Assembly (NCBI RefSeq): GCF_013359735.1
Contig: NZ_JABFMX010000020.1
Location: 1-64,000, forward strand
DNA length: 64,000 nt
Direction: 5' to 3'
From: Arthrobacter sp. C9C5
Lineage (GTDB): Bacteria > Actinomycetota > Actinomycetes > Actinomycetales > Micrococcaceae
The position numbers and the translations under genes are program-made. Below the pieces are notes generated by a model. It ran no database searches. It was not told where the DNA came from and was given only the letters and a program-made list of their open reading frames with translations. Each line of letters opens with the position of its first letter. Position 1 is the stretch's first letter. Shown here piece after piece: positions 1-64,000 of the stretch.

Positions 1-85
1 GCCCTCGCAGCCTAGGCTCTTACTTAGCCAGTCCAACTTTCAGGGACCAGTTCATAAACTGCCGGGGGCTTTTCGATGGCCGGAT

Positions 86-685
86 TCAGGCGGGGAAGTC
101 GCCGCGCTTGACCTGGGGCTTGGGAAGGCGGAGGCGGCGGAACTGCAGGGAGCGCATGGAGCCGTACCAGACGGTGCCCCGCTCCACCTCACCGAACTTC
201 TCGGCCAGGCGCTTCTTGAGCTTCCGGGACAGGATGAAGACGTCCACGAAGACGGCCAGGAACATGACCCAGAAACCGCCAAGGACGTAGATCATCTGTT
301 CGCTGCTCGCCGGGACCAGCAGGGAGATGATCACGAAGACGAGGGCGCCGAACATCAGGTATTCGCCAAGGCTGAAACGGGCGTCCACGTAGTCGCGGGC
401 GAAGCGCTTCTGCGGCCCCTTGTCGCGCAGCGGCAGGAACTTCTCGTCACCGGTATCCATGGCCTGGCGCATCTTGAGGCGCTGGTCCGCGATCGCCGTG
501 CGCTCGGCCGCCCGGGAGGCCTTGCGGTCCTCCGGAACCAAGGGGCGCTTGCGGGCAGCCACCTGGGCGCTCCGCTTGGGCGTGGGTGCGCCCTTGCCGA
601 TGGCGGCGTCCCGGGCTGCTGCCTCGGCCACCTGCTGGTCAACTACGTCCTGCGCCAGGGGCGCTTCCTTTTTACGTCCAAACAC
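86..685 (-). CDS. DUF3043 family membrane protein
   Basis: A 199-residue protein of unknown function. The GTG at 685 is chosen because the protein then opens VFGRKKEAP, as relatives do, and because a TATTCT box (minus strand, 697-692) lies six bases upstream, a leaderless arrangement. An upstream ATG at 874 would run into the divergent peptidase gene. The first 100 residues are charged and soluble, rich in K/R/A. Two adjacent hydrophobic segments follow (YLMFGALVFVIISLL and a second ending FILSRKL), then a basic tail of about 45 residues, so it is probably a small inner-membrane protein with cytoplasmic ends. Family assignment (DUF3043) is by recognition of overall form; no catalytic motif is visible. 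Confidence 0.8.
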   Translation of the reverse strand: MFGRKKEAPLAQDVVDQQVAEAAARDAAIGKGAPTPKRSAQVAARKRPLVPEDRKASRAAERTAIADQRLKMRQAMDTGDEKFLPLRDKGPQKRFARDYVDARFSLGEYLMFGALVFVIISLLVPASSEQMIYVLGGFWVMFLAVFVDVFILSRKLKKRLAEKFGEVERGTVWYGSMRSLQFRRLRLPKPQVKRGDFPA

Positions 686-826
686 CCCTAAAGAATACCC
701 TGCGGCGGCGCGCCCGAGACCCAGCCCACACCCGGCCGGGAGCGCGGTGATCCCAGCCGCAAATCGCGCCGTTGTCAGCGCCGGGGGAGACGCGTCCCGG
801 GCCGCCGCCGGAGCGCCGTGGCGCAT

Positions 827-854
827 TTGTCGTGATGCCGGACACGGGTAGTGT
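827..854 (+). promoter_or_regulatory. leaderless promoter of the M20 peptidase
   Basis: TTGTCG (827-832) and TAGTGT (849-854) are separated by 16 bases. Transcription would start about seven bases beyond the -10 box, on the ATG at 862. Confidence 0.5.
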
Positions 855-861
855 TTTGGCC

Positions 862-2286
862 ATGACTTCATCACCCGCGGGGACCCCGCAGCCCTCAGCC
901 GTCGGCTCCATCGATGCCGCCGCCCTCCGCCAGGCCGTTACCGAATCCTTTGACGCCACCGTCGAGCAGTTGAAGGCGCTCGTTGCGATCCCGGGCATCG
1001 CCTGGCCCAGCTTCGATCCTGCTCCGCTGAACGCCAGCGCCGACGCCGTCGCCGAACTGGTCCGCGCCAGCGGGTTCGGGGACGTCCGGATCCTGCGCTG
1101 CGACAAGGAGGATGGCACCCCCGGCGGGCCCGCCGTCGTCGCACGCCGCCCCGCCGCAGCCGGCAAGCCCACCATCCTGCTCTATGCCCACCACGACGTC
1201 CAGCCGACCGGCGACCTCGCGCTCTGGGAAACCGAGCCGTTCACCGCCGTCGAACGCGACGGCCGCCTCTACGGCCGCGGCGCCGCGGATGACAAGGCAG
1301 GGATCCTGGCCCACGTCGCCGCCTACTCCGCCGTGACCCGGGTGCTGGGGGAGGAACTGGGCCTGGGCGTGACCTTCTTCTTCGAAGGCGAGGAAGAAGC
1401 AGGCTCACCCACGTTCCGTTCCTTCCTGGAAACCCACCAGGAACTGCTGCGCTCCGACGTGATCGTCGTCGCCGATTCGTCCAACTGGAAGGTCGGCATC
1501 CCGGCCCTCACCACCAGCCTGCGCGGCCTGGTGGACGGCACCATCGAGGTCAAGGTGCTGGACCACGCCGTCCACTCCGGCATGTTCGGCGGCCCCGTGC
1601 TGGATGCCCCGACCCTGCTGGCGCAGCTGATCGCCACCCTGCACGACGACGAAGGCAGCGTGGCGATCGAGGGACTCGTCAGCCGTGACGACGCCGAAGT
1701 CGACCTCACCGAAGAGGAGTACCGCAAGGACGCCTCCGTGCTCGACGGCGTCAAGCTGGCCGGCACCGGCACCATCGCCTCGCGCATGTGGACCAAGCCC
1801 GCACTGTCCATCATCGGCTTCGACGCCCCCGCCGTGGACGTCGCCTCCAACACCCTGCTGCCGCGTGCCCGTGCCAAGTTCAGCCTGCGGCTCGCCCCCG
1901 GCCAGGACCCGGCCGAGGCCATGGAAGCGGTACGCCGGCACGTCGAGACCCACGCGCCGTTCGGCGCCGAGGTGGTGTTCACCCCGGGGGAGAGCGGCAA
2001 CGCCTTCCTCACGGACACCACCTCCACCGCCGCCGGCATGGCGATGTGGGCGCTCGGTGAGGCCTGGGGCGTGCCGGCCGTCGAGACCGGGATCGGCGGT
2101 TCCATCCCGTTCATCGCCGACCTGACCGAGCTGTACCCGGACGTGCAGATCCTGGTCACCGGCGTGGAGGACCCCGATTCGCGGGCGCACAGCGCCAACG
2201 AGTCGCTCCACCTCGGCGACTTCCGGAACGCAATCGTGGCCGAGGCGTTCCTGCTGGCCCGGTTGAACGCGGAAGGCCTGGCCTGA
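862..2286 (+). CDS. M20 family metallopeptidase (dipeptidase-like)
   Basis: A zinc-dependent amino-/dipeptidase of the M20/M28 fold, 474 residues. The metal-binding motifs are in order: AHHDVQP, GRGAADDK and FFFEGEEEAGSP (general base Glu and metal Glu), with the lid/dimerisation domain between about residues 190 and 330 and a C-terminal metal His in DPDSRAHSANE. Start: ATG at 862, seven bases after a TAGTGT -10 box; an earlier in-frame ATG at 772 would place the start upstream of this promoter. Likely a cytoplasmic peptidase acting on short peptides; substrate cannot be read from the sequence. It stands alone, divergent from the DUF3043 gene. A second, unrelated-looking M20 member lies at the right end of the window. 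Confidence 0.9.
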   Translation: MTSSPAGTPQPSAVGSIDAAALRQAVTESFDATVEQLKALVAIPGIAWPSFDPAPLNASADAVAELVRASGFGDVRILRCDKEDGTPGGPAVVARRPAAAGKPTILLYAHHDVQPTGDLALWETEPFTAVERDGRLYGRGAADDKAGILAHVAAYSAVTRVLGEELGLGVTFFFEGEEEAGSPTFRSFLETHQELLRSDVIVVADSSNWKVGIPALTTSLRGLVDGTIEVKVLDHAVHSGMFGGPVLDAPTLLAQLIATLHDDEGSVAIEGLVSRDDAEVDLTEEEYRKDASVLDGVKLAGTGTIASRMWTKPALSIIGFDAPAVDVASNTLLPRARAKFSLRLAPGQDPAEAMEAVRRHVETHAPFGAEVVFTPGESGNAFLTDTTSTAAGMAMWALGEAWGVPAVETGIGGSIPFIADLTELYPDVQILVTGVEDPDSRAHSANESLHLGDFRNAIVAEAFLLARLNAEGLA

Positions 2287-2311
2287 GCGGGAGGCGCCTG
2301 CGGCTGGACCG

Positions 2312-2341
2312 CCGGCTGGATCTCCGGCTGGATCTCCGGCT
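2312..2341. repeat. 12-bp tandem repeat downstream of the peptidase gene
   Basis: The unit CCGGCTGGATCT occurs twice in tandem (2312-2323, 2324-2335) and is followed by half a copy (CCGGCT). It lies in the intergenic gap before erpA and is not coding on either strand as far as can be judged. Confidence 0.8.
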
Positions 2342-2508
2342 CTGCCGGGTGGGCGTTTCCGGGGAACATCCAGCCGGCGTTGACGGTTACGTCAGGAGTT
2401 AGAGCTACACGTCTGATCGACGTAGCATGTAGCTATAGCCCATACCGTTTAAGTAGGGGCGGGCACCGCGCAGGCGGAGCCGCCACGACCGTCGTAAGAA
2501 GGTAGGCC

Positions 2509-2898
2509 ATGAGCACTACAACCAATGAAAACAGCGCCGACACCACCGTCCAGGCGGACCAGGAACTGGCCAGCCACGAGGTCCAGCTGACCGATGTGGC
2601 CGCCGGCAAGGTCCGCAGCCTGCTGGAACAGGAAGGCCGCACTGATCTTCGGCTCCGCGTTGCCGTGCAGCCGGGCGGTTGTTCCGGGCTGATCTACCAG
2701 CTGTACTTCGATGAGCGGCTCCTCGAGGGCGACGCCGTCCGAGACTACGACGGCGTCGAGGTCGTTGTCGACAAGATGAGCGTCCCCTACCTCAGCGGCG
2801 CGAGCATCGACTTCGAGGACACCATCTCGAAGCAGGGCTTCACCATCGACAACCCGAATGCGGGAGGATCCTGCGCCTGCGGGGACTCCTTCCACTAA
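2509..2898 (+). CDS. erpA: iron-sulfur cluster insertion protein (A-type carrier)
   Basis: A-type Fe-S carrier of the HesB/IscA/ErpA family, 129 residues, which hands [Fe-S] clusters to apo-enzymes. The three ligand cysteines are present: one in QPGGCSG and two in the C-terminal SCACGDSFH (Cys-x-Cys). The first 20 residues are a family-variable tail. The ATG is preceded by GAAGGT, a fair Shine-Dalgarno. The 220-base upstream gap contains a TTGACG hexamer at 2380 that could serve as a -35, but no convincing -10 is paired with it. The gene sits upstream of cytochrome oxidase genes, as in other actinobacteria, and is closed by a strong terminator, so it is probably monocistronic. Confidence 0.93.
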   Translation: MSTTTNENSADTTVQADQELASHEVQLTDVAAGKVRSLLEQEGRTDLRLRVAVQPGGCSGLIYQLYFDERLLEGDAVRDYDGVEVVVDKMSVPYLSGASIDFEDTISKQGFTIDNPNAGGSCACGDSFH

Positions 2899-2901
2899 GG
2901 C

Positions 2902-2930
2902 CTAAGGCCGGGCAATCAGCCCGGCCTTAG
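2902..2930 (+). terminator. terminator after erpA
   Basis: A perfect 12-bp stem (CTAAGGCCGGGC / GCCCGGCCTTAG) with loop AATCA begins four bases after the erpA stop. Confidence 0.85.
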
Positions 2931-3103
2931 TGCCGTCCAAGGGACGGTCGCCGGAACCGCCGAAAACTCCATCGAGGCACGGCGCGGACATGTGGGCGAA
3001 AACTCGCGGGGAGCGGTAAGCTCTACATCGAGTAGTAAAACTTTTAGTGTGCCCGGAACGCCGACGGCGGCCGGGCGACAGCAACAAGTAGGAAGGGCCG
3101 TCT

Positions 3104-3976
3104 GTGAGTTCGCAGAACCGAACCGGCAGCCGACGCAAACAGATCACTACGATCACTGGCTTGGCACTAGCCGGCGCGTTGGCTTTGACTGGATGTTCAC
3201 CAGAGGTACAGAAAGGGTGGCTGCCCACTGAGCGTGGCACCACCAACCACACTGACCGCATCATGGACCTCTGGGTCAACTCATGGATTGCCGCGCTGGT
3301 CGTCGGCATCATTACCTGGGGCTTGTTGATCTGGTGCATCGTCGCTTACCGGCGGCGGAAGGGCACCGTAGGGTTCCCCCGCCAGAACAGTTTCAACCTG
3401 CCCCTCGAGGTCTTCTACCTGACGATCCCGCTCTTCATGGTCCTGGTGTTCTTCTACTTCACCGACCGCGACCAGCAGGCGATCGACAACCGTGACCAGC
3501 CGGCCGACGTCGTCGTCGACGTCCGCGCCAAGCAGTGGGCCTGGGACTTCAACTACAAGAAGGGCGACGTCGTTACCGACGACGTCCACGAGGCCGGCGT
3601 CCAGGCGCACCTCACCGGCAACAACGTGGACAAGGAAAAGCTGCCCACGCTCTACCTGCCGGTCAACAAGTCGGTTGACCTCGAGCTGAACGCCCGCGAC
3701 GTCATCCACTCCTTCTGGGTTCCCGCCTTCCTGCAGAAGCGCGACATGATCCCGGGCAAGACCAACTACATCCGGTTCACCCCCACCAAAGAGGGAACCT
3801 ACGACGGCAAATGTGCCGAACTCTGTGGTGAGTACCACTCCGAAATGCTGTTCCGCGTGAAGGTTGTCTCCGATTCGGAGTTCAAGGCCCACCTGGACCA
3901 GCTCCGCCAGGACGGCAACACCGGACTGCTCGGCGAAGAGTACGACCGCAACCCGGCCCCGACCGAGAACAAGTAA
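3104..3976 (+). CDS. ctaC: cytochrome c oxidase subunit II
   Basis: Subunit II of the aa3-type terminal oxidase; it carries the CuA centre that accepts electrons from the bcc complex. 290 residues. A lipoprotein signal with lipobox LTGC puts the modified Cys at residue 31; two membrane helices follow (about 60-82 and 100-120), then a periplasmic cupredoxin domain. CuA ligands are all visible: His202, Cys237, Cys241, His245, Met248 with the CAELCGEYHSEM motif. Start is GTG 3104, with AGGAAGG about six bases upstream. The gene is first in ctaC-ctaD-ctaF (12-base gap to ctaD). Its promoter must lie in 2931-3103; TAGTGT at 3045 is a candidate -10 without a clear -35. Confidence 0.97.
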   Translation: MSSQNRTGSRRKQITTITGLALAGALALTGCSPEVQKGWLPTERGTTNHTDRIMDLWVNSWIAALVVGIITWGLLIWCIVAYRRRKGTVGFPRQNSFNLPLEVFYLTIPLFMVLVFFYFTDRDQQAIDNRDQPADVVVDVRAKQWAWDFNYKKGDVVTDDVHEAGVQAHLTGNNVDKEKLPTLYLPVNKSVDLELNARDVIHSFWVPAFLQKRDMIPGKTNYIRFTPTKEGTYDGKCAELCGEYHSEMLFRVKVVSDSEFKAHLDQLRQDGNTGLLGEEYDRNPAPTENK

Positions 3977-3988
3977 GGGGAGCGCGAC

Positions 3989-5713
3989 GTGGCAACGACC
4001 TACTCTCAGCCCTCCGGGATCCTTGAGGCTCCCGTAGTACCCAAATCCAAGGGGCGCATCGTCGTCAACTGGATCACCTCCACCGACCACAAGACCATCG
4101 GGTACATGTACCTGATCGCGTCCTTCGTGTTCTTCTGCTTCGGCGGCGTCATGGCGCTGCTGATCCGTGCAGAGCTCTTCGAGCCGGGCATGCAGATCCT
4201 GCAGACCAAGGAACAGTACAACCAGCTCTTCACCATGCACGGCACCGTCATGCTGCTGATGTTCGCGACGCCGCTGTTCGCCGGCTTCGCCAACGTGATC
4301 ATGCCCCTGCAGATCGGCGCCCCCGACGTCGCCTTCCCGCGGCTGAACGCGCTGGCCTTCTGGTTCTTCCTGTTCGGCTCCACGATCGCCGTCTCCGGCT
4401 TCATCACCCCGCAGGGTGCGGCGTCGTTCGGCTGGTTCGCGTACGCGCCGCTGTCCAACACGACCTTCAGCCCTGGCGTGGGCGGTGACCTCTGGGTCTT
4501 CGGCCTGGCGCTCTCCGGCTTCGGCACCATCCTCGGCGCGGTCAACTTCATCACCACGATCATCTGCATGCGCGCTCCGGGCATGACCATGTGGCGGATG
4601 CCGATCTTCACCTGGAACACCCTGGTCACCGCCATCCTGGTGCTTATGGCCTTCCCGCCCCTGGCCGCCGCCCTGTTCGCCCTTGGCGCGGACCGCCGCT
4701 TCGGCGCGCACATCTTCGATCCGGAAAACGGCGGAGCCGTCCTCTGGCAGCACCTGTTCTGGTTCTTCGGCCACCCCGAGGTGTACATCATCGCGCTGCC
4801 GTTCTTCGGCATCGTGTCCGAGATCTTCCCGGTCTTCAGCCGCAAGCCGATCTTCGGCTACAAGGGCCTGGTCTACGCGACCATCTCCATCGCCGCACTG
4901 TCCGTGACCGTGTGGGCCCACCACATGTACGTCACCGGCTCGGTCCTGCTGCCGTTCTTCTCCTTCATGACGATGCTGATCGCGGTTCCCACCGGCGTGA
5001 AGTTCTTCAACTGGATCGGCACCATGTGGCGGGGTTCCATCACCTTTGAAACCCCGATGCTCTGGAGCATCGGCTTCCTGGCGACCTTCCTCTTCGGCGG
5101 CCTGACCGGCATCATCCTGGCTTCACCGCCGCTGGACTTCCACGTGTCGGACTCCTACTTCGTCGTGGCGCACTTCCACTACGTGGTCTTCGGCACCGTG
5201 GTGTTCGCCATGTTCGCAGGCTTCTACTTCTGGTGGCCGAAGTGGACCGGCAAGATGCTCAACGAGCGCCTTGGCAAGATCCACTTCTGGATGCTCTTCC
5301 TGGGCTTCCACGGCACCTTCCTCATCCAGCACTGGCTCGGCGTCGAGGGCATGCCCCGCCGCTATGCGGACTACATGCCGCAGGACAACTTCACCTGGAT
5401 GAACCAGTTCTCCACCTACTCGTCCTTCCTCCTGGGTGCTTCGCTGATCCCGTTCTTCTGGAACGTCTACATCACCTGGCGGAGCAACGAGCGGGTTACG
5501 GTCGATGACCCTTGGGGCTTCGGCGCCTCGCTCGAATGGGCGACGTCCTGCCCGCCGCCGCGGCACAACTTCACCTCGCTGCCGCGGATCCGCTCGGAGC
5601 GTCCTGCCCTGGACCTGCACCACCCGGAACTCTCCCAGTACTACACCGTCGACTCTCCTGCCCCGGCAGCAGCGGCGCTCGGTAACGCCGACCAGAAGGA
5701 TCAAGCCAAGTGA
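3989..5713 (+). CDS. ctaD: cytochrome c oxidase subunit I
   Basis: Catalytic heme-copper subunit I, 574 residues, which reduces O2 to water and pumps protons. Twelve hydrophobic segments are evident. Ligands: His84 (HGTVM) and His397 for the low-spin heme a, His395 for heme a3, and His262, His311, His312 for CuB, with Tyr266 in GHPEVY available for the His-Tyr cross-link of A-family oxidases. Start GTG 3989 with GGGGAG six bases upstream. The stop overlaps the ctaF start by four bases (GTGA). In M. tuberculosis ctaD lies elsewhere in the genome; here it is inside the ctaC-ctaF unit. Confidence 0.98.
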
Positions 5714-6111
5714 AAATCGAATCACGGATTTTTGGATTCGGAGTCTTCTTCTTCATCCCGGTCTCGATGGTCTACGGTTTCCTGACCGGTTGGTCGGAGT
5801 GGGTCGGCATACTCGGAGTCCTCCTGCTCGGCGGGCTGGCTGGCATGATCGGCGCGTACCTGGGCTTCACCGGCAAGCGCGTGGGCCTGCGCCCCGAGGA
5901 CCGCAGCGACGCTGAGATCCACGAAGGCGCCGGCGAACAGGGCCACTTCAGCCCTTGGAGCTGGTGGCCGCTGGTTCTCGGCCTTGCCTGCGCTGGCGGG
6001 TTCCTTGGCCTGGCCGTGGGTTTCTGGATCACGTTCATCGCCGGCGGCCTGGCCGTGGTGGCGCTCGTGGGCTGGGTTTACGAGTACAGCCGCGGTGACC
6101 ACGCGCACTAG
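5710..6111 (+). CDS. ctaF: cytochrome c oxidase subunit IV (actinobacterial)
   Basis: Small accessory subunit of the actinobacterial aa3 oxidase, 133 residues, mostly membrane. Two hydrophobic hairpins (about residues 5-50 and 85-125) flank a polar loop with [20 protein letters not shown], characteristic of this subunit. GTG start inside the end of ctaD (GTGA overlap), so translation is coupled. Last gene of the oxidase operon before a very strong hairpin. Confidence 0.93.
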
Positions 6112-6129
6112 CGCCTGGCACTGACAACG

Positions 6130-6171
6130 ACGACGGCGGGCCCCCACCATTTGGTGGGGGCCCGCCGTCGT
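6130..6171 (+). terminator. terminator after ctaCDF
   Basis: Perfect 19-bp GC-rich stem (6130-6148 with 6153-6171), loop ATTT, followed by TTTGCG. It separates the oxidase operon from the convergent HPr gene and could work in both directions. Confidence 0.9.
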
Positions 6172-6202
6172 TTGCGTATGCCCTGCGGGCCGCGTCGGCC
6201 GG

Positions 6203-6493
6203 TCAGCCGGACTGGGACTCGAGCAGGGCGCAGAGGTCCGTGAGGGCGCGCTCAGCGTCGGCGAGGCTCGAATCGTCCGGGACAGTCTCCGGCCGGACGG
6301 CCAGTTCCACTTCACACCCGCAGGCGAAGTCCTCGGTCATGACCTCCAGCAGCGACCGCGCATCCACGCCCGGCCTGCCGTCCTTGCTGATCGTGACGGC
6401 GAATCCGGTCTGCGTCACGGCCCGGACAAACGCGGCCGCCGGGCGGGCGTGCAGTCCGATCGAGGCCTGGACGACCGCCTTGCGTGCTGGCAA
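6203..6493 (-). CDS. ptsH: phosphocarrier protein HPr
   Basis: HPr of the phosphoenolpyruvate:sugar phosphotransferase system, 96 residues. The phosphorylatable His15 lies in GLHARPAA; Ser47 in DARSLLEVM matches the regulatory serine region. Start TTG 6493, with AGGGAG about seven bases upstream; no ATG gives a better fit. It stands alone, without EI or EII genes nearby, and is divergent from a DasR/NagR-like GntR regulator with a dre-like operator between the two. In streptomycetes ptsH is a known DasR-regulon gene, so control by the neighbour is likely. Confidence 0.93.
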   Translation of the reverse strand: MPARKAVVQASIGLHARPAAAFVRAVTQTGFAVTISKDGRPGVDARSLLEVMTEDFACGCEVELAVRPETVPDDSSLADAERALTDLCALLESQSG

Positions 6494-6636
6494 TGGAACT
6501 CCCTAAAACGTCTGTCGCCGGGCTGTGCCGGCCGGGTGCTTTTTTCGCCCGCCACCGGGTCCGGAAACGACAGGCCGGCGGGGCGCATATCCAGCGTAGC
6601 CGGGGGAGAAGTTCCGGGCGAACCGGGTAGCTTGGG

Positions 6637-6648
6637 TGGTCTAGACCT
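6637..6648. promoter_or_regulatory. dre-like operator for a DasR/NagR regulator
   Basis: TGGTCTAGACCT contains the perfect palindrome GGTCTAGACC (6638-6647), the core of the DasR-responsive element consensus. It lies between divergent ptsH and the GntR gene and overlaps where a -35 for the regulator would sit. Confidence 0.7.
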
Positions 6649-6663
6649 GCCGGTAAAGTGCCC

Positions 6664-6711
6664 TAGGCTTAAGGCATGAACTATTGCAGCAGGCGCCTCC
6701 GTGGGCTCTAA
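6664..6711 (+). other. possible leaderless leader ORF upstream of the GntR gene
   Basis: TAGGCT (6664-6669) is followed after six bases by ATG 6676, opening an 11-codon frame (MNYCSRRLRGL) that stops at 6711. The frame overlaps the GTG start of the regulator at 6701 in another phase, so translation of the regulator could be coupled to it. Small and unproven. Confidence 0.35.
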
Positions 6712-7489
6712 CGCGGCCCGGATGTCCGGCGACATCGACCGGAACAGCGGCACCCCCATCTACGTCCAGCTCCGCGAGATCCTCCGCGCCCACATTGCCA
6801 GCTCCTGCCCGCCGGGCTCGGCGCTTCCCTCCGAACGGGACCTCTCCGAACGGTTCGGCCTGGCCAGGATGACGGTGCGCCAGGCCATCGATGCGCTCGT
6901 GGGCGAAGAGGTGATCGAGCGCGTGGTGGGCCTTGGCACGTTCGTCCGCAAGCCGAAGCTGGACCTCCAGGTCAAACTGACCTCGTACAGCGAGGAGATG
7001 CAGCGACGCGGTATGGTCCCGGCCGCCAAGGTGCTCAGCTTCGAGCAGATCAACGCCAGCGCTTTCCTGGCCCGCGAACTGCAGCTCGAAGAGGGCACCC
7101 CGCTGGTGCGGTTCCGTCGCCTCCTGCTGGCGGACAGTGAGCCAATGAGCGTGGACGAGAACTTCATCCCCGCGCACCGCGTGCCGGGACTGCTCGACGG
7201 CGAGCCGCCGACGTCGCTCTACAACGTCCTGAGCGAGCGGTACGGCCTGGTGATGGAGTGGGGTGAGGACATGATCGAAGCGACGGCGGCGTCCCCGTCC
7301 ACGGCGCGTCTGCTCAACGTGGAGGTGGGCTCACCGCTGCTGAAAATCCAGCGCCACGCCTTCGTGGCCCGCGCCATGGTCGACTACTCGGTCTCCTACT
7401 ACCGGGCGGACCGCTACAAGCTCTGGGTGCCGCTGCAGCGCCCGGGCGTCCGTCCCACACGGAACTACGCCTCCGGCTACCGCCCCTGA
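6701..7489 (+). CDS. GntR/HutC-family regulator, DasR/NagR-like
   Basis: Transcriptional regulator, 262 residues. The N-terminal winged helix (about 20-88) contains PIYVQLREIL, LPSERDLSERFGLARMTVRQA and GLGTFVRKPK; a UTRA effector domain follows, with LTSYSEEMQRRGMVP, the start typical of DasR/NagR proteins, and an ending YYRADRYKLWVPLQRP. DasR-type regulators sense phosphorylated amino sugars such as glucosamine-6-phosphate and control PTS and chitin/GlcNAc genes. Start GTG 6701 is used; ATG 6722 is a possible alternative. A dre-like palindrome 53 bases upstream supports autoregulation and control of ptsH. Effector identity is inferred, not shown. Confidence 0.85.
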   Translation: MGSNAARMSGDIDRNSGTPIYVQLREILRAHIASSCPPGSALPSERDLSERFGLARMTVRQAIDALVGEEVIERVVGLGTFVRKPKLDLQVKLTSYSEEMQRRGMVPAAKVLSFEQINASAFLARELQLEEGTPLVRFRRLLLADSEPMSVDENFIPAHRVPGLLDGEPPTSLYNVLSERYGLVMEWGEDMIEATAASPSTARLLNVEVGSPLLKIQRHAFVARAMVDYSVSYYRADRYKLWVPLQRPGVRPTRNYASGYRP

Positions 7490-7516
7490 CAGGCAGCGCG
7501 GGGCCCTTGGATACGC

Positions 7517-7550
7517 AGAAAGGCCCGGTCCTGGTGGACCGGGCCTTTCT
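7517..7550. terminator. bidirectional terminator between the GntR gene and qcrB
   Basis: Perfect 15-bp stem (AGAAAGGCCCGGTCC / GGACCGGGCCTTTCT), loop TGGT. It lies between two convergent genes. Confidence 0.88.
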
Positions 7551-7568
7551 GTTAGCTAACGCCGTGTC

Positions 7569-9254
7569 TCAGTGGCTGAGGCTCTTCTGCTCCGCAGCCG
7601 GTTCGATCGACTCGTGTTCGCCGTGGTGGCCGTGTGCCGCCGCGAGTTCGGCCGGGGTTGCCGGGGCGACCCGGTCCTCGAAGAACCACTTGGAAAGCAT
7701 CGCGCGGCGCTTTTCCTTGCGGTCCACGACGCCGTGGCTGTTCGGCTCGGCCGGGAGCGGCGACGGGGATTCGAAGCCGACCAGCTTGTAGCGCTTGTAT
7801 TCGTTCAGCGGGGCGTGGACCTCGATGAACTCACCGTGCGGCAGCCGCACGATGCGGCCGGTTTCGCGGCCGTGCAGGGCGATTTCGCGGTCCTTGCGCT
7901 GCAGGGCCAAGGCGACGCGCTTCGTGATGATGAAGGCGAGTACCGGGCCGATGAAGAACAGGGCGCGCAACCAGTAGGTGACGTCGTTCAAAGCCACGTG
8001 GAAGTGCGTGGCGATGAGGTCGGAACCTGCAGCAGCCCACATCACGCAGTACCAGACGAAGCCGGCCATGCCGATGGCGGTGCGGGTCGGCGCGTTCCGG
8101 GGGCGGTCCAGGACGTGGTGCTCGCGGTCGTCCTTGGTGATCCAGCGTTCAATCCAGGGGTAGGTGAACATCACGGTGAACAGGATGCCCGCCGGGACCA
8201 GCGCCGGCAGCAACACGTTGAACGTGAAGACGTGGCCGAACCAGACCTGCTCGACGTGCCAGTCCCCGAAGGTGCCCGGCATCAGGCGCAAGGCGCCGTC
8301 AACGAAACCGATGTACCAGTCAGGCTGGGTACCGGCCGAGACGGGGGAGGGGTCGTAGGGACCGTAGTTCCAGATCGGGTTGATGGTGAAGAAACCGGCC
8401 ATCAGCGCGACGACGCCGAACACGATGAAGAAGAAGCCGCCGGCCTTCGCCGCGTAGACCGGGCCGAGGGGGTAGCCGACGACGTTGCCGTCGTTGCGTC
8501 CCGGGCCGGGGTACTGGGTGTGCTTGTGCACGACCACCATGAACAGGTGAATGACGATCATCAGCAGGATGAGCGCGGGAACCAGCAGGATGTGGAGCAT
8601 GTACAGGCGGCCGATGATCGCGGTGCCCGGGAATTCTCCGCCGAAGAGGAAGAACGAGATGTAGGTGCCGATGACCGGGATGGACTTGATCACGCCGTCG
8701 ATGATGCGCAGGCCGTTGCCGGAGAGCAGGTCATCGGGGAGCGAGTAGCCGGTGAAGCCGGCGGCCATGGCCAGGATGAGCAGGACGCTGCCCACCACCC
8801 AGTTCATTTCGCGCGGCTTGCGGAAGGCGCCGGTGAAGAAGACGCGCAGCATGTGCACGGACACGGAGGCCACGAACAGCAGTGCCGACCAGTGGTGGAC
8901 CTGGCGCATGAACAGGCCGCCGCGGACATCGAAGGAGATGTTCAGCGACGAGTTGTAGGCCACCGACATTTCGACGTTCTTCAGCGGCAGGTAGGAACCC
9001 TGGTAGTGGGTTTCTGCCATCGACGGGTCGAAGAAGAACGTCAGGAAGGTGCCGGAGAGCAGCAGGATGACGAAGGAGTACAGGGCCACTTCGCCGAACA
9101 TGAAGGACCAGTGGTCCGGGAAGACCTTGCGGCCGAATTCCCGGAGCATTCCGGAACCGCCAACGCGCTGGTCAACAAAGTCGGTAATGCGGCCGCCCTT
9201 GGTCTTGGCGACAAAGGTGGGGGTGTCAGCTGTTGATGTTGCGCTCATGCTCAT
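7569..9254 (-). CDS. qcrB: cytochrome bc1 complex cytochrome b subunit
   Basis: Cytochrome b of the actinobacterial bcc complex, which oxidises menaquinol. About 561 residues with the long C-terminal cytoplasmic extension typical of actinobacteria. Heme-binding histidines are seen in HHWSALLFVASVSVHMLRV and later in HILLVPALILLMIVIHLFM. Start is ambiguous between two close ATGs (9254 and 9248); both lie just after GGGAG and inside the end of qcrA, which this gene overlaps by about 29 bases. It is the last gene of qcrC-qcrA-qcrB and ends before a strong bidirectional hairpin. Confidence 0.96.
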   Translation of the reverse strand: MSMSATSTADTPTFVAKTKGGRITDFVDQRVGGSGMLREFGRKVFPDHWSFMFGEVALYSFVILLLSGTFLTFFFDPSMAETHYQGSYLPLKNVEMSVAYNSSLNISFDVRGGLFMRQVHHWSALLFVASVSVHMLRVFFTGAFRKPREMNWVVGSVLLILAMAAGFTGYSLPDDLLSGNGLRIIDGVIKSIPVIGTYISFFLFGGEFPGTAIIGRLYMLHILLVPALILLMIVIHLFMVVVHKHTQYPGPGRNDGNVVGYPLGPVYAAKAGGFFFIVFGVVALMAGFFTINPIWNYGPYDPSPVSAGTQPDWYIGFVDGALRLMPGTFGDWHVEQVWFGHVFTFNVLLPALVPAGILFTVMFTYPWIERWITKDDREHHVLDRPRNAPTRTAIGMAGFVWYCVMWAAAGSDLIATHFHVALNDVTYWLRALFFIGPVLAFIITKRVALALQRKDREIALHGRETGRIVRLPHGEFIEVHAPLNEYKRYKLVGFESPSPLPAEPNSHGVVDRKEKRRAMLSKWFFEDRVAPATPAELAAAHGHHGEHESIEPAAEQKSLSH

Positions 9255-10296
9255 CACGCTCCCAGTAGCTAGGTCCAACAGGTTCTTTGAAGTCGCTCGT
9301 AGCGTAGAGGTAGCCCTCGTCGTCTACGGCGATGGGCAGCTGCGGGAGCGGCCGGCTGGCCGGGCCAAAGATAACCTTGCATTCCTGGGTCAGGTCGAAG
9401 GTCGACTGGTGGCACGGGCACAGCAGGTGGTGGGTCTGCTGCTCGTACAGCGCAACAGGGCAACCAACGTGGGTGCAGATCTTGGAGTAGGCAACGATTC
9501 CGTTGTAGCTCCAGTCCTCACGGCCCGGGGAGGGCTTGAGGGATTCCGGGTTCAGGCGCATGAGCAGGACGACGGACTTTGCCTTCTCGTTCAGCTTGCC
9601 TTCGTGCAGCTCGTTCAGGCCTTCCGGGATGACGTGGAAGGCGGAACCGATGGTGACGTCCGAGGCCTTGATGGGGGTGCCATCGGGGTCGCGGGTGAGT
9701 CGCTTGGTCTTGCCGTCAACCGGGGCCCACATGGTGTGAGCCAGCTTGTTGTCCGGACGCGGACCGAGGTCGCCGAAGACGGCCAGGGCCGGAAGCGGAG
9801 CAAGTGCGACGGCGCCCAGCAGGGTGTTGCGGATCAGCGGGCGGCGCTTGATGCCGGTTTCCTCGACGATGTCGTCGACGATCCGGACGGCGGCCAGGCG
9901 GTCCTCTTCGGTGCGGATGGCGTGGCGCTCTTCCGACACTTCGTGGTCCGGCATGAGGGCCTTGGCCCAGTGCACGATCCCGGTGCCGATGCCCAGCATC
10001 GCGAAGGCGGTGCCGATGCCCAGCAGGGTGTTCTGCAGCCGGATGGTGGCGATCGAGGAGTCAGCTCCAAGATCGATGGCGAAGTACGCCACCAGGAATA
10101 TCAGGGTGCCAACGACGGAGGCACCGAACAGAATGGCCACCTGCCGTTCCGCTCGCTTTGCGGCCCTCGGGTCCGTGTCAGCCAGGCGCAAACGATGCGG
10201 GGGAATTCCAGGATCCTGGAACTTCTCCACCTCATTCTGACCAGCCGTAGCTACGGTGCCCGAGTGGTTCGGACTGCCGTCACTATGGTTGCCCAT
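9226..10296 (-). CDS. qcrA: cytochrome bc1 complex Rieske iron-sulfur subunit
   Basis: Rieske protein of the bcc complex, 356 residues. Actinobacterial type with three N-terminal membrane helices (about 52-76, 90-110 and 155-175). The [2Fe-2S] motifs are complete: CTHVGC (Cys274, His276, Cys279) and CPCHQS (Cys293, Cys295, His296). Start ATG 10296 is preferred over ATG 10308 because GAGG lies six bases before it. The gene lies about 100 bases downstream of qcrC; that gap is relatively AT-rich but shows no clear terminator. It overlaps qcrB. Confidence 0.96.
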   Translation of the reverse strand: MGNHSDGSPNHSGTVATAGQNEVEKFQDPGIPPHRLRLADTDPRAAKRAERQVAILFGASVVGTLIFLVAYFAIDLGADSSIATIRLQNTLLGIGTAFAMLGIGTGIVHWAKALMPDHEVSEERHAIRTEEDRLAAVRIVDDIVEETGIKRRPLIRNTLLGAVALAPLPALAVFGDLGPRPDNKLAHTMWAPVDGKTKRLTRDPDGTPIKASDVTIGSAFHVIPEGLNELHEGKLNEKAKSVVLLMRLNPESLKPSPGREDWSYNGIVAYSKICTHVGCPVALYEQQTHHLLCPCHQSTFDLTQECKVIFGPASRPLPQLPIAVDDEGYLYATSDFKEPVGPSYWERDEHERNINS

Positions 10297-10397
10297 AATT
10301 CGCCTCATCCTTCTCTCGTCTCGACCAGTGTCGAGTTAGTTTTCAATTCAAACTGCTGACGGATCAGCAGAAAATTCTTACAGGTACCGCGGTGTGC

Positions 10398-11186
10398 CTA
10401 GGACGTCCGCGAAGTCAGCCAGATGGTGAAGGCGATGATGACGCCCAGGCCGGCGATCCAAACAAACAGGCCTTCGGAGACAGGACCCAGGGCGCCCAGG
10501 TCGTTGCCCCCGGGGGAGCCGTTGGCTTCGATCTGCTTCAGGAAGGTGATGATGTCACGCTTGCCTTCGGGGGAGACATTGGCGTCGGAGAAGACCGGCA
10601 TGTTCTGCGGGCCGGTGACCATGGCTTCGTAGATGTGCTTGCCGGAGACGTCGGCGAGGGCCGGGGCGAACTTGCCCCGGGTCAGCGCGCCGCCGGCTGC
10701 AGCAGCGTTGTGGCACATGGCGCAGTTGGTGCGGAACAGCTCGCCACCCTTGGCGGCGTCGCCCTTCTCATCGAGGACACCTGCCTCCGGAATGGACGGG
10801 CCGGGGCCGAGCGAAGCAACGTAAGCCGCCAGCTGGTGGGTCTGCTCTTCGTTGAACTGGGCGGGCTTCTTGTACGCCTGCGGGCCGTTCATCTGCATGG
10901 GCATGCGGCCGGTGCCAACCTGGAAGTCAACGGCGGCGGCGCCGACGCCGACGAGCGACGGGCCGGCCTGCGAGCCGCTGGCACCCATGCCGTGGCAGGT
11001 GGCGCAGTTGGCGGCGAACAGCTTGCCGCCTTCTTCTGCGTCGCTTGCACTGAAGCTCGTGGTGTCGGCCTTGGCCTGGTTGACGGTGGTGGCGACGGCG
11101 TACAGCCCACCAGTGATGAGGAGGCCCATCAGCAACAGCGCAACTGCTGCCAGTGGGTGACGTCGCTTCTGCGAGAGTGCCTTCAC
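10398..11186 (-). CDS. qcrC: cytochrome bc1 complex diheme cytochrome c subunit
   Basis: Diheme cytochrome c of the bcc complex, 262 residues; it replaces soluble cytochrome c and wires the bcc complex to the aa3 oxidase. Two CxxCH heme sites: CATCH (Cys61, Cys64, His65) and CAMCH (Cys155, Cys158, His159). N-terminal membrane anchor (about 12-31) and a C-terminal helix (about 239-257). Start GTG 11186 after AAAGGAACC. First gene of qcrCAB, with its own good promoter between it and ctaE. Confidence 0.96.
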   Translation of the reverse strand: MKALSQKRRHPLAAVALLLMGLLITGGLYAVATTVNQAKADTTSFSASDAEEGGKLFAANCATCHGMGASGSQAGPSLVGVGAAAVDFQVGTGRMPMQMNGPQAYKKPAQFNEEQTHQLAAYVASLGPGPSIPEAGVLDEKGDAAKGGELFRTNCAMCHNAAAAGGALTRGKFAPALADVSGKHIYEAMVTGPQNMPVFSDANVSPEGKRDIITFLKQIEANGSPGGNDLGALGPVSEGLFVWIAGLGVIIAFTIWLTSRTS

Positions 11187-11238
11187 GTGGTGGTTCCTTT
11201 ATTCGATCCTGCGTTGGCTCGGGGAGCCGATTCTTGAA

Positions 11239-11266
11239 ATTCTATCTCTTGTAGAAAGAGAGACAA
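11239..11266 (-). promoter_or_regulatory. promoter of qcrCAB
   Basis: On the minus strand TTGTCT (11266-11261) and TAGAAT (11244-11239) are 16 bases apart, about 50 bases before the qcrC start. This is one of the best housekeeping promoters in the window and suggests qcrCAB can be transcribed independently of ctaE. Confidence 0.55.
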
Positions 11267-11273
11267 GTCTTGG

Positions 11274-11912
11274 CTACTTAAGGACGTAGATGACCAGGAA
11301 GAGGCCGATCCATACGACGTCGACAAAGTGCCAGTAGTACGAGGTGACGATCGCGGAGGTTGCCTCAAAGTGCCCGAACTTCTTCGCCGCGAAGGAGCGT
11401 CCGATGATGAGCAGGAAGGCAATCAGGCCGCCGATAACGTGCAGGCCGTGGAACCCGGTGGTCATGTAGAACGCGGAACCGTAGGCGTTGGAAGAGAGCG
11501 AGACGTGCTCGGAGACGAGCATGGCGTACTCGGTCGCCTGGCCGGCCACGAAGAACGCACCCATGATGAATGTGAGTGTGAACCACTCGTTCATTCCCCA
11601 GCGGGTGAAGCTCAGGGGCCCGCCGAGCCTGCGCGGCTGGAGCCGTTCGGCGGCGAAGACGCCCATCTGGCAAGTAAAGGAACTGGCCACGAGGACGATC
11701 GTGTTTACGAGCGCAAAGGGGAAGTTGAGCTTGGCTGTCTCTTCGGCCCACATCTGTCCTGAAGTCGAACGGAGTGTGAAGTACATGGCAAAGAGACCGG
11801 CGAAGAACATCAACTCACTGGACAGCCAGACGACGGTTCCAACGGAAACCATGTTCGGGCGATTCAGCGTCGGGTGCGCCGGGGTACTGGGGGCATGGGT
11901 CGCAGATGTCAC
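11274..11912 (-). CDS. ctaE: cytochrome c oxidase subunit III
   Basis: Subunit III of the aa3 oxidase, 212 residues, about five to six membrane helices; typical motifs are [34 protein letters not shown] and [15 protein letters not shown]. Start GTG 11912 is favoured because CATAAT lies six bases upstream (leaderless), and the protein then begins [14 protein letters not shown]; the frame is open further upstream to 11948. It is separated from qcrC by 87 bases containing a promoter. It is divergent from trpD. As in mycobacteria, ctaE travels with qcrCAB rather than with ctaC. Confidence 0.95.
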
Positions 11913-11914
11913 AT

Positions 11915-11927
11915 AGACATTATGTCT
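11915..11927. promoter_or_regulatory. palindrome over the ctaE -10 region
   Basis: AGACATTATGTCT is a perfect 6+1+6 palindrome that covers the -10 box and ends three bases before the ctaE GTG. A repressor-type operator is possible; no family is recognised. Confidence 0.4.
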
Positions 11928-12060
11928 GTAAAAGTCCGTCCTGCCCAACGCAAACCGCGTTTCGGGGCGACTTTTTCTACAAAGACGCGAAATCGCGCGG
12001 AAAAGTTCCCGGGCCCCTTCGCATTGGGCATTGCAGCCCCCGGCTCGATAGCATCGGAAC

Positions 12061-13119
12061 GTGACTTCTCAGGCATCTGCACAGGCTGTAGGCAAGACTT
12101 GGCCGCGCCTCATTGGCGCCCTCATCCACGGCACGGACCTCACCGCCGGCGATACTGAGTGGGCGATGAACTCCATCATGTCCGGCGAGGCGACCCCCGC
12201 CCAGGTGGCCGGCTTCCTGGTGGCGCTGCGCGCCAAGGGCGAAACGGTGGAAGAACTCACGGGCCTCGTCGAGGCGATGATCAACTCGGCCAACCCGATC
12301 GAGATCGCCGGTGAGAAGCTGGACATTGTCGGAACCGGCGGCGATCAGCTCAACACGATCAACATCTCCACGATGGCGGCCTTGGTCTCGGCAGGCGCCG
12401 GCGCGAAGGTGGTCAAGCACGGCGGCAGGGCGTCCTCGTCGACCTCGGGCTCCGCCGACGTGCTGGAAGCGCTGGGCGTCCGGCTGGACTTGCCCATTGA
12501 ACGCGTCGCCAGAAACGCCGAGGAGGCCGGCATCACGTTCTGCTTCGCCCAGGTCTTCCACCCTTCAATGCGGTATGCCGCCGTCGCGCGCCGCGAGCTG
12601 GGTGTGCCCACGGCGTTCAACTTCCTGGGGCCGATGACCAACCCCGCGCACGTCCAGGCGTCCGCCGTCGGCGTCGCGAATGAACGGATGGCGCCGCTGG
12701 TGGCCGGCGTGCTCGCCAAGCGCGGCAGCCGCGGCCTGGTTTTCCGGGGCAACGACGGGCTGGACGAGTTGACCACCACCGGCCCGTCCAGGATCTGGGA
12801 GATCCGTCACGGCGAAGTGGCTGAGCAAGTTTTTGACCCGCGCGAACTGGGAATCCGGCAGGCGACCGTGGAGGAACTGCGCGGCGGCGACGCTGCGGCC
12901 AATGCCGCCGTCGTCCGTGCGGTGCTGGCCGGCGAACCCGGGCCTGCGCGGGATGCCGTGCTGCTCAACGCCGCGGCCGGCCTCGTTTCCTTTGACCTGG
13001 ACGCCTCGGGCCCGCTGACCGACCGGATGGCCGCGGCGATGAAGCGGGCCGAGGAGTCCGTCGAGTCGGGCGCGGCAGCTGCGGTGCTGGACCGCTGGGT
13101 CGCACTGTCCCGCGACTAA
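12061..13119 (+). CDS. trpD: anthranilate phosphoribosyltransferase
   Basis: Second step of tryptophan synthesis: transfers phosphoribose from PRPP to anthranilate. 352 residues, full length. Recognisable are the PRPP loop [37 protein letters not shown], the anthranilate-site region [25 protein letters not shown], and DELTTTGP. Start GTG 12061 lies six bases after TAGCAT (12049-12054), so the mRNA is probably leaderless and there is no room for a trp attenuator. No other trp genes are nearby, as is common in actinobacteria where trpD is next to ctaE/qcr. Confidence 0.96.
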
Positions 13120-13159
13120 CTTCCTTCCGGCTGGCTGCGCTCCCCGCCCGCTGGACTGG

Positions 13160-13441
13160 CTACTGTTCGAAGCCCAGGGCGAACGCCGCGTCGAGGTCGT
13201 GCTGCGAGTAGGCCCGGAAGGCGATGTGCGTGGTGGTGTGCACCACGGCCGGGACCTTGGAGAGCTTGTCCGCGATGACGTCGGCGAGTTCCTCGTGCTT
13301 GGCGACGCGTGCGATCGCGATCAGGTCCCATTCGCCGGTCACGGAATAGACCTCGCTGATGCCGGGAATCGCGGAGATTTTTTCAGCCGTCTCCGGGATG
13401 GCGGAAGCGTCTGTCTTGATCAGGACGAAAGCGGTGATCAC
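13160..13441 (-). CDS. stand-alone Lrp/AsnC ligand-binding (RAM) domain protein
   Basis: 93 residues, just the C-terminal effector/oligomerisation domain of Lrp/AsnC regulators without a DNA-binding helix-turn-helix: it begins VITAFVLIKTDA and contains SVTGEWDLIAIARV and TTTHIAFRAYS. Such proteins form ring assemblies and are thought to bind amino acids or modulate full-length Lrp proteins. Start GTG 13441 with GAAAGG upstream. Convergent with trpD, 40 bases away; this pairing near ctaE is common in actinobacteria, but no function has been fixed by context. Confidence 0.85.
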   Translation of the reverse strand: MITAFVLIKTDASAIPETAEKISAIPGISEVYSVTGEWDLIAIARVAKHEELADVIADKLSKVPAVVHTTTHIAFRAYSQHDLDAAFALGFEQ

Positions 13442-13528
13442 GTGGGGGCCTTTCGGATCTGTTGCGCCGTTGCTGGCTTGTTGATTGGCCCCATTGAGGC
13501 CGTGCCATCTGCTTGCAAGCCTAGTGCA

Positions 13529-13945
13529 TCAGCCCAGCCGGCGCCGTGCCCGGAAACGCCGTGTGGCCGCGAAGAGCAGACGGTAGCCGAGCAGGAAAAC
13601 GGCCAGGCTGAGCAGCGCCACGATCACGAACGGCAGCACCACAACTTGTCCGGTGAGGGCCCTGAGCAGCATGCCTACCGCCACCGTGCCGAGCCAGACC
13701 GCGACGCCGGCCGGCCACAGCGCCAGGGGTGCCCGCCAAAGGCGCAGGGCGAGCCATGCCACGGCGGCACCGGCGAGAAACGGCCAGGCCGTCGCCAGGA
13801 CCCCGGTGATGATCTCGCCTCGCTGATGGGCGTCGCGTCCGATCGCGGCGAAGAGCAGGATCAGGACCGCGTCGGCGGCGGCGGCCAGCAGGGCGGTTCG
13901 TGCGGTCGACGGCGGGTGGGGGACTGGGGCAGTGTTGGCTGGCAT
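13529..13945 (-). CDS. DUF3054 family membrane protein
   Basis: 138 residues with four predicted membrane helices (about 18-37, 45-68, 76-95, 100-125) and a basic C-terminus RRFRARRRLG. The combination ALLAAAADAVLILLFAAIGRDAH near the N-terminus matches DUF3054 proteins; function unknown. ATG 13945 is six bases after TAGGCT (minus strand 13957-13952), a leaderless arrangement. Confidence 0.75.
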   Translation of the reverse strand: MPANTAPVPHPPSTARTALLAAAADAVLILLFAAIGRDAHQRGEIITGVLATAWPFLAGAAVAWLALRLWRAPLALWPAGVAVWLGTVAVGMLLRALTGQVVVLPFVIVALLSLAVFLLGYRLLFAATRRFRARRRLG

Positions 13946-14115
13946 GCTTTTAGCCTAGCCGCGCCCCGATGCTGGCATGAGGTTCCTGCGTGGCCTCTTC
14001 GCGAGGGGTCCAAAAAATCTTTGCCTGCCACCTCCCTCTATTGTGAAGCAGCATGTTACTCTCCCGTACATAAGTCGCATTGGGGTGTGACTTCTGACGG
14101 CAGGGGAAGGCTGAG

Positions 14116-16326
14116 ATGACCGATCGGAAGTATGCACTTGACATGCGCAATCCATGGCGCTGGGGGGCTGCCGTTGCGGCGGCTGCACTGGTCAGCGGCG
14201 CCCTGTTGCCCGTTGGCTCCGCTGCGCTGGCAGCTGAGGATGGAACCAGTGCTTCGGCCTGGGACTGCTCGTCGGGCTTCGTGGCACTGACCTTCGATGA
14301 CGGACCCAACGTCTTCAACGAGGACCGCACCAGTTGGATCTTGGACACCCTGCGCGATTATGGCGTCCACGCCACGTTCTTCATCCTAGGAGAACGGGTC
14401 GCCGATCCTAACCAGCCCACCCGACCTGATCTCGTGCGCCGGGAAGCTGCTGAAGGCCACACGGTTGCCAATCACACGTGGGACCACCCGGATCTGACCA
14501 AGTTGAGCACCGGCGACGTGCAGTCGCAGCTGTCTCGCGACAACGACGCGATCACCGCGGCAGGCGCACCCCGGCCCACGTTCTTCAGGCCACCTTACGG
14601 CTACACCAATGACAACGTTGCCGCGGTGGGCGAGTCCTTGGGCCTTCGGCAAGTGATCTGGGACGTTAACAAGGGTGACACAGCGGCGACCAGCACGTCC
14701 GCGGTTTCCGATCCGGTCCTGGCGGCCGTTCGTTCCGGGAGTGTGGTCGTCCTTCACGACTGGGCTCCGCACACGGCCGAGGCGCTGCCGGCAATCCTCG
14801 ACGGTCTGAAGTCCCGGCAGCTTTGCCCGGGGCTGCTGAACCGCACCACTGCCTACAACGCACAACTGCGCAGCTATGTGTCTGTCGTGGCCGATCCGAA
14901 CGGGCCTAACAGTTCGAGCCCCCGGCAATGTCCCTGCAGTATTTTCAAGTCCCTTCAAGTCCCGAGTCTCGCAGCAAGTTCTGCCACCGGCCCGCACGAG
15001 CTGGGCGTGCGGTTTGCTGCTGATGTCCCCGGGGTCATCACCGCTATCCGGTTCTACAAGGCCGCGGTGAACACCGGGCCACACCCTGTTCGCCTGTGGT
15101 CCAGCAGCGGGCAGTTGCTCGGGTCCGCAGTCGCACAAAGCGAGACCAGCTCCGGCTGGCAACAGGTCGACATCCCCGGCGGCGTCCACGTCGAGGCGGC
15201 GACGCAATACATTGCCTCCTACTCGGCGCCGGCCGGCCGCTTCGCTCAAGACGTCAACTTCTTCGCCTCCGACGCGGGCTCCCCGCCCGTCCGGGGACTG
15301 GCCAGCGTCGCCGGGGCGGGCAACGGCGTCTACGCCACTGCGACAGGAACCTTCCCCGCCCACACCTATGCGGCCAGCAACTACTGGGTGGATGTGGTTT
15401 TCGTCCCGGACGGCTCCGCACCGACAGTCGCCGCGGCAGATGACACGGGGGCCACGGCTTTCCAGACGGTGCTCTCGGTGCCGGCACCCGGTGTGCTCTC
15501 CAACGACACCGGGAGCGGATTGGCCGTCTCGGCTTGGACCCAGCCCTCACACGGTTCGGTGAACATGACGTCCACGGGTGGTTACAGTTACACGCCGGCA
15601 GCGGGCTTCTCCGGAGCAGACGCTTTCACTTATACCGTCACCGACACGGCAGGAAGGACGGCGTCCGCCACCGTGCGGATCACCGTGTCCGCACCGGTGA
15701 ACGTCATCGCCCGTGACAGTTTCACACGCGTTGGCACCGGCGGCTGGGGCAGCGCGGATCTCGGCGGCGCCTGGTCACCGAACAACTCGGCGCTCAGCCT
15801 GGACGGTCAGCGGGGGGTGGTAAGGCTTGCCGCCGGGCAGACCCGCCAAGTGTTCCTGAACGGTGTCAGCGTAAGGGACACCGACGCGACGGCCACGCTC
15901 CGACTGGATGCGGTGCCGGGGGGAAGCGGAGCGTACGCCAGCCTGGTGGCGCGCCACGTTGCCCCCACGGTCGAATACCGCGGGACGGCCAGGGTGCAGG
16001 GGAATGGCACGGTTAGCGCCCTCATCTACAGGATGAACGGCACCGAACCCGAGACCGTCATAGGACGGGAAATCCAAATCCCCGGGTTGTCCGCCGCGCC
16101 GGGGTCTACGCTCTCACTTCGGTTGAAAGCGGTGGGTACCGGTCCCACAACGCTCAGCCTCACCGTGTGGCAGGCGGGTTCGAATGAACCCTCGCCGCAG
16201 GTGACGGCGAACGACAGTACCGCAGCCCTGCAGACTGCCGGTGTGCCTGGGGTGACTGCTGGGCTGTCTTCCAAGAACGGGCCAACAAGCATCCGGTACA
16301 GCTTCGACGACCTTGTCATTCGCTAG
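14116..16326 (+). CDS. secreted polysaccharide deacetylase with accessory domains
   Basis: 736-residue secreted carbohydrate esterase of the NodB (CE4) family. A signal peptide spans about 1-40. The NodB domain (about 53-240) has metal Asp in TFDDGP (Asp61-Asp62), HTWDHP with His120 and His124, FFRPPYG (157-162) and the catalytic-His segment VVLHD (His214). A DUF4082-like beta domain follows (about 283-430, with ITAIRFYK), then an Ig/cadherin-like repeat (about 435-525, VLSNDTG, GYSYTPAAGFSGADAFTYTVTD) and a C-terminal beta-sandwich of about 200 residues (DSFTRVGTGGWG). The attached domains suggest binding to polysaccharide or cell surface. ATG 14116 follows GGGGAAGG. Substrate (chitin, exopolysaccharide or peptidoglycan) cannot be decided. 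Confidence 0.88.
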   Translation: MTDRKYALDMRNPWRWGAAVAAAALVSGALLPVGSAALAAEDGTSASAWDCSSGFVALTFDDGPNVFNEDRTSWILDTLRDYGVHATFFILGERVADPNQPTRPDLVRREAAEGHTVANHTWDHPDLTKLSTGDVQSQLSRDNDAITAAGAPRPTFFRPPYGYTNDNVAAVGESLGLRQVIWDVNKGDTAATSTSAVSDPVLAAVRSGSVVVLHDWAPHTAEALPAILDGLKSRQLCPGLLNRTTAYNAQLRSYVSVVADPNGPNSSSPRQCPCSIFKSLQVPSLAASSATGPHELGVRFAADVPGVITAIRFYKAAVNTGPHPVRLWSSSGQLLGSAVAQSETSSGWQQVDIPGGVHVEAATQYIASYSAPAGRFAQDVNFFASDAGSPPVRGLASVAGAGNGVYATATGTFPAHTYAASNYWVDVVFVPDGSAPTVAAADDTGATAFQTVLSVPAPGVLSNDTGSGLAVSAWTQPSHGSVNMTSTGGYSYTPAAGFSGADAFTYTVTDTAGRTASATVRITVSAPVNVIARDSFTRVGTGGWGSADLGGAWSPNNSALSLDGQRGVVRLAAGQTRQVFLNGVSVRDTDATATLRLDAVPGGSGAYASLVARHVAPTVEYRGTARVQGNGTVSALIYRMNGTEPETVIGREIQIPGLSAAPGSTLSLRLKAVGTGPTTLSLTVWQAGSNEPSPQVTANDSTAALQTAGVPGVTAGLSSKNGPTSIRYSFDDLVIR

Positions 16327-16344
16327 TGGATCCAGGAAGCGACC

Positions 16345-16923
16345 ATGACCACGCTGCCCGGCAGAGCCAACACGGCCTTGATGGTGATCGATGTGCAGAA
16401 CGGCGTGGTTGAGGGTGTTCACCGGCGCGACAGCGTGATCGCAAACATCGCTGAGCTCGTGGACATGGCCCGGGCCGCGGAGGTCCCGATTGTCTGGGTT
16501 CAGCATTCCGACGCCCAGTTGGAACGGGGGAGTGAGGCCTGGAAGTACGTCCCGGAGTTGTTCCGGCGGGATGCTGAACCGCTGGTGCATAAGTCCTACG
16601 GCGATTCCTTCGAGGGAACCGATCTTGAAGAGGTCCTCGCCGCCGCCGGCGTGGGGCGCCTGCTGGTAGCGGGGGCTCAGACGGACGAATGCATCAGGTC
16701 CACGATCCATGGAGCGTTTGTGCGCGGTTACGACGTCACCCTCGTGGCCGACGCCCACAGTACCGAGGACCTAACGGCCTGGGGCGCCCCGCCGCCGGAG
16801 CTGGTTATTGCGCACACGAACCTCTACTGGCAGAACCAAACGGCTCCCGGGCGTACTGCGGCGGTAGTGCCGACCAAAGAGGTGACCTTCGACGCCGCCG
16901 GCGCCACGACCGCCGACGGATGA
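16345..16923 (+). CDS. isochorismatase-fold cysteine hydrolase
   Basis: 192-residue hydrolase of the isochorismatase/nicotinamidase superfamily. The triad is intact: Asp16 (VIDVQNG), Lys83 (HKSYGDSF) and Cys116 (TDECIRST). Start ATG 16345 after AGGAAG, 18 bases behind the deacetylase gene, so the two may be co-transcribed. HKSYGDSF and the lack of nicotinamidase metal motifs suggest a general amidase or isochorismatase-like enzyme; substrate unknown. Confidence 0.88.
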   Translation: MTTLPGRANTALMVIDVQNGVVEGVHRRDSVIANIAELVDMARAAEVPIVWVQHSDAQLERGSEAWKYVPELFRRDAEPLVHKSYGDSFEGTDLEEVLAAAGVGRLLVAGAQTDECIRSTIHGAFVRGYDVTLVADAHSTEDLTAWGAPPPELVIAHTNLYWQNQTAPGRTAAVVPTKEVTFDAAGATTADG

Positions 16924-16978
16924 CACCCCGGGTTGCAATGACGGGCTCTGACGCCGGCCGCTGGCCTACGATCGTGGG

Positions 16979-17512
16979 ATGGCTAGCCTCATCGTTCCGG
17001 ACGTAAGTTACCACTCCACCTGGCTGGAGGGATCAGCAGAATTCGACGGCGCCCACAGGGACGGCGCCGGCGGTGAGGACTGGAGCCTGGAAGAACTCAG
17101 GGATCCTCGGTCATTCCGCCGCTTTGTCGACGCGCTCGTCGACGACGCGTTGCCGGAGAGCCCCCGGAAACCGGGGTACGTGCCGTGCACCTACTTGTGG
17201 ATCGTGGACGGTGAAACATTCCTGGGCTCACTGGCGATCAGGCACGAGCTCAACGATTGGCTCCTCAACGAGGGCGGCCACATCGGCTACAGCGTGAGGC
17301 CATCCGGCAGGCGCCGCGGGCACGCCGCGAAGGCACTGGCCGATGCCCTGCCGGTGGCGAAGGAACTTGGAATCTCCCGGGTCCTGATCACCTGCGACGA
17401 GGACAACGCCGGCTCCAGGGCGACCATCGAAAGGAACGGCGGCCGCTACGAGGACACCCGCAACGGCAAGCGGCGCTACTGGGTGGACACCGCCGAGCAG
17501 GGCGTCGCCTGA
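16979..17512 (+). CDS. GNAT family N-acetyltransferase
   Basis: 177 residues with a complete GNAT core: substrate strand TYLWIVDGETFLGSLAIRH, then GYSVRPSGRRRGHAAKAL (the acetyl-CoA pyrophosphate loop RRRGHA), and CDEDNAGSRATIERNGG. ATG 16979 lies six bases after TACGAT (16967-16972), so it is probably leaderless. This subfamily is often annotated as predicted acetyltransferase (COG3981); substrate unknown. Confidence 0.88.
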   Translation: MASLIVPDVSYHSTWLEGSAEFDGAHRDGAGGEDWSLEELRDPRSFRRFVDALVDDALPESPRKPGYVPCTYLWIVDGETFLGSLAIRHELNDWLLNEGGHIGYSVRPSGRRRGHAAKALADALPVAKELGISRVLITCDEDNAGSRATIERNGGRYEDTRNGKRRYWVDTAEQGVA

Positions 17513-17613
17513 AGTTTTTCCGCTGCGTCTGTAACTCCTGGCCATGCCCGGGAAACCTTATATCTAGCGGGATGTTGAGCCCGCCTTCACAGATATTGGG
17601 GGGGGTACTGAAA

Positions 17614-18342
17614 ATGAAATCCAATCGCGCCACAGTCTTCACGGCCGCCACCGTGACAAGTCTTGCCGTCAGCCTGTTACTTGCCGGCTGCGGATCACAG
17701 CCGGGGGCTGCTCCTGGCGCCGCGCCACAGATGGCAGTGACAGACACAACCAATACCTCGTCGGTGCTGGCCGTCGCGCCGGCGTCCAGTGCGTCGGGAA
17801 CCTCTGCCGGCCCGACGGCGGCAAAGCACGCACCCAGCGAGCTGAAAACCTTCACGTTCCCGGACGGGCATATCTCCTTCGCCTACCCGGCGACGTGGAC
17901 CGTGCGAACCGTGGCCCCACCCGCCGGACTACCCGGAATCGAAGCGATCGTCGCGGACGCTGCGGGCCATGACCTGCTCTCTCTGGCCAATGGAGTCACC
18001 GCGGGCTGTGCCGGCGGTCCCGTATCGCGCCGAGTGTTCGATCAGGCGGCGGTCCCGGGAATGACCGCCCCGGACGGCACGGAGCCCGTCTTCGGGTTCG
18101 CGGTGGAATCCTACGGAGCGGGCGATGCCTACAACATGGGCCTGGTCGATCCCCGGTCCCTGAAGCCGGGCGACGGCGTCCCGTCATGGTGCAACCTCGT
18201 GTCGACCGCCAACGGCGGGCTGTTCACCCGTGTCATTTTCGACGACCCCGCGTTCCCGAACAGGGGAGCAGCCAGAGCCTGGATGGCAACCGACCAATAC
18301 GCCCAGCTCAAAGCGCTACTGGTAAGCCTGGACTACAGCTGA
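17614..18342 (+). CDS. putative lipoprotein
   Basis: 242-residue exported lipoprotein of unknown function. Signal peptide with lipobox LLAGC (Cys26), a low-complexity Ala/Ser/Thr/Pro linker to about residue 70, then a globular domain starting KTFTFPDGHISFAYPATW, which resembles PsbP/DUF-type lipoprotein domains. Cys residues at CAGG and WCNLV might form a disulfide. Start ATG 17614 with an eight-G run (17598-17605) as the Shine-Dalgarno; TATATC about 45 bases upstream is a candidate -10. No domain assignment is claimed. Confidence 0.75.
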   Translation: MKSNRATVFTAATVTSLAVSLLLAGCGSQPGAAPGAAPQMAVTDTTNTSSVLAVAPASSASGTSAGPTAAKHAPSELKTFTFPDGHISFAYPATWTVRTVAPPAGLPGIEAIVADAAGHDLLSLANGVTAGCAGGPVSRRVFDQAAVPGMTAPDGTEPVFGFAVESYGAGDAYNMGLVDPRSLKPGDGVPSWCNLVSTANGGLFTRVIFDDPAFPNRGAARAWMATDQYAQLKALLVSLDYS

Positions 18343-18577
18343 TACCCGTGCTGGGTTGACATGTAGTTCGCAGGACGACGACGTCGACAGCGGTTTGAGT
18401 TGGACGCGGAGAACTGCGCAGGCAAGCCCGCCGGGTGGGGTACCGGCGTGCTTTCCTGCAGCAGGGCCTTGTCGTAGTCTCCGTCAGTGGCAATCGATAG
18501 GTAGGCTGATGCCAACTTCGTCGTCCACACGACCAGGGCACGTCCGTGCGGCCGGCCGATGACGCTCAAAGAATGCT
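18343..18577. other. intergenic stretch without a confident gene
   Basis: 235 bases between the lipoprotein and ICMT-like genes. A minus-strand open frame (TTG at 18569 to 18333, 78 codons) includes a plausible stretch ATDGDYDKALLQES, but it has no good ribosome site and overlaps the lipoprotein stop; it may be a gene remnant. No terminator hairpin was seen. Confidence 0.4.
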
Positions 18578-19552
18578 ATGCAGGTGAGGATAAGGACGAC
18601 TATTGCCTGGGGTGGGTCGGTGACGCGCTTAGTTCGGTGGGGACGGGCATATTTCGCCTTCCAGGCTCTTGCCGGTGCGTCCTGGTGGGCCGCGGTTTTC
18701 GCATCGCCGATGGTGCGTGAGGCGACCCTCGGCAATCTCGACTCTGTTGCCGTCGCAGTCTTCGACATTCCACTGTTCGTCGTGGCCTCGGCCATGGCGG
18801 CTTTCGGGGTTCGGGCCGCAGCAGTCGTGAGTGCCGGCTGGACCGGCGTTGTCGCCGTCGTGCTGGCGGCATATGCCTCGATTACAGCCGAAGCGGGCTG
18901 GGGCGTACTGAGCATGGGTGCTGCCACCGCTGGTTCACTGATCGCGCTTTGCGCGGTCTTGCTAGGCCGCATACCGACAGCGTGGATCATCCGCGGCCCG
19001 TTCGCGTTCCGTCCCGCCACCAGGCGCCGGACCGCGGCCGGCCATCTGGCCACAACATTCGGGCAGATCGTCGTCTTTTGGAGCTTCTTCCTGGCGGTGA
19101 TTCCTCTTGCCATCTTGTTCCTCGAACGACGCTTGGCGCTGGCGCTCCCGTTTCCGCCGTTTACCGCTCCAGCCGGTGCTGTGGTTCTCGTGCTGGCCAG
19201 CGCCCTCGGCCTCTGGTCGGCAGTAGTCATGTCAACGCGGGGGCACGGCACGCCGTTGCCGTCAGCGATGCCCAACCGCCTGGTCATCGCGGGTCCGTAC
19301 CGCTGGATTCGCAATCCGATGGCCGTCGCCGGCATTGTCCAAGGCGCCGCGGTCGGCCTGATCATGCAGTCGTGGCTCGTCATCGCCTACGCGATCGCCG
19401 GCTCGCTGGTGTGGAACTATGCCGTCAGGCCGCTGGAGGAATCCGACCTCAGGGAACGGTTCGGGGACGAATATCAGCAATACCGCGACACGGTGCGCTG
19501 CTGGCTCCCTCGGCTACCGAGAGCACAGCGCCGTCAGACGAGTTCACCGTAG
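18578..19552 (+). CDS. membrane methyltransferase, ICMT/PEMT-like
   Basis: Up to 324 residues with about seven hydrophobic segments. The C-terminal third has the isoprenylcysteine carboxyl methyltransferase-like signature: NRLVIAGPYRWIRNPMAVAG for SAM binding and LEESDLRERFGDEYQQYRD near the end. Such enzymes methylate lipid or small-molecule carboxyl/hydroxyl groups at the membrane. The start is uncertain: ATG 18578 lacks a Shine-Dalgarno, while GTG 18620 (giving VTRLVRWG) has GGGTGG upstream and would yield 310 residues. Some ICMT-family members act with type III polyketide synthases, and one lies 3.5 kb downstream; that link is speculative. Confidence 0.75.
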   Translation: MQVRIRTTIAWGGSVTRLVRWGRAYFAFQALAGASWWAAVFASPMVREATLGNLDSVAVAVFDIPLFVVASAMAAFGVRAAAVVSAGWTGVVAVVLAAYASITAEAGWGVLSMGAATAGSLIALCAVLLGRIPTAWIIRGPFAFRPATRRRTAAGHLATTFGQIVVFWSFFLAVIPLAILFLERRLALALPFPPFTAPAGAVVLVLASALGLWSAVVMSTRGHGTPLPSAMPNRLVIAGPYRWIRNPMAVAGIVQGAAVGLIMQSWLVIAYAIAGSLVWNYAVRPLEESDLRERFGDEYQQYRDTVRCWLPRLPRAQRRQTSSP

Positions 19553-19647
19553 CCGCCGGTGAGCCTGACCACCACCGAGGCGGCGGCGCTCTGTGGGTCC
19601 GAGCCCGGGAGAGAGGGCTCCGGGAACGCCCGGCGTAGGCTGAGCCC

Positions 19648-19967
19648 ACGAATCCTTTGCTCCGGCGCCGCCTGGCGGCTGGCCTGTGGGCCGGGGCGAT
19701 CTTGCCGCGCCGGACAGCCTGCTGCCGCACCTTGGCGGTCTCATTGCGGTTCCTGCGGCAATTACGGGGTTGATTGTCGGACTGCCGGTCGTACACCCGG
19801 GGAGGGATTACCAGGAGCCGCTCCTGTAGGGCTTTTCGCGTTACTTTACATAATGTTGATTATCGGCGTTACGGTGAGCGGTCGGAAGAAGGCTTCCGCC
19901 GGACGGGCCGCGGCTGCTGTCCGTCGTCTGCGCCATCCTCTGCGCCGCGACGTTGATGCTGGGATGA
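19648..19967 (+). pseudogene. decayed small membrane-protein gene
   Basis: A TAGGCT box (19636-19641) is followed after six bases by ACG instead of ATG, then a coding-like frame NPLLRRRLAAGLWAGA. A second frame continues LLPHLGGLIAVPAAITG to a TAG at 19826-19828, a third gives LFALLYIMLIIGVTVSG, and a fourth ends LLSVVCAILCAATLMLG before TGA 19965-19967. Hydrophobic, codon-biased segments in successive frames fit a gene broken by a lost start and several frameshifts. No homologue is recognised, so this stays a hypothesis. Confidence 0.3.
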
Positions 19968-20546
19968 AGCTGCCACAGCGATTGGCCTTGGGTTGCCGAA
20001 GGCATTCCAACTCTGGATGCGCCAGGACGGTGCCTAAGCCCGCGGATTTGCTGACGATGTGATGGATTGGCTGCAAATCCATATTTCTCACGCATGGTCG
20101 CTCTGTTATTAGCCAAACTAGTCTCAGTTCACCGGCAAGCGTCGTTTCTGACCCGCCAGACAGATTCCTGGCCATTAGCGGCTATCTGAACCGCAATTTG
20201 CTCCATAATGCTGCTGCGTCGTCCCACCATGCAGGCTGGATGCCACCCCGCCACAGCCCTCAGCCGAAAATCGGACTGGCTGGGAGCCCGGGACAGTAGG
20301 GAAGCTGCGTGTAGGCAGGGCGCCTGCTGGGGAGGCATGCATATGCAAACAATGTATCGGGAGAAAGTCCGGCGCCACTTCAGAGGCTACTCCCCCGGCC
20401 ATTTCTTAAATTATCATTTATATTTCATTAGCATAAACTATATGTTACTAAATCGACGTCCGCTGTGCAGTTTATGATGTGCAATATAGGTAGAGAACTT
20501 ATCCAGTATTCATGCCGCAACTAACTGACCCAGGCACAGCCCGCGC
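19968..20546. other. non-coding, partly AT-rich stretch
   Basis: About 580 bases without a believable gene. Base composition changes sharply: within 20401-20450 only 8 of 50 bases are G or C, unlike anything else in the window. No inverted terminal repeat, tRNA fragment or transposase remnant was found. It abuts the 3' end of the UvrA-like gene and may be relic or acquired DNA. Confidence 0.6.
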
Positions 20547-22952
20547 TCACTTCCCGACGTAAGCCGCCAGATGCTCCCCCGTCAGCGTGGACTTCGCCGC
20601 AACCAGCTCGGCGGGCGTGCCCTCGAAGACGATCCGTCCGCCGTCGTGTCCGGCGCCAGGGCCCAGGTCGATGATCCAGTCCGCGTGCGCCATGACCGCC
20701 TGGTGGTGCTCGATGACGATCACGGACTTGCCGGAATCGACCAGCCGGTCCAGCAGGCCGAGGAGGTTCGCGACGTCGGCCAGATGCAGGCCCGTGGTCG
20801 GTTCGTCAAGGACGTAGACGTCCCCCTTCTCCGCCATCTGGGTGGCCATCTTGAGCCGCTGCCGTTCGCCGCCGGAGAGCGTGGTGAGCGGCTGCCCCAG
20901 GCTGAGGTAGCCGAGTCCGACGTCCACGAGCCGGTCGAGAATCTTGTGCGCCGCCGGCGTGCGGGCCTCCCCGGCGCCAAAGAACAGCTCGGCCTCGGTC
21001 ATCGACATCGCCAGGACTTCAGCGATGTTGCGGCCGGCCAGCTTGTATTCCAGCACCGACGCCAGGAACCTGCGGCCCTCGCAGTCCTCGCAAGTGGACT
21101 CGACTGTGGCCATCACGCCAAGCTCCGTGAAGATGACGCCCGCGCCGTTGCAGGTGGGGCAGGCGCCTTCGGAGTTGGAGCTGAACAGCGCCGGCTTGAC
21201 GCCGTTGGCCTTCGCGAACGCCTTGCGGATCGGCTCAAGCAGGCCCGTGTACGTCGCAGGGTTGCTGCGCCGTGAACCCTTGATGGCGCCCTGGTCGATC
21301 AACACCACACCGTCCCGGCCGGCCACCGAGCCCTGGATCAGCGAGCTCTTGCCGGATCCGGCCACGCCCGTGAGCACACACAGCACGCCGAGCGGGAGGT
21401 CGACGTCGACGTCCCGGAGGTTGTTGGTCGACGCGCCGCGCACCTCAAGCGAGCCCGACGGCGTACGCGCCGTTTCCTTAACCATCGCCCGGTCGTCCAG
21501 GTGGTGGCCGGTGATGGTGTCACTGCCCCGCAGTCCCTCCACACTTCCTTCGAAGCAGACACTGCCGCCCCCGGTGCCCGCGCCGGGACCAAGATCAATG
21601 ACGTGGTCGGCGATCGCGATGGTCTCCGGCTTGTGCTCGACGACGAGCACCGTGTTGCCTTTATCCCGGAGCTGCAGCAACAGCTGGTTCATCCGCTCGA
21701 TGTCATGGGGGTGCAGGCCGATCGTCGGCTCGTCGAAGACGTATGTGATGTCGGTCAGCGATGATCCCAGGTGGCGGATCATCTTGGTCCGCTGCGCCTC
21801 TCCCCCGGACAAAGTCCCCGCCGGCCGGTCCAGCGAGAGGTAGCCCAGCCCGATTTCGGCAAACGAATCGAGCAGGTGCCGCAGGCCTTTAAGGAGCGGC
21901 GCGACCGAGGGCTCGTCGAGCTCACGGACCCAAAGGGCCAGGTCACTGATCTGCATCTCGCACAATTCGGCGATGTTCTTCCCCAGGATCTTCGAGGACC
22001 GCGCCTCCTTGCTGAGCCGGGTGCCGTTGCACTCGGGGCAGGCCTGGAAGGTAATGGCCCGGTCTACGAAGGCCCGGATGTGCGGCTGCATCGCCTCGAC
22101 ATCCTTGGAAAGCATCGATTTCTGGATCTTCGGGATCAGGCCCTCGTAGGTGAGGTTGATGCCCTCGACCTTGATCTTCGTCGGCTCCTTGTAGAGGAGA
22201 TCGTTCATTTCCTTCTTGGTGTACTTCGCGATCGGCTTGTCCATGTCGAAACCGGCACCGCTGAAGATGCGGCCGTACCAGCCGTCCATGCTGTACCCGG
22301 GGATCGTCAGCGCGCCCTCGGCCAGCGACTTGCTCTCGTCATAGAGCGCCGTGAGGTCAAAGTCGGAGACCGAGCCCATCCCCTCGCACCGCGGGCACAT
22401 GCCGCCCAGGTAGACGGCGCCGTGCACCACACTCTTCTCGACCCGGCCCCCGGCTTTTTCGGTGCTCATCACCCCGCTGGCCTTCCTTGTGGGGACGTTG
22501 AAGGAGAACGCCGTGGGCGGCCCCACGTGCGGTGTCCCAAGCCGGCTGAAGAGGATGCGGAGCATGGCGTTGGCGTCGGTGGCGGTGCCGACGGTGGACC
22601 GCGGGTTCGCCCCCATCCGTTCCTGGTCGACGATGATCGCCGTCGTGAGCCCCTCCAGGAGGTCGACGTCGGGCCGCGCCAGGTTGGGCATGAAGCCCTG
22701 CACAAAGGCGCTGTAGGTTTCGTTGATCATCCGCTGCGACTCGGCGGCGATCGTGGCGAACACCAGCGAGCTCTTACCCGAGCCGGAGACGCCGGTGAAC
22801 ACGGTCAACCGGCGCTTCGGGATCTCAACGCTGATGTTCTTGAGGTTGTTCTCCCGGGCGCCCTGGACACGGATCAGGTCGTGGGTGTCGGCGACGTGCG
22901 GCGCCGGCAGCCGCGGGTCGGTCGGCGTGTCCGTGTTCGTCGCCATGCTCAT
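20547..22952 (-). CDS. UvrA-like ABC ATPase (DrrC-type drug-resistance paralogue)
   Basis: 801-residue UvrA paralogue, shorter than true UvrA (about 940). It has two ABC ATPase halves: Walker A GVSGSGKSS and GVAGSGKSS, ABC signatures TLSGGEAQR and TLSGGERQR, and Walker B with YVFDEPTIGLH and YVLDEPTTGLH. The C-terminal zinc finger is intact (CPTC, 19 residues, CEDC), and a second Cys set is present (CPRC and CPEC), but the usual first zinc-module pair is missing. This form resembles DrrC of Streptomyces peucetius, which protects against DNA-intercalating antibiotics. Start ATG 22952 with AGGGAG five bases upstream. It is divergent from the polyketide synthase gene, separated by 162 bases. Confidence 0.88.
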   Translation of the reverse strand: MSMATNTDTPTDPRLPAPHVADTHDLIRVQGARENNLKNISVEIPKRRLTVFTGVSGSGKSSLVFATIAAESQRMINETYSAFVQGFMPNLARPDVDLLEGLTTAIIVDQERMGANPRSTVGTATDANAMLRILFSRLGTPHVGPPTAFSFNVPTRKASGVMSTEKAGGRVEKSVVHGAVYLGGMCPRCEGMGSVSDFDLTALYDESKSLAEGALTIPGYSMDGWYGRIFSGAGFDMDKPIAKYTKKEMNDLLYKEPTKIKVEGINLTYEGLIPKIQKSMLSKDVEAMQPHIRAFVDRAITFQACPECNGTRLSKEARSSKILGKNIAELCEMQISDLALWVRELDEPSVAPLLKGLRHLLDSFAEIGLGYLSLDRPAGTLSGGEAQRTKMIRHLGSSLTDITYVFDEPTIGLHPHDIERMNQLLLQLRDKGNTVLVVEHKPETIAIADHVIDLGPGAGTGGGSVCFEGSVEGLRGSDTITGHHLDDRAMVKETARTPSGSLEVRGASTNNLRDVDVDLPLGVLCVLTGVAGSGKSSLIQGSVAGRDGVVLIDQGAIKGSRRSNPATYTGLLEPIRKAFAKANGVKPALFSSNSEGACPTCNGAGVIFTELGVMATVESTCEDCEGRRFLASVLEYKLAGRNIAEVLAMSMTEAELFFGAGEARTPAAHKILDRLVDVGLGYLSLGQPLTTLSGGERQRLKMATQMAEKGDVYVLDEPTTGLHLADVANLLGLLDRLVDSGKSVIVIEHHQAVMAHADWIIDLGPGAGHDGGRIVFEGTPAELVAAKSTLTGEHLAAYVGK

Positions 22953-23114
22953 TGTGTCTCCCTCTGTTCGGCCTTGCCGCCCCCGCGGTGTCCGACGGCG
23001 TCGCCTCGCTCGATGTGATCAGCTTAGAACAGACGATGGGGTTATCTTCCGCCGGGTCAGCCGTACGCCGTCGGCATGCATTGTCTTATCCGCCGCCCTC
23101 ACTGAGAATGAACC

Positions 23115-24362
23115 ATGACGGTCTACCTGAGGTCCCTGGAAACTGCTGTCCCGCCCACCGTATTGATTCAGTCCGAGGCCCGCGACGTGTTTGCCGCCCA
23201 GCCGGGGCTCAGCCGGCTCGGCTCCCGGCTGGTGAGCACCTGCTTCGACTCCGCCGCCATCGACACCCGCTACACCGCCGTCGGGGAGCTCACCACCGGC
23301 AGCCGGGCGGAGAATCCGCAGTTCTTCGACCCCGCCACCGGCCTGCTGCTGAGCCCCAGCACGAAAGTCAGGAACGACATCTTCGCCGCCGAAGCCAGCA
23401 AGCTCTTCATTGAGGCGGCGGACAAGGCGCTGGCGGCTTGCCCGGGCATCGACGCCCGCGACATCACCCACCTCGTCACAGTCTCCTGCACCGGCTTCTT
23501 CAACCCCGGCCCCGACTACAAGATTGTCCGTGCGCTCGGGCTGAACCCCGCGGTCCAGCGCTACCACCTCGGCTTCATGGGGTGTTACGCCGCCTTCCCG
23601 GCGCTGCGCGCGGCCAAGTCGTTTTGCGACGCGGATCCGGAGGCCGTGGTGCTGGTGGTCTGCGCCGAACTTTGTTCCCTCCACGTCCGGACCTCCAACG
23701 ACCCGGACACGATCATGGGATCGGCGTTGTTCGCCGACGGCGCGGCGGCCGCCATCATCAGCGCCCGCGACATCGCGGACCAGCCGGCCCTGCTGACCCT
23801 GGACCACTTTGAAACGGTTTTGACCCCGGTTGGCGAGGAAGCGATGGCGTGGAACATCGGCGATGAAGGCTTCGAAATGGTCCTCGGCACCTACGTCCCG
23901 CACATCATCGACGACCACATCATCGGCGCCCTCGAACCGCTCTTGTCCCGGGATGCCTCGCTGCTCGGGCTCTCCTACCGGGACATCCGGCACTGGGCCA
24001 TCCATCCCGGCGGCCGCAGCATCCTGGACAAGGTGCAGTCCAGGCTGGAGCTCAGCGACGAACAGCTGGTCCCGGCGCGCGAAACGCTGCGGAACTACGG
24101 CAACATGAGCAGCGCCACCGTGCTCTTCGTGATCCGGCACATCCTCGACCTCCCCGCGGCCGGCGCCGGCACCGAGGGCGACACCGGCGATGTGCTGGAG
24201 GCCGACGGCGACGGCGGGGAACGCATCTGCTCGATGGCATTCGGCCCGGGCCTCACCGTGGAGACCGCCCTCTTCACCAAGATCACCGCACCACGGGGAG
24301 CCAGGGGCGAGGCCGATCCCGAGCGCCCCGGCGTGCCCTGGCCGGCATCGGCCCTGGCCTGA
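23115..24362 (+). CDS. type III polyketide synthase
   Basis: Chalcone synthase-like type III PKS, 415 residues, which extends a CoA starter with malonyl-CoA and cyclises it. The catalytic triad is complete: Cys125 (VSCTGFFNPG), His297 (WAIHPGGRS) and Asn330 (NYGNMSS). It is longer than RppA-type enzymes because of an insertion near the C-terminus (AGAGTEGDTGDVLEADGDGG) and a 25-residue tail. First gene of a three-gene operon with a methyltransferase and an FAD hydroxylase, the same enzyme set as srsA-srsB-srsC for phenolic lipids in Streptomyces griseus. ATG 23115 has only a weak Shine-Dalgarno (GAGAA). Product class (alkylresorcinol, alkylpyrone or other) is inferred. Confidence 0.92.
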   Translation: MTVYLRSLETAVPPTVLIQSEARDVFAAQPGLSRLGSRLVSTCFDSAAIDTRYTAVGELTTGSRAENPQFFDPATGLLLSPSTKVRNDIFAAEASKLFIEAADKALAACPGIDARDITHLVTVSCTGFFNPGPDYKIVRALGLNPAVQRYHLGFMGCYAAFPALRAAKSFCDADPEAVVLVVCAELCSLHVRTSNDPDTIMGSALFADGAAAAIISARDIADQPALLTLDHFETVLTPVGEEAMAWNIGDEGFEMVLGTYVPHIIDDHIIGALEPLLSRDASLLGLSYRDIRHWAIHPGGRSILDKVQSRLELSDEQLVPARETLRNYGNMSSATVLFVIRHILDLPAAGAGTEGDTGDVLEADGDGGERICSMAFGPGLTVETALFTKITAPRGARGEADPERPGVPWPASALA

Positions 24363-24373
24363 GCACGGGCGCC

Positions 24374-25090
24374 ATGGTGCTGCTGCGCACGCGTGCCCTG
24401 GACGCCGTTGAGGAGATGGACCGGCCCGACTGCGATCCGGCCAGGCTGGAACGAACCTACGCCCAGTTCGCCCTGGTGAACCGCGCCGTGTCCGGCTGGA
24501 GGGGCATCTACCGGCAGCAGCTCAAGCCGCTGCTCTCCGCGGGGTCGGCCACCACGTTGTTGGACATCGGTTGCGGCGGAGGCGACGTCCCGGTGCTGTT
24601 GTCCCGCTGGGCGGCCCGGGACGGACTGCGACTGGAGATCACGGCGATCGACCCGGACCCACGGGCCGCCGCATTTGCCGCCAGCCGGCGCACCCGTGGC
24701 GGCGTGCGGTTCCGGCGGCAGACGGCGGCGGAGCTGCTCGGCGAAGGCGCGCGCTACGACGTCGTTGTCTCCAACCATGTGCTGCACCATCTGGACGCCG
24801 GCGAACTTGCCGGTTTCCTGGCCGAATCGGCCGCGTTGAGCGCCGGCACCGTGATCCACAACGACCTCCGCCGCAGCCCGGCCGCGTATGGGCTGTTCTA
24901 TGCGGGCGCCACGCCGTTCCTGGGCTCCTACATCCGGCAGGACGGCCTGACGTCGATCCGGCGCAGCTATACCGCGGCGGAACTGCGCGCGGCGGCTCCC
25001 CCGGGCTGGACCGTGCTGGCCCGCGCCCCGTTCCGCAACTTGCTGGTCCTGGACAGGACACAGCAGCGGCCTGCCGGGGCCGGACCATGA
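24374..25090 (+). CDS. class I SAM-dependent methyltransferase
   Basis: 238 residues with a Rossmann methyltransferase core: SAM motif LLDIGCGGGDVPVLL, acidic motif ITAIDPDPRA and VVVSNHVLHHL. Starts 12 bases after the polyketide synthase stop and ends in a four-base overlap (ATGA) with the next gene, so it is translated as part of the operon. It most likely O- or C-methylates the polyketide or its hydroxylated quinone. GTG 24377 is an equally possible start. It belongs to the UbiE/Coq-like class, unlike the ICMT-type methyltransferases seen in some phenolic-lipid operons. Confidence 0.88.
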   Translation: MVLLRTRALDAVEEMDRPDCDPARLERTYAQFALVNRAVSGWRGIYRQQLKPLLSAGSATTLLDIGCGGGDVPVLLSRWAARDGLRLEITAIDPDPRAAAFAASRRTRGGVRFRRQTAAELLGEGARYDVVVSNHVLHHLDAGELAGFLAESAALSAGTVIHNDLRRSPAAYGLFYAGATPFLGSYIRQDGLTSIRRSYTAAELRAAAPPGWTVLARAPFRNLLVLDRTQQRPAGAGP

Positions 25091-26232
25091 CCGACGCCGT
25101 GACCGATGCCGTGATCATCGGCGGCGGCCCGGTGGGGCTGTTCATGGCTAGCCTGCTGCTGCAGCGGGGGCTGCAGGTCACGGTGCTCGAACAGCGGACC
25201 GGGCCGGAACCGCACTCGCGGGCCATTGGTATCCATCCGCCGGCCCTGGAGGCCCTGCGGCAAGTCGGCGTGGATCAGGAGCTCGTCCGCCGGGGCGTCC
25301 CGATCCGGCGCGGCATTGCCCTCAACTGCGGCACCAGGCTGGCCGAGATGTCCTTCGCCCGGGTGTCCGAGCGGTTCCCATTCGTGCTCTCCCTGCCGCA
25401 GGGCCGCACTGAGGCTGTGCTGGAGAAGCGGCTGCAGGAGCTCGACCCGGACGCGCTGCGCCGCGGCGTGCGGGTGGACGGGCTGCACGACGACGGCCGG
25501 CAGGTCACGGTGCAGGCCTGCCGGGGCGGACGGGCGGTCAGCTTCGCGGCTCCCCTTGTGATCGCCGCGGATGGGGTCCGCTCCGCGGCCCGGGCCGCGC
25601 TCGGCGTGCCCCTGCGGCGCAGGGACTACCCGGACCGCTACCTCATGGGCGACTTCGTCGACGGCACCGGACTTGGTCCCGATGCGGCACTGTTCCTGGC
25701 CAGCGGCGGGATCGTCGAGTCGTTCCCGCTGCCGGGGAAGCTCCGCCGCTGGGTGGTTCGCCTGGGTCCGGCCGCGGCCGGGAGCGCGGCCGACGCCGCG
25801 TGGCTGGCACGGGAGGTCCGGCGACGGACGGGCGTCGACGTCGACCCCGGCAGCAACAGCATGCTCAGCGGCTTCGGCGTGCGTTCCCGGCTGGCCCGCC
25901 GGATGGTGGCGGGCCGCTGCATTCTGATCGGGGACGCGGCACACGAGATCAGCCCGATCGGAGGTCAGGGCATGAGCCTGGGCTGGCTCGACGCGCTGGC
26001 GCTGGCGCCCCTCGTGCCGGCGCTCGTGGCCGGCACCCGCACCGGCCTGCCGGCGTTCGAACGGCACCGGATGCGCCAGGCCGCGAGGGCGGCGCGGCAG
26101 TCGGAGATCAACATGGCGCTGGGCCGGCCGCTCCGCGAAGGACCGCTGGCCGCACGCAACAGTGTCTTAGCCGCCGCGGCGGCCGTCCCGGCCGTCAACA
26201 GCTTCGTGGCCCGCCGGTTCACCATGCAGTAG
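25087..26232 (+). CDS. FAD-dependent aromatic hydroxylase
   Basis: 381-residue class A flavoprotein monooxygenase. Visible motifs: N-terminal VIIGGGPVGLFMA (GxGxxG for FAD), the DG motif VIAADGVRSAAR and the GD motif CILIGDAAHEISPIGGQGMSLG. ATG 25087 overlaps the methyltransferase stop. In SrsC-like pathways such an enzyme hydroxylates the alkylresorcinol ring toward a quinone; that role is proposed here from gene order only. The downstream SnoaL-like gene is convergent, so the operon ends with this gene. Confidence 0.9.
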   Translation: MTDAVTDAVIIGGGPVGLFMASLLLQRGLQVTVLEQRTGPEPHSRAIGIHPPALEALRQVGVDQELVRRGVPIRRGIALNCGTRLAEMSFARVSERFPFVLSLPQGRTEAVLEKRLQELDPDALRRGVRVDGLHDDGRQVTVQACRGGRAVSFAAPLVIAADGVRSAARAALGVPLRRRDYPDRYLMGDFVDGTGLGPDAALFLASGGIVESFPLPGKLRRWVVRLGPAAAGSAADAAWLAREVRRRTGVDVDPGSNSMLSGFGVRSRLARRMVAGRCILIGDAAHEISPIGGQGMSLGWLDALALAPLVPALVAGTRTGLPAFERHRMRQAARAARQSEINMALGRPLREGPLAARNSVLAAAAAVPAVNSFVARRFTMQ

Positions 26233-26247
26233 CCGGGGCGGGAGCCC

Positions 26248-26652
26248 TCAGCGCGGCGTGTAGTAGCAGTCGTAGCTGTGCTGGCTGATGATCCGGCCGT
26301 CGCGCACCTCGAACACCGAGGCGGTCCGGGCCCGGATTTCGTCGCCCTTGTCCCAATGGGGCAGATTCATCAGCACCGTCGCGGACCACTCGGCCTCGAG
26401 GACCACCCGGCCGCCCTCGCAGGTGCTGCGCCGGACTTCGAAGCGCTGCCCGGAAACGATTTCGCCGCTGTGCTCGGCACCGTCGAGGACCTGGTCCCGG
26501 TTGCGGGTGGATCCCCCGGGAGCGAGCAGGTGCGGTGCCTCGGTCAGGACGTAGTCTTCGGCCAGGAAGGGCCCGAGCGCCGCCGCGCCGCCTCCGGCTT
26601 CAATGGCCCGGAGCAGGCCGAGCACGCAGTCCAGGGGTGTCGGTGAAGTCAT
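26248..26652 (-). CDS. SnoaL-like / NTF2-fold protein
   Basis: 134 residues with the cone-shaped NTF2 fold pattern: DCVLGLLRAIEAGGGAAALG, FLAEDYVLTEAPHL, VLEAEWSATV, ARTASVFEVRDGRIISQHSYDCY. SnoaL relatives include polyketide cyclases and isomerases but most have no assigned reaction. ATG 26652 is six bases after TAGTCT on the minus strand, hence leaderless. It converges on the FAD hydroxylase with a 15-base gap; whether it belongs to that pathway is uncertain. Confidence 0.8.
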   Translation of the reverse strand: MTSPTPLDCVLGLLRAIEAGGGAAALGPFLAEDYVLTEAPHLLAPGGSTRNRDQVLDGAEHSGEIVSGQRFEVRRSTCEGGRVVLEAEWSATVLMNLPHWDKGDEIRARTASVFEVRDGRIISQHSYDCYYTPR

Positions 26653-26658
26653 GGACCG

Positions 26659-26712
26659 AGACTAGCCGAACTGCGCCTCGGGCGTGCCCGCCGCGGTGCC
26701 GCGGCCTAGACT
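26659..26712. promoter_or_regulatory. divergent leaderless promoters, SnoaL-like gene and lipoprotein
   Basis: TAGTCT on the minus strand (26664-26659) and TAGACT on the plus strand (26707-26712) each lie exactly six bases before their ATG within a 66-base divergent gap. Confidence 0.5.
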
Positions 26713-26718
26713 GACCGC

Positions 26719-27690
26719 ATGGGCAGCCTTCCCTCGACGCTCAGGCGGTCCGCCGCAGTGCTGGTCCTGCTGGCGGCGGCAGCGTGCAGCGCGGGCACAG
26801 GCCCGGCAGTAACCGGCAGCGGAGCGACGCCGGCCGCTTCCGGAAGCGGACCGCTGACCGCGGAGATCAGCCAGTTCCGCGACAACTACAGCAAGCAGAT
26901 CATTGAGATCCAGCTGACCAACACCACCGGCGAGGCGGTCACCGTGCTCGCAGCCGGGCTGCGGAGTCCGCTTTTTGCTAACGAAATCAACTGGACATCG
27001 GCGCCAGCAGGGACGGAGCTGCCGCCCGGCCAGACAAAGAGCCTGCCGACCCGGTTGCCGGGCGCCGTCTGCCCAAATCCGGCGCCGCAACCCGGCGAAG
27101 CTTCGCAACCCGGCCAGCCCGCGCCGTACGGTTCAGAACCTGCAGAGCCGGGCGCCGTCGTCGAGGTCCGGGTGACGCCCGCCGCCGGAACGCCGGAAAG
27201 GACGCTCACCGCAACAGCGGCCGATCCCTTCGGAGTCCTGCCTCGGAACAACGCCGAAATGTGCGTTGCCCAGGCCGCCGTCGCGGTGGCCGGCTTCCGG
27301 CTCAGCCCCCGCCTCGAGGTCTCCGCAGACGCCCGATCTGCCGTCCTGCGCCTGGTCATCACGCCGCGAAACCCGGCCGGAGCTGGTGGTGGCAGCAGCG
27401 GGACCCTGACGATCGACAGCATCGGCGGGACCACCTTGCTGGAAGAAGACACGAGTGCGCCCTGGCCCAGCGGCCTCCGGGTGGACGCGGCCGGGCCGGT
27501 GCACGAAGTGCGGCTCGGCATCCGCCCGGCCCGGTGCGACCCGCACGCCGTGGCGGAGGACAAGGTGGGGACGCTGATCCCGCTGCAGGTCACCGTCGGC
27601 GGCCGGGAGGGGACCCTGAAGATCGACGCCGGGGCACAACTGCGGGGACGCATTTACGATTTCGTCACGTCAGCGTGCGGTCGCCAGTAG
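26719..27690 (+). CDS. putative lipoprotein
   Basis: 323-residue predicted lipoprotein with signal LVLLAAAAC (Cys23). The mature protein looks like a beta-rich extracytoplasmic domain with TAEISQFRDNYSKQIIEIQL, and a C-terminal part with ARCDPHAVAEDKVGTLIPL and SACGRQ; four Cys may form disulfides. Function unknown. ATG 26719 is six bases after TAGACT. Its TAG stop (27688-27690) is also the first half of the -10 box of the next gene, def. Confidence 0.8.
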   Translation: MGSLPSTLRRSAAVLVLLAAAACSAGTGPAVTGSGATPAASGSGPLTAEISQFRDNYSKQIIEIQLTNTTGEAVTVLAAGLRSPLFANEINWTSAPAGTELPPGQTKSLPTRLPGAVCPNPAPQPGEASQPGQPAPYGSEPAEPGAVVEVRVTPAAGTPERTLTATAADPFGVLPRNNAEMCVAQAAVAVAGFRLSPRLEVSADARSAVLRLVITPRNPAGAGGGSSGTLTIDSIGGTTLLEEDTSAPWPSGLRVDAAGPVHEVRLGIRPARCDPHAVAEDKVGTLIPLQVTVGGREGTLKIDAGAQLRGRIYDFVTSACGRQ

Positions 27691-27693
27691 TCT
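27688..27693 (+). promoter_or_regulatory. -10 box of def, overlapping an upstream stop codon
   Basis: TAGTCT with six bases to ATG 27700; its TAG is the stop codon of the preceding lipoprotein gene. Confidence 0.45.
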
Positions 27694-27699
27694 GTTCCC

Positions 27700-28395
27700 A
27701 TGTCTTCAGACACGACGAACGACGCAAACACGAACGCCCCCACCGCCGAGATCAGCACCGAGAGGATCCGGGAGACTGTCGAGGAGATCCTGAACGCGGG
27801 CGTGCTTCCGCCGATCGTCCAGGTGGGCCACCCGGTCCTCCGGCAGCAGGCGGTGCCCTTCACCGGCCAGCTGGACGACGCCGAACTCAGCCGGCTGATC
27901 GACCTGATGCGCAGGGTCATGCACAAGGCACCGGGTGTGGGGCTCGCCGCGCCGCAGCTGGGAATCCCCCTGCAGATTGCCGTCCTGGAGGACCGGTTCG
28001 ACGTCGACCCGGAGGTAGCGGCGGCCCGGGGCCGGGAGCCCCTGCCGTTCTTCGCCATGCTCAACCCGAGCTACGTGCCGCTGGGCTCGGCCAAGAAGGC
28101 CTTCTACGAGGGCTGTCTGTCACTGAACGGATTGCAGGCGGCAGTGCTGCGGCCTGAATCGGTGCGGTTGGACTTCACTGCGGTGGACGGCACAGCGCAA
28201 CAGCGGGACTTCACCGGCTGGCAGGCCCGCATTGTCCAGCACGAGACTGACCATCTGCACGGGATCATCTATCTGGACCGGGCCGAGCTGCGCTCCCTGA
28301 GCAGCAACGCCGAATACGCCGCCCGCTGGGCACAGCCGGACATCGAACACGCCCGGCAGGAACTGGGGTTCCTGCCGGACGAGCCTGCCGGTTAG
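27700..28395 (+). CDS. def: peptide deformylase
   Basis: Removes the formyl group from nascent protein N-termini. 231 residues, longer than E. coli Def because of an N-terminal extension of about 35 residues and an acidic insert before the second motif. All three motifs are present: GVGLAAPQLG (79-88), EGCLS (metal Cys139) and QHETDHLHG (metal His181 and His185, catalytic Glu182). ATG 27700 is placed by a TAGTCT box six bases upstream (leaderless). Convergent with the S9 peptidase gene at 28405, nine bases away. Confidence 0.95.
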   Translation: MSSDTTNDANTNAPTAEISTERIRETVEEILNAGVLPPIVQVGHPVLRQQAVPFTGQLDDAELSRLIDLMRRVMHKAPGVGLAAPQLGIPLQIAVLEDRFDVDPEVAAARGREPLPFFAMLNPSYVPLGSAKKAFYEGCLSLNGLQAAVLRPESVRLDFTAVDGTAQQRDFTGWQARIVQHETDHLHGIIYLDRAELRSLSSNAEYAARWAQPDIEHARQELGFLPDEPAG

Positions 28396-28404
28396 GCCGC
28401 GGAG

Positions 28405-30483
28405 CTATCCCGCCGAGCTGTCGGCTGCGTTGTTCGCCGTGCCGCCCGCCGGGGCGGGATTGGCGGCCGTCGGAAGATGCCGTGACCACCACTGCAGGAT
28501 CTGCTCGAATCGCTGCCGGCGGTGATGCGGTGTTCCGGACCGGGACAGTTCGTGGTTCTCGCCCGGGAAGACCAGGAAGGCAGCCTCCACGCCCCGCTGC
28601 TTGAGGGCCGTGAAGTAGCGCTGGCCCTGCTCCACCGGGCAGCGAAGGTCATCCTCGCTGTGGATGACCAGGGTGGGAGTGCGCACCTGCTCCACTCGGG
28701 CCATCGGGCTTTGCGCCGCCATTTGTTCCGCCGTGCGGCCGGTGTACTCGCCGCCGAAGAACCAGCCGATGTCCGAGGATCCCGTGAAGCTCACCGGATC
28801 GAGGAAGCCGCGCTCCACGATGGAGGCTTTGAAGCGGTGGTCGTGGCTGATGGTCCAGGCCGTCAGGTAGCCGCCGTAGGATCCGCCCATGATGCCGAGG
28901 GCCGCGGCGTCGAGTTCCTCGAACTTCTGCAGCGCCCCGTCCAGGAAGGCCAGGACGTCCTGCATGTCGACGGTGCCCATCCGCTCCTTGATGGAGCGGC
29001 CGTGGGCTTGGCCGTAGCCGGCCGAGCCGCGCGGATTGCACATCAGGACGGCGTACCCGGCCGCCGCGTAGACCTGGGCCTCATCGAAGAGCGCCCCGGT
29101 GAACTGGGCGAACGGGCCGCCGTGGATGTTGAGCAGCACCGGGTGCGGTCCGTCGCCCGCTGGCCGGACCAGCCAGCCGTGCACCGGGTAGCCGTCCCCG
29201 GACGCGAAGGTGAGCTCCTGCGGGGCGATTATTCCGGCTGCATCACGCAGCGGCGCCGAGAAGTTGCTCAGGACCCGGAGCCGGCCGCCCTCGAGGACTG
29301 CCACGTCACCGGCGGTTTCCGCATCGGCGAAGCTCAGGACCAGCGTTCCCCCGCCGTCGGCCGCGCCGCTAACCACGCGGTCGCCATCGAGCAGCACGCC
29401 GCGTTGCCCGGTGGGGCCGAACTCCAATAGTTGTACGGTGCCGCGTGCGTTATTCAGGACCAGGGCGCCGTCTGCGCCGCGCGGCTCAATCCCGCCGCCG
29501 CTCAGATCCGTGGTCTCCGGATCGCTGAGCAGGACAGCGTCCCCGCCGCCGGCCGGCAGGACGTAAAGCGCCGTGTTGCGGGCCACGAAGTCCCTACCCT
29601 CGACGCCGAGGTCCTGCGCCGAGAAGTACAGCCATAGGCCGTCCCGGCTCTGCCGGACGGCGGTGACGGAGAGCCGCCCGGTGTTGCCGAGTGGCACGGA
29701 CTCGGGGCCCTCTCCCCCGGCTTCGGGATCAACCGGAATCCGGTAAATGCCGCTCACCAGGTCCTCGTCGCTGCCCTCGTGCAGGGCGGCGGTGAAGTAC
29801 ACGGCTTCGCCGTCGGCGCTGTAGCTGGCACCGTTGTGGTCCGTCGCGGCTGTGGTGAGCTGACGCGCCTCCGGCAGACCTGCGGCAGCCGTGCCACCTT
29901 CTGCGGCCTTGGCGGCCTTGAGTGCCCGGCCGGCCGGAGCCACCCTCGGTTCCTCCTCCAGGTCCGGGACCGCGATCACGAAGAGCTGCAGGGGTTTATC
30001 CGCCGTGTAGCCGACGCCATTCATCCGGTACTGGTAATCCGTGATCAGCCGGGCATCCTCGCCGCCAGCGGAGACACCGTCGACCGTGCCGTAGCGGCCG
30101 TCCTCGGGTGTCCTGGCGCTGAAGACGATGCTGCGCGAATCCGGGGACCAGGTGAAGGCGCTGACGCCCAGCGGCGCATCCGTCAGCACCACGGGCTCGC
30201 CGCCCGAGGCCTCGACCACGTGCAGCTGCGGTTTGCCGCCGGCCTCGGCGCGGAGGAACCCCAGCACCTGGCCGTCCGGGGAAAAATCCGGTGCGGTGTC
30301 ACGGAAGCCGCGGGTCAGCCGGCGCGGTCGCAGTGCCGGATCCACCGGCACGTTCCACAACTGGCCCACGTAGGCGTCGGCGTCGAAATCGGGGCGGACC
30401 ACGGCCACGACGGCACGGGAGCCGTCAGGGTGCACGGCGGGAGCCGAAACGGACTTGAGCAGGGGAAGATGTTCGGATTTCAC
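28405..30483 (-). CDS. S9 family (prolyl oligopeptidase-type) serine peptidase
   Basis: 692-residue cytoplasmic peptidase of the acylaminoacyl-peptidase/DPP type. An N-terminal beta-propeller (about 1-420, with TWSPDSRSIVFSART and similar blades) precedes an alpha/beta-hydrolase domain whose triad is visible: Ser in IMGGSYGGYLTAW, Asp in HSEDDLRCP and His in GENHELSRSG. Start GTG 30483 is chosen: TAGGCT lies seven bases upstream on the minus strand and the protein begins VKSEHLPLLKSV; the ATG 45 bases earlier would precede the promoter. Confidence 0.92.
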   Translation of the reverse strand: MKSEHLPLLKSVSAPAVHPDGSRAVVAVVRPDFDADAYVGQLWNVPVDPALRPRRLTRGFRDTAPDFSPDGQVLGFLRAEAGGKPQLHVVEASGGEPVVLTDAPLGVSAFTWSPDSRSIVFSARTPEDGRYGTVDGVSAGGEDARLITDYQYRMNGVGYTADKPLQLFVIAVPDLEEEPRVAPAGRALKAAKAAEGGTAAAGLPEARQLTTAATDHNGASYSADGEAVYFTAALHEGSDEDLVSGIYRIPVDPEAGGEGPESVPLGNTGRLSVTAVRQSRDGLWLYFSAQDLGVEGRDFVARNTALYVLPAGGGDAVLLSDPETTDLSGGGIEPRGADGALVLNNARGTVQLLEFGPTGQRGVLLDGDRVVSGAADGGGTLVLSFADAETAGDVAVLEGGRLRVLSNFSAPLRDAAGIIAPQELTFASGDGYPVHGWLVRPAGDGPHPVLLNIHGGPFAQFTGALFDEAQVYAAAGYAVLMCNPRGSAGYGQAHGRSIKERMGTVDMQDVLAFLDGALQKFEELDAAALGIMGGSYGGYLTAWTISHDHRFKASIVERGFLDPVSFTGSSDIGWFFGGEYTGRTAEQMAAQSPMARVEQVRTPTLVIHSEDDLRCPVEQGQRYFTALKQRGVEAAFLVFPGENHELSRSGTPHHRRQRFEQILQWWSRHLPTAANPAPAGGTANNAADSSAG

Positions 30484-30593
30484 GAGTGCGAGCCTAACCG
30501 CTGGCGCCCGTGAGGTGAAATACCTCACATCGGAACGGCGCTGCCCGGAGTCCGCGGCGGGTGCCGGAGCGCGCCGGCCCTACGATTGACTCT

Positions 30594-31463
30594 ATGCCCG
30601 CCGCTTCCCTCGCCGCCCTCGTGTGTCCCGTGTGCCGGAGCCCGTTCACGGCAGGCAGTGGCGGACGCTCCCTGATCTGCCCCGCCGGGCACAGTTTCGA
30701 CGCCGCCAAGCAGGGATACTTCAACTTCCTGACCGGCAAGGGCACCGTCTTCGAAGCGGACTCCGCGGCGATGGTCGCGGCCCGCTTCGACTTTCTGTCC
30801 GCCGGCCACTACCGCCCCCTGGCCGGGGCCGTCGCCGAACTTGCCGCCCCTTTCCTCGCCGAAGCTGGGTCCACGGTGCTGGACTCCGGCACCGGCACCG
30901 GGCACTACCTTCGCGCCCTGCTGGACCGCGTCCCGGCTGCGGCCGTCGGCATCGACATCTCAAAATTCGCGCTTCGCCGGGCGGCGCGGCTGAACCCGGA
31001 GGCGGTCAATCTCGTCGGCGACGTGTGGCAGCCGCTCCCTGTAGGTGACGACGCCGTCGACGTCGTCACCGTGGTCTTCGCGCCGCGCAACGCGGCTGAG
31101 TTTGCCCGGGTGCTCCGGCCCGGCGGCCGGCTGATCGTGGTGACACCCCGGCCCGGGCACCTGGCCGAGATCGCCGGACAGACCGGCATGCTAGGAATCG
31201 AGCCGGCCAAGGAGGAGCGCCTCGCGGCGACACTCGCCGGGCATTTCCGCGCGCACGAGGGGCGGGACCTGGACCTCGACCTGCGCCTGGCGCCCGCCGA
31301 CGTCGCCAACCTGGCCCTGATGGGACCCGGCGGGCACCACCTGGACCCTGCCGCCCTGGCCGCCAGGGTGGCAGGACTGCCGCCCCGGACCGCGGTCTCC
31401 GCCCGTTTCCGGATCAGCGTCTTCGAACCGCTGGGGTCTCCGCAACAGGCCGGTAAACGATAA
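30594..31463 (+). CDS. 23S rRNA (guanine-N1) methyltransferase, RlmA-like
   Basis: 289 residues. An N-terminal zinc finger (CPVCRSPF then CPAGHSFD) and QGYFNFL are the hallmark of RlmA(I)/RlmA(II), followed by a SAM-binding domain with VLDSGTGTGHYLRALL and GIDISKFALRRAARL, and VVFAPRNAAEFARVLRPGG. RlmA enzymes methylate G745 or G748 of 23S rRNA; G748 methylation (TlrB type, in Gram-positives) affects tylosin binding. Which site is used cannot be read. ATG 30594 is seven bases after TACGAT (30581-30586). Confidence 0.88.
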   Translation: MPAASLAALVCPVCRSPFTAGSGGRSLICPAGHSFDAAKQGYFNFLTGKGTVFEADSAAMVAARFDFLSAGHYRPLAGAVAELAAPFLAEAGSTVLDSGTGTGHYLRALLDRVPAAAVGIDISKFALRRAARLNPEAVNLVGDVWQPLPVGDDAVDVVTVVFAPRNAAEFARVLRPGGRLIVVTPRPGHLAEIAGQTGMLGIEPAKEERLAATLAGHFRAHEGRDLDLDLRLAPADVANLALMGPGGHHLDPAALAARVAGLPPRTAVSARFRISVFEPLGSPQQAGKR

Positions 31464-31585
31464 CGACTTGGCCACGTTCCCGGGCTGATCCTGGCACTCT
31501 GCCCCCGTCCTTGCCGTCCGGCTTAGGATGGAACCACGTTACGGAGGGTCTGCGCCTGCAGGCCCGGCTGCGTGGCTAAGGGGGA

Positions 31586-32074
31586 ATGATGTTCGACTGG
31601 CTGGCCGAAAACTGGTGGGCGTTGTGGCTCACGGTCTTCCTGGTGTTTGCCGTGGTGGAGATGCTCACCCTCGACCTGTTCTTCATCATGCTCGGCGGCG
31701 GTGCCCTGGCCGGGCTGGTCGCCGCCTTCGCCGGCGCAGACTTCTGGCTCCAGATCGTAGTCTTCAGCGTCGTCTCGCTGCTCATGATCGGCTTCGTGAG
31801 GCCGGTGGCGCTCAAGCACCTGCGCAGCAGCCCGGCCGACCAGCGGAGCAACGTCGAACGCCTGATCGGCGAATCCGCGCTCGTCATGGAACCCGTGAGC
31901 GCCAACGGCGGCCTGGTCAAGATCGGCGGCGACATCTGGAGCGCCCGCTCGGAGTCCGGCGTGCTGGCTCCCGGGCAGCACGCCGTCGTCAGGGCCATCG
32001 ACGGCGCCACCGCCGTCGTCGACCCGCAGCCGAACCCGCAAACGAACCCGCTGCCGGAGCCGGGGACGCAGTAG
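31586..32074 (+). CDS. NfeD family membrane protein
   Basis: 162 residues: two to three membrane helices (about 8-75, with FVLFAVVEMLTLDLFFI-like hydrophobic stretch and GGGALAGLVAAF), then an OB-fold NfeD C-terminal domain (LIGESALVMEPVSANGG, GDIWSARSES, VRAIDGATAVV) and a Pro-rich tail. NfeD proteins pair with stomatin/SPFH proteins in membrane microdomains, and such a gene follows directly. Adjacent ATGs at 31586 and 31589 after AAGGGGG; the second has the better spacing. TAGGAT at 31525-31530 is a candidate -10. Confidence 0.88.
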   Translation: MMFDWLAENWWALWLTVFLVFAVVEMLTLDLFFIMLGGGALAGLVAAFAGADFWLQIVVFSVVSLLMIGFVRPVALKHLRSSPADQRSNVERLIGESALVMEPVSANGGLVKIGGDIWSARSESGVLAPGQHAVVRAIDGATAVVDPQPNPQTNPLPEPGTQ

Positions 32075-32197
32075 GGCCGCGCCAGTTCCGGCCGCCCCTC
32101 GGGGCACAGTCTTCCTGTTGCCGCCACCGGCCGCAGGATCAGCGGCAGCCGGACTGCCGCGATCAGCAAAACCACATAACTGGGGAAAAGGTGATGT

Positions 32198-33169
32198 ATG
32201 GATATCGCAGTCGCAATAGTGCTGCTGGTACTCGTTGCGTTCGTAATAATCGTGCTGGTGCGCTCGGTGCGGATTGTCCCGCAAGCGCGCGCCGGCGTCG
32301 TGGAGCGCCTGGGCAAGTACCAGCGGACGTTGAACCCGGGCCTTACCATCCTGATTCCCTTCGTTGACCGGCTCCTGCCCCTCCTCGACCTGCGCGAACA
32401 GGTGGTGTCCTTCCCGCCGCAGCCGGTGATCACCGAGGACAACCTCGTGGTGTCCATCGATACCGTCGTCTACTTCCAGGTGACCGACGCGCGGGCCGCC
32501 ACCTACGAGATTGCCAACTACATTCAAGCCGTCGAGCAGCTCACCACCACCACATTGCGTAACGTGGTCGGCGGGCTGAACCTCGAAGAGGCGCTGACCT
32601 CGCGCGACCAGATCAACGGCCAGTTGCGCGGCGTCTTGGACGAAGCGACCGGACGCTGGGGCATCCGGGTCTCCCGGGTGGAGCTCAAGGCGATTGATCC
32701 GCCCCACTCCATCCAGGACTCGATGGAGAAGCAGATGCGCGCGGAGCGGGACCGTCGTGCCGCCATCCTCACCGCCGAAGGCACCAAGCAGTCCGCCATT
32801 CTTACAGCCGAGGGCCAGCGTCAGTCCTCGATCCTGAAGGCCGAAGGCGATGCCCAGGCAGCCATTCTGCGGGCCGACGGTGAGGCTCAGGCCATCCAGA
32901 AGGTCTTCGACGCCATCCACAAGGGCAACCCGGACCAGAAGCTCCTGGCCTACCAGTACCTGCAGACGCTGCCGAAGCTCGCCGAGGGAAGTTCCAACAA
33001 GCTGTGGATCATCCCCAGCGAGGTAGGCGAGGCGCTCAAGGGGATCGGCAGCGCCCTTGGCGGCACCAACCCCGACCCGCGCTCGGACGGGCCGTTCGGG
33101 ACCTCGGCTGCCTCTGCCGCAACGTCGACGGAGCCGACGACGGCCGCGGGTTCCGCGCCGGAGGCCTGA
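32198..33169 (+). CDS. SPFH domain / stomatin-like protein
   Basis: 323-residue membrane-anchored scaffold of the stomatin/QmcA group. One N-terminal helix (about 3-22), an SPFH/band-7 domain (VPQARAGVVERLGKY, QVVSFPPQPVITEDNLVVSIDT), then an Ala/Glu-rich coiled coil with repeated ILTAEG/ILKAEG units (about 195-230) and a low-complexity Ala/Ser/Thr tail. It forms oligomeric cages or microdomains with NfeD. ATG 32198 after GGGGAAAAGG; 123 bases after nfeD with no terminator between, so likely one operon. Confidence 0.92.
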   Translation: MDIAVAIVLLVLVAFVIIVLVRSVRIVPQARAGVVERLGKYQRTLNPGLTILIPFVDRLLPLLDLREQVVSFPPQPVITEDNLVVSIDTVVYFQVTDARAATYEIANYIQAVEQLTTTTLRNVVGGLNLEEALTSRDQINGQLRGVLDEATGRWGIRVSRVELKAIDPPHSIQDSMEKQMRAERDRRAAILTAEGTKQSAILTAEGQRQSSILKAEGDAQAAILRADGEAQAIQKVFDAIHKGNPDQKLLAYQYLQTLPKLAEGSSNKLWIIPSEVGEALKGIGSALGGTNPDPRSDGPFGTSAASAATSTEPTTAAGSAPEA

Positions 33170-33193
33170 TCGGGACGCTGCAACCGTAGGTAC

Positions 33194-33231
33194 AGGGGAG
33201 GCACCCGCTCCGGCGGGTGTCTCCCCTTTTT
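33194..33231 (+). terminator. terminator after the SPFH gene
   Basis: Stem AGGGGAGGCACCCGC / GCGGGTGTCTCCCCT (one G-U pair), loop TCCG, ending in a run of five T: a classic intrinsic terminator. Confidence 0.92.
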
Positions 33232-33289
33232 CCTGCCGCATTTTCGCTGTCGCTTCTCCCGGTCGCTTCTCCCCGACGCGCGTAACGGC

Positions 33290-33319
33290 TTTACCTGCGG
33301 CGCCGCTCCCGCGTATACT
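33290..33319 (+). promoter_or_regulatory. housekeeping-type promoter of rbpA
   Basis: TTTACC (33290-33295) and TATACT (33314-33319) are 18 bases apart, giving a 5' leader of about 170 bases before rbpA. Confidence 0.5.
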
Positions 33320-33349
33320 TGAGTATTTGTCCGGACGGTTCAGCCTGCC

Positions 33350-33375
33350 GGAACAATTACGCTTCGCGCGGCGTT
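33350..33375 (+). promoter_or_regulatory. sigma-R/SigH-type promoter of rbpA
   Basis: GGAAC (33350-33354), 18 bases, GTT (33373-33375). This matches the oxidative/thiol-stress sigma factor consensus exactly; rbpA is a known sigma-R target in Streptomyces. It lies about 115 bases upstream of the rbpA start. Confidence 0.55.
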
Positions 33376-33493
33376 ATAACTACTGACGATTTCTGCAGTA
33401 GGGAACGCCACGCAACAAGTAGTCCGGCGAGGTCCTGGTGGCCCCCGGCTAGCGCAGGGCCCGGCCCTGCGAACCGATCATAAGGGAGAAAAG

Positions 33494-33841
33494 ATGAGCG
33501 ATCGCAGCCTGCGGGGTATGCGCCTTGGCGCACAAAGCATGGAGACCGAATCCGGCGTCGAACCGGCTCCGCGCCAGCGGGTCGAGTACCGCTGCGAGGA
33601 CGGCGAGCAGGTGTTCGTGACCTTCTCCTCCGAAGCGGAGATCCCCCCGGTTTGGGTTTCGAAGACCGGCAAGGAGGCCCTGCTGGTCGACGGCGAACGC
33701 CCCGTGAACAGCAACGAGAAGGCCGTCCGCACGCACTGGGACATGCTGCTGGAACGCCGCTCCCTGCCCGAACTGGAGCAGATCCTGGAAGACCGGCTCA
33801 CCATTCTGCGCGAACGCCGCGGCGAACGCCGCTCGGCCTAG
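33494..33841 (+). CDS. rbpA: RNA polymerase-binding protein RbpA
   Basis: Actinobacterial transcription factor that binds the principal sigma factor and RNA polymerase and helps open promoters. 115 residues: basic N-terminal tail (MSDRSLRGMRLGAQSM), core with YRCEDGEQVFVTFSSEAEIP, and the sigma-interacting end TPWDMLLERRS-like segment (here THWDMLLERRS, LPELEQILEDRL). ATG 33494 after AAGGGAG. Two promoter candidates lie upstream. Convergent with the mannosyltransferase gene, as in M. tuberculosis (rbpA/ppm1). Confidence 0.96.
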   Translation: MSDRSLRGMRLGAQSMETESGVEPAPRQRVEYRCEDGEQVFVTFSSEAEIPPVWVSKTGKEALLVDGERPVNSNEKAVRTHWDMLLERRSLPELEQILEDRLTILRERRGERRSA

Positions 33842-33852
33842 CAGCCGCGCCC

Positions 33853-33907
33853 ACGCACAAAGGCCGGACCGGCACCTCAACGAGGTGCCGGTCCGGCCTT
33901 TGTGCGT
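33853..33907. terminator. bidirectional terminator between rbpA and ppm1
   Basis: A perfect 25-bp stem (33853-33877 with 33883-33907), loop CAACG, placed between two convergent genes. It carries AAA/TTT within the stem and can stop both transcripts. Confidence 0.9.
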
Positions 33908-33913
33908 CTGATG

Positions 33914-34651
33914 CTATTTGCGGGCGAGCTTGCGGCTGAGGGTGTTCCAGCGGGCGGTGAGGCCCCACTTGGTGACGTTGATCATGGCTTCAACCACGAT
34001 GTTGCCGCTCATCTTCGACGCGCCCAGCTCGCGCTCGACGAAGGTGATGGGACGCTCCACGATGTTCAGGCCCAGCTTGGCCACGCGCCAGGCGAGGTCC
34101 ACCTGGAAGCCGTAGCCCACCGAGTCGACCGAGTCGAGGTTGAGCTTCTCCAGCGTGCTCCGGCGGAAGGCGCGGAAGCCGCCGGTGACGTCCTTGATCT
34201 TGACGCCCAGCATGATGCGGGCGTAGGTGCTACCTACGCGGGAGATGGCCTGCCGGTACAGCGGCCAGTTCACTACGCTGCCGCCCGGGACCCAGCGGGA
34301 ACCCATGGCCAGGTCTGCACCCTGCTCCACTGCGTCGATCAGCTGGGGCAGTTGCTCCGGTTTGTGCGAGCCGTCGGCGTCCATCTCGACAAGGATGTCG
34401 TAGCCGGCGTCGAGGCCCCACTTGAAGCCGGCGATGTACGCCGCGCCGAGCCCGGCCTTGCCCTCACGGTGCAGGACGTGGACTTGGCCATCCTCAGCCG
34501 CGATGCGATCCGCCAGCTGGCCCGTGCCGTCAGGGCTGTTGTCGTCAACGACCAGGACGTCGGAGGCCGGCACGGCGGTGCGGAGACGCCCGAGGGTCTT
34601 GGGCAACGATTCCAGCTCGTTGTAGGTCGGGATGATCGTGAGGACACGCAC
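33914..34651 (-). CDS. ppm1: polyprenol monophosphomannose synthase
   Basis: GT2-family mannosyltransferase, 245 residues; makes polyprenyl-phosphate-mannose, the donor for lipoglycans and protein O-mannosylation. Motifs: IIPTYNELESLP, VVDDNSPDGTG (nucleotide-sugar Asp), VEMDADGSHKPEQLP (DxD-type metal site), GSRWVPGGSV and QVDLAWRV. It is the catalytic domain alone, without the acyltransferase (Lnt-like) domain fused in M. tuberculosis Ppm1. Start GTG 34651 after GGAAAGG. Confidence 0.9.
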   Translation of the reverse strand: MRVLTIIPTYNELESLPKTLGRLRTAVPASDVLVVDDNSPDGTGQLADRIAAEDGQVHVLHREGKAGLGAAYIAGFKWGLDAGYDILVEMDADGSHKPEQLPQLIDAVEQGADLAMGSRWVPGGSVVNWPLYRQAISRVGSTYARIMLGVKIKDVTGGFRAFRRSTLEKLNLDSVDSVGYGFQVDLAWRVAKLGLNIVERPITFVERELGASKMSGNIVVEAMINVTKWGLTARWNTLSRKLARK

Positions 34652-34808
34652 AGCGAGGCCTTTCCTTGGAGGGAGCGGTCGGAGGGCCGGGATAGTCGGC
34701 AGTTAGCCGACGACAGGCACAGCTCCCCATTATAGTCAGTCAGCACGGAGAGGCCGGGCGGCCGGCCCGGGCAGGCGTAGTCCGGCGCGGACCGGCCGGG
34801 CAGGCCGC

Positions 34809-36482
34809 TTAGCTTCCGAGCGAGCCGCTGGAGAAGAGTTCGACGCCGTCCCGCACGGTCTGCAGGCAGACCGGGTCGGTACCGGTGTCCAGTGCCGGTA
34901 GCAACGGTGTCCGGGCGCGCGGGTCCGTGCTCCAGGACTGGACCCTGCCGTCGGCCACCTGCACCATGAGCTCTTCGACTTCCCAGACCGCGAAACTCGC
35001 CGGGGCGCCGGGGACAAGCTGGCCCGCCATCGGGTTCCGGTACCGGGCCGCCCGCCAGCCGGCCCGGGTGTGGCCCAGGAAGGCCGCGCGGGCGGAAATC
35101 CGCTCGTCGGCGTTGTGATGCTCGAGGCAGGCGCGGACGCTGGACCAGGGCCGCAGCGGCGTGACCGGGCTGTCGCTGCCGAAGCAGACCGGCACGCCGG
35201 CGGAGTAGAACGAGCCGAAGGGGTTCATGGCGGCGTGGCGGGATCCAAGCCGCTGGGCGTAGAGGCTGTCCCCGCCGCCCCAGAGGGCGTCGAAGACGGG
35301 CTGTGCGCTGACGGTCACCGAGTACTTGGCCAGCCGTTGGATGGCGTCCGGGTCGGCGATTTCGACGTGCTCCAGGCGGTGGCCGGCGGCACGGACGCGC
35401 TGTTCCCCGACTTCGGCGGCGGCCTGGTCCAGGGCGTCCAGCGCGGCGTCGAGCCCGGCGTCGCCGATCACATGGAAGCCTGCCTGGATCCCAAGCACCG
35501 AGCAGGCCGCGAGGTGCGCGGCGGCCTCATCGACCGAGAGATAGCGGGTGCCCCGCTCCCCCGGCGCGTCGCTGTAGTCGCCGCGGAGCGCGGCGGTCCG
35601 TGAACCGATGGAGCCGTCCATGTTCAGGTCGCCGGCGAGGCCCAGGACAGGGACGCCAAGGCTGTCCAGGATGGACCGGGCCTGTTCGGCGGAACCGGCG
35701 AGCTGGCCCCAGTAGGGCAGGATCTCCGGGACGGCGTGTCCTGGCCGGTCGGGCGCGTTCCATCCGGCCGCGAGCTGCAGGTCCTCGACGCTGCCGATGT
35801 GGGGTGCCGCCATTTCGGCCAGAGCGACGTAGCCGTTGGCGGCCGCCTCGGCCAGCGCGGCCTCCTGGTAGCGGCGCAGGGCACCGGCGGGCAGGTTCCG
35901 GGCGGCGCGCCGCGCGGCGGTGTGGGCGGCCCGTTTGACCTGCCCGTCGGCGGCGTAGCCGTCGAGGCTTTCCAGGCCGGACGCGGCGGCCAGGGAGGCG
36001 GAGACGAGGGCCGAGTGCACATCCACCCGCGACAGGTACACCGGCCGGCCGCCGGCGGCGCGGTCCAGTTCTTCGCGGCTGGGCAGGGCCGGGTCGGCCC
36101 AGAGCGTTTCGTCCCAGCCGTGCCCCAGCACCGTGCCGCCCGCGCCGGAAGCGGAGACGGTGGCGCCGGCGACGGCGTCCAGCAGTTCGGCTGCGGAGCG
36201 GACACCGCCGAGCTGGAGCGAGTCCAGGGCGATGCCAGTCTCCGTCAGGTGCACGTGGGAGTCGACGAAGCCGGGGGCTAGGAGGGCGCCCTGCAGGTCG
36301 ATGACCTCCATGGAGGAGTCCGCGATGGACGTGGCGGCCTGTTCGGAGCCGACCCAGGCCACGGTGTCGCCGTCGATGAGCAACGCCGTCGCAAACGGAT
36401 CCGCCGCGGTGTAGACGGAGCCGTTGCGGTACAGCGTCACCTTGCGCTGTTCCTTGGGAGCCTCGGACGGGGAAGCGGTCAT
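34809..36482 (-). CDS. amidohydrolase family protein (YtcJ-like)
   Basis: 557-residue metal-dependent amidohydrolase of the Amidohydro_3 group. Motifs: VDSHVHLTETG (metal HxH), HGWDETLW, FHVIGDAGLDAALDAL, EHVEIADP, FGSDSPVTPL (metal Asp). The N-terminal beta-sandwich is followed by a TIM barrel and closed by a C-terminal strand region. Substrate unknown; relatives include exoenzymes and N-substituted amide hydrolases. ATG 36482 with GGAG eight bases upstream. It lies about 96 bases downstream of the helicase gene on the same strand. Confidence 0.88.
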   Translation of the reverse strand: MTASPSEAPKEQRKVTLYRNGSVYTAADPFATALLIDGDTVAWVGSEQAATSIADSSMEVIDLQGALLAPGFVDSHVHLTETGIALDSLQLGGVRSAAELLDAVAGATVSASGAGGTVLGHGWDETLWADPALPSREELDRAAGGRPVYLSRVDVHSALVSASLAAASGLESLDGYAADGQVKRAAHTAARRAARNLPAGALRRYQEAALAEAAANGYVALAEMAAPHIGSVEDLQLAAGWNAPDRPGHAVPEILPYWGQLAGSAEQARSILDSLGVPVLGLAGDLNMDGSIGSRTAALRGDYSDAPGERGTRYLSVDEAAAHLAACSVLGIQAGFHVIGDAGLDAALDALDQAAAEVGEQRVRAAGHRLEHVEIADPDAIQRLAKYSVTVSAQPVFDALWGGGDSLYAQRLGSRHAAMNPFGSFYSAGVPVCFGSDSPVTPLRPWSSVRACLEHHNADERISARAAFLGHTRAGWRAARYRNPMAGQLVPGAPASFAVWEVEELMVQVADGRVQSWSTDPRARTPLLPALDTGTDPVCLQTVRDGVELFSSGSLGS

Positions 36483-36578
36483 GGTGTGGAACTCCTTGTA
36501 GCTGGGGGCCGGTGTGCCGGGACTGTGGCATCGGGCATGGTGAAGGAAGGGCAGGGACGGAGGGCCGCTAGGGGCCGG

Positions 36579-39500
36579 TCACGCGACGGCCGAGTAAGCG
36601 ACGACGCCGCGTTTGACCAGGGTGATCGCGTCGCCGCACAGCCGTGCGACGCGCGGTTCCAGTCCGGGAATCTTGGCGAGCTGGTCCAGCAGGTCGATGA
36701 CCTGCTTGACCCAGCGGACGAAGTCCCCGGCGGCCAGGTCCGTGCCGCTGAGCACCTCCTGGAGGTGCCGGCCCTTGGCCCACTTGAAGATCGGCCAGAC
36801 GAGGCCGAGCTCGGGCTCCCCCGTCAGCGGCAGCTTGTTGGCCTCCTCCACGTCCTCCAGGGCGGACCACTCGCGCACCACGGTGTCGACGGCTGACTCC
36901 AGCGAGACGCTGGGCATCTTGGGCCGCAGCCCGCGGTCCTCGCGCTTGGCCTGGTAGACCAAAACGCTGGCCAGTGCCGCGATTTCGGCGGCGTCGAGGT
37001 CGCTGAAGGCGCCCATCCGCAGGGACTGGGAGATCAGCAGGTCCTTTTCCCCGTAGATCCGGCGCAACCGCTGGCCGTCCGGGCTGATCGACAGCGTGCC
37101 CGAGTCGGAGGTTTCCAGGTAGCCATAGCTGGAGAGGACTCCGCAGACCCGGTCGAAGGTCTTGGCGATGGTGTTGGTGCGGCCCTGGATCTGGCGGATC
37201 AGGCCGTCGGTTTCCTGCCGCAGCTTCCACCAGCGCTCGGACCAGCGGGCGTGGTCCTCGCGTTCGCTGCAGCCGTGGCAGGGGTGGGCCCGGAGCTCGC
37301 GGCGCAGTTCCGCGATCTTCTTCTCCATATTCGGCAGGGCGGCGGCACGGCCGAAGTCCTCGTTCCGGTTCGGCGGAGCCGGCGGACGGCTCTCCCGGAT
37401 GGCGTTGCGGACCGATGAGGCCAGATCACGCCGCGACTTCGGCACCTTGGCGTTGAAGGACTTGGGGATCCTGACCCGGGTGATCGGGGCCAGCGGGCCC
37501 TCCACATCGTGCAGGCCGATCCGGCGAAGCTGGTTGTCCAGGGTCATCACCGCCGGCCGCGGCTCGCGGGAGTGGTGGTCCGAGCTGAGCACGACGGCGA
37601 GGCCGGGGGCCCGGCCGGACGGCACGTCAACGACGTCGCCGGGCAGCAGCCGGCTCAGCGAGTCTTCGGTCAGCGACTTCCGGGCCCGCGACGTGCCTTT
37701 GGAGGCAGCGTTTTCCGCGTCCGACAGGGCCCGGCGCAACCTGGAGTACTCGGTGAAATCGCCCAGGTGGCAGCTCATTGCCTTGCTGAACCCGGCCAGG
37801 GATTCCTCCCGGCTGCGGACCTGCTTGGCCAGTCCGACCACGGAGCGGTCCGCCTGGAACTGAGCGAAGGAGGACTCCAGGATTTCACGGGCGCGCGGCC
37901 GGCCGAACTGGGCCACGAGGTTAATGGACATGTTGTAGGTGGGCCGGAAGCTGGAGTTCAGCGGGTAGGTCCGGCGGGAGGCGAGACCCGCGACCGCTGC
38001 CGGATCGGTGCCCGGCTGCCAGAGCACGACGGCGTGGCCCTCGACGTCGATCCCGCGGCGGCCCGCCCGGCCGGTCAGCTGGGTGTACTCCCCCGCCGTG
38101 ATGTTCACGTGCGCTTCGCCGTTGAACTTGTCCAGCTTCTCCAGCACCACGCAGCGCGCGGGCATGTTGACGCCCAGCGCGAGGGTCTCGGTGGCGAACA
38201 CCGCCTTGACCAGTCCGTCCACGAACAGCTTCTCGACGACTTCCTTGAAGGTCGGCAACATGCCGGCATGGTGCGCGGCCAGGCCACGCAGCAGCCCGTC
38301 CCGCCAGCTCCAGAAACCCAGGACGTCCAGGTCGTCGGAGGGGATGTCCTGGGCCGCTTCGTCGACCCGCTGGGCGATGATGAGCTGTTCCTTTTCGGTG
38401 GTCAGCCACAGCCCGGCGGAGACGCATTGCGCCACGGCGGCATCGCAGCCGGCGCGCGAGAAGATGAAGGTGATGGCCGGCAGCAGGTCCATCCGGTCCA
38501 GGCTGGCGATGACCTGCGGCCGGCTGGCCTTCCGGACCGGGCTGCGCGGGCCGCCCTGCGGACTGTCCGGCCGCTGGCCGCCCTGGCCGCGCTGCTGACG
38601 GCGCTGGTTGCGGCCGCCGTGCCCGAAGCGGCCGCGGAAGTTCATCTGGCTCTCGGCCCGCGCCATCGACAGCAGTTCCGGGTTGACCTCGTAGCCGGCG
38701 CGCTCGGTGATCGCGGCGCCTGCGTCTGCCCCTGCCACTGCGGGTTCCGCGGTGGCGGCCACGTTCTCCTCTCCGGCGGGCGCAATCTCGTCGAAGCTTG
38801 TGTCGCCGGCGAACAGGTCCACGATCTTGCGTCCCACCATGACGTGCTGCCACAGGGGTACGGGACGGTGCTCGGAGACGATCACGTCGGTCTGGCCGCG
38901 GACGGTGTCCAGCCAGGCGCCGAACTCCTCGGCGTTGGAGACCGTGGCGCTGAGCGAGGCCACCTGCACCTCGCTGGGCAGGTGGATGATGACTTCCTCC
39001 CAGACCGCGCCGCGGAACCGGTCGGCGAGGTAGTGCACCTCGTCCATCACCACGAAACCGAGGTCATCCAGGGTCTCCGAGCCGGCATAGAGCATGTTGC
39101 GGAGCACCTCGGTAGTCATCACCACCACCGGGGCTTCGCCGTTGATGCTGGTATCACCGGTCAGCAGGCCCACCTGCGCCGCGCCGTACTTCTCGGCCAG
39201 CTCGGTGTACTTCTGGTTGCTCAGCGCCTTGATCGGCGTCGTGTAGAAGGCCTTCAGGCCGCGCTGGAGCGCCAAGTAAATGGCGAACTCCCCCACAATC
39301 GTTTTTCCGGCGCCGGTCGGGGCGGCCACCAGCACGCCCCGGCCCGCCTGCAGGGACAGGCACGCCTCGCGCTGGAAGGGATCGAGGTCGAACGCGAGCG
39401 AACGGGTGAAACCGCCCAGATAGGTTTTGGCTTCTGCGGCCCGCTCGGCGCTGGCACGGTAACGCTCGGACGGCGACTCCGGCCCGGGTAGTGAGGACAT
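36579..39500 (-). CDS. helY: DEAD/DEAH box RNA helicase, HelY/Ski2-like
   Basis: 973-residue superfamily 2 helicase. Walker A PTGAGKT (61-67), TTPIKALSNQK, DEVH (153-156), SAT (184-186), motif V LALGVNMPA and motif VI QLTGRAGRRG. An Arg/Gly/Gln-rich insert at about 289-327 precedes the second RecA domain. The C-terminal part carries a Ski2/Mtr4-like helical region with CHGC and REDH. ATG 39500 is six bases after TAGGCT (39512-39507, minus strand), which lies in the 24-base gap after tatC, so the gene probably has its own promoter although it lies behind tatAC. Likely RNA remodelling; target unknown. Confidence 0.9.
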   Translation of the reverse strand: MSSLPGPESPSERYRASAERAAEAKTYLGGFTRSLAFDLDPFQREACLSLQAGRGVLVAAPTGAGKTIVGEFAIYLALQRGLKAFYTTPIKALSNQKYTELAEKYGAAQVGLLTGDTSINGEAPVVVMTTEVLRNMLYAGSETLDDLGFVVMDEVHYLADRFRGAVWEEVIIHLPSEVQVASLSATVSNAEEFGAWLDTVRGQTDVIVSEHRPVPLWQHVMVGRKIVDLFAGDTSFDEIAPAGEENVAATAEPAVAGADAGAAITERAGYEVNPELLSMARAESQMNFRGRFGHGGRNQRRQQRGQGGQRPDSPQGGPRSPVRKASRPQVIASLDRMDLLPAITFIFSRAGCDAAVAQCVSAGLWLTTEKEQLIIAQRVDEAAQDIPSDDLDVLGFWSWRDGLLRGLAAHHAGMLPTFKEVVEKLFVDGLVKAVFATETLALGVNMPARCVVLEKLDKFNGEAHVNITAGEYTQLTGRAGRRGIDVEGHAVVLWQPGTDPAAVAGLASRRTYPLNSSFRPTYNMSINLVAQFGRPRAREILESSFAQFQADRSVVGLAKQVRSREESLAGFSKAMSCHLGDFTEYSRLRRALSDAENAASKGTSRARKSLTEDSLSRLLPGDVVDVPSGRAPGLAVVLSSDHHSREPRPAVMTLDNQLRRIGLHDVEGPLAPITRVRIPKSFNAKVPKSRRDLASSVRNAIRESRPPAPPNRNEDFGRAAALPNMEKKIAELRRELRAHPCHGCSEREDHARWSERWWKLRQETDGLIRQIQGRTNTIAKTFDRVCGVLSSYGYLETSDSGTLSISPDGQRLRRIYGEKDLLISQSLRMGAFSDLDAAEIAALASVLVYQAKREDRGLRPKMPSVSLESAVDTVVREWSALEDVEEANKLPLTGEPELGLVWPIFKWAKGRHLQEVLSGTDLAAGDFVRWVKQVIDLLDQLAKIPGLEPRVARLCGDAITLVKRGVVAYSAVA

Positions 39501-39506
39501 GCTTCC

Positions 39507-39512
39507 AGCCTA
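39507..39512 (-). promoter_or_regulatory. -10 box of helY
   Basis: TAGGCT on the minus strand, exactly six bases before the helY ATG and inside the 24-base gap behind tatC. Confidence 0.4.
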
Positions 39513-39524
39513 GTGGGCGGACGG

Positions 39525-40361
39525 CTAGAGATTCTCCAGCTCGGAGCTGGGAGTCGCCTGGTCCGCGGTGGCTTCGGTCTCGGCGGCGACCTTGGCCGCC
39601 CGCTTCTCCCGCCGGCGGTCGTTGAGCAGGCACAGCCCGATGGCGGCGAAGAACAGCACCAGCATGGGCACGGCAAGGTAGAACATGCTCATCGCATCGG
39701 CGCCGGGGGCGGCCATCGCAGCGAAGAGGCAAACCAGGAACACGGTGATCCGCCAGCTCTTGAGCAGCTGCTGGCCTTTGATCAGCCCGGCCAGGTTCAG
39801 CCCGAATAGCACCACCGGCAGCAGGAAGGCAATGCCGAAGGCGAGCAGCAGGCGCAGCACGAAGGACAGGTAGACCTGGGCGCTAATGAAGTTGGAGCCG
39901 CCGGAGGGGGTGAAGTCGGTCAGCACCCGCACCGCGTTGGGCAGCACCAGCCAGGCGAGCAGGACGCCGCCGACAAAGAGCGGCACGGCGGCGGCCACGA
40001 AGGAGAGCGCCAGGCGCCGTTCCTTCTTGTGCAGCCCGGGGACAATGAACGCCCAGAGCTGGTAGAGCCAGACCGGGCTCGCGACGATCAGGCCCAGGAA
40101 CACGGACACCTGGATCATCAGGTCAAAGGAGCTCGCCACGCCGTCGAAGTTCAGCGAGGCCTGCCGGCCTTCATGCTCGTTCAGGTCGCGGATCGGCTTG
40201 ATCAGCGCCGCCAGCATGGGCTGGTAGACGAGGAATCCTACGACGGTTCCGAGGACGACGGCGATCGCCGACTTAAAGAGCCGGTTCCGCAGCTCTTTGA
40301 GGTGATCGAGGAGGGCCATCCGGCCCTCGGGGTTCGATCGGCGGCTCATGGTTACTGCCAT
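39525..40361 (-). CDS. tatC: Sec-independent protein translocase TatC
   Basis: Twin-arginine signal receptor of the Tat translocase, 278 residues with six membrane helices. Conserved: the N-terminal HLKELRNRLFKS, FDLMIQVSVFLGLIVASPVWLYQLWAF with PGL, and APGADAMSMFYLAVPM. The C-terminus is a charged tail of about 35 residues. ATG 40361 is six bases after tatA; a second ATG at 40349 is also possible and neither has a strong Shine-Dalgarno. Confidence 0.96.
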   Translation of the reverse strand: MAVTMSRRSNPEGRMALLDHLKELRNRLFKSAIAVVLGTVVGFLVYQPMLAALIKPIRDLNEHEGRQASLNFDGVASSFDLMIQVSVFLGLIVASPVWLYQLWAFIVPGLHKKERRLALSFVAAAVPLFVGGVLLAWLVLPNAVRVLTDFTPSGGSNFISAQVYLSFVLRLLLAFGIAFLLPVVLFGLNLAGLIKGQQLLKSWRITVFLVCLFAAMAAPGADAMSMFYLAVPMLVLFFAAIGLCLLNDRRREKRAAKVAAETEATADQATPSSELENL

Positions 40362-40367
40362 GTGGTT

Positions 40368-40637
40368 CTAGGCGCGGTTCGGCGGCGGAACGTCGGTTCC
40401 CTCGCCCGGGCGGCTCTCGGTGCCGGTGGACCGGGGGTGGTTCACGACTTTGCCTTCGACGGCGTCGGAGTCAGCCTTCGCCTCCGGCGTGCCGTCCTTC
40501 TTCATTTCGCGGACCTCGGATTTGAAAATCCGCATCGACTGGCCCAGGCTGCGGGCCATTCCGGGCAGCTTCGGTGCAGCGAAAAGCACCAGGGCCAGGA
40601 CGATGATGATGATGAGATGCCAGCCTTCAAGCCTCAT
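40368..40637 (-). CDS. tatA: Sec-independent protein translocase TatA
   Basis: Pore-forming Tat component, 89 residues. One N-terminal helix (about 7-20, HLIIIIVLALVLFAAP), the hinge KLPGMARSLGQSM and an amphipathic helix IFKSEVREMKKD, then a polar tail. ATG 40637 after AAAGGA. Six bases upstream of tatC, so tatA-tatC form an operon; no tatB is in the window, as is usual for actinobacteria with TatA/B elsewhere. Confidence 0.95.
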   Translation of the reverse strand: MRLEGWHLIIIIVLALVLFAAPKLPGMARSLGQSMRIFKSEVREMKKDGTPEAKADSDAVEGKVVNHPRSTGTESRPGEGTDVPPPNRA

Positions 40638-40672
40638 GCTGGGTGGTCCTTTCGTTTGAGTACATCCTATGT

Positions 40673-41071
40673 CTAACGCAGATCGATGTCGCGCAGCGCC
40701 TGGGGCTGCCCCCGCTCCGCTTTGCGCCGGATCCGGCGCAACCGCTGGGCTTCCTGACGGGCGATTTTGGATGCATGGTAATCATGTCGCATCAACGCGG
40801 GCGGGGCAAAAACGGCAGCGCCGGGTTCGGCGTACAGGCCGAGTCCCTCCCCCGCGTCGTCGCCGTCCGAGCCTACGGCGCCCACATGAACAGCGGCTGA
40901 ACCAGAGGCAAGCGGGGAGGATGCAAAGGTGGAGAAGCGCTCCCCCGCCTCGCCGAGTTCCTTGACCGTGGCCATGAACTGCCGGAAGAGCCGGACGCCG
41001 AGCACGCCAAAGAACAGCAGCGACAGCGCGACGAGCGCTATCCAAATTACGATCCAGGACCACCAAGGCAT
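40673..41071 (-). CDS. small membrane-anchored protein of unknown function
   Basis: 132 residues. One N-terminal membrane helix (about 4-27, WIVIWIALVALSLLFFGVL), then a cytoplasmic domain with ATVKELGEAGERF, a low-complexity Ala/Gly stretch and a basic tail RHDYHASKIARQEAQRLRR. Start ATG 41071 is chosen because TAGACT (41084-41079) lies seven bases upstream; the frame is open further upstream but would overlap pafBC extensively. Between tatA and pafBC, a position conserved in related genomes; no function is known to me. Confidence 0.75.
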   Translation of the reverse strand: MPWWSWIVIWIALVALSLLFFGVLGVRLFRQFMATVKELGEAGERFSTFASSPLASGSAAVHVGAVGSDGDDAGEGLGLYAEPGAAVFAPPALMRHDYHASKIARQEAQRLRRIRRKAERGQPQALRDIDLR

Positions 41072-41078
41072 GCTGATC

Positions 41079-41084
41079 AGTCTA
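41079..41084 (-). promoter_or_regulatory. -10 box overlapping the pafBC stop codon
   Basis: TAGACT on the minus strand (41084-41079); its TAG is the pafBC stop codon and the next start lies seven bases on. Confidence 0.45.
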
Positions 41085-43118
41085 GCTGTCGTGCGGGGTG
41101 GGCTGCGTCGCAGCTGCGTATTGGATGAGGGCGGCCTCGAGCCATTCCCGGGCGGCGGCGGCCAGCGCAGGAGGCTGCAGGATGCGGACGGCGCCGCCGT
41201 GCTGGGCCACGAACATCGGCAGCCAGCCGGCACTGCCGAAACGGATTTCGGCCAGGACGTGTCCGTCCGGAAGCGCCGCGGTCCGTTCGGCATAGTAGTC
41301 ATCCGCGAGCCCGGAGCCCTGCCTGGTCAGCTCGACCACCACCACGGCGTCGTCGTCGTTGGGTGTGAACAGCTTGACCGGGAACCCGCCGGCCGGGTTG
41401 GCGGTCGAGGACACCGGGCGCCCGTTGGGTTCCAGGCTTTGGATCCGGTCCAGCCTGAAGTTCCGCAGGCCCTGCGCGGAATGGCAGTACGCCTCCAGGT
41501 ACCAGGTGCTGTCCAGTGAGTAGAGCCGCTGCGGGTCGATGTCGCGTTCGGTGACGGCGTCCCGTTGCGGAGAGAGATAGCTCAGCCGCAACTGTGCGCC
41601 GGTGCGGATGGCGTTGCGTGCCGTTTCGAGGGTGCCGGAGTCCTCCGGCGCCACTTCGGGACCGGACACGGCCGCCGCCTTCAGTCCTTCCTCGCCGGCA
41701 GCGGCCATGAGCTTGAGCGTCACGGACTCCAGGGTGCCGCCCTCGGCGAGTCCGGGCAGGCCGTTGAGGGCTTCGAGGCCGGTGAGCAGCGCGCAGGCCT
41801 CGTCCACGGTGAAACGCACCGGACGCTTGAGGTCGAGGTCCTCGATGATGTAGACGTGGTCGTCGTCCCACTGGATGTCCAGTAGATCGTCCGGGTAGCC
41901 CTCGGGCAGGCCGGAGCAGATCAGGATCCGCAGGTCGTCCTCGAGTTCCTTGCGGGTGATGCCGAACCGGTCGGCCACTTCGCTGATGTGCAGGCCCTGG
42001 TTGTGCACCAGGAACGGGACCAGCTGGAGCATCCTCTTGAGCTGGTCCTCGGACGTGCGCTTCCGGCTCCGTTTGGCCGGCGCCAGGCGCGGGAATTCGA
42101 TCGGCGGGACCGGCGCCGCAGCGAACGCTGCGGCCGCCGCCAGTCGCCTGCGCACGGCGGTGTGCAGCTCGGGCGGCGCGACGACGACGGCCTTCGGGCC
42201 GTAGGAAGCGAGCTCCTCGGCGAGCGTCTCGATGTCCCGGTAAGGCACCTTGAAGCGGTCGAAACCGGCGCGGGCCGGTGCCGCGACGGTATCGGTGATG
42301 TCCTCCCCCTCGGTGCCGGCGGCGGGCCCGGCATGCTTGCGAAGCCCCAGCAGAGCGCCGTCGGCGACGTCGACAAGGGCGTGCCGCACGGGCAGCTCGG
42401 GCAGCGCGGCAAGTTGTTCGCGGACGTTGAAGGACGACGGCGGGGTGAAGGACTCCTGGTCCAGCACGGTGACGGCGGAGGTGAACCGCGACAGCCGGTA
42501 GAACCGTTTGTCCCCGCGGGCGCGGTCGTGGCCAACGAGGTACCACTGCCCGAAGCGGCTGCCCAGGCCCCAGGGCTCTACGGTCCGGGTCTCCTCCTGT
42601 CCGGTGCTGCCGGCCAGGTAGTTAAAGCTCACGGGGTGCTGGGTGTGAATGGCGGCGACGAGGTCCTCGAAGGCCTGCCCGGCAGGGCGGATGCGGGGCT
42701 GGACCCCCGGGGGAAGTTCAGCGTCCAGCAGGCCGCCGGCGGCCTGCAGTTTGCGCACGGCGTCGCGCGCGGCGGACCCGAGGGCAGCCTGTTCCCAGAG
42801 CTGCGCGGCGAGGATCAGGACCGTGCACTCTGCGGGGGTCAGGCTGACGTCCGGCAGCCGGTTGGATTCCTTGCCGATCCGGTATCGCGTGGTCGCCGGG
42901 TCGTCGGAGCCCCAGCCCTTGTCCGTCACGGTCTCGACGTCGAAGCCGAACTGGCGCAGCTCGCCTTTGTCCCGTTCGAACATCCGGCCAAAGGCGGCTT
43001 CGGAGCTGGTGGTGTCGTGATAGACCTTCTCGCGCAGCTCGCTGCGGCGCAGCCCGTATTGGGTGTTGAGGAGGGCGATGAGCAGGTTCAGGAGGCGTTC
43101 AGTACGTGAGGCGGACAC
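41082..43118 (-). CDS. pafBC: fused PafB-PafC WYL-domain transcription activator
   Basis: 678 residues, two complete HTH-WYL-WCX units in one chain. The first has RTERLLNLLIALLNTQYGL, an HTH, and WYL with FNYLAG and GQWYLVGHDRARG, ending near residue 320. The second begins DQLKRMLQLVPFLVHNQG, HISEVADRFGITRKELEDDL, with WYL LRLSYLSPQRD and TWYLEAYCHSAQGLRNFRLDRI. In mycobacteria PafB and PafC are separate proteins that activate DNA-damage genes with the sigma factor when single-stranded DNA is bound; the A. aurescens protein is a natural fusion and this gene matches it. Start GTG 43118, six bases after TACCCT, within an inverted repeat. Confidence 0.95.
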   Translation of the reverse strand: MSASRTERLLNLLIALLNTQYGLRRSELREKVYHDTTSSEAAFGRMFERDKGELRQFGFDVETVTDKGWGSDDPATTRYRIGKESNRLPDVSLTPAECTVLILAAQLWEQAALGSAARDAVRKLQAAGGLLDAELPPGVQPRIRPAGQAFEDLVAAIHTQHPVSFNYLAGSTGQEETRTVEPWGLGSRFGQWYLVGHDRARGDKRFYRLSRFTSAVTVLDQESFTPPSSFNVREQLAALPELPVRHALVDVADGALLGLRKHAGPAAGTEGEDITDTVAAPARAGFDRFKVPYRDIETLAEELASYGPKAVVVAPPELHTAVRRRLAAAAAFAAAPVPPIEFPRLAPAKRSRKRTSEDQLKRMLQLVPFLVHNQGLHISEVADRFGITRKELEDDLRILICSGLPEGYPDDLLDIQWDDDHVYIIEDLDLKRPVRFTVDEACALLTGLEALNGLPGLAEGGTLESVTLKLMAAAGEEGLKAAAVSGPEVAPEDSGTLETARNAIRTGAQLRLSYLSPQRDAVTERDIDPQRLYSLDSTWYLEAYCHSAQGLRNFRLDRIQSLEPNGRPVSSTANPAGGFPVKLFTPNDDDAVVVVELTRQGSGLADDYYAERTAALPDGHVLAEIRFGSAGWLPMFVAQHGGAVRILQPPALAAAAREWLEAALIQYAAATQPTPHDS

Positions 43119-43143
43119 TCCGCAAGGGTACTAAAGTGTCCGC
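43111..43143. promoter_or_regulatory. 9-bp inverted repeat around the pafBC promoter and start
   Basis: GCGGACACT (43111-43119) and AGTGTCCGC (43135-43143) are perfect inverted arms 15 bases apart. They flank the -10 box TACCCT (minus strand 43130-43125) and cover the GTG start. An autoregulatory operator or an mRNA hairpin is possible. Confidence 0.6.
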
Positions 43144-43154
43144 CCGGAAAACGG

Positions 43155-43205
43155 CGAAAGCGCGGCAACAGCCGGAAGAACTTTCCGATTGTTACCGCGC
43201 TTTCG
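43155..43205 (-). terminator. terminator after the cytoplasmic FKBP gene
   Basis: Arms 43155-43177 and 43183-43205 (23 bp with three imperfect pairs), loop GAACT, then CGTTTTCC on the minus strand. It separates the FKBP gene from pafBC. Confidence 0.75.
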
Positions 43206-43225
43206 CGGAGCCGGTGGGTGGGCCC

Positions 43226-43621
43226 TTAGCGGACGGCGACGAGGTCGACGACGAAGATCAGGGCCTCGTTGGGGCCGATCGCTCCGCCGGCGCCGCGGGC
43301 GCCGTAAGCCATTTCGGAGGGGATTTCGAGCCGGCGGCGGCCGCCGACCTTCATGCCCAGCAGGCCCTGGTCCCAGCCCTGGATGACCTGGCCGACGCCG
43401 ACCCGGAAGTCCAGGGGTGCGCCCCGGCCCCAGGAGGCGTCGAACTCTTCGCCGGTGGACCAGGCCACGCCGACGTAGTGGGTGGAGACGGTGTCGCCGG
43501 CCTTGGCCTCGGCGCCGTCACCCTCGATCAGGTCGGTGATGACGAGTTCGGTGGGTACGTCGCCCTCGGGGAAGTCAATTTCCGGCTTCTGGCGGTCGAG
43601 GTTGCGCTGTCCAAATGACAT
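43226..43621 (-). CDS. FKBP-type peptidyl-prolyl isomerase
   Basis: 131-residue single-domain cytoplasmic FKBP. Conserved active-site positions in VSTHYVGVAWSTGEEFDASW, FRVGVGQVIQGWDQGLLGMKVGGRRRLEIP, and AYGARGAGGAIGPNEALIFVVDLVAV. ATG 43621 after GAAGGAG. It follows the lipoprotein FKBP gene by 39 bases on the same strand and is closed by a hairpin before pafBC. Confidence 0.95.
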   Translation of the reverse strand: MSFGQRNLDRQKPEIDFPEGDVPTELVITDLIEGDGAEAKAGDTVSTHYVGVAWSTGEEFDASWGRGAPLDFRVGVGQVIQGWDQGLLGMKVGGRRRLEIPSEMAYGARGAGGAIGPNEALIFVVDLVAVR

Positions 43622-43660
43622 GGTTGCTCCTTCTTGGGTGGCTTGCTTAAGCGGGGTTGT

Positions 43661-44596
43661 TTACTTGACGCCGAGGATGTCGACGACGAAGACGAGGTCG
43701 CCCTTGGCGTCGCCCTGGCCCTTGTCGCCGTAGGCGAGGGCCTTCGGGATGACCAGGAGGACGCGGGAGCCGACGGTCTTGCCAGCGAGGCCCTGGGTCC
43801 AGCCCTTGATGACGCCGTTGAGCGGGAACGTGGCCTTCTTTCCGCTGGTGAAGCTGGAGTCGAAGACCTTGCCCGAAGCCAGCGCCACGCCGACGTAGTT
43901 GACGGTGACGGTGTCGGTTTCCTTGACCGCCTGGCCCTTGCCCTTGATCAGGTCCTGGGAAATGAGGGCCTTGGGAGCGGCCACACCCTTGACCGAGATC
44001 TCCGGAACGCCCTTGTCGTTTTCCTTCACGGTGGGCAGGCCGGCCGGCGGGGTCACGGCGTCGCCCTCGGGCTTGTCCAGGACCTTGGGGGCGTCCTTCG
44101 CGGCGAGGATTTTGATGACCAGTAGCTGCGAGGGCTGCGCGGCGCCGCCCTCGGCGCTGGCGGCCTTGCCCGGGACGGCCAGGGCCAGCTGGGAACCCAC
44201 CTTGGCGCCGACGAAGGCGTTGTAGATAACAGCGCTGCCGGTCTTCAGCTCATCGTTCAGCTCAAGCTTCTCAGGGTCCTTTGCGAAGGTGTCTTCGAGG
44301 GTGGAGCCGTCCTTGCCGTTGAAGGCGATGATGGAGATGTCCGCGACCTGGTTGGCCTTGACGGGGTCGCCCTCGCCTTCCTTGACCACCTTGATGGTGG
44401 GGTCCTTGACCTCGAGCGGCTTGGTGAATTCAACGCCGGGCGCCTTCTTGTCGCCGTTCTCGGTCAGTTTCAGGGAGTCCAGCTTCGCGGTCTCGCCGGC
44501 GGACTGGCTGGTCGGCTCCGGGGCGGCAGGCTGGCCGCCACCACAAGCGGTGAGCAGCAGCAGTCCGGGGAGGAGAATTGCTAATAGTCGGCGCAC
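43661..44596 (-). CDS. lipoprotein FKBP-type peptidyl-prolyl isomerase
   Basis: 311 residues, lipobox LLTAC (Cys18). It has two FKBP-related regions: a divergent N-terminal one (about 70-170, ADISIIAFNGKDGSTLEDTF, VGAKVGSQLALAVPG) and a canonical C-terminal one (about 215-311, VTVNYVGVALASGKVFDSSF, PLNGVIKGWTQGLAGKTVGSR, KGDLVFVVDILGV). Likely extracytoplasmic folding helper. Start GTG 44596; no strong Shine-Dalgarno. Sits between pafA and the cytoplasmic FKBP. Confidence 0.93.
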   Translation of the reverse strand: MRRLLAILLPGLLLLTACGGGQPAAPEPTSQSAGETAKLDSLKLTENGDKKAPGVEFTKPLEVKDPTIKVVKEGEGDPVKANQVADISIIAFNGKDGSTLEDTFAKDPEKLELNDELKTGSAVIYNAFVGAKVGSQLALAVPGKAASAEGGAAQPSQLLVIKILAAKDAPKVLDKPEGDAVTPPAGLPTVKENDKGVPEISVKGVAAPKALISQDLIKGKGQAVKETDTVTVNYVGVALASGKVFDSSFTSGKKATFPLNGVIKGWTQGLAGKTVGSRVLLVIPKALAYGDKGQGDAKGDLVFVVDILGVK

Positions 44597-44708
44597 GTAA
44601 GAACTTTCGTCGGGGCAGGATGGACGCTTCGCCGGACGGTTGCCAGCGGCAAAGCATGCGGTGGCCGTGAAACGGCACCTCCCCCAGAATAACGCGGAAA
44701 GCTGGGTA

Positions 44709-46073
44709 TCAGCCCATAGAGTCCAGCAGGGCGTCCACCCGGTCGTCCACGCTGCGGAAGGGATCCTTGCACAAAATGGTCTGGTGGGCGCGGTCGTTCA
44801 GCTTCAAATGGACCCAGTCCACGGTGTAGTCACGGCCCAGTTCCTGCGCCCGACGGACGAAGTCGCCGCGGAGTTTGGCCCGGGTGGTCTGCGGCGGCGC
44901 GTCGACGGCGTCCTTCACCGCCGTGTCGTCGACGACCCGCCGCGCCGCGCCGCGGGCCTGGAGCAGGTAGAAGAGACCGCGGCTGCGTGAGATGTCGTGG
45001 TAGGTGAGGTCCAGCTGGGCGATCCGCGGCGCGTCCAGTTCCAGGCCGTGCCGCTCCCGGTAGTTGTCCATCAGCTTCTTCTTGATGGCCCAGTCCACTT
45101 CGGTGTCGATGGTGCTCGTGTTGCCGCTTTCGATCGCGTCGAGGGTCCGCTCCCACAGGTCAAGGATGAGCGGGACGTGCGCGTTGTGGGCGCCGCGGTC
45201 CGCCACGAACTCGGTCACCTTGTTCAGGTACTCGCGCTGGATCTCCAAGGCGGTGAGCTGCCGGCCGTTAGCGAGGCGCACCACCGCGCGGCCGCTGAGG
45301 TCGTGGGAGATCTCGCGGATGCTGCGGATCGGGTTTTCCATCCGCATGTCGCGCATGATCACCCCGGCCTCGATCATCCGCAGGATCAGGTCCACGGTGC
45401 CGACTTTGAGCAGGGCCGTGGTCTCGGACATGTTCGAGTCCCCCACGATCACGTGCAACCGCCGGTAGAACTCGGCGTCGGCGTGCGGCTCGTCGCGGGT
45501 GTTGATGATCGGCCGGGACCGGGTCGTCGCGGAGGAGACGCCCTCCCAGATGTGGTCCGCGCGCTGGGAGAAGGCGTAGGTGGCACCGTGTGGGGTCTTG
45601 AGGATCTTTCCCGCACCGGCGATCAACTGGCGGGTCACGAGGAACGGAATCAGGATTTCCGCGAGCCGGGAAAACTCCCCGCGGCGGGGAATCAGGTAAT
45701 TCTCGTGGCTGCCGTAGGAGTTGCCCGCCGAGTCGGTGTTGTTCTTGAACAAATATACGGTGCCGTTGAACCCCTCGGCTGCAAGGCGTTCCTGCGCCTC
45801 GTCAACGAGGTCGTCCAGGATCAGCTCGCCGGCCCGGTCATGGGCGATGAGCTGGGCCAGGTCGTCGCACTCGGCGGTGGCGTACTCGGGGTGCGAACCG
45901 ACGTCGAGGTAGAGCCGTGAGCCGTTGGTGAGGAACACATTGGAGGACCTCCCCCAGCTGACCACCTTGCGGAAGAGGTACCGGGCCACTTCCTCCGGCG
46001 CGAGCGGGCGGGACTCCGGGCTCGAATAGGAAATTCCGAATTCGGTTTCGATACCGAAGATGCGCTTGTCCAT
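44709..46073 (-). CDS. pafA: Pup-protein ligase PafA
   Basis: Attaches Pup by its C-terminal Glu to target lysines; 454 residues, glutamine-synthetase-like fold. Motifs: metal/nucleotide loop GIETEFG (Glu9), catalytic-base region [13 protein letters not shown] (Asp57), [29 protein letters not shown] and [14 protein letters not shown]-terminal [10 protein letters not shown] region. ATG 46073 follows GAGGAGAAC, one base after the prcA stop, so translation is coupled to prcA. Shorter than the related Dop at 48033 because it lacks the Dop-specific loop and insertions. Confidence 0.97.
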
Positions 46074-46074
46074 T

Positions 46075-46782
46075 TCAGTTCTCCTCAGCCAGCAGTGCCA
46101 CGACGTCGGCGTCGTCGAGGCGGCGGAAAGCGCGGCGGGTGCCGCGGCTGCTCTCGGAGCCGCGGTCTAGCACGGCCACCTCCACGGCCGACGCCGGCAG
46201 TGCGTCGGTTTCCTTGTCCGCTACCAGTCCGGCCAGGGCCAGCCGGATGGCGCCGGCGAAGTCGAGTTCGCTGCGCCAGCCGGCCGCAACGGCTTCGGAC
46301 ACCTTGTCGGCCTGGCCGCCCATCACGATGAACCCCTGCTCGTCGGCGATGGACCCGTCGAAGGTCAGCCGGTAGAGGTGGTCCAGGTCCTGGCTGTCCC
46401 CGACCTCCGTCACGGCCAGTTCCACTTCAAAGGGCTTCTGCTCGGCGGTGAAGACGGCGCCGAGGCTTTGCGCATAGACGCTCGCCAGGCCCCGGGCGGT
46501 GACGTCCTCGCGGTCGTAGGAGTAGCCGCGGACGTCCGCGTAGCGAACCCCGGCCTGGCGCAGGCTCTCGAACTCGTTGTATTTGCCGACGGCGGCGAAG
46601 GCGATTTTGTCGTAGATCTCGCCGATCTTGTGCAGCGACGGCGAGGGATTTTCCGCGACCAGGGCGATCCCGTCCCGGCAGCTGATGACCACCACAGAAC
46701 GTCCCCGTGCGATGCCTTTCCGGGCGAAGTCCGCCCGGTCCTTCATCAGCTGTTCGGGCGAGACATAGAACTGCTGGGTCAT
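46075..46782 (-). CDS. prcA: 20S proteasome alpha subunit
   Basis: Non-catalytic alpha ring subunit, 235 residues. Opens [24 protein letters not shown], the gate-forming N-terminus, then [22 protein letters not shown] and [24 protein letters not shown]. One-base gap to the prcB stop and one-base gap to pafA, so prcB-prcA-pafA are tightly coupled. The C-terminal [13 protein letters not shown] is acidic. Confidence 0.97.
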
Positions 46783-46783
46783 C

Positions 46784-47611
46784 TCAGGCCTCCCGCTGGG
46801 CTACGGCCCGTGACTCGATGATGGCGCCGGCCACGGCCGCGAGTTCGCGCTCCGGGACGCGGACGGCGCCGGAGCGGCTGACGGTGTAGACCACGGGCCA
46901 GAGTTGCCGGACCGGGTCCGGACCGCCAGTGGCGGAGTCGTCGTCGGCCGCGTCATACAGCGCTTCGACGGCCACCTGGACGGCGTCGGCTTCGGAGAGG
47001 TTGGGCCGCCAGAGCTTTTTGAGCGCGCCGCGGGCGAACATGGAGCCCGAACCGACGGTGTGGTGCTCCTGCTCCTCGTAGCGGCCGCCGGTGACGTCGT
47101 AGGAGAAGAGGCGGCCGACGCCGGCGGGCCGGTCAAAGCCGGCGAACAGCGGGACCACGGCGAGGCCCTGCATCGCCATCGGAAGGTTTCCGCGGATCAT
47201 GGCGCCGAGCCGGTTGGCTTTGCCGTCCAGGCTCAGCTGCGTGCCTTCGATTTTTTCGTAGTGTTCCAGTTCCACCTGGAACAGCCGGGTGATGTCGAGC
47301 GCGATGCCGGCGGTCCCGGCGATGCCGAGCACGGAATACTGGTCCGCGGGGAACACCTTCTCGATGTGCCGGCTGGCGATCACGTTGCCCATCGTCGCGC
47401 GGCGGTCACCTGCCATCAGCACTCCCCCGGCGTAGGTCAGGGCCACGATCGTGGTCGCGTGCGGCGTCTGGAGGGGCGCGGCTGCAGGTCCGGTTGGTAA
47501 GCCGTGTTGGAGGGCGTTGTAGGGCAGCAGTTCGGGCCGTGAACGCTGCAGGTGCTCCGTGAATGAGGACGTCGCGTTCGCTGTTACCTGGTTGGCTGAT
47601 GTTTCCTGCAC
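46784..47611 (-). CDS. prcB: 20S proteasome beta subunit
   Basis: Catalytic beta subunit, 275 residues. A propeptide of about 52 residues (to LQTPHA) is cleaved to expose Thr53 in [21 protein letters not shown], the N-terminal nucleophile. Later motifs: [15 protein letters not shown] and [23 protein letters not shown]-like segment. Start GTG 47611 after GGGAG. Lies 110 bases downstream of pup on the same strand. Confidence 0.97.
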
Positions 47612-47721
47612 TGGTGCACTCCCTCAACGTAGTGGATCAACGACTTCCGGCCCTCAGCCCTGTGTCTCCTCAGTTCCGGTTCTCCTCCAGTAGTGTCCGC
47701 GACCAGCCGGCGGCCGGGGGG

Positions 47722-47922
47722 CTACTGTCCGCCCTTCTGGACGAAGGCCCGGACGAACTCCTCGGCGTTGGACTCCAGCACACCGTCGATCTCATCGAGC
47801 AGATCGTCCACGCCCTGGGTCGCGGCAGAGGCCTGAGCCTCGGGTGCCGCGGGAGGTGCGGGGATGTCCTCCTCGACCTCGGTGTCGCGGGACTGCGGCT
47901 GCTGCTGCTCCTGGCCTGCCAT
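47722..47922 (-). CDS. pup: prokaryotic ubiquitin-like protein Pup
   Basis: 66-residue intrinsically disordered tag. It begins MAGQEQQQPQSRD and ends EFVRAFVQKGGQ: the C-terminal Gln must be deamidated by Dop before ligation, and the 40-60 region (GVDDLLDEIDGVLES) is the coiled-coil docking segment for the ARC/Mpa unfoldase. ATG 47922 is chosen with AAGGAG eight bases upstream; a longer open frame upstream has no such site. Sits between dop and prcB. A 13-bp tandem repeat lies just upstream. Confidence 0.97.
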   Translation of the reverse strand: MAGQEQQQPQSRDTEVEEDIPAPPAAPEAQASAATQGVDDLLDEIDGVLESNAEEFVRAFVQKGGQ

Positions 47923-47933
47923 CGTTTTCTCCT

Positions 47934-47959
47934 TCGTATCCCACTGTCTTATCCCACTG
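47934..47959. repeat. 13-bp tandem repeat upstream of pup
   Basis: TCGTATCCCACTG (47934-47946) is followed at once by TCTTATCCCACTG (47947-47959); on the coding strand CAGTGGGATA recurs. It ends about 11 bases before the pup start and overlaps its ribosome-binding region and probable promoter. Confidence 0.7.
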
Positions 47960-48032
47960 GCTGTCCCAAGCTGCGCAGGACATCCTGTAAGCAATATTGC
48001 CACGCCCTGGCCCCGCGCGGGGGTCATTGGGC

Positions 48033-49694
48033 CTAAGAACCCGGGGGCAACCCGAGCAGCTCCGCCAGGAACGGCGCGGCCTCGCGGTGGCGGGCGAAGA
48101 GGCCTCCGGTCAGGGCCTCCGTGCCGCGCAACGGTTCGCGGGTGGGGACCCGCTGCAGCTTGCCGCGCCCCGGCAGGTCGAAGATCACCGAGTCCCAGCT
48201 CGCGCCAACCAGGTCACTGCCGAAGCGGCTGACGCAGCGGCCGCGGAAGAAGGCCCGGGTGTCCGACGGCGGCTCCGTCACCGCGCGGGCGATCGCTTCG
48301 TCGTCGACGATCCGCTGCATCCGGTCGCGGGCTAGGAGCCGGTGGTAGAGCCCCTTCTCGGGCCGGATGTCCGCCCACTGCAGGTCCACCAAACCCAGCC
48401 GGGCGTCGGACCATTCCAGCCCGTCGCGCTGGCGGTAGCCCTCCAGCAGCGAGAGCTTGGCGAGCCATTCGACTGTCGACGCGGCGGCGGCCCGGTCGCT
48501 GTCCAGCTCGGTGAGGGTCGCTGACCAGCGCTCGAGCACGGCGTGGGTGTGACCGTCACCGTCGACGGCGTCAGCCACACCGGTGTCCTGGGCGAGTTTG
48601 GCGGCAGCCTCGAAGTACATCCACTGCAGGTCCAGGGCGGTGACGCGGCGTCCGTCGAGCAGGCGCAGGGTCGCGGTCAGCGAGGTGTCGTGGCTGACAG
48701 CCTGCAGGGCGGCCACCGGGTCGTGGACCTCGATGCGGGGTGCCAGGCCGGCCTCGATCAGGCTCAGGACCATGGCGGTGCTGCCGAACTTCAGGAAGTT
48801 GGCTCCCTGGCTGAGGTTCGCGTCGCCGATGATGACGTGCAGCCGGCGGTATTTGTCCGCGGTGGCGTGCGGTTCATCCCGGGTGTTGATGATGGGTCGC
48901 CGGATGGTGGTTTCGAGACCGACCTCGGTCTCGAAGAAGTCCGCCCGCTGGCTGATCTGGTAGCCGGGCCGGGAGCTGTCCTGGCCCAGGCCGACGCGGC
49001 CGGCGCCGCACATGATCTGGCGGGTGACGAAGAACGGCGTCAGCCCCCGGGCTATTTCGCCGAACGGGACCGAGCGCGGCATCAGGTAGTTTTCGTGCGA
49101 GCCGTACGAAACGGATTTGTTGTCCGTGTTGTTCTTGTACAGGTTGATCGGCGGCAGTTCCGGGTCCGCGGCCAGCCGGCGGACCGCGGCCAGCGCCACG
49201 AGGTCCCCGGCGGCGTCCCAGGTGACGGCGTCGCGCGGGTTGGTGACTTCCGGGCTGGAGTATTCCGGGTGGGCGTGGTCCACGTAGAGCCGCGCGCCGT
49301 TGCCCAGCACCATGTTCATGAGCAGCGAACCGGACTCGTCCTCGCCGTCGTGGTCCAGCTCCGCGCGGCCGTAGGCAAGCGCGACCGCCTCCGCGTCCAG
49401 GGCCGGTGGCCGGTCGGTGAGTTGTTCCGGTTCCGCCTCGCTGCGCTCCAGGGTCCAGCCGCGGGCGTCGTGCAGCGGCTCTTCGTCGGTGTAGTCCCAA
49501 CGGGTTTCGGCACCGCCGGCCGCGCGTTGCCGGGTCACCTGGGCATAGGCCTGGATGACCCTGGCCGACATCATGGTGGCGTTGGCCCCCGGCGCGGAGG
49601 GCGCGTGGATGCCGTATTCGGTCTCGGAGCCCATGACCCGCATGGCGCCGCCGGCGGGCAGCCCTCCGGATACCGCTGAAGGTCCCGCGGTCAC
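48033..49694 (-). CDS. dop: Pup deamidase/depupylase Dop
   Basis: Deamidates the C-terminal Gln of Pup and removes Pup from substrates. 553 residues, PafA-like fold with a larger inserted segment (about 60-110, rich in acidic residues). Motifs: [68 protein letters not shown], and the DopC-type end [18 protein letters not shown]. Start GTG 49694 overlaps the arc stop by four bases (GTGA); ATG 49643 ([11 protein letters not shown]) is a credible alternative and matches homologue starts. Confidence 0.95.
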
Positions 49695-51508
49695 AGGTAC
49701 TGGCCCGTGCTGGGCATCGTCTCGATGGACTTCCCGGGCTCCTGGCCGGCCTTGCCTTGGACGATGGTGCGGATGTACGTGATGCGTTCGCCCTTCTTGC
49801 CCGAAATCCTGGCCCAGTCGTCCGGGTTGGTGGTGTTGGGCATGTCCTCATGCTCACGGAACTCGTCAATCACGGCGCGGAGCAGGTGGTCGATGCGCAG
49901 GCCCTTCTGCCCGGAGGTGAGCAGGTCCTTGATCGCGGACTTCTTGGCGCGGTCCACCACGTTCTGCACCACGGCGCCGGAATTGAAGTCCTTGAAGTAC
50001 AGCATTTCGGTGTCCCCGTTGGCGTAGGTCACCTCGAGGTACTCGTTGGACTTCTCGGTGGAGTACATCGCCTCCACCGTGCGCTGGATCATGGCATCCA
50101 CCGTGGCCTGCACGTCGCCGTTGTGCTCGGCGAGGTCCTGCTCGTGGAAGGGCAGGTCCGTGGTGATGTACTTGTTGAAGATGTCCGCGGCGGCCTCGGC
50201 ATCGGGACGCTGGATCTTGACCTTCACGTCCAGCCGGCCCGGGCGCAGGATCGCCGGGTCGATCATGTCCTCGCGGTTGGATGCGCCGATCACGATCACG
50301 TTGTCCAGCCGCTCCACGCCGTCGATCTCGCTGAGCAGCTGCGGCACGATGGTCGTCTCGACGTCCGAGGAGATGCCGGTGCCGCGGGTGCGGAACAGCG
50401 AGTCCATCTCGTCGAAGAACACCACCACCGGGCTGCCCTCGGAGGCCTTCTCGCGGGCCCGGGCGAAGATCAGCCGGATGTGCCGTTCGGTCTCACCGAC
50501 GTACTTGTCCAGCAGCTCCGGTCCCTTGATGTTCAGGAAGTAGCTCTTCATGTCCGTCTTGCCGGCACGTTCGGCGGCCCGGGCGGCCAGCGAGTTGGCC
50601 ACGGCCTTGGCAATCAGGGTCTTGCCGCAGCCCGGCGGTCCGTAGAGCAGGATGCCCTTGGGCGCCTTGAGCCCGTGCTCCCGGTACAGGTCCGGGTGCA
50701 GGAACGGCAGTTCGACGGCGTCGCGGATCTGTTCGATCTGCGGGCCCAGTCCGCCGATGTCCTGGTAGGTGATGTCCGGGACTTCTTCGAGGACGAGGTT
50801 TTCCACTTCGGAACGCGGGATCTTCTCCAGGGCGTAGCCGGTGCGGCTGTCGATCGAGAGCGCGTCGCCGACCCGCAGCTTCTGCGCCAGCAGGGCGCCG
50901 GAGAGCCGGATGACCCGTTCCTCGTCGGCGCGGCCCACAACAAGGGCGCGGTCCGATCCCAGCAGTTCCTTAAGCGTGACCAGGTCTCCGGCCCGCTCGT
51001 AGCCGAGGCCGGCCACCACCAGCAGCGCCTCGTTGAGCAGGACTTCCTGCCCGACGGCGAGTTGGTTGATGTTCACGAGCGGGCTGATGCCTACCCGCAT
51101 CTTGCGGCCGGCATTGAAGATATCCACGGACTCCTCCGTGGCGGCCTGCCCGCTGTTGCCGGGTTCGGGGCGGCGCTTCGGGTTCAGCTGCAGGACGGTT
51201 CCGAAGCTGTAGGGCGGCTGGCCCTCCTGGTCCAGGGCGTTCTTCAACCTCAGGATCTCGGCCTTGGCCGTTTCCAGCATGCCGACGAGCTTGGAGTTGT
51301 TCTGCGTGGCGGCCGCGAGCTGGCGGTCGATGTGGCGGAGCTTGTCCCGCAGGATATTGACCTGGCGTTCGGCAACCGACAGCTCATTGGCCGCGTACCG
51401 GTCGACGTCGGAGGCGCCCGCCGGTTCAGTCCCTCCGGCAGCGGCAGCCGCCTGGGCCTCGTCCTCCGCCGGCGTCCGGCCGTGGTCGTTGTTCGGAGTC
51501 TCCATCAT
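49691..51508 (-). CDS. arc: proteasome-associated AAA+ ATPase (ARC/Mpa)
   Basis: Ring ATPase that recognises Pup and unfolds tagged proteins into the proteasome; 605 residues. Order: acidic N-terminus, coiled coil (about 44-95), double OB domains (about 98-235), AAA+ module with Walker A GPPGCGKT (290-297), Walker B FFDEMD and SRH ending GRLD. The C-terminus GQYL has the penultimate Tyr needed to dock on the 20S core and open its gate. Double ATG at 51508/51505 after AAGGGG. 78 bases after trmI. Confidence 0.97.
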
Positions 51509-51586
51509 GCATCAGCCCCTTCTGTACTTCTATTAAGACCATAGCCCCAAGTCGGCGGGTGCTGCTGAAGACTTCCGAAATACGGA

Positions 51587-52714
51587 CTAGTTCGTAACCT
51601 CGGGGGTGTCCTTGACATTGGTGCCGGCGATCGCGTCGCGGGCGGCCCGGCGCAGCTTCTTGTCCGAGACCGCGCGTTCGCCGACGGCCCCGGGGGTCCA
51701 GGCGTTGACGTCCTCGGCGTCGAACTCGGTCTTGGACGGCCGGCGCTTCACGGAGATCCCGGTGACGCCGTCGGCCAGCCGGCGGGTAACCAGCAGGAAG
51801 CCGGTGTGGGCCACCATCCGGTGGTCCGGGCGCACGGCGAGGCCCTCGAGGTGCCAGCCGCGAACCATGGATTCCCAGGCATCCGGTTCGGTGAAGCGGC
51901 CGTCGGCGCGGATGGCCTCGGCGGTCCGTGACAGCTGCGTCACAGTCGCGACATAGTTGATCCACACGCCGCCGGGGGCCAGCACGGTGGCCACGGCGTC
52001 GAGGCATTCCCACGGCGCCAGCATGTCCAGGACCACCCGGTCCACGGATCCCGGCGCCTCGGTCCGCACAACTTCCTCCTGGAAGTCGCCCAGGCTGATC
52101 TGCCACGCCGGGTGCGGGCCGCCGAAGATCGTTTCGACGTTGCCGCGGGCGATGTCGGCGAATTCCTCACGCCGCTCGAAGGAGTGCAGGTAGCCGTTGT
52201 CTCCCACCGCGCGCAGCAGCGAGATGGACAGCGCGCCGGAGCCGACGCCGGCCTCGACCACGCGGGCGCCCGGGAAAATGTCGGCCATGGTGACGATCTG
52301 GCCGGCGTCCTTGGGATACACCACGGCCGCGCCGCGCGGCATCGAGAGCACGAAGTCCGAGAGCAGCGGGCGCAGGGTCTGGTACTGCTGGCCGACGTTG
52401 TTCACCACGACCGAGCCGTCCGGCTTGCCGATGATCTCGTCGTGGTTGAGGAAGCCGCGGTGCGTGTGGAACGCCCCGCCGGCCTCGAGGCTGATGGTGT
52501 TCATCCGGCCGCGCTCGTCCGTGAGCTGCACCCGCTCGCCCTCGCGGAACGGACCGCGGCGCCGGTTGGCGCCGACCGGCGCAGTGGCGGGTGCGGTGCC
52601 TGTTGCTGTTTCGGTGGCTGTTACATTGGCAGTTTCGGCGGCTGGCGCCGAAGTGCTGTCGGCGGCCGTGCTGTCCCCGCTGGGGGTGGCGTTGGCGGCA
52701 GTGTCGCTGCTCAT
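51587..52714 (-). CDS. trmI: tRNA (adenine-58-N1)-methyltransferase
   Basis: 375 residues. N-terminal Ala/Thr-rich tail of about 50 residues, a small beta-barrel domain (GPFREGERVQLTDERGRMN) and a Rossmann domain with SAM motif VVEAGVGSGALSISLLRAVG, DRVVLDMLAPWECLDAVA and NYVATVTQLSRT. Methylates A58 in the T-loop of tRNAs. ATG 52714 after AGGAGCGAGGA. Located next to the proteasome genes, as in mycobacteria. Confidence 0.93.
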   Translation of the reverse strand: MSSDTAANATPSGDSTAADSTSAPAAETANVTATETATGTAPATAPVGANRRRGPFREGERVQLTDERGRMNTISLEAGGAFHTHRGFLNHDEIIGKPDGSVVVNNVGQQYQTLRPLLSDFVLSMPRGAAVVYPKDAGQIVTMADIFPGARVVEAGVGSGALSISLLRAVGDNGYLHSFERREEFADIARGNVETIFGGPHPAWQISLGDFQEEVVRTEAPGSVDRVVLDMLAPWECLDAVATVLAPGGVWINYVATVTQLSRTAEAIRADGRFTEPDAWESMVRGWHLEGLAVRPDHRMVAHTGFLLVTRRLADGVTGISVKRRPSKTEFDAEDVNAWTPGAVGERAVSDKKLRRAARDAIAGTNVKDTPEVTN

Positions 52715-52814
52715 GAGATGTTCCTCGCTCCTGTAAAGCTGCGGTGGCCGCGGATGGGGCGGCGGGCACCGGCCCGTGTTCGTGGGCCGGAGAATTCACG
52801 ACCGGCAGGTAACT

Positions 52815-54035
52815 CTACCGGGTCTGGTCCTGATTACGGCCTTCGCGCCCGGTCTGTGAGCCGGCGGTGCCGCTCGGCTGCTTCCCGGTCAGGGCGTTGA
52901 GCACGGTGAGCTGGCGCAACAGTCCGGTGACGGCGCCGGCGTCGTCGACCACGGCATAGTCCGAGCCTTCGATCTGGGCAAGGTACGCCAGCAGTTCGGC
53001 GCCCCGGTCGGTTTCCTTGACGTAGGCACCCGCCGCGAGCGGATAGGCGACGGCGGTTGCCGGGGTGGCGGCGGCCAGCGCGGGCGGAACGGCCGCGGCG
53101 GCGGTTTCGTCGACGACGGCTGAGGGCCGCGCGTCCTGACCGAAGAGCACGACGGCGGGGACGCCCAGCGGCGAGTGCCGCAGCACGTCCAGGACGGTGG
53201 CGGTGTCCGGCAGCCCGAGCGCCGGCTCGGCGAGGGCTGCGGCGTCCACCAGGTGCAGCCGGCTCCGGTAGCGGGCCTGCTGGATTGAGGCGGTGGCACC
53301 CATCCAGAGGAAGCTGCCCACCAGCAGGGTAATGAGCATGAGGGAGGTGTCCGGACGGTTGCCGCTCAGTAGCGGAAGTGCAACAAACCACACGGCCAGC
53401 GCGATCACGATGATGCGGCCGGCCCAGCCGGCTGCAATGGTGCCCTTCTCGTGGCTGCCGGTGACCTTCCAGACCGCGGATTCCACCAGCCGGCCGCCGT
53501 CCAGCGGCAGCCCGGGCAGCACATTGAAGATGCCGATCAGCAGGTTGGCCCAGACGAAGATGTTCGCCAGGGTGTCCGCGACACCGTCCAATTGCCCGCC
53601 GGAGAGCACCAGCCAGCCGCCGGCGGCGAGGACCAGGTTCGCGGCTGGTCCGGCCAAGGCAACCAGCACGGATCTGCCCGGCGAGGCGGTGAACTCTTCG
53701 AACTGGGTGTGGCCGCCCCAGAGGTTGAGGACGATTTTGCGGGTGGGCCAGTGGTAGAGCCTGGCGGTGAGCGCGTGGGCCAGTTCGTGGACGAGCACCG
53801 AGATCAGCAGCAGCACCGAGTAGGCGAACGCCACCAGGTAGGCGGTAACGCCCAGGCGGGGGTCGTTGTGCTCGAGCACGGGTCCGTAGGCGATGACGGT
53901 GAATGCGGCGATGGCGAACCACGAGTAGGCCAGCACCAAGGGAATGCCGGCGATCCGGCCAAGCGGGATTCCGCCGCGGAGCGAAAAGGGGCGGTCCTCG
54001 GTCTCCGGTGGCTTCTGCGGCAACGGCTCAGTCAA
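52815..54035 (-). CDS. site-2 protease (M50) with CBS domains
   Basis: 406-residue intramembrane zinc metalloprotease. Zinc motif VHELAH (His83, Glu84, His87) in the second hydrophobic region and the third ligand Asp179 in FNVLPGLPLDGG; about six membrane helices in total. Two CBS-like domains occupy the last 150 residues. TTG 54035 is proposed because GGAGG lies eight bases upstream and the reading frame upstream runs inside the HAD gene; it overlaps that gene's stop by eight bases. Substrate (for example an anti-sigma factor) unknown. Confidence 0.85.
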   Translation of the reverse strand: MTEPLPQKPPETEDRPFSLRGGIPLGRIAGIPLVLAYSWFAIAAFTVIAYGPVLEHNDPRLGVTAYLVAFAYSVLLLISVLVHELAHALTARLYHWPTRKIVLNLWGGHTQFEEFTASPGRSVLVALAGPAANLVLAAGGWLVLSGGQLDGVADTLANIFVWANLLIGIFNVLPGLPLDGGRLVESAVWKVTGSHEKGTIAAGWAGRIIVIALAVWFVALPLLSGNRPDTSLMLITLLVGSFLWMGATASIQQARYRSRLHLVDAAALAEPALGLPDTATVLDVLRHSPLGVPAVVLFGQDARPSAVVDETAAAAVPPALAAATPATAVAYPLAAGAYVKETDRGAELLAYLAQIEGSDYAVVDDAGAVTGLLRQLTVLNALTGKQPSGTAGSQTGREGRNQDQTR

Positions 54036-54807
54036 GGCGACGGCCTCCGCTTGCCGCGTTTTCCAGCCCGGCGTTCTCCAGTTCGCCGGCGGACAGCCGC
54101 AGACCCGCCCCGGTAAATTCGTGCCGGAGGCCGAGCAACTCCTCCAGGTCGGCGACCGTGCGTCCGGCGAGGGTGTCCCAGGTCGCGCGCCGCGGATCGT
54201 GCGGGAGCGGGACGATGTGCGGAATCGCCACCGTGACGACGCCGGAAGCCACGGCCGCCGCAACCCCCGGCGCCGAGTCTTCGAGGGCCACGCAGTGCCG
54301 GTGGTCCAGCTCGGGGTCGTGCTGCTGCAGGAGTTCCACGGCTGTCAGGTACGCCTCGGGATGCGGCTTGCCCTGCGTGACGGTGTCCCCGGTGACCAGG
54401 AACTCGAAATAGGGTTTGGGCAGGCTGGCCACGATTTCGCGGGCAAGGGGCGCCTCGGACATGGTGACGAGGGCGCAGCGGACGCCCGCCGTGTGCAGTT
54501 CGTCCAGCAGTTCGCGTGCGCCGGGGCGCCACGGCACGGACTCCCGGACCAGGCTGACGACATGCCCGGTGAGGGTGTCGATGATTTCGCGCACTTCCAG
54601 CGCCACGCCGGCTTCCTGCAGGATGCCGGCCGAGTAGACCAGCGACTGGCCTACGAGCTGCATGGCCTTCTCGTGCGACCACTGTCCGCCGTGGGCGGCC
54701 ACCAGGGCGTGTTCGGCTTCAATCCAGTACCGTTCGGTGTCCACGATCGTGCCGTCCATGTCCCATAAAGCGGCTTTGAGCAGGGGCTGGGAGGCTGGGG
54801 ATCGCAT
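54028..54807 (-). CDS. HAD-superfamily phosphatase/phosphomutase-like
   Basis: 259 residues. HAD motifs: LWDMDGT (nucleophile Asp16, acid Asp18), VTMSEAP, GKPHPEAYL and ALEDSAPGVAAAVASG, with a four-helix cap (SLVYSAGILQEAG region). The family includes beta-phosphoglucomutase and pyrophosphatases; substrate not evident. Start ATG 54807 seven bases after TAGACT (54820-54815, minus). The gene overlaps the M50 protease gene. Divergent from the PAC2 gene. Confidence 0.88.
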   Translation of the reverse strand: MRSPASQPLLKAALWDMDGTIVDTERYWIEAEHALVAAHGGQWSHEKAMQLVGQSLVYSAGILQEAGVALEVREIIDTLTGHVVSLVRESVPWRPGARELLDELHTAGVRCALVTMSEAPLAREIVASLPKPYFEFLVTGDTVTQGKPHPEAYLTAVELLQQHDPELDHRHCVALEDSAPGVAAAVASGVVTVAIPHIVPLPHDPRRATWDTLAGRTVADLEELLGLRHEFTGAGLRLSAGELENAGLENAASGGRRLD

Positions 54808-54916
54808 GCCCTCCAGTCTACGGTGCGGGCCCTGCGGGGTGCCCACGGCTACGCCGATGGCGAATTTCAGGGCACCCGGGGCGTTTTCCTTCATGCGCGC
54901 GCCCGCGACTTGGACG

Positions 54917-54922
54917 TAGGGT
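54917..54922 (+). promoter_or_regulatory. -10 box of the PAC2 gene
   Basis: TAGGGT, six bases before ATG 54929, in the divergent gap with the HAD gene. Confidence 0.4.
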
Positions 54923-54928
54923 GAACAC

Positions 54929-55834
54929 ATGAATAGCTTCGAGCCAGACACCACGGAAACTGGCGTCACGCCCGAGCCGGAGCGGCTGCTGCAGCCCGTG
55001 CCCGAGGGCCAGCGTGTCACCGTGATGCTTGCAGCCTTCGAAGGCTGGAATGATGCCGGTGAAGCGGCGAGCGATGCGCTGCGCTACCTCAACAAACTCT
55101 GGGGCGGCAAAAAGGTGGGCTCGATCGATGCCGACGAGTATTACGACTTTCAGTTCACCCGCCCCACCATCCGGCGCACGGCGTCCGGCGAACGGAAGAT
55201 CAAGTGGCCTGCCACCCGGATCTTTAAAGCCAGCGTCCCGGACTCCAACGTGGACGTCATCTTTGTCCAGGGCACCGAGCCGTCCTACAAATGGCGCGCT
55301 TACACGGCTGAGCTGTTGGTGCACGCCGAGGCGCTGAAGGTGGACTACGTGATCCTGGTCGGGGCCCTGCTCGCGGACGTGCCGCACAGCCGCCCCATCC
55401 CGGTCAGCGCCTCAACCGACGATGCGGCACTGCGGGAGCGGATGGACCTTGAGGCATCCCAGTACGAAGGTCCGGTAGGGATCGTCGGGGTGCTCGCCGA
55501 GGTGGCCCTGCTGGCCGGGCTTCCCACCGTCTCGCTCTGGGCGGCCGTGCCGCACTATGTGGCGCAGGCGCCCTCGCCGAAGGCCCAGCTGGCCCTGCTG
55601 CACCGGATCGAGGAACTGCTGCAGGTCCCGCTGGACACGCAGGAGCTGGTGGAGGACTCGGACGCGTGGGAACGCGGCGTGGACGAGCTCGCAACTGAGG
55701 ACCCGGAGATCGCCGCCTACGTCCGCCAGTTGGAGGAAGCGAAAGACACCGCAGACTTGCCCGAGGCCAGCGGCGAATCGATCGCGCGGGAATTCGAGCG
55801 ATACCTCAAGCGCCGCGGCAAGGACAAGCCCTAG
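54929..55834 (+). CDS. PAC2 family protein
   Basis: 301 residues, PAC2 (proteasome assembly chaperone-like) fold: VMLAAFEGWNDAGEAASDALRYL, YDFQFTRPTI, GTEPSYKWRAYT, GALLADVPHSRPIPV. Actinobacterial PAC2 proteins occur beside the proteasome cluster, but whether they assemble the bacterial 20S core is not established. ATG 54929, leaderless. It is the only rightward gene in this stretch and ends 25 bases from the convergent mshC. Confidence 0.85.
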   Translation: MNSFEPDTTETGVTPEPERLLQPVPEGQRVTVMLAAFEGWNDAGEAASDALRYLNKLWGGKKVGSIDADEYYDFQFTRPTIRRTASGERKIKWPATRIFKASVPDSNVDVIFVQGTEPSYKWRAYTAELLVHAEALKVDYVILVGALLADVPHSRPIPVSASTDDAALRERMDLEASQYEGPVGIVGVLAEVALLAGLPTVSLWAAVPHYVAQAPSPKAQLALLHRIEELLQVPLDTQELVEDSDAWERGVDELATEDPEIAAYVRQLEEAKDTADLPEASGESIAREFERYLKRRGKDKP

Positions 55835-55859
55835 AGCCTGAGGCCCTAGGGCCGGCGCT

Positions 55860-57143
55860 TTAGAGTTCGACGCCGAGCAGCGCGTCGACGGCGTCGCCCA
55901 CCAGTGCCGCGTCAGCGGCGGAACCGGTACCAGCTCCGGCCGCCAGCGCCGCAGCGGCCCACGCGTCCATGGTCGAGAGGGCACGCGGGGCGTTGAGGTC
56001 GTCCGAGAGCGCGGCCCGCATCTCTGCGAGGACAGGACCGGCAGAACCCGCCGGTGCGAGTTCGACGGCGGCACGCCAGGTCCGGAGCCGGTCCTTGGCC
56101 TCGGCGAAGCCCTCATCGGTCCAGGACCAGTCGCTGCGGTAGTGGTGGGCGAGGATCGCCAGCCGGATCGCGGCAGGGTCTTCGCCGGCGGCGCGCAGCT
56201 TGGAGACGAGCACGAGGTTGCCCTTGGACTTGCTCATCTTCTCGCCGTCGAGCCCCACCATGCCGGCGTGGGCGAAGTGCTTGGCCAGCGGCACCCCGGT
56301 CAGGGAGTAGGCGTGGCCGGCTCCCATTTCGTGGTGCGGGAAGACCAGGTCGGACCCGCCGCCCTGGACGGTGAACGGAGCGGGCAGGTATCGCTGCGCG
56401 ATGACAGTACATTCGATGTGCCAGCCGGGACGCCCCTCCCCCAGCTCGCCGCCGGGCCAGCTGGGTTCGCCGTCGCGGGCCACGCGCCAGAGCAGCGGAT
56501 CCAGCGCCTGGCGTTTCCCGGCGCGGCCGGGGTCGCCGCCGCGCTCGGCGAAGAGTTCCAGCATCTCGGCGTCGGACAGGCCGGAGATGGATCCCAGCGT
56601 CCACGCGTCGTGCGCCTCGGCCGAGTGCTTTCCGGCCGCCTCGACGTCGTAGTAGACGTCGCCGTCGGGCTCGCCGGCGGTGCCGGACACCCGGTAGGCC
56701 AGTCCGCGCTGCACGAGCGACTCGATTGCCGGGACGATCAGCGGGATGGCTTCGACGGCGCCCACGTAGTTGTCCGGCGCCAGCACGTTCAGGGCTTCCA
56801 TGTCGGTCTGGAACAGCTCGATTTGGCTGGCGGCGAGTTCCCGCCAGTCCACCCCGGTGGCCGTCGCGCGCTCCAGCAGGGGGTCGTCGACGTCGGTCAC
56901 GTTCTGGACGTACGCGACCTGCTGACGGCCGTCGCGCCACGCCCGGTTGAGCAGGTCAAAGGCGACATAGCTCGCCGCGTGGCCCATGTGGGTGGCGTCA
57001 TAGGGGGTGATCCCGCAGACGTACATGGACTGCTCCCCCGTCGCTTCAAGGGTGACGAGGCCGCCCTTGGCGGTATCGAAAAGACGCAGCGCGGGCATGC
57101 TGCCCGGCAGCTGGGGAACAGGGCGGGAGATCCAGGATTTCAC
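55860..57143 (-). CDS. mshC: cysteine--1-D-myo-inosityl glucosaminide ligase MshC
   Basis: Third enzyme of mycothiol synthesis, joining Cys to GlcN-Ins; 427 residues, related to cysteinyl-tRNA synthetase but without its anticodon domain. Class I signatures: [14 protein letters not shown] (zinc Cys43; HMGH 52-55), [38 protein letters not shown] and [12 protein letters not shown] 57143 lies six bases after TAGGCT (57155-57150, minus). Directly downstream of uppP, whose stop lies 16 bases away. Confidence 0.96.
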
Positions 57144-57158
57144 ACCCCAAGCCTAGTG

Positions 57159-57992
57159 CTAGGCGCTGATGACATTGAAACCGAGCAACAGATACAGCGC
57201 GAGGCCCAGGAAGATGCGGTACCAGACGAAGAGCCGGTAGCTGCGGGTGGAGACGTACCTGAGGAACCAGCCGATGATGACGTAGCCCACCACGAAGGCG
57301 ATCGCGGTGGCGAGGGCGGTCTCGGGCAGGCCGTAGGGGCCGGTGATGCCGTCCTTCGAGACCACCTTGTACAGCTGGTAGAGGCCGCTGCCGAAGACGG
57401 CGGGGATTGCGAGCAGGAAGGAGTAGCGGGCGGCGGCCTCACGGGTGTACCCCATGAGCAGGCCGGCCGTGATCGTGCCGCCGGAGCGTGACACCCCGGG
57501 GATCAGCGCCATCGCCTGGGCGAGGCCGTAGAAGATGCCGTGCTTGTAGCTGAGTTTGGTGAGGTCACGTTCCTGGCGGCCAACGGCGTCCGCCACGGCG
57601 AGGATCATGCCGAAGACGATCAGGGTGGTGGCGACGATCCACAGGCTACGGAGCACCGATTCGATCTGGTCCTGGAAGAGCAGGCCCAGGACGATGATCG
57701 GCAGGCTGCCCAGAATCACAAGCCAGCCCATCCGCGCGTCCGGATCCTGCCGTGACACCTTGCCGGTCAGCGAGCCGAACCAGGCCTTGACGATCCGCAC
57801 AATGTCCCGCCAGAAGTAGACGATCACCGCCGTCTCGGTACCCAGCTGGGTGATGGCGGTGAAAGCGGCGCCGGGGTCCGCGGCGTTGGGCAGGAACGCC
57901 CCCACGATCCGCAGATGGGCGCTCGAGGAAATCGGGAGGAATTCTGTCAGTCCCTGCACAAGGCCCAGAAAGGCCGCTTCTAACCAGTTCAC
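57159..57992 (-). CDS. uppP: undecaprenyl-diphosphate phosphatase UppP
   Basis: BacA-type membrane phosphatase that recycles undecaprenyl-PP; 277 residues, the normal length, eight membrane helices. Motifs: [16 protein letters not shown] (catalytic loop with Glu) and [15 protein letters not shown]. Start GTG 57992, giving [14 protein letters not shown], eight bases after TAGGGT. A long open frame upstream on the same strand is antisense to the aldo/keto reductase gene and is not part of the protein. Confidence 0.96.
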
Positions 57993-58043
57993 GTTTATAG
58001 ACCCTACGTTATGGAGGTTCCGAAGCATCGTAAGCTTGCAGGC
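57993..58043. promoter_or_regulatory. divergent promoter region, uppP and aldo/keto reductase
   Basis: Only 51 bases separate the two start codons. TAGGGT on the minus strand (58006-58001) serves uppP and TAAGCT (58031-58036) the reductase gene, seven bases before its ATG. The -35 regions must overlap, so the two genes may compete for polymerase. Confidence 0.45.
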
Positions 58044-58979
58044 ATGCAGCAGCGTTATGTCGGCAACAGTGGGTTGCGTGTCTCGTCCCTTTCTCTTGGC
58101 ACCATGTCGTGGGCCGGTGAGACCGATGAACAGGATGCCGCCGGACTGCTTCGTGCTTTCGTCGACGGCGGCGGCACGCTGATCGACACGGCCGCGTCCT
58201 ACGCCGGCGGCGGGGCCGAGGTCCTGCTTGGCGGCATGCTGGGCGACGTCGTGGCCCGCTCCGAAGTGGTGATCTCCACCAAAGCCGGGTTGACGACGTC
58301 GGGCGGCCGGCGCAGCGTGGACACCTCCCGTAACGGCATGCTGTCCGGGCTTGACGCGAGCTTGGCCCGGCTCGGCACCGACTATGTGGATATCTGGTTC
58401 GCCCAGGCCTGGGATCCGAACGTTCCGTTGGAGGAAACGCTTTCCGCCTTGGAATTCGCCGTCCGCTCCGGCCGGGCACGCTACGCCGGTGTCTCCAACT
58501 TCAACGGCTGGCAGACCGCCAAGGCCGCCGCGGTGGCTGACTTCCCGCTGGTTGCTTGCCAGGCCGAATACTCCCTGCTGCAGCGCAAGCCCGAAGACGA
58601 GCTGATCCCGGCCATCGAAGACGCCGGGCTCGGCCTGATGGCGTGGGGCCCGCTGGGACGCGGGGTGCTGACCGGCAAGTACCGCGGTCATATTCCCTCC
58701 GATTCGCGGGCCGCGCACCAAAAGCTGGCCGGCTACGTGGCGCCCTATCTTGAAGGGACCGCCTCCAGCGTCGTGGAGGCGGTGGCGATGGCGGCCAGGG
58801 GTCTGGGCCGGACCGCGCTGGACGTGTCCCTGAGCTGGGTGCTCTCCCAGCACGGCGTGGCCACCGCGCTGGTAGGTGCCCGGACGTTGGTCCAGTTGAA
58901 GGAAATCATGGATGCGGTGCTGACGCCGTTGCCGCCGGAGATTGCCGCGGCGCTTGAGGATGTCTCCAACCCGGCCTGA
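58044..58979 (+). CDS. aldo/keto reductase family protein, catalytic His replaced
   Basis: 311-residue TIM-barrel oxidoreductase. Asp48 ([10 protein letters not shown]), Tyr53 and Lys80 (VVISTKAG) of the catalytic tetrad are present, but the place of the catalytic His (usually LHxxD) reads WFAQAWDP, with Gln121. NADPH-site segments [11 protein letters not shown] and [10 protein letters not shown] are normal. The substitution suggests altered chemistry or a non-reductase role. ATG 58044 is seven bases after TAAGCT; a longer form from ATG 58011 would start upstream of that box. Substrate unknown. Confidence 0.88.
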
Positions 58980-59122
58980 TCCGCGCTAGCTTTTCGGATG
59001 TGTCCGCCTACGCCGGACTTGCCTTTGGTCGAATCCCACCAACCATGCCCGGTGTGCCCGCCCGGGCGAAGAAGCCGAGCTTCCACACGAGCTTGACGAA
59101 ATCTCTGGCCGTGGCTTAAGTG

Positions 59123-59392
59123 CTAGTTGTCCTGCAGGAGTTCGAGATCTTCCTCGTCGTCGACGTCTTCGCTTTCGTCCTCGTCATCTTCTTCGTCGAT
59201 GACCTCAAGCGGCGTCACTTCGCCATACGCTTCATAGAGGGAGTCGTCGTAGACTTCAAAAGCATCGGCGACGGCGAAGAAGGCCGCTTCGACCGCTGGA
59301 TCCCCGTCTCCCCGCCGCGCTGCGGCGGCGGCCAGGTGTTCTTCGAGGGCGGCGGTTAGGGACTGAAGCGCGACACGCGGATCGATGCTCAT
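59123..59392 (-). CDS. small acidic protein of unknown function
   Basis: 89 residues. N-terminal helix-rich part (MSIDPRVALQSLTAALEEHLAAA), middle EAAFFAVADAFEVYDDSLYEAYGE, then a strongly acidic tail with EEDDEDESEDVDDEED. ATG 59392 six bases after TAACGT (minus). Convergent with the reductase gene and divergent from the DUF5703 gene with 39 bases between. Similar short proteins are carried in this position by Micrococcaceae, sometimes annotated as primosomal protein without evidence. Confidence 0.75.
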   Translation of the reverse strand: MSIDPRVALQSLTAALEEHLAAAAARRGDGDPAVEAAFFAVADAFEVYDDSLYEAYGEVTPLEVIDEEDDEDESEDVDDEEDLELLQDN

Positions 59393-59431
59393 GACTTCAC
59401 GTTAGCCCGAAAAAGACGAAAATGGAGAGCA

Positions 59432-59665
59432 ATGAAGGAACATTTTCTGAGCAGCTCGGTCCGTCGGGAGCGGGACTACGCCCGTCAGTACGAGTACCTC
59501 GTGCTGACGGTCAGCCCTGAGGATTCGCTGCCCGAGGCGCGCCGCATCCTCGCCGCACACTCCGAGTACGGTAAATGGGAACTCGAGCGCAGCGTCCTTT
59601 ATGTCGGCGGCGGACGCCGCTTCTGGCTGCGTCGGAAGGTCATCCAAGTCCAGCGGACCGTCTAG
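59432..59665 (+). CDS. DUF5703 family protein
   Basis: 77 residues. Consensus-like segments: ARQYEYLVLTVSPEDSLPEARRILAA, YGKWELERSVLYVGG and RRFWLRRKVIQVQRTV. Basic, no membrane helix. ATG 59432 after GGAGAG. Its TAG stop overlaps the convergent acyl-CoA dehydrogenase-like stop in the shared palindrome CTAG (59662-59665). Function unknown. Confidence 0.8.
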   Translation: MKEHFLSSSVRRERDYARQYEYLVLTVSPEDSLPEARRILAAHSEYGKWELERSVLYVGGGRRFWLRRKVIQVQRTV

Positions 59666-60837
59666 GACTCCAGCGGGCCAAGCCAGGCGTTGGCCACGGT
59701 ATTGTGCGCGGATTCGTCGTCGGACGGATGGAACATTCCGGCCAGCACGTCCCGGTAGAGCCGTTCGAGCTCGGAGCCACGGAAATAGCTCGAGCCGCCG
59801 GAAACCCTGATCGCCAGATCCACCACGGTGCGCGCGGTTTCGGTGGCGCGCACCTTAACCCCGACGAGCTTCGGAAACCACTGGTTGCCATGGTCCGCGA
59901 GGGCATCGACGTCGGACGCCACGGTGGCGAGTTGCGGGTAGAGCGCGTCCATCGCCATCGCCGCGTCCGCGACCTTCCAACGGATGTCGGGATCCTGGGC
60001 GTAGCTGCGGCCCCCGTTCTTGAACGAGGTGCGGCGTTTGACCGCCTCGACGCCGAGCTGAAGCGCCCGCTCCCCGATCCCCGTGTAGACCGCCGCCAGG
60101 AGTGTCTCGAAGCAGGCGAAAATGGCGAAGATCAATGGATCTGCGTTCGGGCCGACGGGGAGCTTGCGGAAGACCCGCTCCGGCGGCACCACGGCGCCCT
60201 CCAGCACCGTGGTGTTGGACTGGCTGGCCCGCATTCCAAGGGTGTCCCAGTCGGGCAGGATTTCATAGCCGGGGGTCTCTCGGTCGATGAAGCCGTGCAC
60301 CAGTTCGCCCTCGCCGCCGCGCGCCGAAGCGTCCTTGCCGAAGATCCCCAGCCGGGTCCAGGCCGGCGAGAGGCTGGTGAAGATCTTCCGGCCGGTGAAG
60401 CCGTAGCTTCCGTCCGGCAGCGGCGTCGCCTCGGTCGTCGAGTCGAAGAGCACGGAATCGTTGCCCGCCTCGGAATTGCCGAACGCGAAGATCTCGCCCT
60501 CCGCCGCCTCCTGCAGGACGAAGTCCAGCGAGGAGTCGCCCCGTGCGGCCAGGACGTGCGCGACGCCGGTCCACACCAGGTGCATATTGATCGCCAGTGC
60601 GGTCGCCGGGGCAGCCGTGGCCAGCCGCCGCTGCAGCTGCGCTGCCCCGGCGAGCCCCAGGCCCAGACCGCCGTCGGACACCGGGACGAAAATCTTCAGG
60701 TAACCCGCTGCGGCGAGGTCGCGCAGGTCCTCAGTGAAGAACGCATTGTCCCGGTCGTAGCCGGCCGCGCGGGCGCGGATCCGCTCCAGCATTGCGTCGG
60801 GCAGGATGTCTTCGGGCGTCATGTCTGTGGGGGCCAT
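59662..60837 (-). CDS. acyl-CoA dehydrogenase family protein
   Basis: 391-residue flavoprotein of the acyl-CoA dehydrogenase superfamily: N-terminal helical domain, beta domain with FAFGNSEAGNDSVLFDST and GFTGRKIFTSLSPAWTRLGIFG, DTLGMRASQSNTTVLEG and C-terminal RVSGGSSYFRGSELERLYRDVLAG. It resembles the DszC/hydroxylase-like branch as much as true dehydrogenases, so the reaction is uncertain. ATG 60837 (or 60822) lies 16 bases after the M20 peptidase gene, so the two may be co-transcribed. Confidence 0.85.
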   Translation of the reverse strand: MAPTDMTPEDILPDAMLERIRARAAGYDRDNAFFTEDLRDLAAAGYLKIFVPVSDGGLGLGLAGAAQLQRRLATAAPATALAINMHLVWTGVAHVLAARGDSSLDFVLQEAAEGEIFAFGNSEAGNDSVLFDSTTEATPLPDGSYGFTGRKIFTSLSPAWTRLGIFGKDASARGGEGELVHGFIDRETPGYEILPDWDTLGMRASQSNTTVLEGAVVPPERVFRKLPVGPNADPLIFAIFACFETLLAAVYTGIGERALQLGVEAVKRRTSFKNGGRSYAQDPDIRWKVADAAMAMDALYPQLATVASDVDALADHGNQWFPKLVGVKVRATETARTVVDLAIRVSGGSSYFRGSELERLYRDVLAGMFHPSDDESAHNTVANAWLGPLES

Positions 60838-60853
60838 TCCTCGTAGGTGCCGC

Positions 60854-62158
60854 TCAGTAGTTGCTCAGGAGGGTGTTCAGTACGCGGGAGCCGAACTTCA
60901 GCGAGTCTGCCGGAACCCGCTCGTCCACACCGTGGAACATGCCGGTGAAGTCCAGCTCGTCCGGGAGCATGAGCGGCGCGAAGCCGTACCCGGTGATGCC
61001 GAGCCGGCTCAGGGCCTTGTTGTCAGTGCCGCCGGAGAGCGTGTACGGGAGGACCTTCGCGCCGGGATCCTCGGAGTGCAGCGCGTCGATCATGGAGTCC
61101 ACCAGGTTGCCGGCGAACGGGACTTCAAGCGAGACGTCCTGGTGGACGTAGCTGACGTCCACGCCGGTGCCCGCCAGTTCGCGGACGATCTCGAGGACCT
61201 GTTCCTGCTGGCCGGGCAGCGTCCGGCAGTCCACCAGGGCTTCGGCCGATTCCGGGATGACATTGTGCTTGTAGCCGCCCTTGAGCAGGGTGGGGTTGGT
61301 GGTGTTCTGCAGGGTGGCGCCGACAAAGCGGGCCACGGTGCCGAGCTCCTTGAGGATCTTGTCCGGGTCGTCGGGGTCGAATTCGACGCCGGTGAGTTCC
61401 GTCACGCCGTCGAGGAACTGCCGGGTGGTGGGCGTCAGCTCCACCGGCCACCGGTATTCGCCGATCCGCGAAACGGCGCTGGCGAGCCGGGTCACCGCGT
61501 TGTCGGTGTTGATCTGGGAGCCGTGGCCTGCGCGGCCGTGGGCCACCAGCCGCAGCCAGGAGAGGCCCTTTTCCGCGGTCTGCAGCAGGTAGGTGCGCCG
61601 GCCGCCGATGGTGGCCGAGAACCCGCCAACTTCGGAGATCGCCTCTGTGGCGCCCTCGAACAGTTCGGGCCGGTGTTCGACGGCGTAGCCTGCGCCGTAC
61701 TTGCCGCCCGCCTCCTCGTCGGCAAAGAACGCGAAGATCAGGTCGCGCTTGGGTTTACGGCCGGTGCGGGCGAAATCCCGCAGCACGGAAAGGATCATGG
61801 CGTCCATGTCCTTCATGTCCACGGCGCCGCGGCCCCAGATCAGGCCATCCTTGAGCTCGGCCCCGAACGGGTCCACGGACCACTGCTCGCGCAGCGCGGG
61901 AACGACGTCAAGGTGGCCGTGCACCACCAGCGCGCTGGCCGACGGATCCTCGCCTGCCAACCTGGTGACCACACTGGCACGGCCCGGCGCGGACTCGAAG
62001 ATCTCGGCGTCCAGCCCGACCTCAGTGATGAGACCGGCGGTGTACTCCGCGGCGGCCCGCTCCCCTGGTCCGGAACCATCACCGTAATTGGACGTGTCAA
62101 TCCGGATCAGTTCCTGGCAGATCCGGACAACCTCATCTTCGGGCCGAACGTCAGTCAT
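60854..62158 (-). CDS. M20 family metallopeptidase
   Basis: 434 residues, M20 peptidase of the ArgE/DapE-like type: VVHGHLDVVP, GRGAVDMKDMDA, FFADEEAGGKYGA (catalytic Glu-Glu), VDCRTLPGQ and TLSGGTDNKALSRLG. Typical di-/aminopeptidase length. ATG 62158 after GAGGAG. It differs in sequence from the M20 peptidase at 862. Substrate unknown. Confidence 0.92.
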   Translation of the reverse strand: MTDVRPEDEVVRICQELIRIDTSNYGDGSGPGERAAAEYTAGLITEVGLDAEIFESAPGRASVVTRLAGEDPSASALVVHGHLDVVPALREQWSVDPFGAELKDGLIWGRGAVDMKDMDAMILSVLRDFARTGRKPKRDLIFAFFADEEAGGKYGAGYAVEHRPELFEGATEAISEVGGFSATIGGRRTYLLQTAEKGLSWLRLVAHGRAGHGSQINTDNAVTRLASAVSRIGEYRWPVELTPTTRQFLDGVTELTGVEFDPDDPDKILKELGTVARFVGATLQNTTNPTLLKGGYKHNVIPESAEALVDCRTLPGQQEQVLEIVRELAGTGVDVSYVHQDVSLEVPFAGNLVDSMIDALHSEDPGAKVLPYTLSGGTDNKALSRLGITGYGFAPLMLPDELDFTGMFHGVDERVPADSLKFGSRVLNTLLSNY

Positions 62159-62238
62159 ATCGCTCCTCGTGGCAGTGGTTCAGTGCTGGCTTCAGCCTAC
62201 CCATTGGCCCCGATTATTTGTTTCCGGAATCTTCGTGC

Positions 62239-62244
62239 TAGAGT
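62239..62244 (+). promoter_or_regulatory. extended -10 of tRNA-Leu
   Basis: TGCTAGAGT: TAGAGT with an upstream TGC (extended -10). TTGTTT at 62218 is 15 bases ahead, short for a -35. Confidence 0.4.
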
Positions 62245-62309
62245 CTTTCTCGCTGCTTCCGAGAAAAGCAAAACGCTGAAAGGCGAAATTGTTCCCGGAA
62301 ATACCACCT

Positions 62310-62392
62310 GCGCGGGTGGCGGAATGGCAGACGCGCTAGCTTGAGGTGCTAGTCCTCGAAAGGGGGTGGGGGTTCAAGTCCCCCTCCGCGCA
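62310..62392 (+). tRNA. tRNA-Leu (anticodon GAG)
   Basis: 83-base class II tRNA. Acceptor stem 5' GCGCGGG pairs with TCCGCGC (one G-U). D-arm GGTGGCGGAATGG region, anticodon stem CTAGC/GCTAG around loop TTGAGGT, giving anticodon GAG (reads CUC). A long variable arm TCCTCGAAAGGGGG marks it as Leu. T-arm GGGGGTTCAAGTCCCCC. Discriminator A; CCA is not encoded, as in most actinobacteria. Confidence 0.95.
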
Positions 62393-62400
62393 CAACAGGA

Positions 62401-62437
62401 AATGCCCTGGAATCCATCATGGAGTCCGGGGCATTTT
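62401..62437 (+). terminator. terminator after tRNA-Leu
   Basis: Arms 62401-62417 and 62419-62435 (17 bp with two imperfect pairs) followed by TTTTCGTTTT. Confidence 0.75.
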
Positions 62438-62502
62438 CGTTTTCCTGGGCGCACCGGCTCCGGCCAGCCTGCCACCACTTCGCGGGGCGGCCGGTTGCGT
62501 CA

Positions 62503-63363
62503 TCAGCCCTCGTTCGGATCCCCGAGTGTGCCAGCCTGAAGCCGTGCCTGGAAATTCTCCAGTGCGAAGTCTCTAAGCTTGGTGTCGTTCACCAGTTCTG
62601 CGGCAGCAGCCACTTGCAGGGGCAGTGATGCCCGGTGGGCTCTTGCCCTTGCGATCGTCTCCTTGTCCGCCAAATCAGCGACCCTGCTGGAGCCGAAAGC
62701 TCCGATGAGGGGTGCCAGGTCGATTGCCGGGTCACCGATGCAGGCATTGTCGAGGTCCACGACGCCGGACAGCTGGTTGCCTGTCCACATGATGTTGTGC
62801 AGGCCGAAGTCTCCGTGCACTAGGGCTGTTCCGGCCGCGGACTCTGCGTCCAACACGTTCGCGACAACCTGTCCGGCTGCGTTCCTTGTAGCCCTGTCCA
62901 GAGGGTGGACTATCCGGTCCACGACGCCCGGCCATTGCTTGCCTCCGCACGATTGCCTGACGGGACGCAGCGCACCCGGAGGTTGGTCCGCTACCCGGAA
63001 GCCGGCGAGGACCACGTCCAAAGGCCCCCGGGCTTCTGCCCAGGAGAGGCCGGTTCGATGGCCCCCCGGGACGTAGCTGGTGAGCTGGGCAGACCACGTT
63101 GGCCCGGAGCGCGGTTCAGACAAAGCAACGGGGATAGGAAAAGGAAGATACACGGCCGCCAGTACCTTGAGGTTCTGATGCTCGCTCCGCGTTCGGCGGG
63201 AGTGTTCGGAGCCGCTTGCTACACGCACCACGGCAGAAGTGCCGAGGACCGCGACATGATGGAAGGCTCCGTGCCTGAAGGCGGCTTCCTCCCACGGGAG
63301 GTCCGGCCACGCCATTTCAACGGCCGGCCACATCGTCGAGGTATCGGCATCGAGAGTGTTCAC
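62503..63363 (-). CDS. aminoglycoside phosphotransferase-like kinase
   Basis: 286 residues with the APH/choline kinase fold: VVRVASGSEHS, the catalytic loop LVHGDFGLHNIMW and the metal segment GVVDLDNACIGDPAIDLAPL. Such kinases phosphorylate antibiotics, small alcohols or sugars; resistance cannot be claimed from motifs. Start GTG 63363 is weakly supported; ATG 63333 is an alternative. Relatively more A/T at third positions than its neighbours. Confidence 0.8.
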   Translation of the reverse strand: MNTLDADTSTMWPAVEMAWPDLPWEEAAFRHGAFHHVAVLGTSAVVRVASGSEHSRRTRSEHQNLKVLAAVYLPFPIPVALSEPRSGPTWSAQLTSYVPGGHRTGLSWAEARGPLDVVLAGFRVADQPPGALRPVRQSCGGKQWPGVVDRIVHPLDRATRNAAGQVVANVLDAESAAGTALVHGDFGLHNIMWTGNQLSGVVDLDNACIGDPAIDLAPLIGAFGSSRVADLADKETIARARAHRASLPLQVAAAAELVNDTKLRDFALENFQARLQAGTLGDPNEG

Positions 63364-63505
63364 GAGGGTCAGTCTCTCAGAATGCCTTCCCCGGTGGCCG
63401 GGGCAGGCACCCGCCGAAGTCCTCTTTCGTCCGCTGTCACGTCCGTCGTTGGCTGACCGAAAGTCGGTCTAACGCTCAGTGACGCGGAACGGGACGCGAA
63501 GCCCC

Positions 63506-64000
63506 CTAGACGGCGAGCAACCCGGCGGGCGTCTGCCCGGACAGGGAGGCCAGCGCGCGGGGACGCAGTTCCGGCCACTCCTCGGTCAGCAGCGACAGGA
63601 TGACGAAGTCGCGCCAGACGCCGTCGACGTTGCGGGAGGACCGGCGGCGGGTGCCCTCGGCTGTGAAGCCGAACCGGGCCAGGGAGGCCAGTGACCGCTG
63701 GTTGCGGCTGTCCACGTCGCATTCGATCCGTCCGGCCCCGCAGGAGAACAACCAGTCGAGCAGGGTGATCTTCACTTCGTGGTTCACCTTCGCGCCCCAG
63801 AGGTCCGGGTCCAGCACGGTCCGGCCGATTTTCACGCGCTCCGTCCACTCGTCGTGTTCGGTGATGCCGGTGGTTCCGACGAAGCGGGACTGTCCCAGCG
63901 GGAGTTTCTGGTACACCGAAAAGACCTGCAGCCCCGCGAAACGGCGGTCCACGAACGCCGACAACTCGGCTTCACCGGCGGGCCGGGCTTCACTGTCACT
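63506..64000 (-). CDS. GNAT family N-acetyltransferase (5' truncated by window)
   Basis: C-terminal 165 or so residues of a RimJ/RimL-like acetyltransferase: VGTTGITEHDEWTERVKIG, NHEVKITLLDWLFSCGAGRIECDVDSRNQRSLASLARFGFTAEGTRR and DFVILSLLTEEW. The frame is open through to position 64000 with no start codon that gives a complete N-terminal strand, so the gene begins outside the window. TTG 63964 is an internal possibility but would remove the first strands. Confidence 0.8.
   Translation of the reverse strand, partial: SDSEARPAGEAELSAFVDRRFAGLQVFSVYQKLPLGQSRFVGTTGITEHDEWTERVKIGRTVLDPDLWGAKVNHEVKITLLDWLFSCGAGRIECDVDSRNQRSLASLARFGFTAEGTRRRSSRNVDGVWRDFVILSLLTEEWPELRPRALASLSGQTPAGLLAV

Follow-up and report, generated by a model that had tools for sequence, protein, structure and literature searches.

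A widespread operon of type III polyketide synthase, class I methyltransferase and FAD hydroxylase genes in Arthrobacter and its relatives, probably for an alkylresorcinol-type lipid

Introduction

Bacterial operons that combine a type III polyketide synthase (PKS) with a methyltransferase (MT) and a FAD-dependent enzyme have been described from several lineages. The srsABC operon of S. griseus and the pkqABC operons of mycobacteria and Streptomyces have the gene order PKS-MT-FAD and a methyltransferase of the ICMT type, as stated for srsB in an excerpt of PMC6669644, and SrsA, PKS10 and PKS11 are reported, in sections of PMC5916927, to carry Trp at the switch column discussed below. The hidABC operon for hierridin in Cyanobium and the MT-FAD-PKS operons of planctomycetes likewise consist of genes for a PKS, a methyltransferase and a FAD oxidoreductase, according to excerpts of PMC10896814 and PMC8086630. 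MT-FAD-PKS is the better conserved order of the hid genes, while hidC-hidA-hidB, which corresponds to PKS-MT-FAD, occurs in some cyanobacteria (excerpt of PMC8086630). In C. glutamicum, planctomycete PKSs other than that of Paludisphaera, from operons of the same type, gave resorcinols with pentadecyl and heptadecyl chains, and a single methylation, probably a C-methylation, followed when the MT and FAD genes of Gimesia maris were supplied as well; the role of the FAD enzyme was left open in that study (PMC10896814). Among actinobacteria, type III PKSs making alkylresorcinols are encoded by agq of Actinoplanes missouriensis, described here after extracts of a citing paper, and by los of Micromonospora endolithica, whose cloned fragment includes a UbiA prenyltransferase gene according to extracts of PMC7587189.

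For the Micrococcaceae, extracts of the genomic literature list type III PKS clusters among the predominant gene-cluster types (PMC11078813) and mention one in a Pseudarthrobacter strain that had no match to known clusters (PMC12025171); the alkylresorcinol cluster in the extract of PMC10628120 belongs to Leifsonia, not to the Arthrobacter of that study. Here we describe a PKS-MT-FAD locus in a 64,000-nucleotide stretch of DNA of Arthrobacter sp. C9C5 (contig NZ_JABFMX010000020.1, positions 1 to 64,000), hereafter the window, which resembles srsABC and pkqABC in gene order and enzyme classes, differs from them in the kind of methyltransferase and in the clade of its PKS, differs from the better conserved hid arrangement in gene order, and resembles agq and los in its class of PKS, with no UbiA gene in the operon.

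Organization of the locus

Three genes lie on the plus strand of the window: that of the type III PKS (P0001; 23115..24362, 415 amino acids), likely a 5-alkylresorcinol synthase to judge from its domains, tree position and dN/dS; that of a class I SAM-dependent MT of the PRK06202/NF004851 family (P0002; 24374..25090, 238 amino acids); and that of a FAD-dependent aromatic hydroxylase of the PF01494 (PHBH-like) family (P0003; 25087..26232, 381 amino acids). The initial annotation had placed the reading frames correctly and had described them as tightly packed, with an intact catalytic triad in the PKS and an ATGA overlap between MT and FAD genes (25087-25090), all of which holds; the gap between the PKS and MT genes, given there as 12 bases, measures 11 (24363-24373). 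The enzyme classes that it had named agree with the Pfam and NCBIfam matches. The trio is not a product of chance: when compared with 4 of the 80 relatives described below, dN/dS was 0.08-0.12 for the PKS, 0.22-0.26 for the MT and 0.25-0.36 for the FAD gene.

The intergenic stretch at 22953..23114, delimited by ORF positions, is presumed to be the promoter region. It separates the PKS gene from a divergent ORF on the minus strand (20547-22952), labeled UvrA-like by eye. A promoter scan found no sigma-70-type consensus site upstream of the PKS gene, and a terminator scan gave a single terminator-like site, within the PKS gene, with 1.5 expected. The possibility that an ICMT-like gene farther upstream (18578-19552) supplies the pathway with another methyltransferase was set aside, since none of the 80 related loci contains a match to it; 9 of these loci extend less than 3.6 kb upstream of the PKS gene.

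The PKS matches both chalcone/stilbene synthase domains (PF00195, 113 bits; PF02797, 91 bits) and, as had been claimed, has the Cys-His-Asn triad of type III PKSs: a 137-row PKS alignment and the sequence itself place the plus-strand codons of Cys157 at 23583..23585, His297 at 24003..24005 and Asn330 at 24102..24104. Trp246 (codon 23850..23852, plus strand) falls in the column of chalcone synthase (CHS) Gly256 and is conserved in 96 of the 96 clade rows; in our own reading of HMMER alignments, it pairs with the G of CHS 7bur from soybean and with the F of 1i8b, which is titled "Chalcone synthase (G256F)". The column can be taken as the position of ArsB Trp281 and ArsC Gly284, a correspondence placed via CHS. 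Extracts of PMC6274091 report that the W281G change in ArsB abolished alkylresorcinol and brought in alkylpyrone, and that G284W in ArsC caused the opposite shift. Trp at this column is a marker of alkylresorcinol synthases, not proof, and it is not clade-specific: of the 34 rows that belong neither to the clade nor to the outgroups with a class I MT, 23 have it too. Two genomes, G066 and G082, which we infer to be mycobacterial, each encode a PKS with Trp and, at a distance of about 17 kb, another with Tyr (L147/L159 and L154/L171). These pairs match the pattern of MMAR_2474, which has Trp and makes resorcinol among its products, and MMAR_2470, which has Tyr and makes triketide pyrone only (section 8 of PMC5916927), and so provide an internal control for the switch column.

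The longer C-terminus noted initially is real, extending 35 residues beyond the FGPGL motif, but it is uninformative on the product and cannot be taken as a functional extension, for the tail varies from 12 to 57 residues (median 33) in the 80 relatives. The predicted PKS structure was of moderate quality (pLDDT 75.7), and searches of the PDB by sequence gave general family matches only.

The MT had been assigned to class I rather than to the ICMT type, and this assignment stands: its best Pfam match is the class I model PF13649 (46 bits), it scores 318.7 bits against NF004851/PRK06202 (cut-off, 243), and no ICMT match was found with Pfam and NCBIfam. Its predicted structure (pLDDT 93.5) has the fold of class I methyltransferases, the 50 listed hits being varied members of that class with TM scores of 0.46-0.61 by query length. 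These include both C-methyltransferases, such as CouO and NovO, and O-methyltransferases, and so do not discriminate between C- and O-methylation. The FAD protein matches PF01494 at 166 bits, and GGGPVG, ADGVRS and GDAAHEISP were read in its sequence, which we take to be PHBH motifs.

Proposed product

We estimate at roughly 0.6 the probability that this is a three-gene phenolic-lipid operon, in which an alkylresorcinol would be formed and then methylated and hydroxylated. An alkylresorcinol/alkylquinone-type product, suggested by the initial annotation, is the best reading because Trp246 aligns with the ArsB residue that favors resorcinol over pyrone. Cys157 of the PKS would be loaded with a long-chain fatty acyl thioester, which the enzyme would extend with three malonyl-CoA units; the wall formed by Trp246 might steer the tetraketide to C2-C7 aldol closure, so that a 5-alkylresorcinol or an alkylresorcylic acid results. 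The PRK06202-type MT would then methylate the ring, either at carbon or at oxygen, and the flavin hydroxylase would add a ring hydroxyl, yielding an alkyl-methyl or alkyl-methoxy hydroquinone that could be oxidized to the quinone. Such a product is expected to be an amphiphilic, redox-active membrane lipid. No characterized PKS was found within the clade of the window PKS for calibration.

Mixed products are frequent among type III PKSs, and a myxobacterial alkylpyrone cluster reportedly also pairs PKS, MT and FAD genes. It is therefore conceivable, albeit unlikely, that alkyl-alpha-pyrones are the main products of the PKS, to be O-methylated by the MT and oxidized by the flavin enzyme; the invariance of Trp246 throughout the clade speaks against this, as ArsC has Gly and MMAR_2470 has Tyr at that position.

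Relation to other PKS operons

To place the PKS, a tree was built from the window sequence, 14 of the 80 related loci and 54 out of a further 56, from which L167 and L173 were omitted as their C-terminal part is missing; 40 loci were opened from the PF00195 matches, the top scorers apart from five higher-ranked ones in G142, G144, G008, G105 and G113. PKSs with ICMT neighbors occupy a part of the tree separate from the window clade, with a split supported at 100/97; their neighbor was ICMT by Pfam in 5 of the 5 loci tested, and SrsA and PkqA are not included by name. Against the window PKS, these ICMT-type PKSs reach no more than 120 bits, compared with 354-696 bits for the seven clade members of the class sample. 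The window clade groups instead with PKSs that have an MT related to PRK06202 and a FAD enzyme as neighbors, including that of the planctomycete Paludisphaera, whose genes are in MT-FAD-PKS order (35.5% identity to the window PKS; 32-41% among the outgroup PKSs opened). A PKS accompanied by a PRK06202-type MT is a trait of the hidABC-like planctomycete operons that the window shares, and the Paludisphaera MT is related to that of the window, reaching 232 bits, just below the NF004851/PRK06202 cut-off, while six other outgroup MTs reach 108-160 bits.

The claim that the locus repeats srsABC accordingly stands for enzyme classes and gene order but is not supported for descent: the separate PKS clade, the low scores and the different MT superfamily led us to reject orthology, and the operon appears not to be srsABC by descent. 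To judge from comparison with the outgroup proteins, that of Paludisphaera among them, its PKS and MT are nearer to the PKS/class I MT/FAD operons of a planctomycete and Proteobacteria, of the hidABC-like kind.

A profile built from the clade FAD proteins scores 315-504 bits against 12 clade loci, values inflated because such members built it, and 33-38 bits against three of the seven class I outgroup FAD proteins (Paludisphaera, 33.8), while the remaining four gave no match at an E-value of 0.001; the window FAD protein thus appears to have no close relative among the class I outgroup proteins and to represent another subfamily than that of Paludisphaera. The same profile scores 52-71 bits against FAD proteins of eight loci whose PKSs belong to the ICMT-type region of the tree, loci which had been preselected for an earlier match. 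This preference, and the identical gene order, would be expected if a true srsABC/pkqABC operon had had its methyltransferase swapped, an explanation made highly improbable by the 100/97 split and the low scores of the ICMT-type PKSs. PF01494 is not decisive here, since it is matched at 29-58 bits both by the single FAD protein examined from an ICMT-type locus and by six of the seven outgroup ones.

Hardly any weight can be given to a short-chain aromatic pathway leading to a tetrahydroxynaphthalene/flaviolin pigment or a DpgA-like dihydroxyphenyl product: DpgA (NF042429) is the top NCBIfam match of the PKS by score, but that identity is rejected because the score, 144 bits, is far under the cut-off of 425, no dpgB-dpgC-like pair was recognized by eye beside the PKS gene in comparison with a dpgA locus, and Trp occupies the switch column, where Tyr is found in a separate four-row clade (L160, L169, L172 and L174) that is presumably THNS/Gcs-like. 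THNS has Tyr at the CHS 256 column, and an identity with THNS/RppA is disfavored by Trp246.

Distribution and natural variants

The PKS-MT-FAD trio is an ordinary, widespread operon, common in Micrococcaceae and found also in Deinococcus. A close PKS is present in 132 of 197 sampled Micrococcaceae genomes, with the MT gene adjoining it in 119 of these, and all seven Deinococcus plasmid records found have the three genes in the window order. Among the best 80 of 570 relatives in genome_contigs, the MT gene stands beside the PKS gene in every case and the FAD gene in 79, the single miss being L018, whose locus ends inside the MT gene. The pairwise identities of the three genes co-vary (rank correlation 0.73-0.79; 276 pairs from 24 rows), as expected of a unit inherited or moved together. 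For such a type III PKS operon of the Micrococcaceae, the gene set is now defined, a chemistry can be named as likely, and the known relatives include Deinococcus. We found no product assigned to this clade in the Deinococcus and Arthrobacter literature, the search of which left subscription papers mostly outside and is not proof of absence.

Arthrobacter-type bacteria and Deinococcus are known for tolerance of desiccation, oxidation and radiation. As a speculation that we consider improbable, both might share an undescribed redox-active alkyl (methyl/methoxy) hydroquinone or quinone from the PKS-PRK06202-PF01494 operon, which would serve as a membrane protectant or an alternative electron carrier and contribute to these tolerances.

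Because natural versions of the operon lack the MT gene or have another oxidoreductase gene, the order in which the product is tailored can be tested through lipid analysis alone. One genus (10 genomes) has the PKS with no MT match, a nitroreductase gene replaces the FAD gene in two genomes, and no FAD match accompanies the PKS and MT of G161 (L206); because of these variants, the end product is not fixed.

Results

The type III polyketide synthase (PKS, 23115-24362, +), methyltransferase (MT, 24374-25090, +) and FAD-dependent hydroxylase (FAD, 25087-26232, +) are encoded by consecutive ORFs in a host genome of 3.86 Mb in 47 contigs, where the PKS, whose best relatives are from Arthrobacter, is the single match to PF00195. 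The ATGA overlap between MT and FAD described in the initial annotation is present, while the gap between PKS and MT, given there as 12 bases, is 11 bases. Because a divergent ORF (20547-22952, -), UvrA-like by eye, lies upstream and a small convergent ORF (26248-26652, -) downstream, the three genes are probably the sole members of the transcription unit. All three are under purifying selection relative to the four Arthrobacter relatives compared. The convergent ORF, SnoaL-like by eye, gave no match in an NCBIfam search, and its homologue occurs in 43 of 80 related loci.

The PKS matches PF00195 and PF02797, and the catalytic triad that had been described as intact is indeed present as Cys157, His297 and Asn330. 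In the PKS alignment, the Cys is kept in all 96 rows of the window clade, i.e., the PKSs that group with the window PKS, and the His and Asn in 95, the exception being a shortened Microbacterium frame (L184). Assignment of the methyltransferase to class I holds as well, given its matches to Pfam class I models and, in NCBIfam, to NF004851/PRK06202 (“hypothetical protein”; 318.7 bits, cut-off 243). The FAD protein matches PF01494; neither this protein, among the best 25 of its 72 matches, nor the PKS had an NCBIfam match above cut-off.

Among the best 80 of at least 570 PKS relatives in genome_contigs (an 81st locus, L001, is the window itself), PKS is adjoined by MT in all 80 and by the FAD gene in 79. 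A sample of 197 Micrococcaceae genomes from 32 genera contained PKS matches (E <= 1e-60) in 132 genomes of 21 genera and MT matches (E <= 1e-30) in 122, and none of the 197 had an MT match without a PKS match. The two genes are adjacent by coordinates in 118 of these 122 and also in G180, making 119; they lie on separate contigs in G322 and G228 and ~70 kb apart in G307. The 10 genomes with PKS and no MT all belong to a single genus, g87. In two loci of another genus of the family, g92, that hold all three genes, the PKS scored 294 and 307 bits against that of the window. Across a 148-genome sample of the class, NF004851 was matched above cut-off in seven genomes and just below it in an eighth (G106, 241.4 bits); all eight matches adjoin a window-clade PKS, and the next best reached 66.7 bits. 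The window PKS scored 354-696 bits against seven opened clade members of this sample versus at most 194 bits against 33 other opened loci. In a phylum sample of 296 genomes, NF004851 was found at E <= 1e-40 in five, all within the same eight. The operon is also present on a contig catalogued under an Acidobacteria MAG (L081); its PKS has 69% identity and groups inside Micrococcaceae, and the contig is probably mis-binned.

A tblastn search of plasmids with the window PKS yielded 150 records, seven of them from Deinococcus; when opened, all seven proved to have PKS, MT and FAD in the same order as the window, with identities to the window of 51-57% for PKS and 49-57% for MT; the three Deinococcus MTs tested scored 318-335 bits against NF004851. 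A Microbacterium plasmid (L184) holds the full set; its PKS carries no annotation and its MT is split into two reading pieces, reflecting decay or sequencing error. More distant PKSs, 32-37% identical to that of the window, were found in Roseomonas, Methylobacterium, Sphingobium, Psychrobacter, Paenibacillus and the planctomycete Paludisphaera, and one from Falsirhodobacter was 41% identical over three quarters of the query. An annotated methyltransferase and FAD-dependent enzyme lie near the PKS, in varying order and strand, in all of these except Paenibacillus, where the region is unannotated and neighbours of both types were detected by search. NF004851 was the best NCBIfam match of all seven of these methyltransferases, at 108-232 bits against the cut-off of 243.

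In a midpoint-rooted PKS tree of 69 rows, the window clade comprises 30 rows (support 100/99): 16 from the Arthrobacter group, four from a family of the same order (f4), one Microbacterium, seven Deinococcus and two from family f31. The Psychrobacter PKS joins it at 95/87, and nearby are rows from Proteobacteria, Paenibacillus and Paludisphaera together with L165, whose next gene, when tested, had no Pfam match; some forks here are weak and several branches long. A 24-row part split off at 100/97 includes a four-row Tyr clade and the ICMT-type PKSs, whose neighbours contained PF04140 in five of five tested. The Deinococcus rows form a single group (100/99) nested within the window clade, which suggests that there was a transfer between phyla; the fork uniting them with the Micrococcales rows, at 95/75, is not strong. 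Pairwise identities of PKS, MT and FAD correlate at 0.73-0.79 (276 pairs from 24 rows), part of which host descent alone would yield.

The tailoring genes vary. In the six of 10 PKS-bearing g87 genomes that were opened (L197-L202), the FAD gene directly follows PKS with no MT between them, and none of the 10 has an MT match. Two f31 genomes (L145, L149) carry a nitroreductase-family gene (PF00881) after MT, at the place of the FAD gene, and these loci had no match to the profile built from window-clade FAD proteins. An amine-oxidase-domain gene follows PKS in G307, and G161 (L206) has PKS and MT with no FAD-profile match in the stretch opened. From these variants we infer that hydroxylation probably does not depend on prior methylation in every lineage.

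Discussion

Operons of a PKS, a methyltransferase and an oxidoreductase are well described, namely srsABC/pkqABC, hidABC and those of planctomycetes, and we conclude that the present finding holds and is of an ordinary kind, to which this analysis adds the placement of the operon, the link to Deinococcus and the natural variants. The srsABC/pkqABC quinones are reported to act in mycobacteria as alternative carriers of electrons, a role also proposed for a Streptomyces (PMC9927152). The hidABC operon is cyanobacterial, and in the tree published for it hierridin-type PKSs fall in different clades from SrsA, PKS10 and PKS11 (PMC8086630). In planctomycetes such operons accompany 58 of 96 PKS genes; the G. 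maris methyltransferase is described as probably a C-methyltransferase, and HidA as methylating both hydroxyls (PMC10896814). A PKS/MT/FAD cluster whose product is unknown is reported from Acetobacteraceae (PMC8776678), and frequent occurrence of T3PKS clusters has been noted in Micrococcaceae (PMC11078813).

A clue to the product is Trp246 of the PKS, which, in our reading of HMMER alignments, aligns with Gly256 of chalcone synthase; the column holds G in the soybean enzyme and F in 1i8b, titled “Chalcone synthase (G256F)”. We take it as the position of ArsB Trp281/ArsC Gly284, a residue described as switching the product from resorcinol to pyrone or back (PMC6274091); FtpA, SrsA, PKS10, PKS11 and MMAR_2474 are reported to have Trp there (PMC5916927). 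Trp occupies it in all 96 window-clade rows and all seven rows of the distant class I MT loci. Among the other 34 rows, 23 have Trp, six Tyr and two Val or Leu, two are gapped, and the alignment of the DpgA row is unreliable at this column. Trp246 therefore speaks against a pyrone or a naphthalene as the product, but with 23 of the 34 other rows sharing Trp it is no proof of a resorcinol on its own. Two genomes of family f6 each encode two type III PKSs ~17 kb apart (L147/L159 and L154/L171), in which the residue at this column is Trp in one enzyme and Tyr in the other, resembling the MMAR_2474/MMAR_2470 pair (PMC5916927).

Two further observations concern neighbouring genes. An ICMT-like membrane methyltransferase (18578-19552, +; 46.9 bits against NF040696, cut-off 160) ends 3.6 kb upstream of PKS; no homologue was found among the 80 related loci, nine of which are too short upstream to show one, and the enzyme could in principle act in trans on phenolic lipids. 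In three of the seven Deinococcus records, those of D. radiodurans (plasmid), D7000 and AJ005 (L181, L183 and L195), the next gene after FAD encodes a glycosyltransferase, so that the lipid there could be glycosylated.
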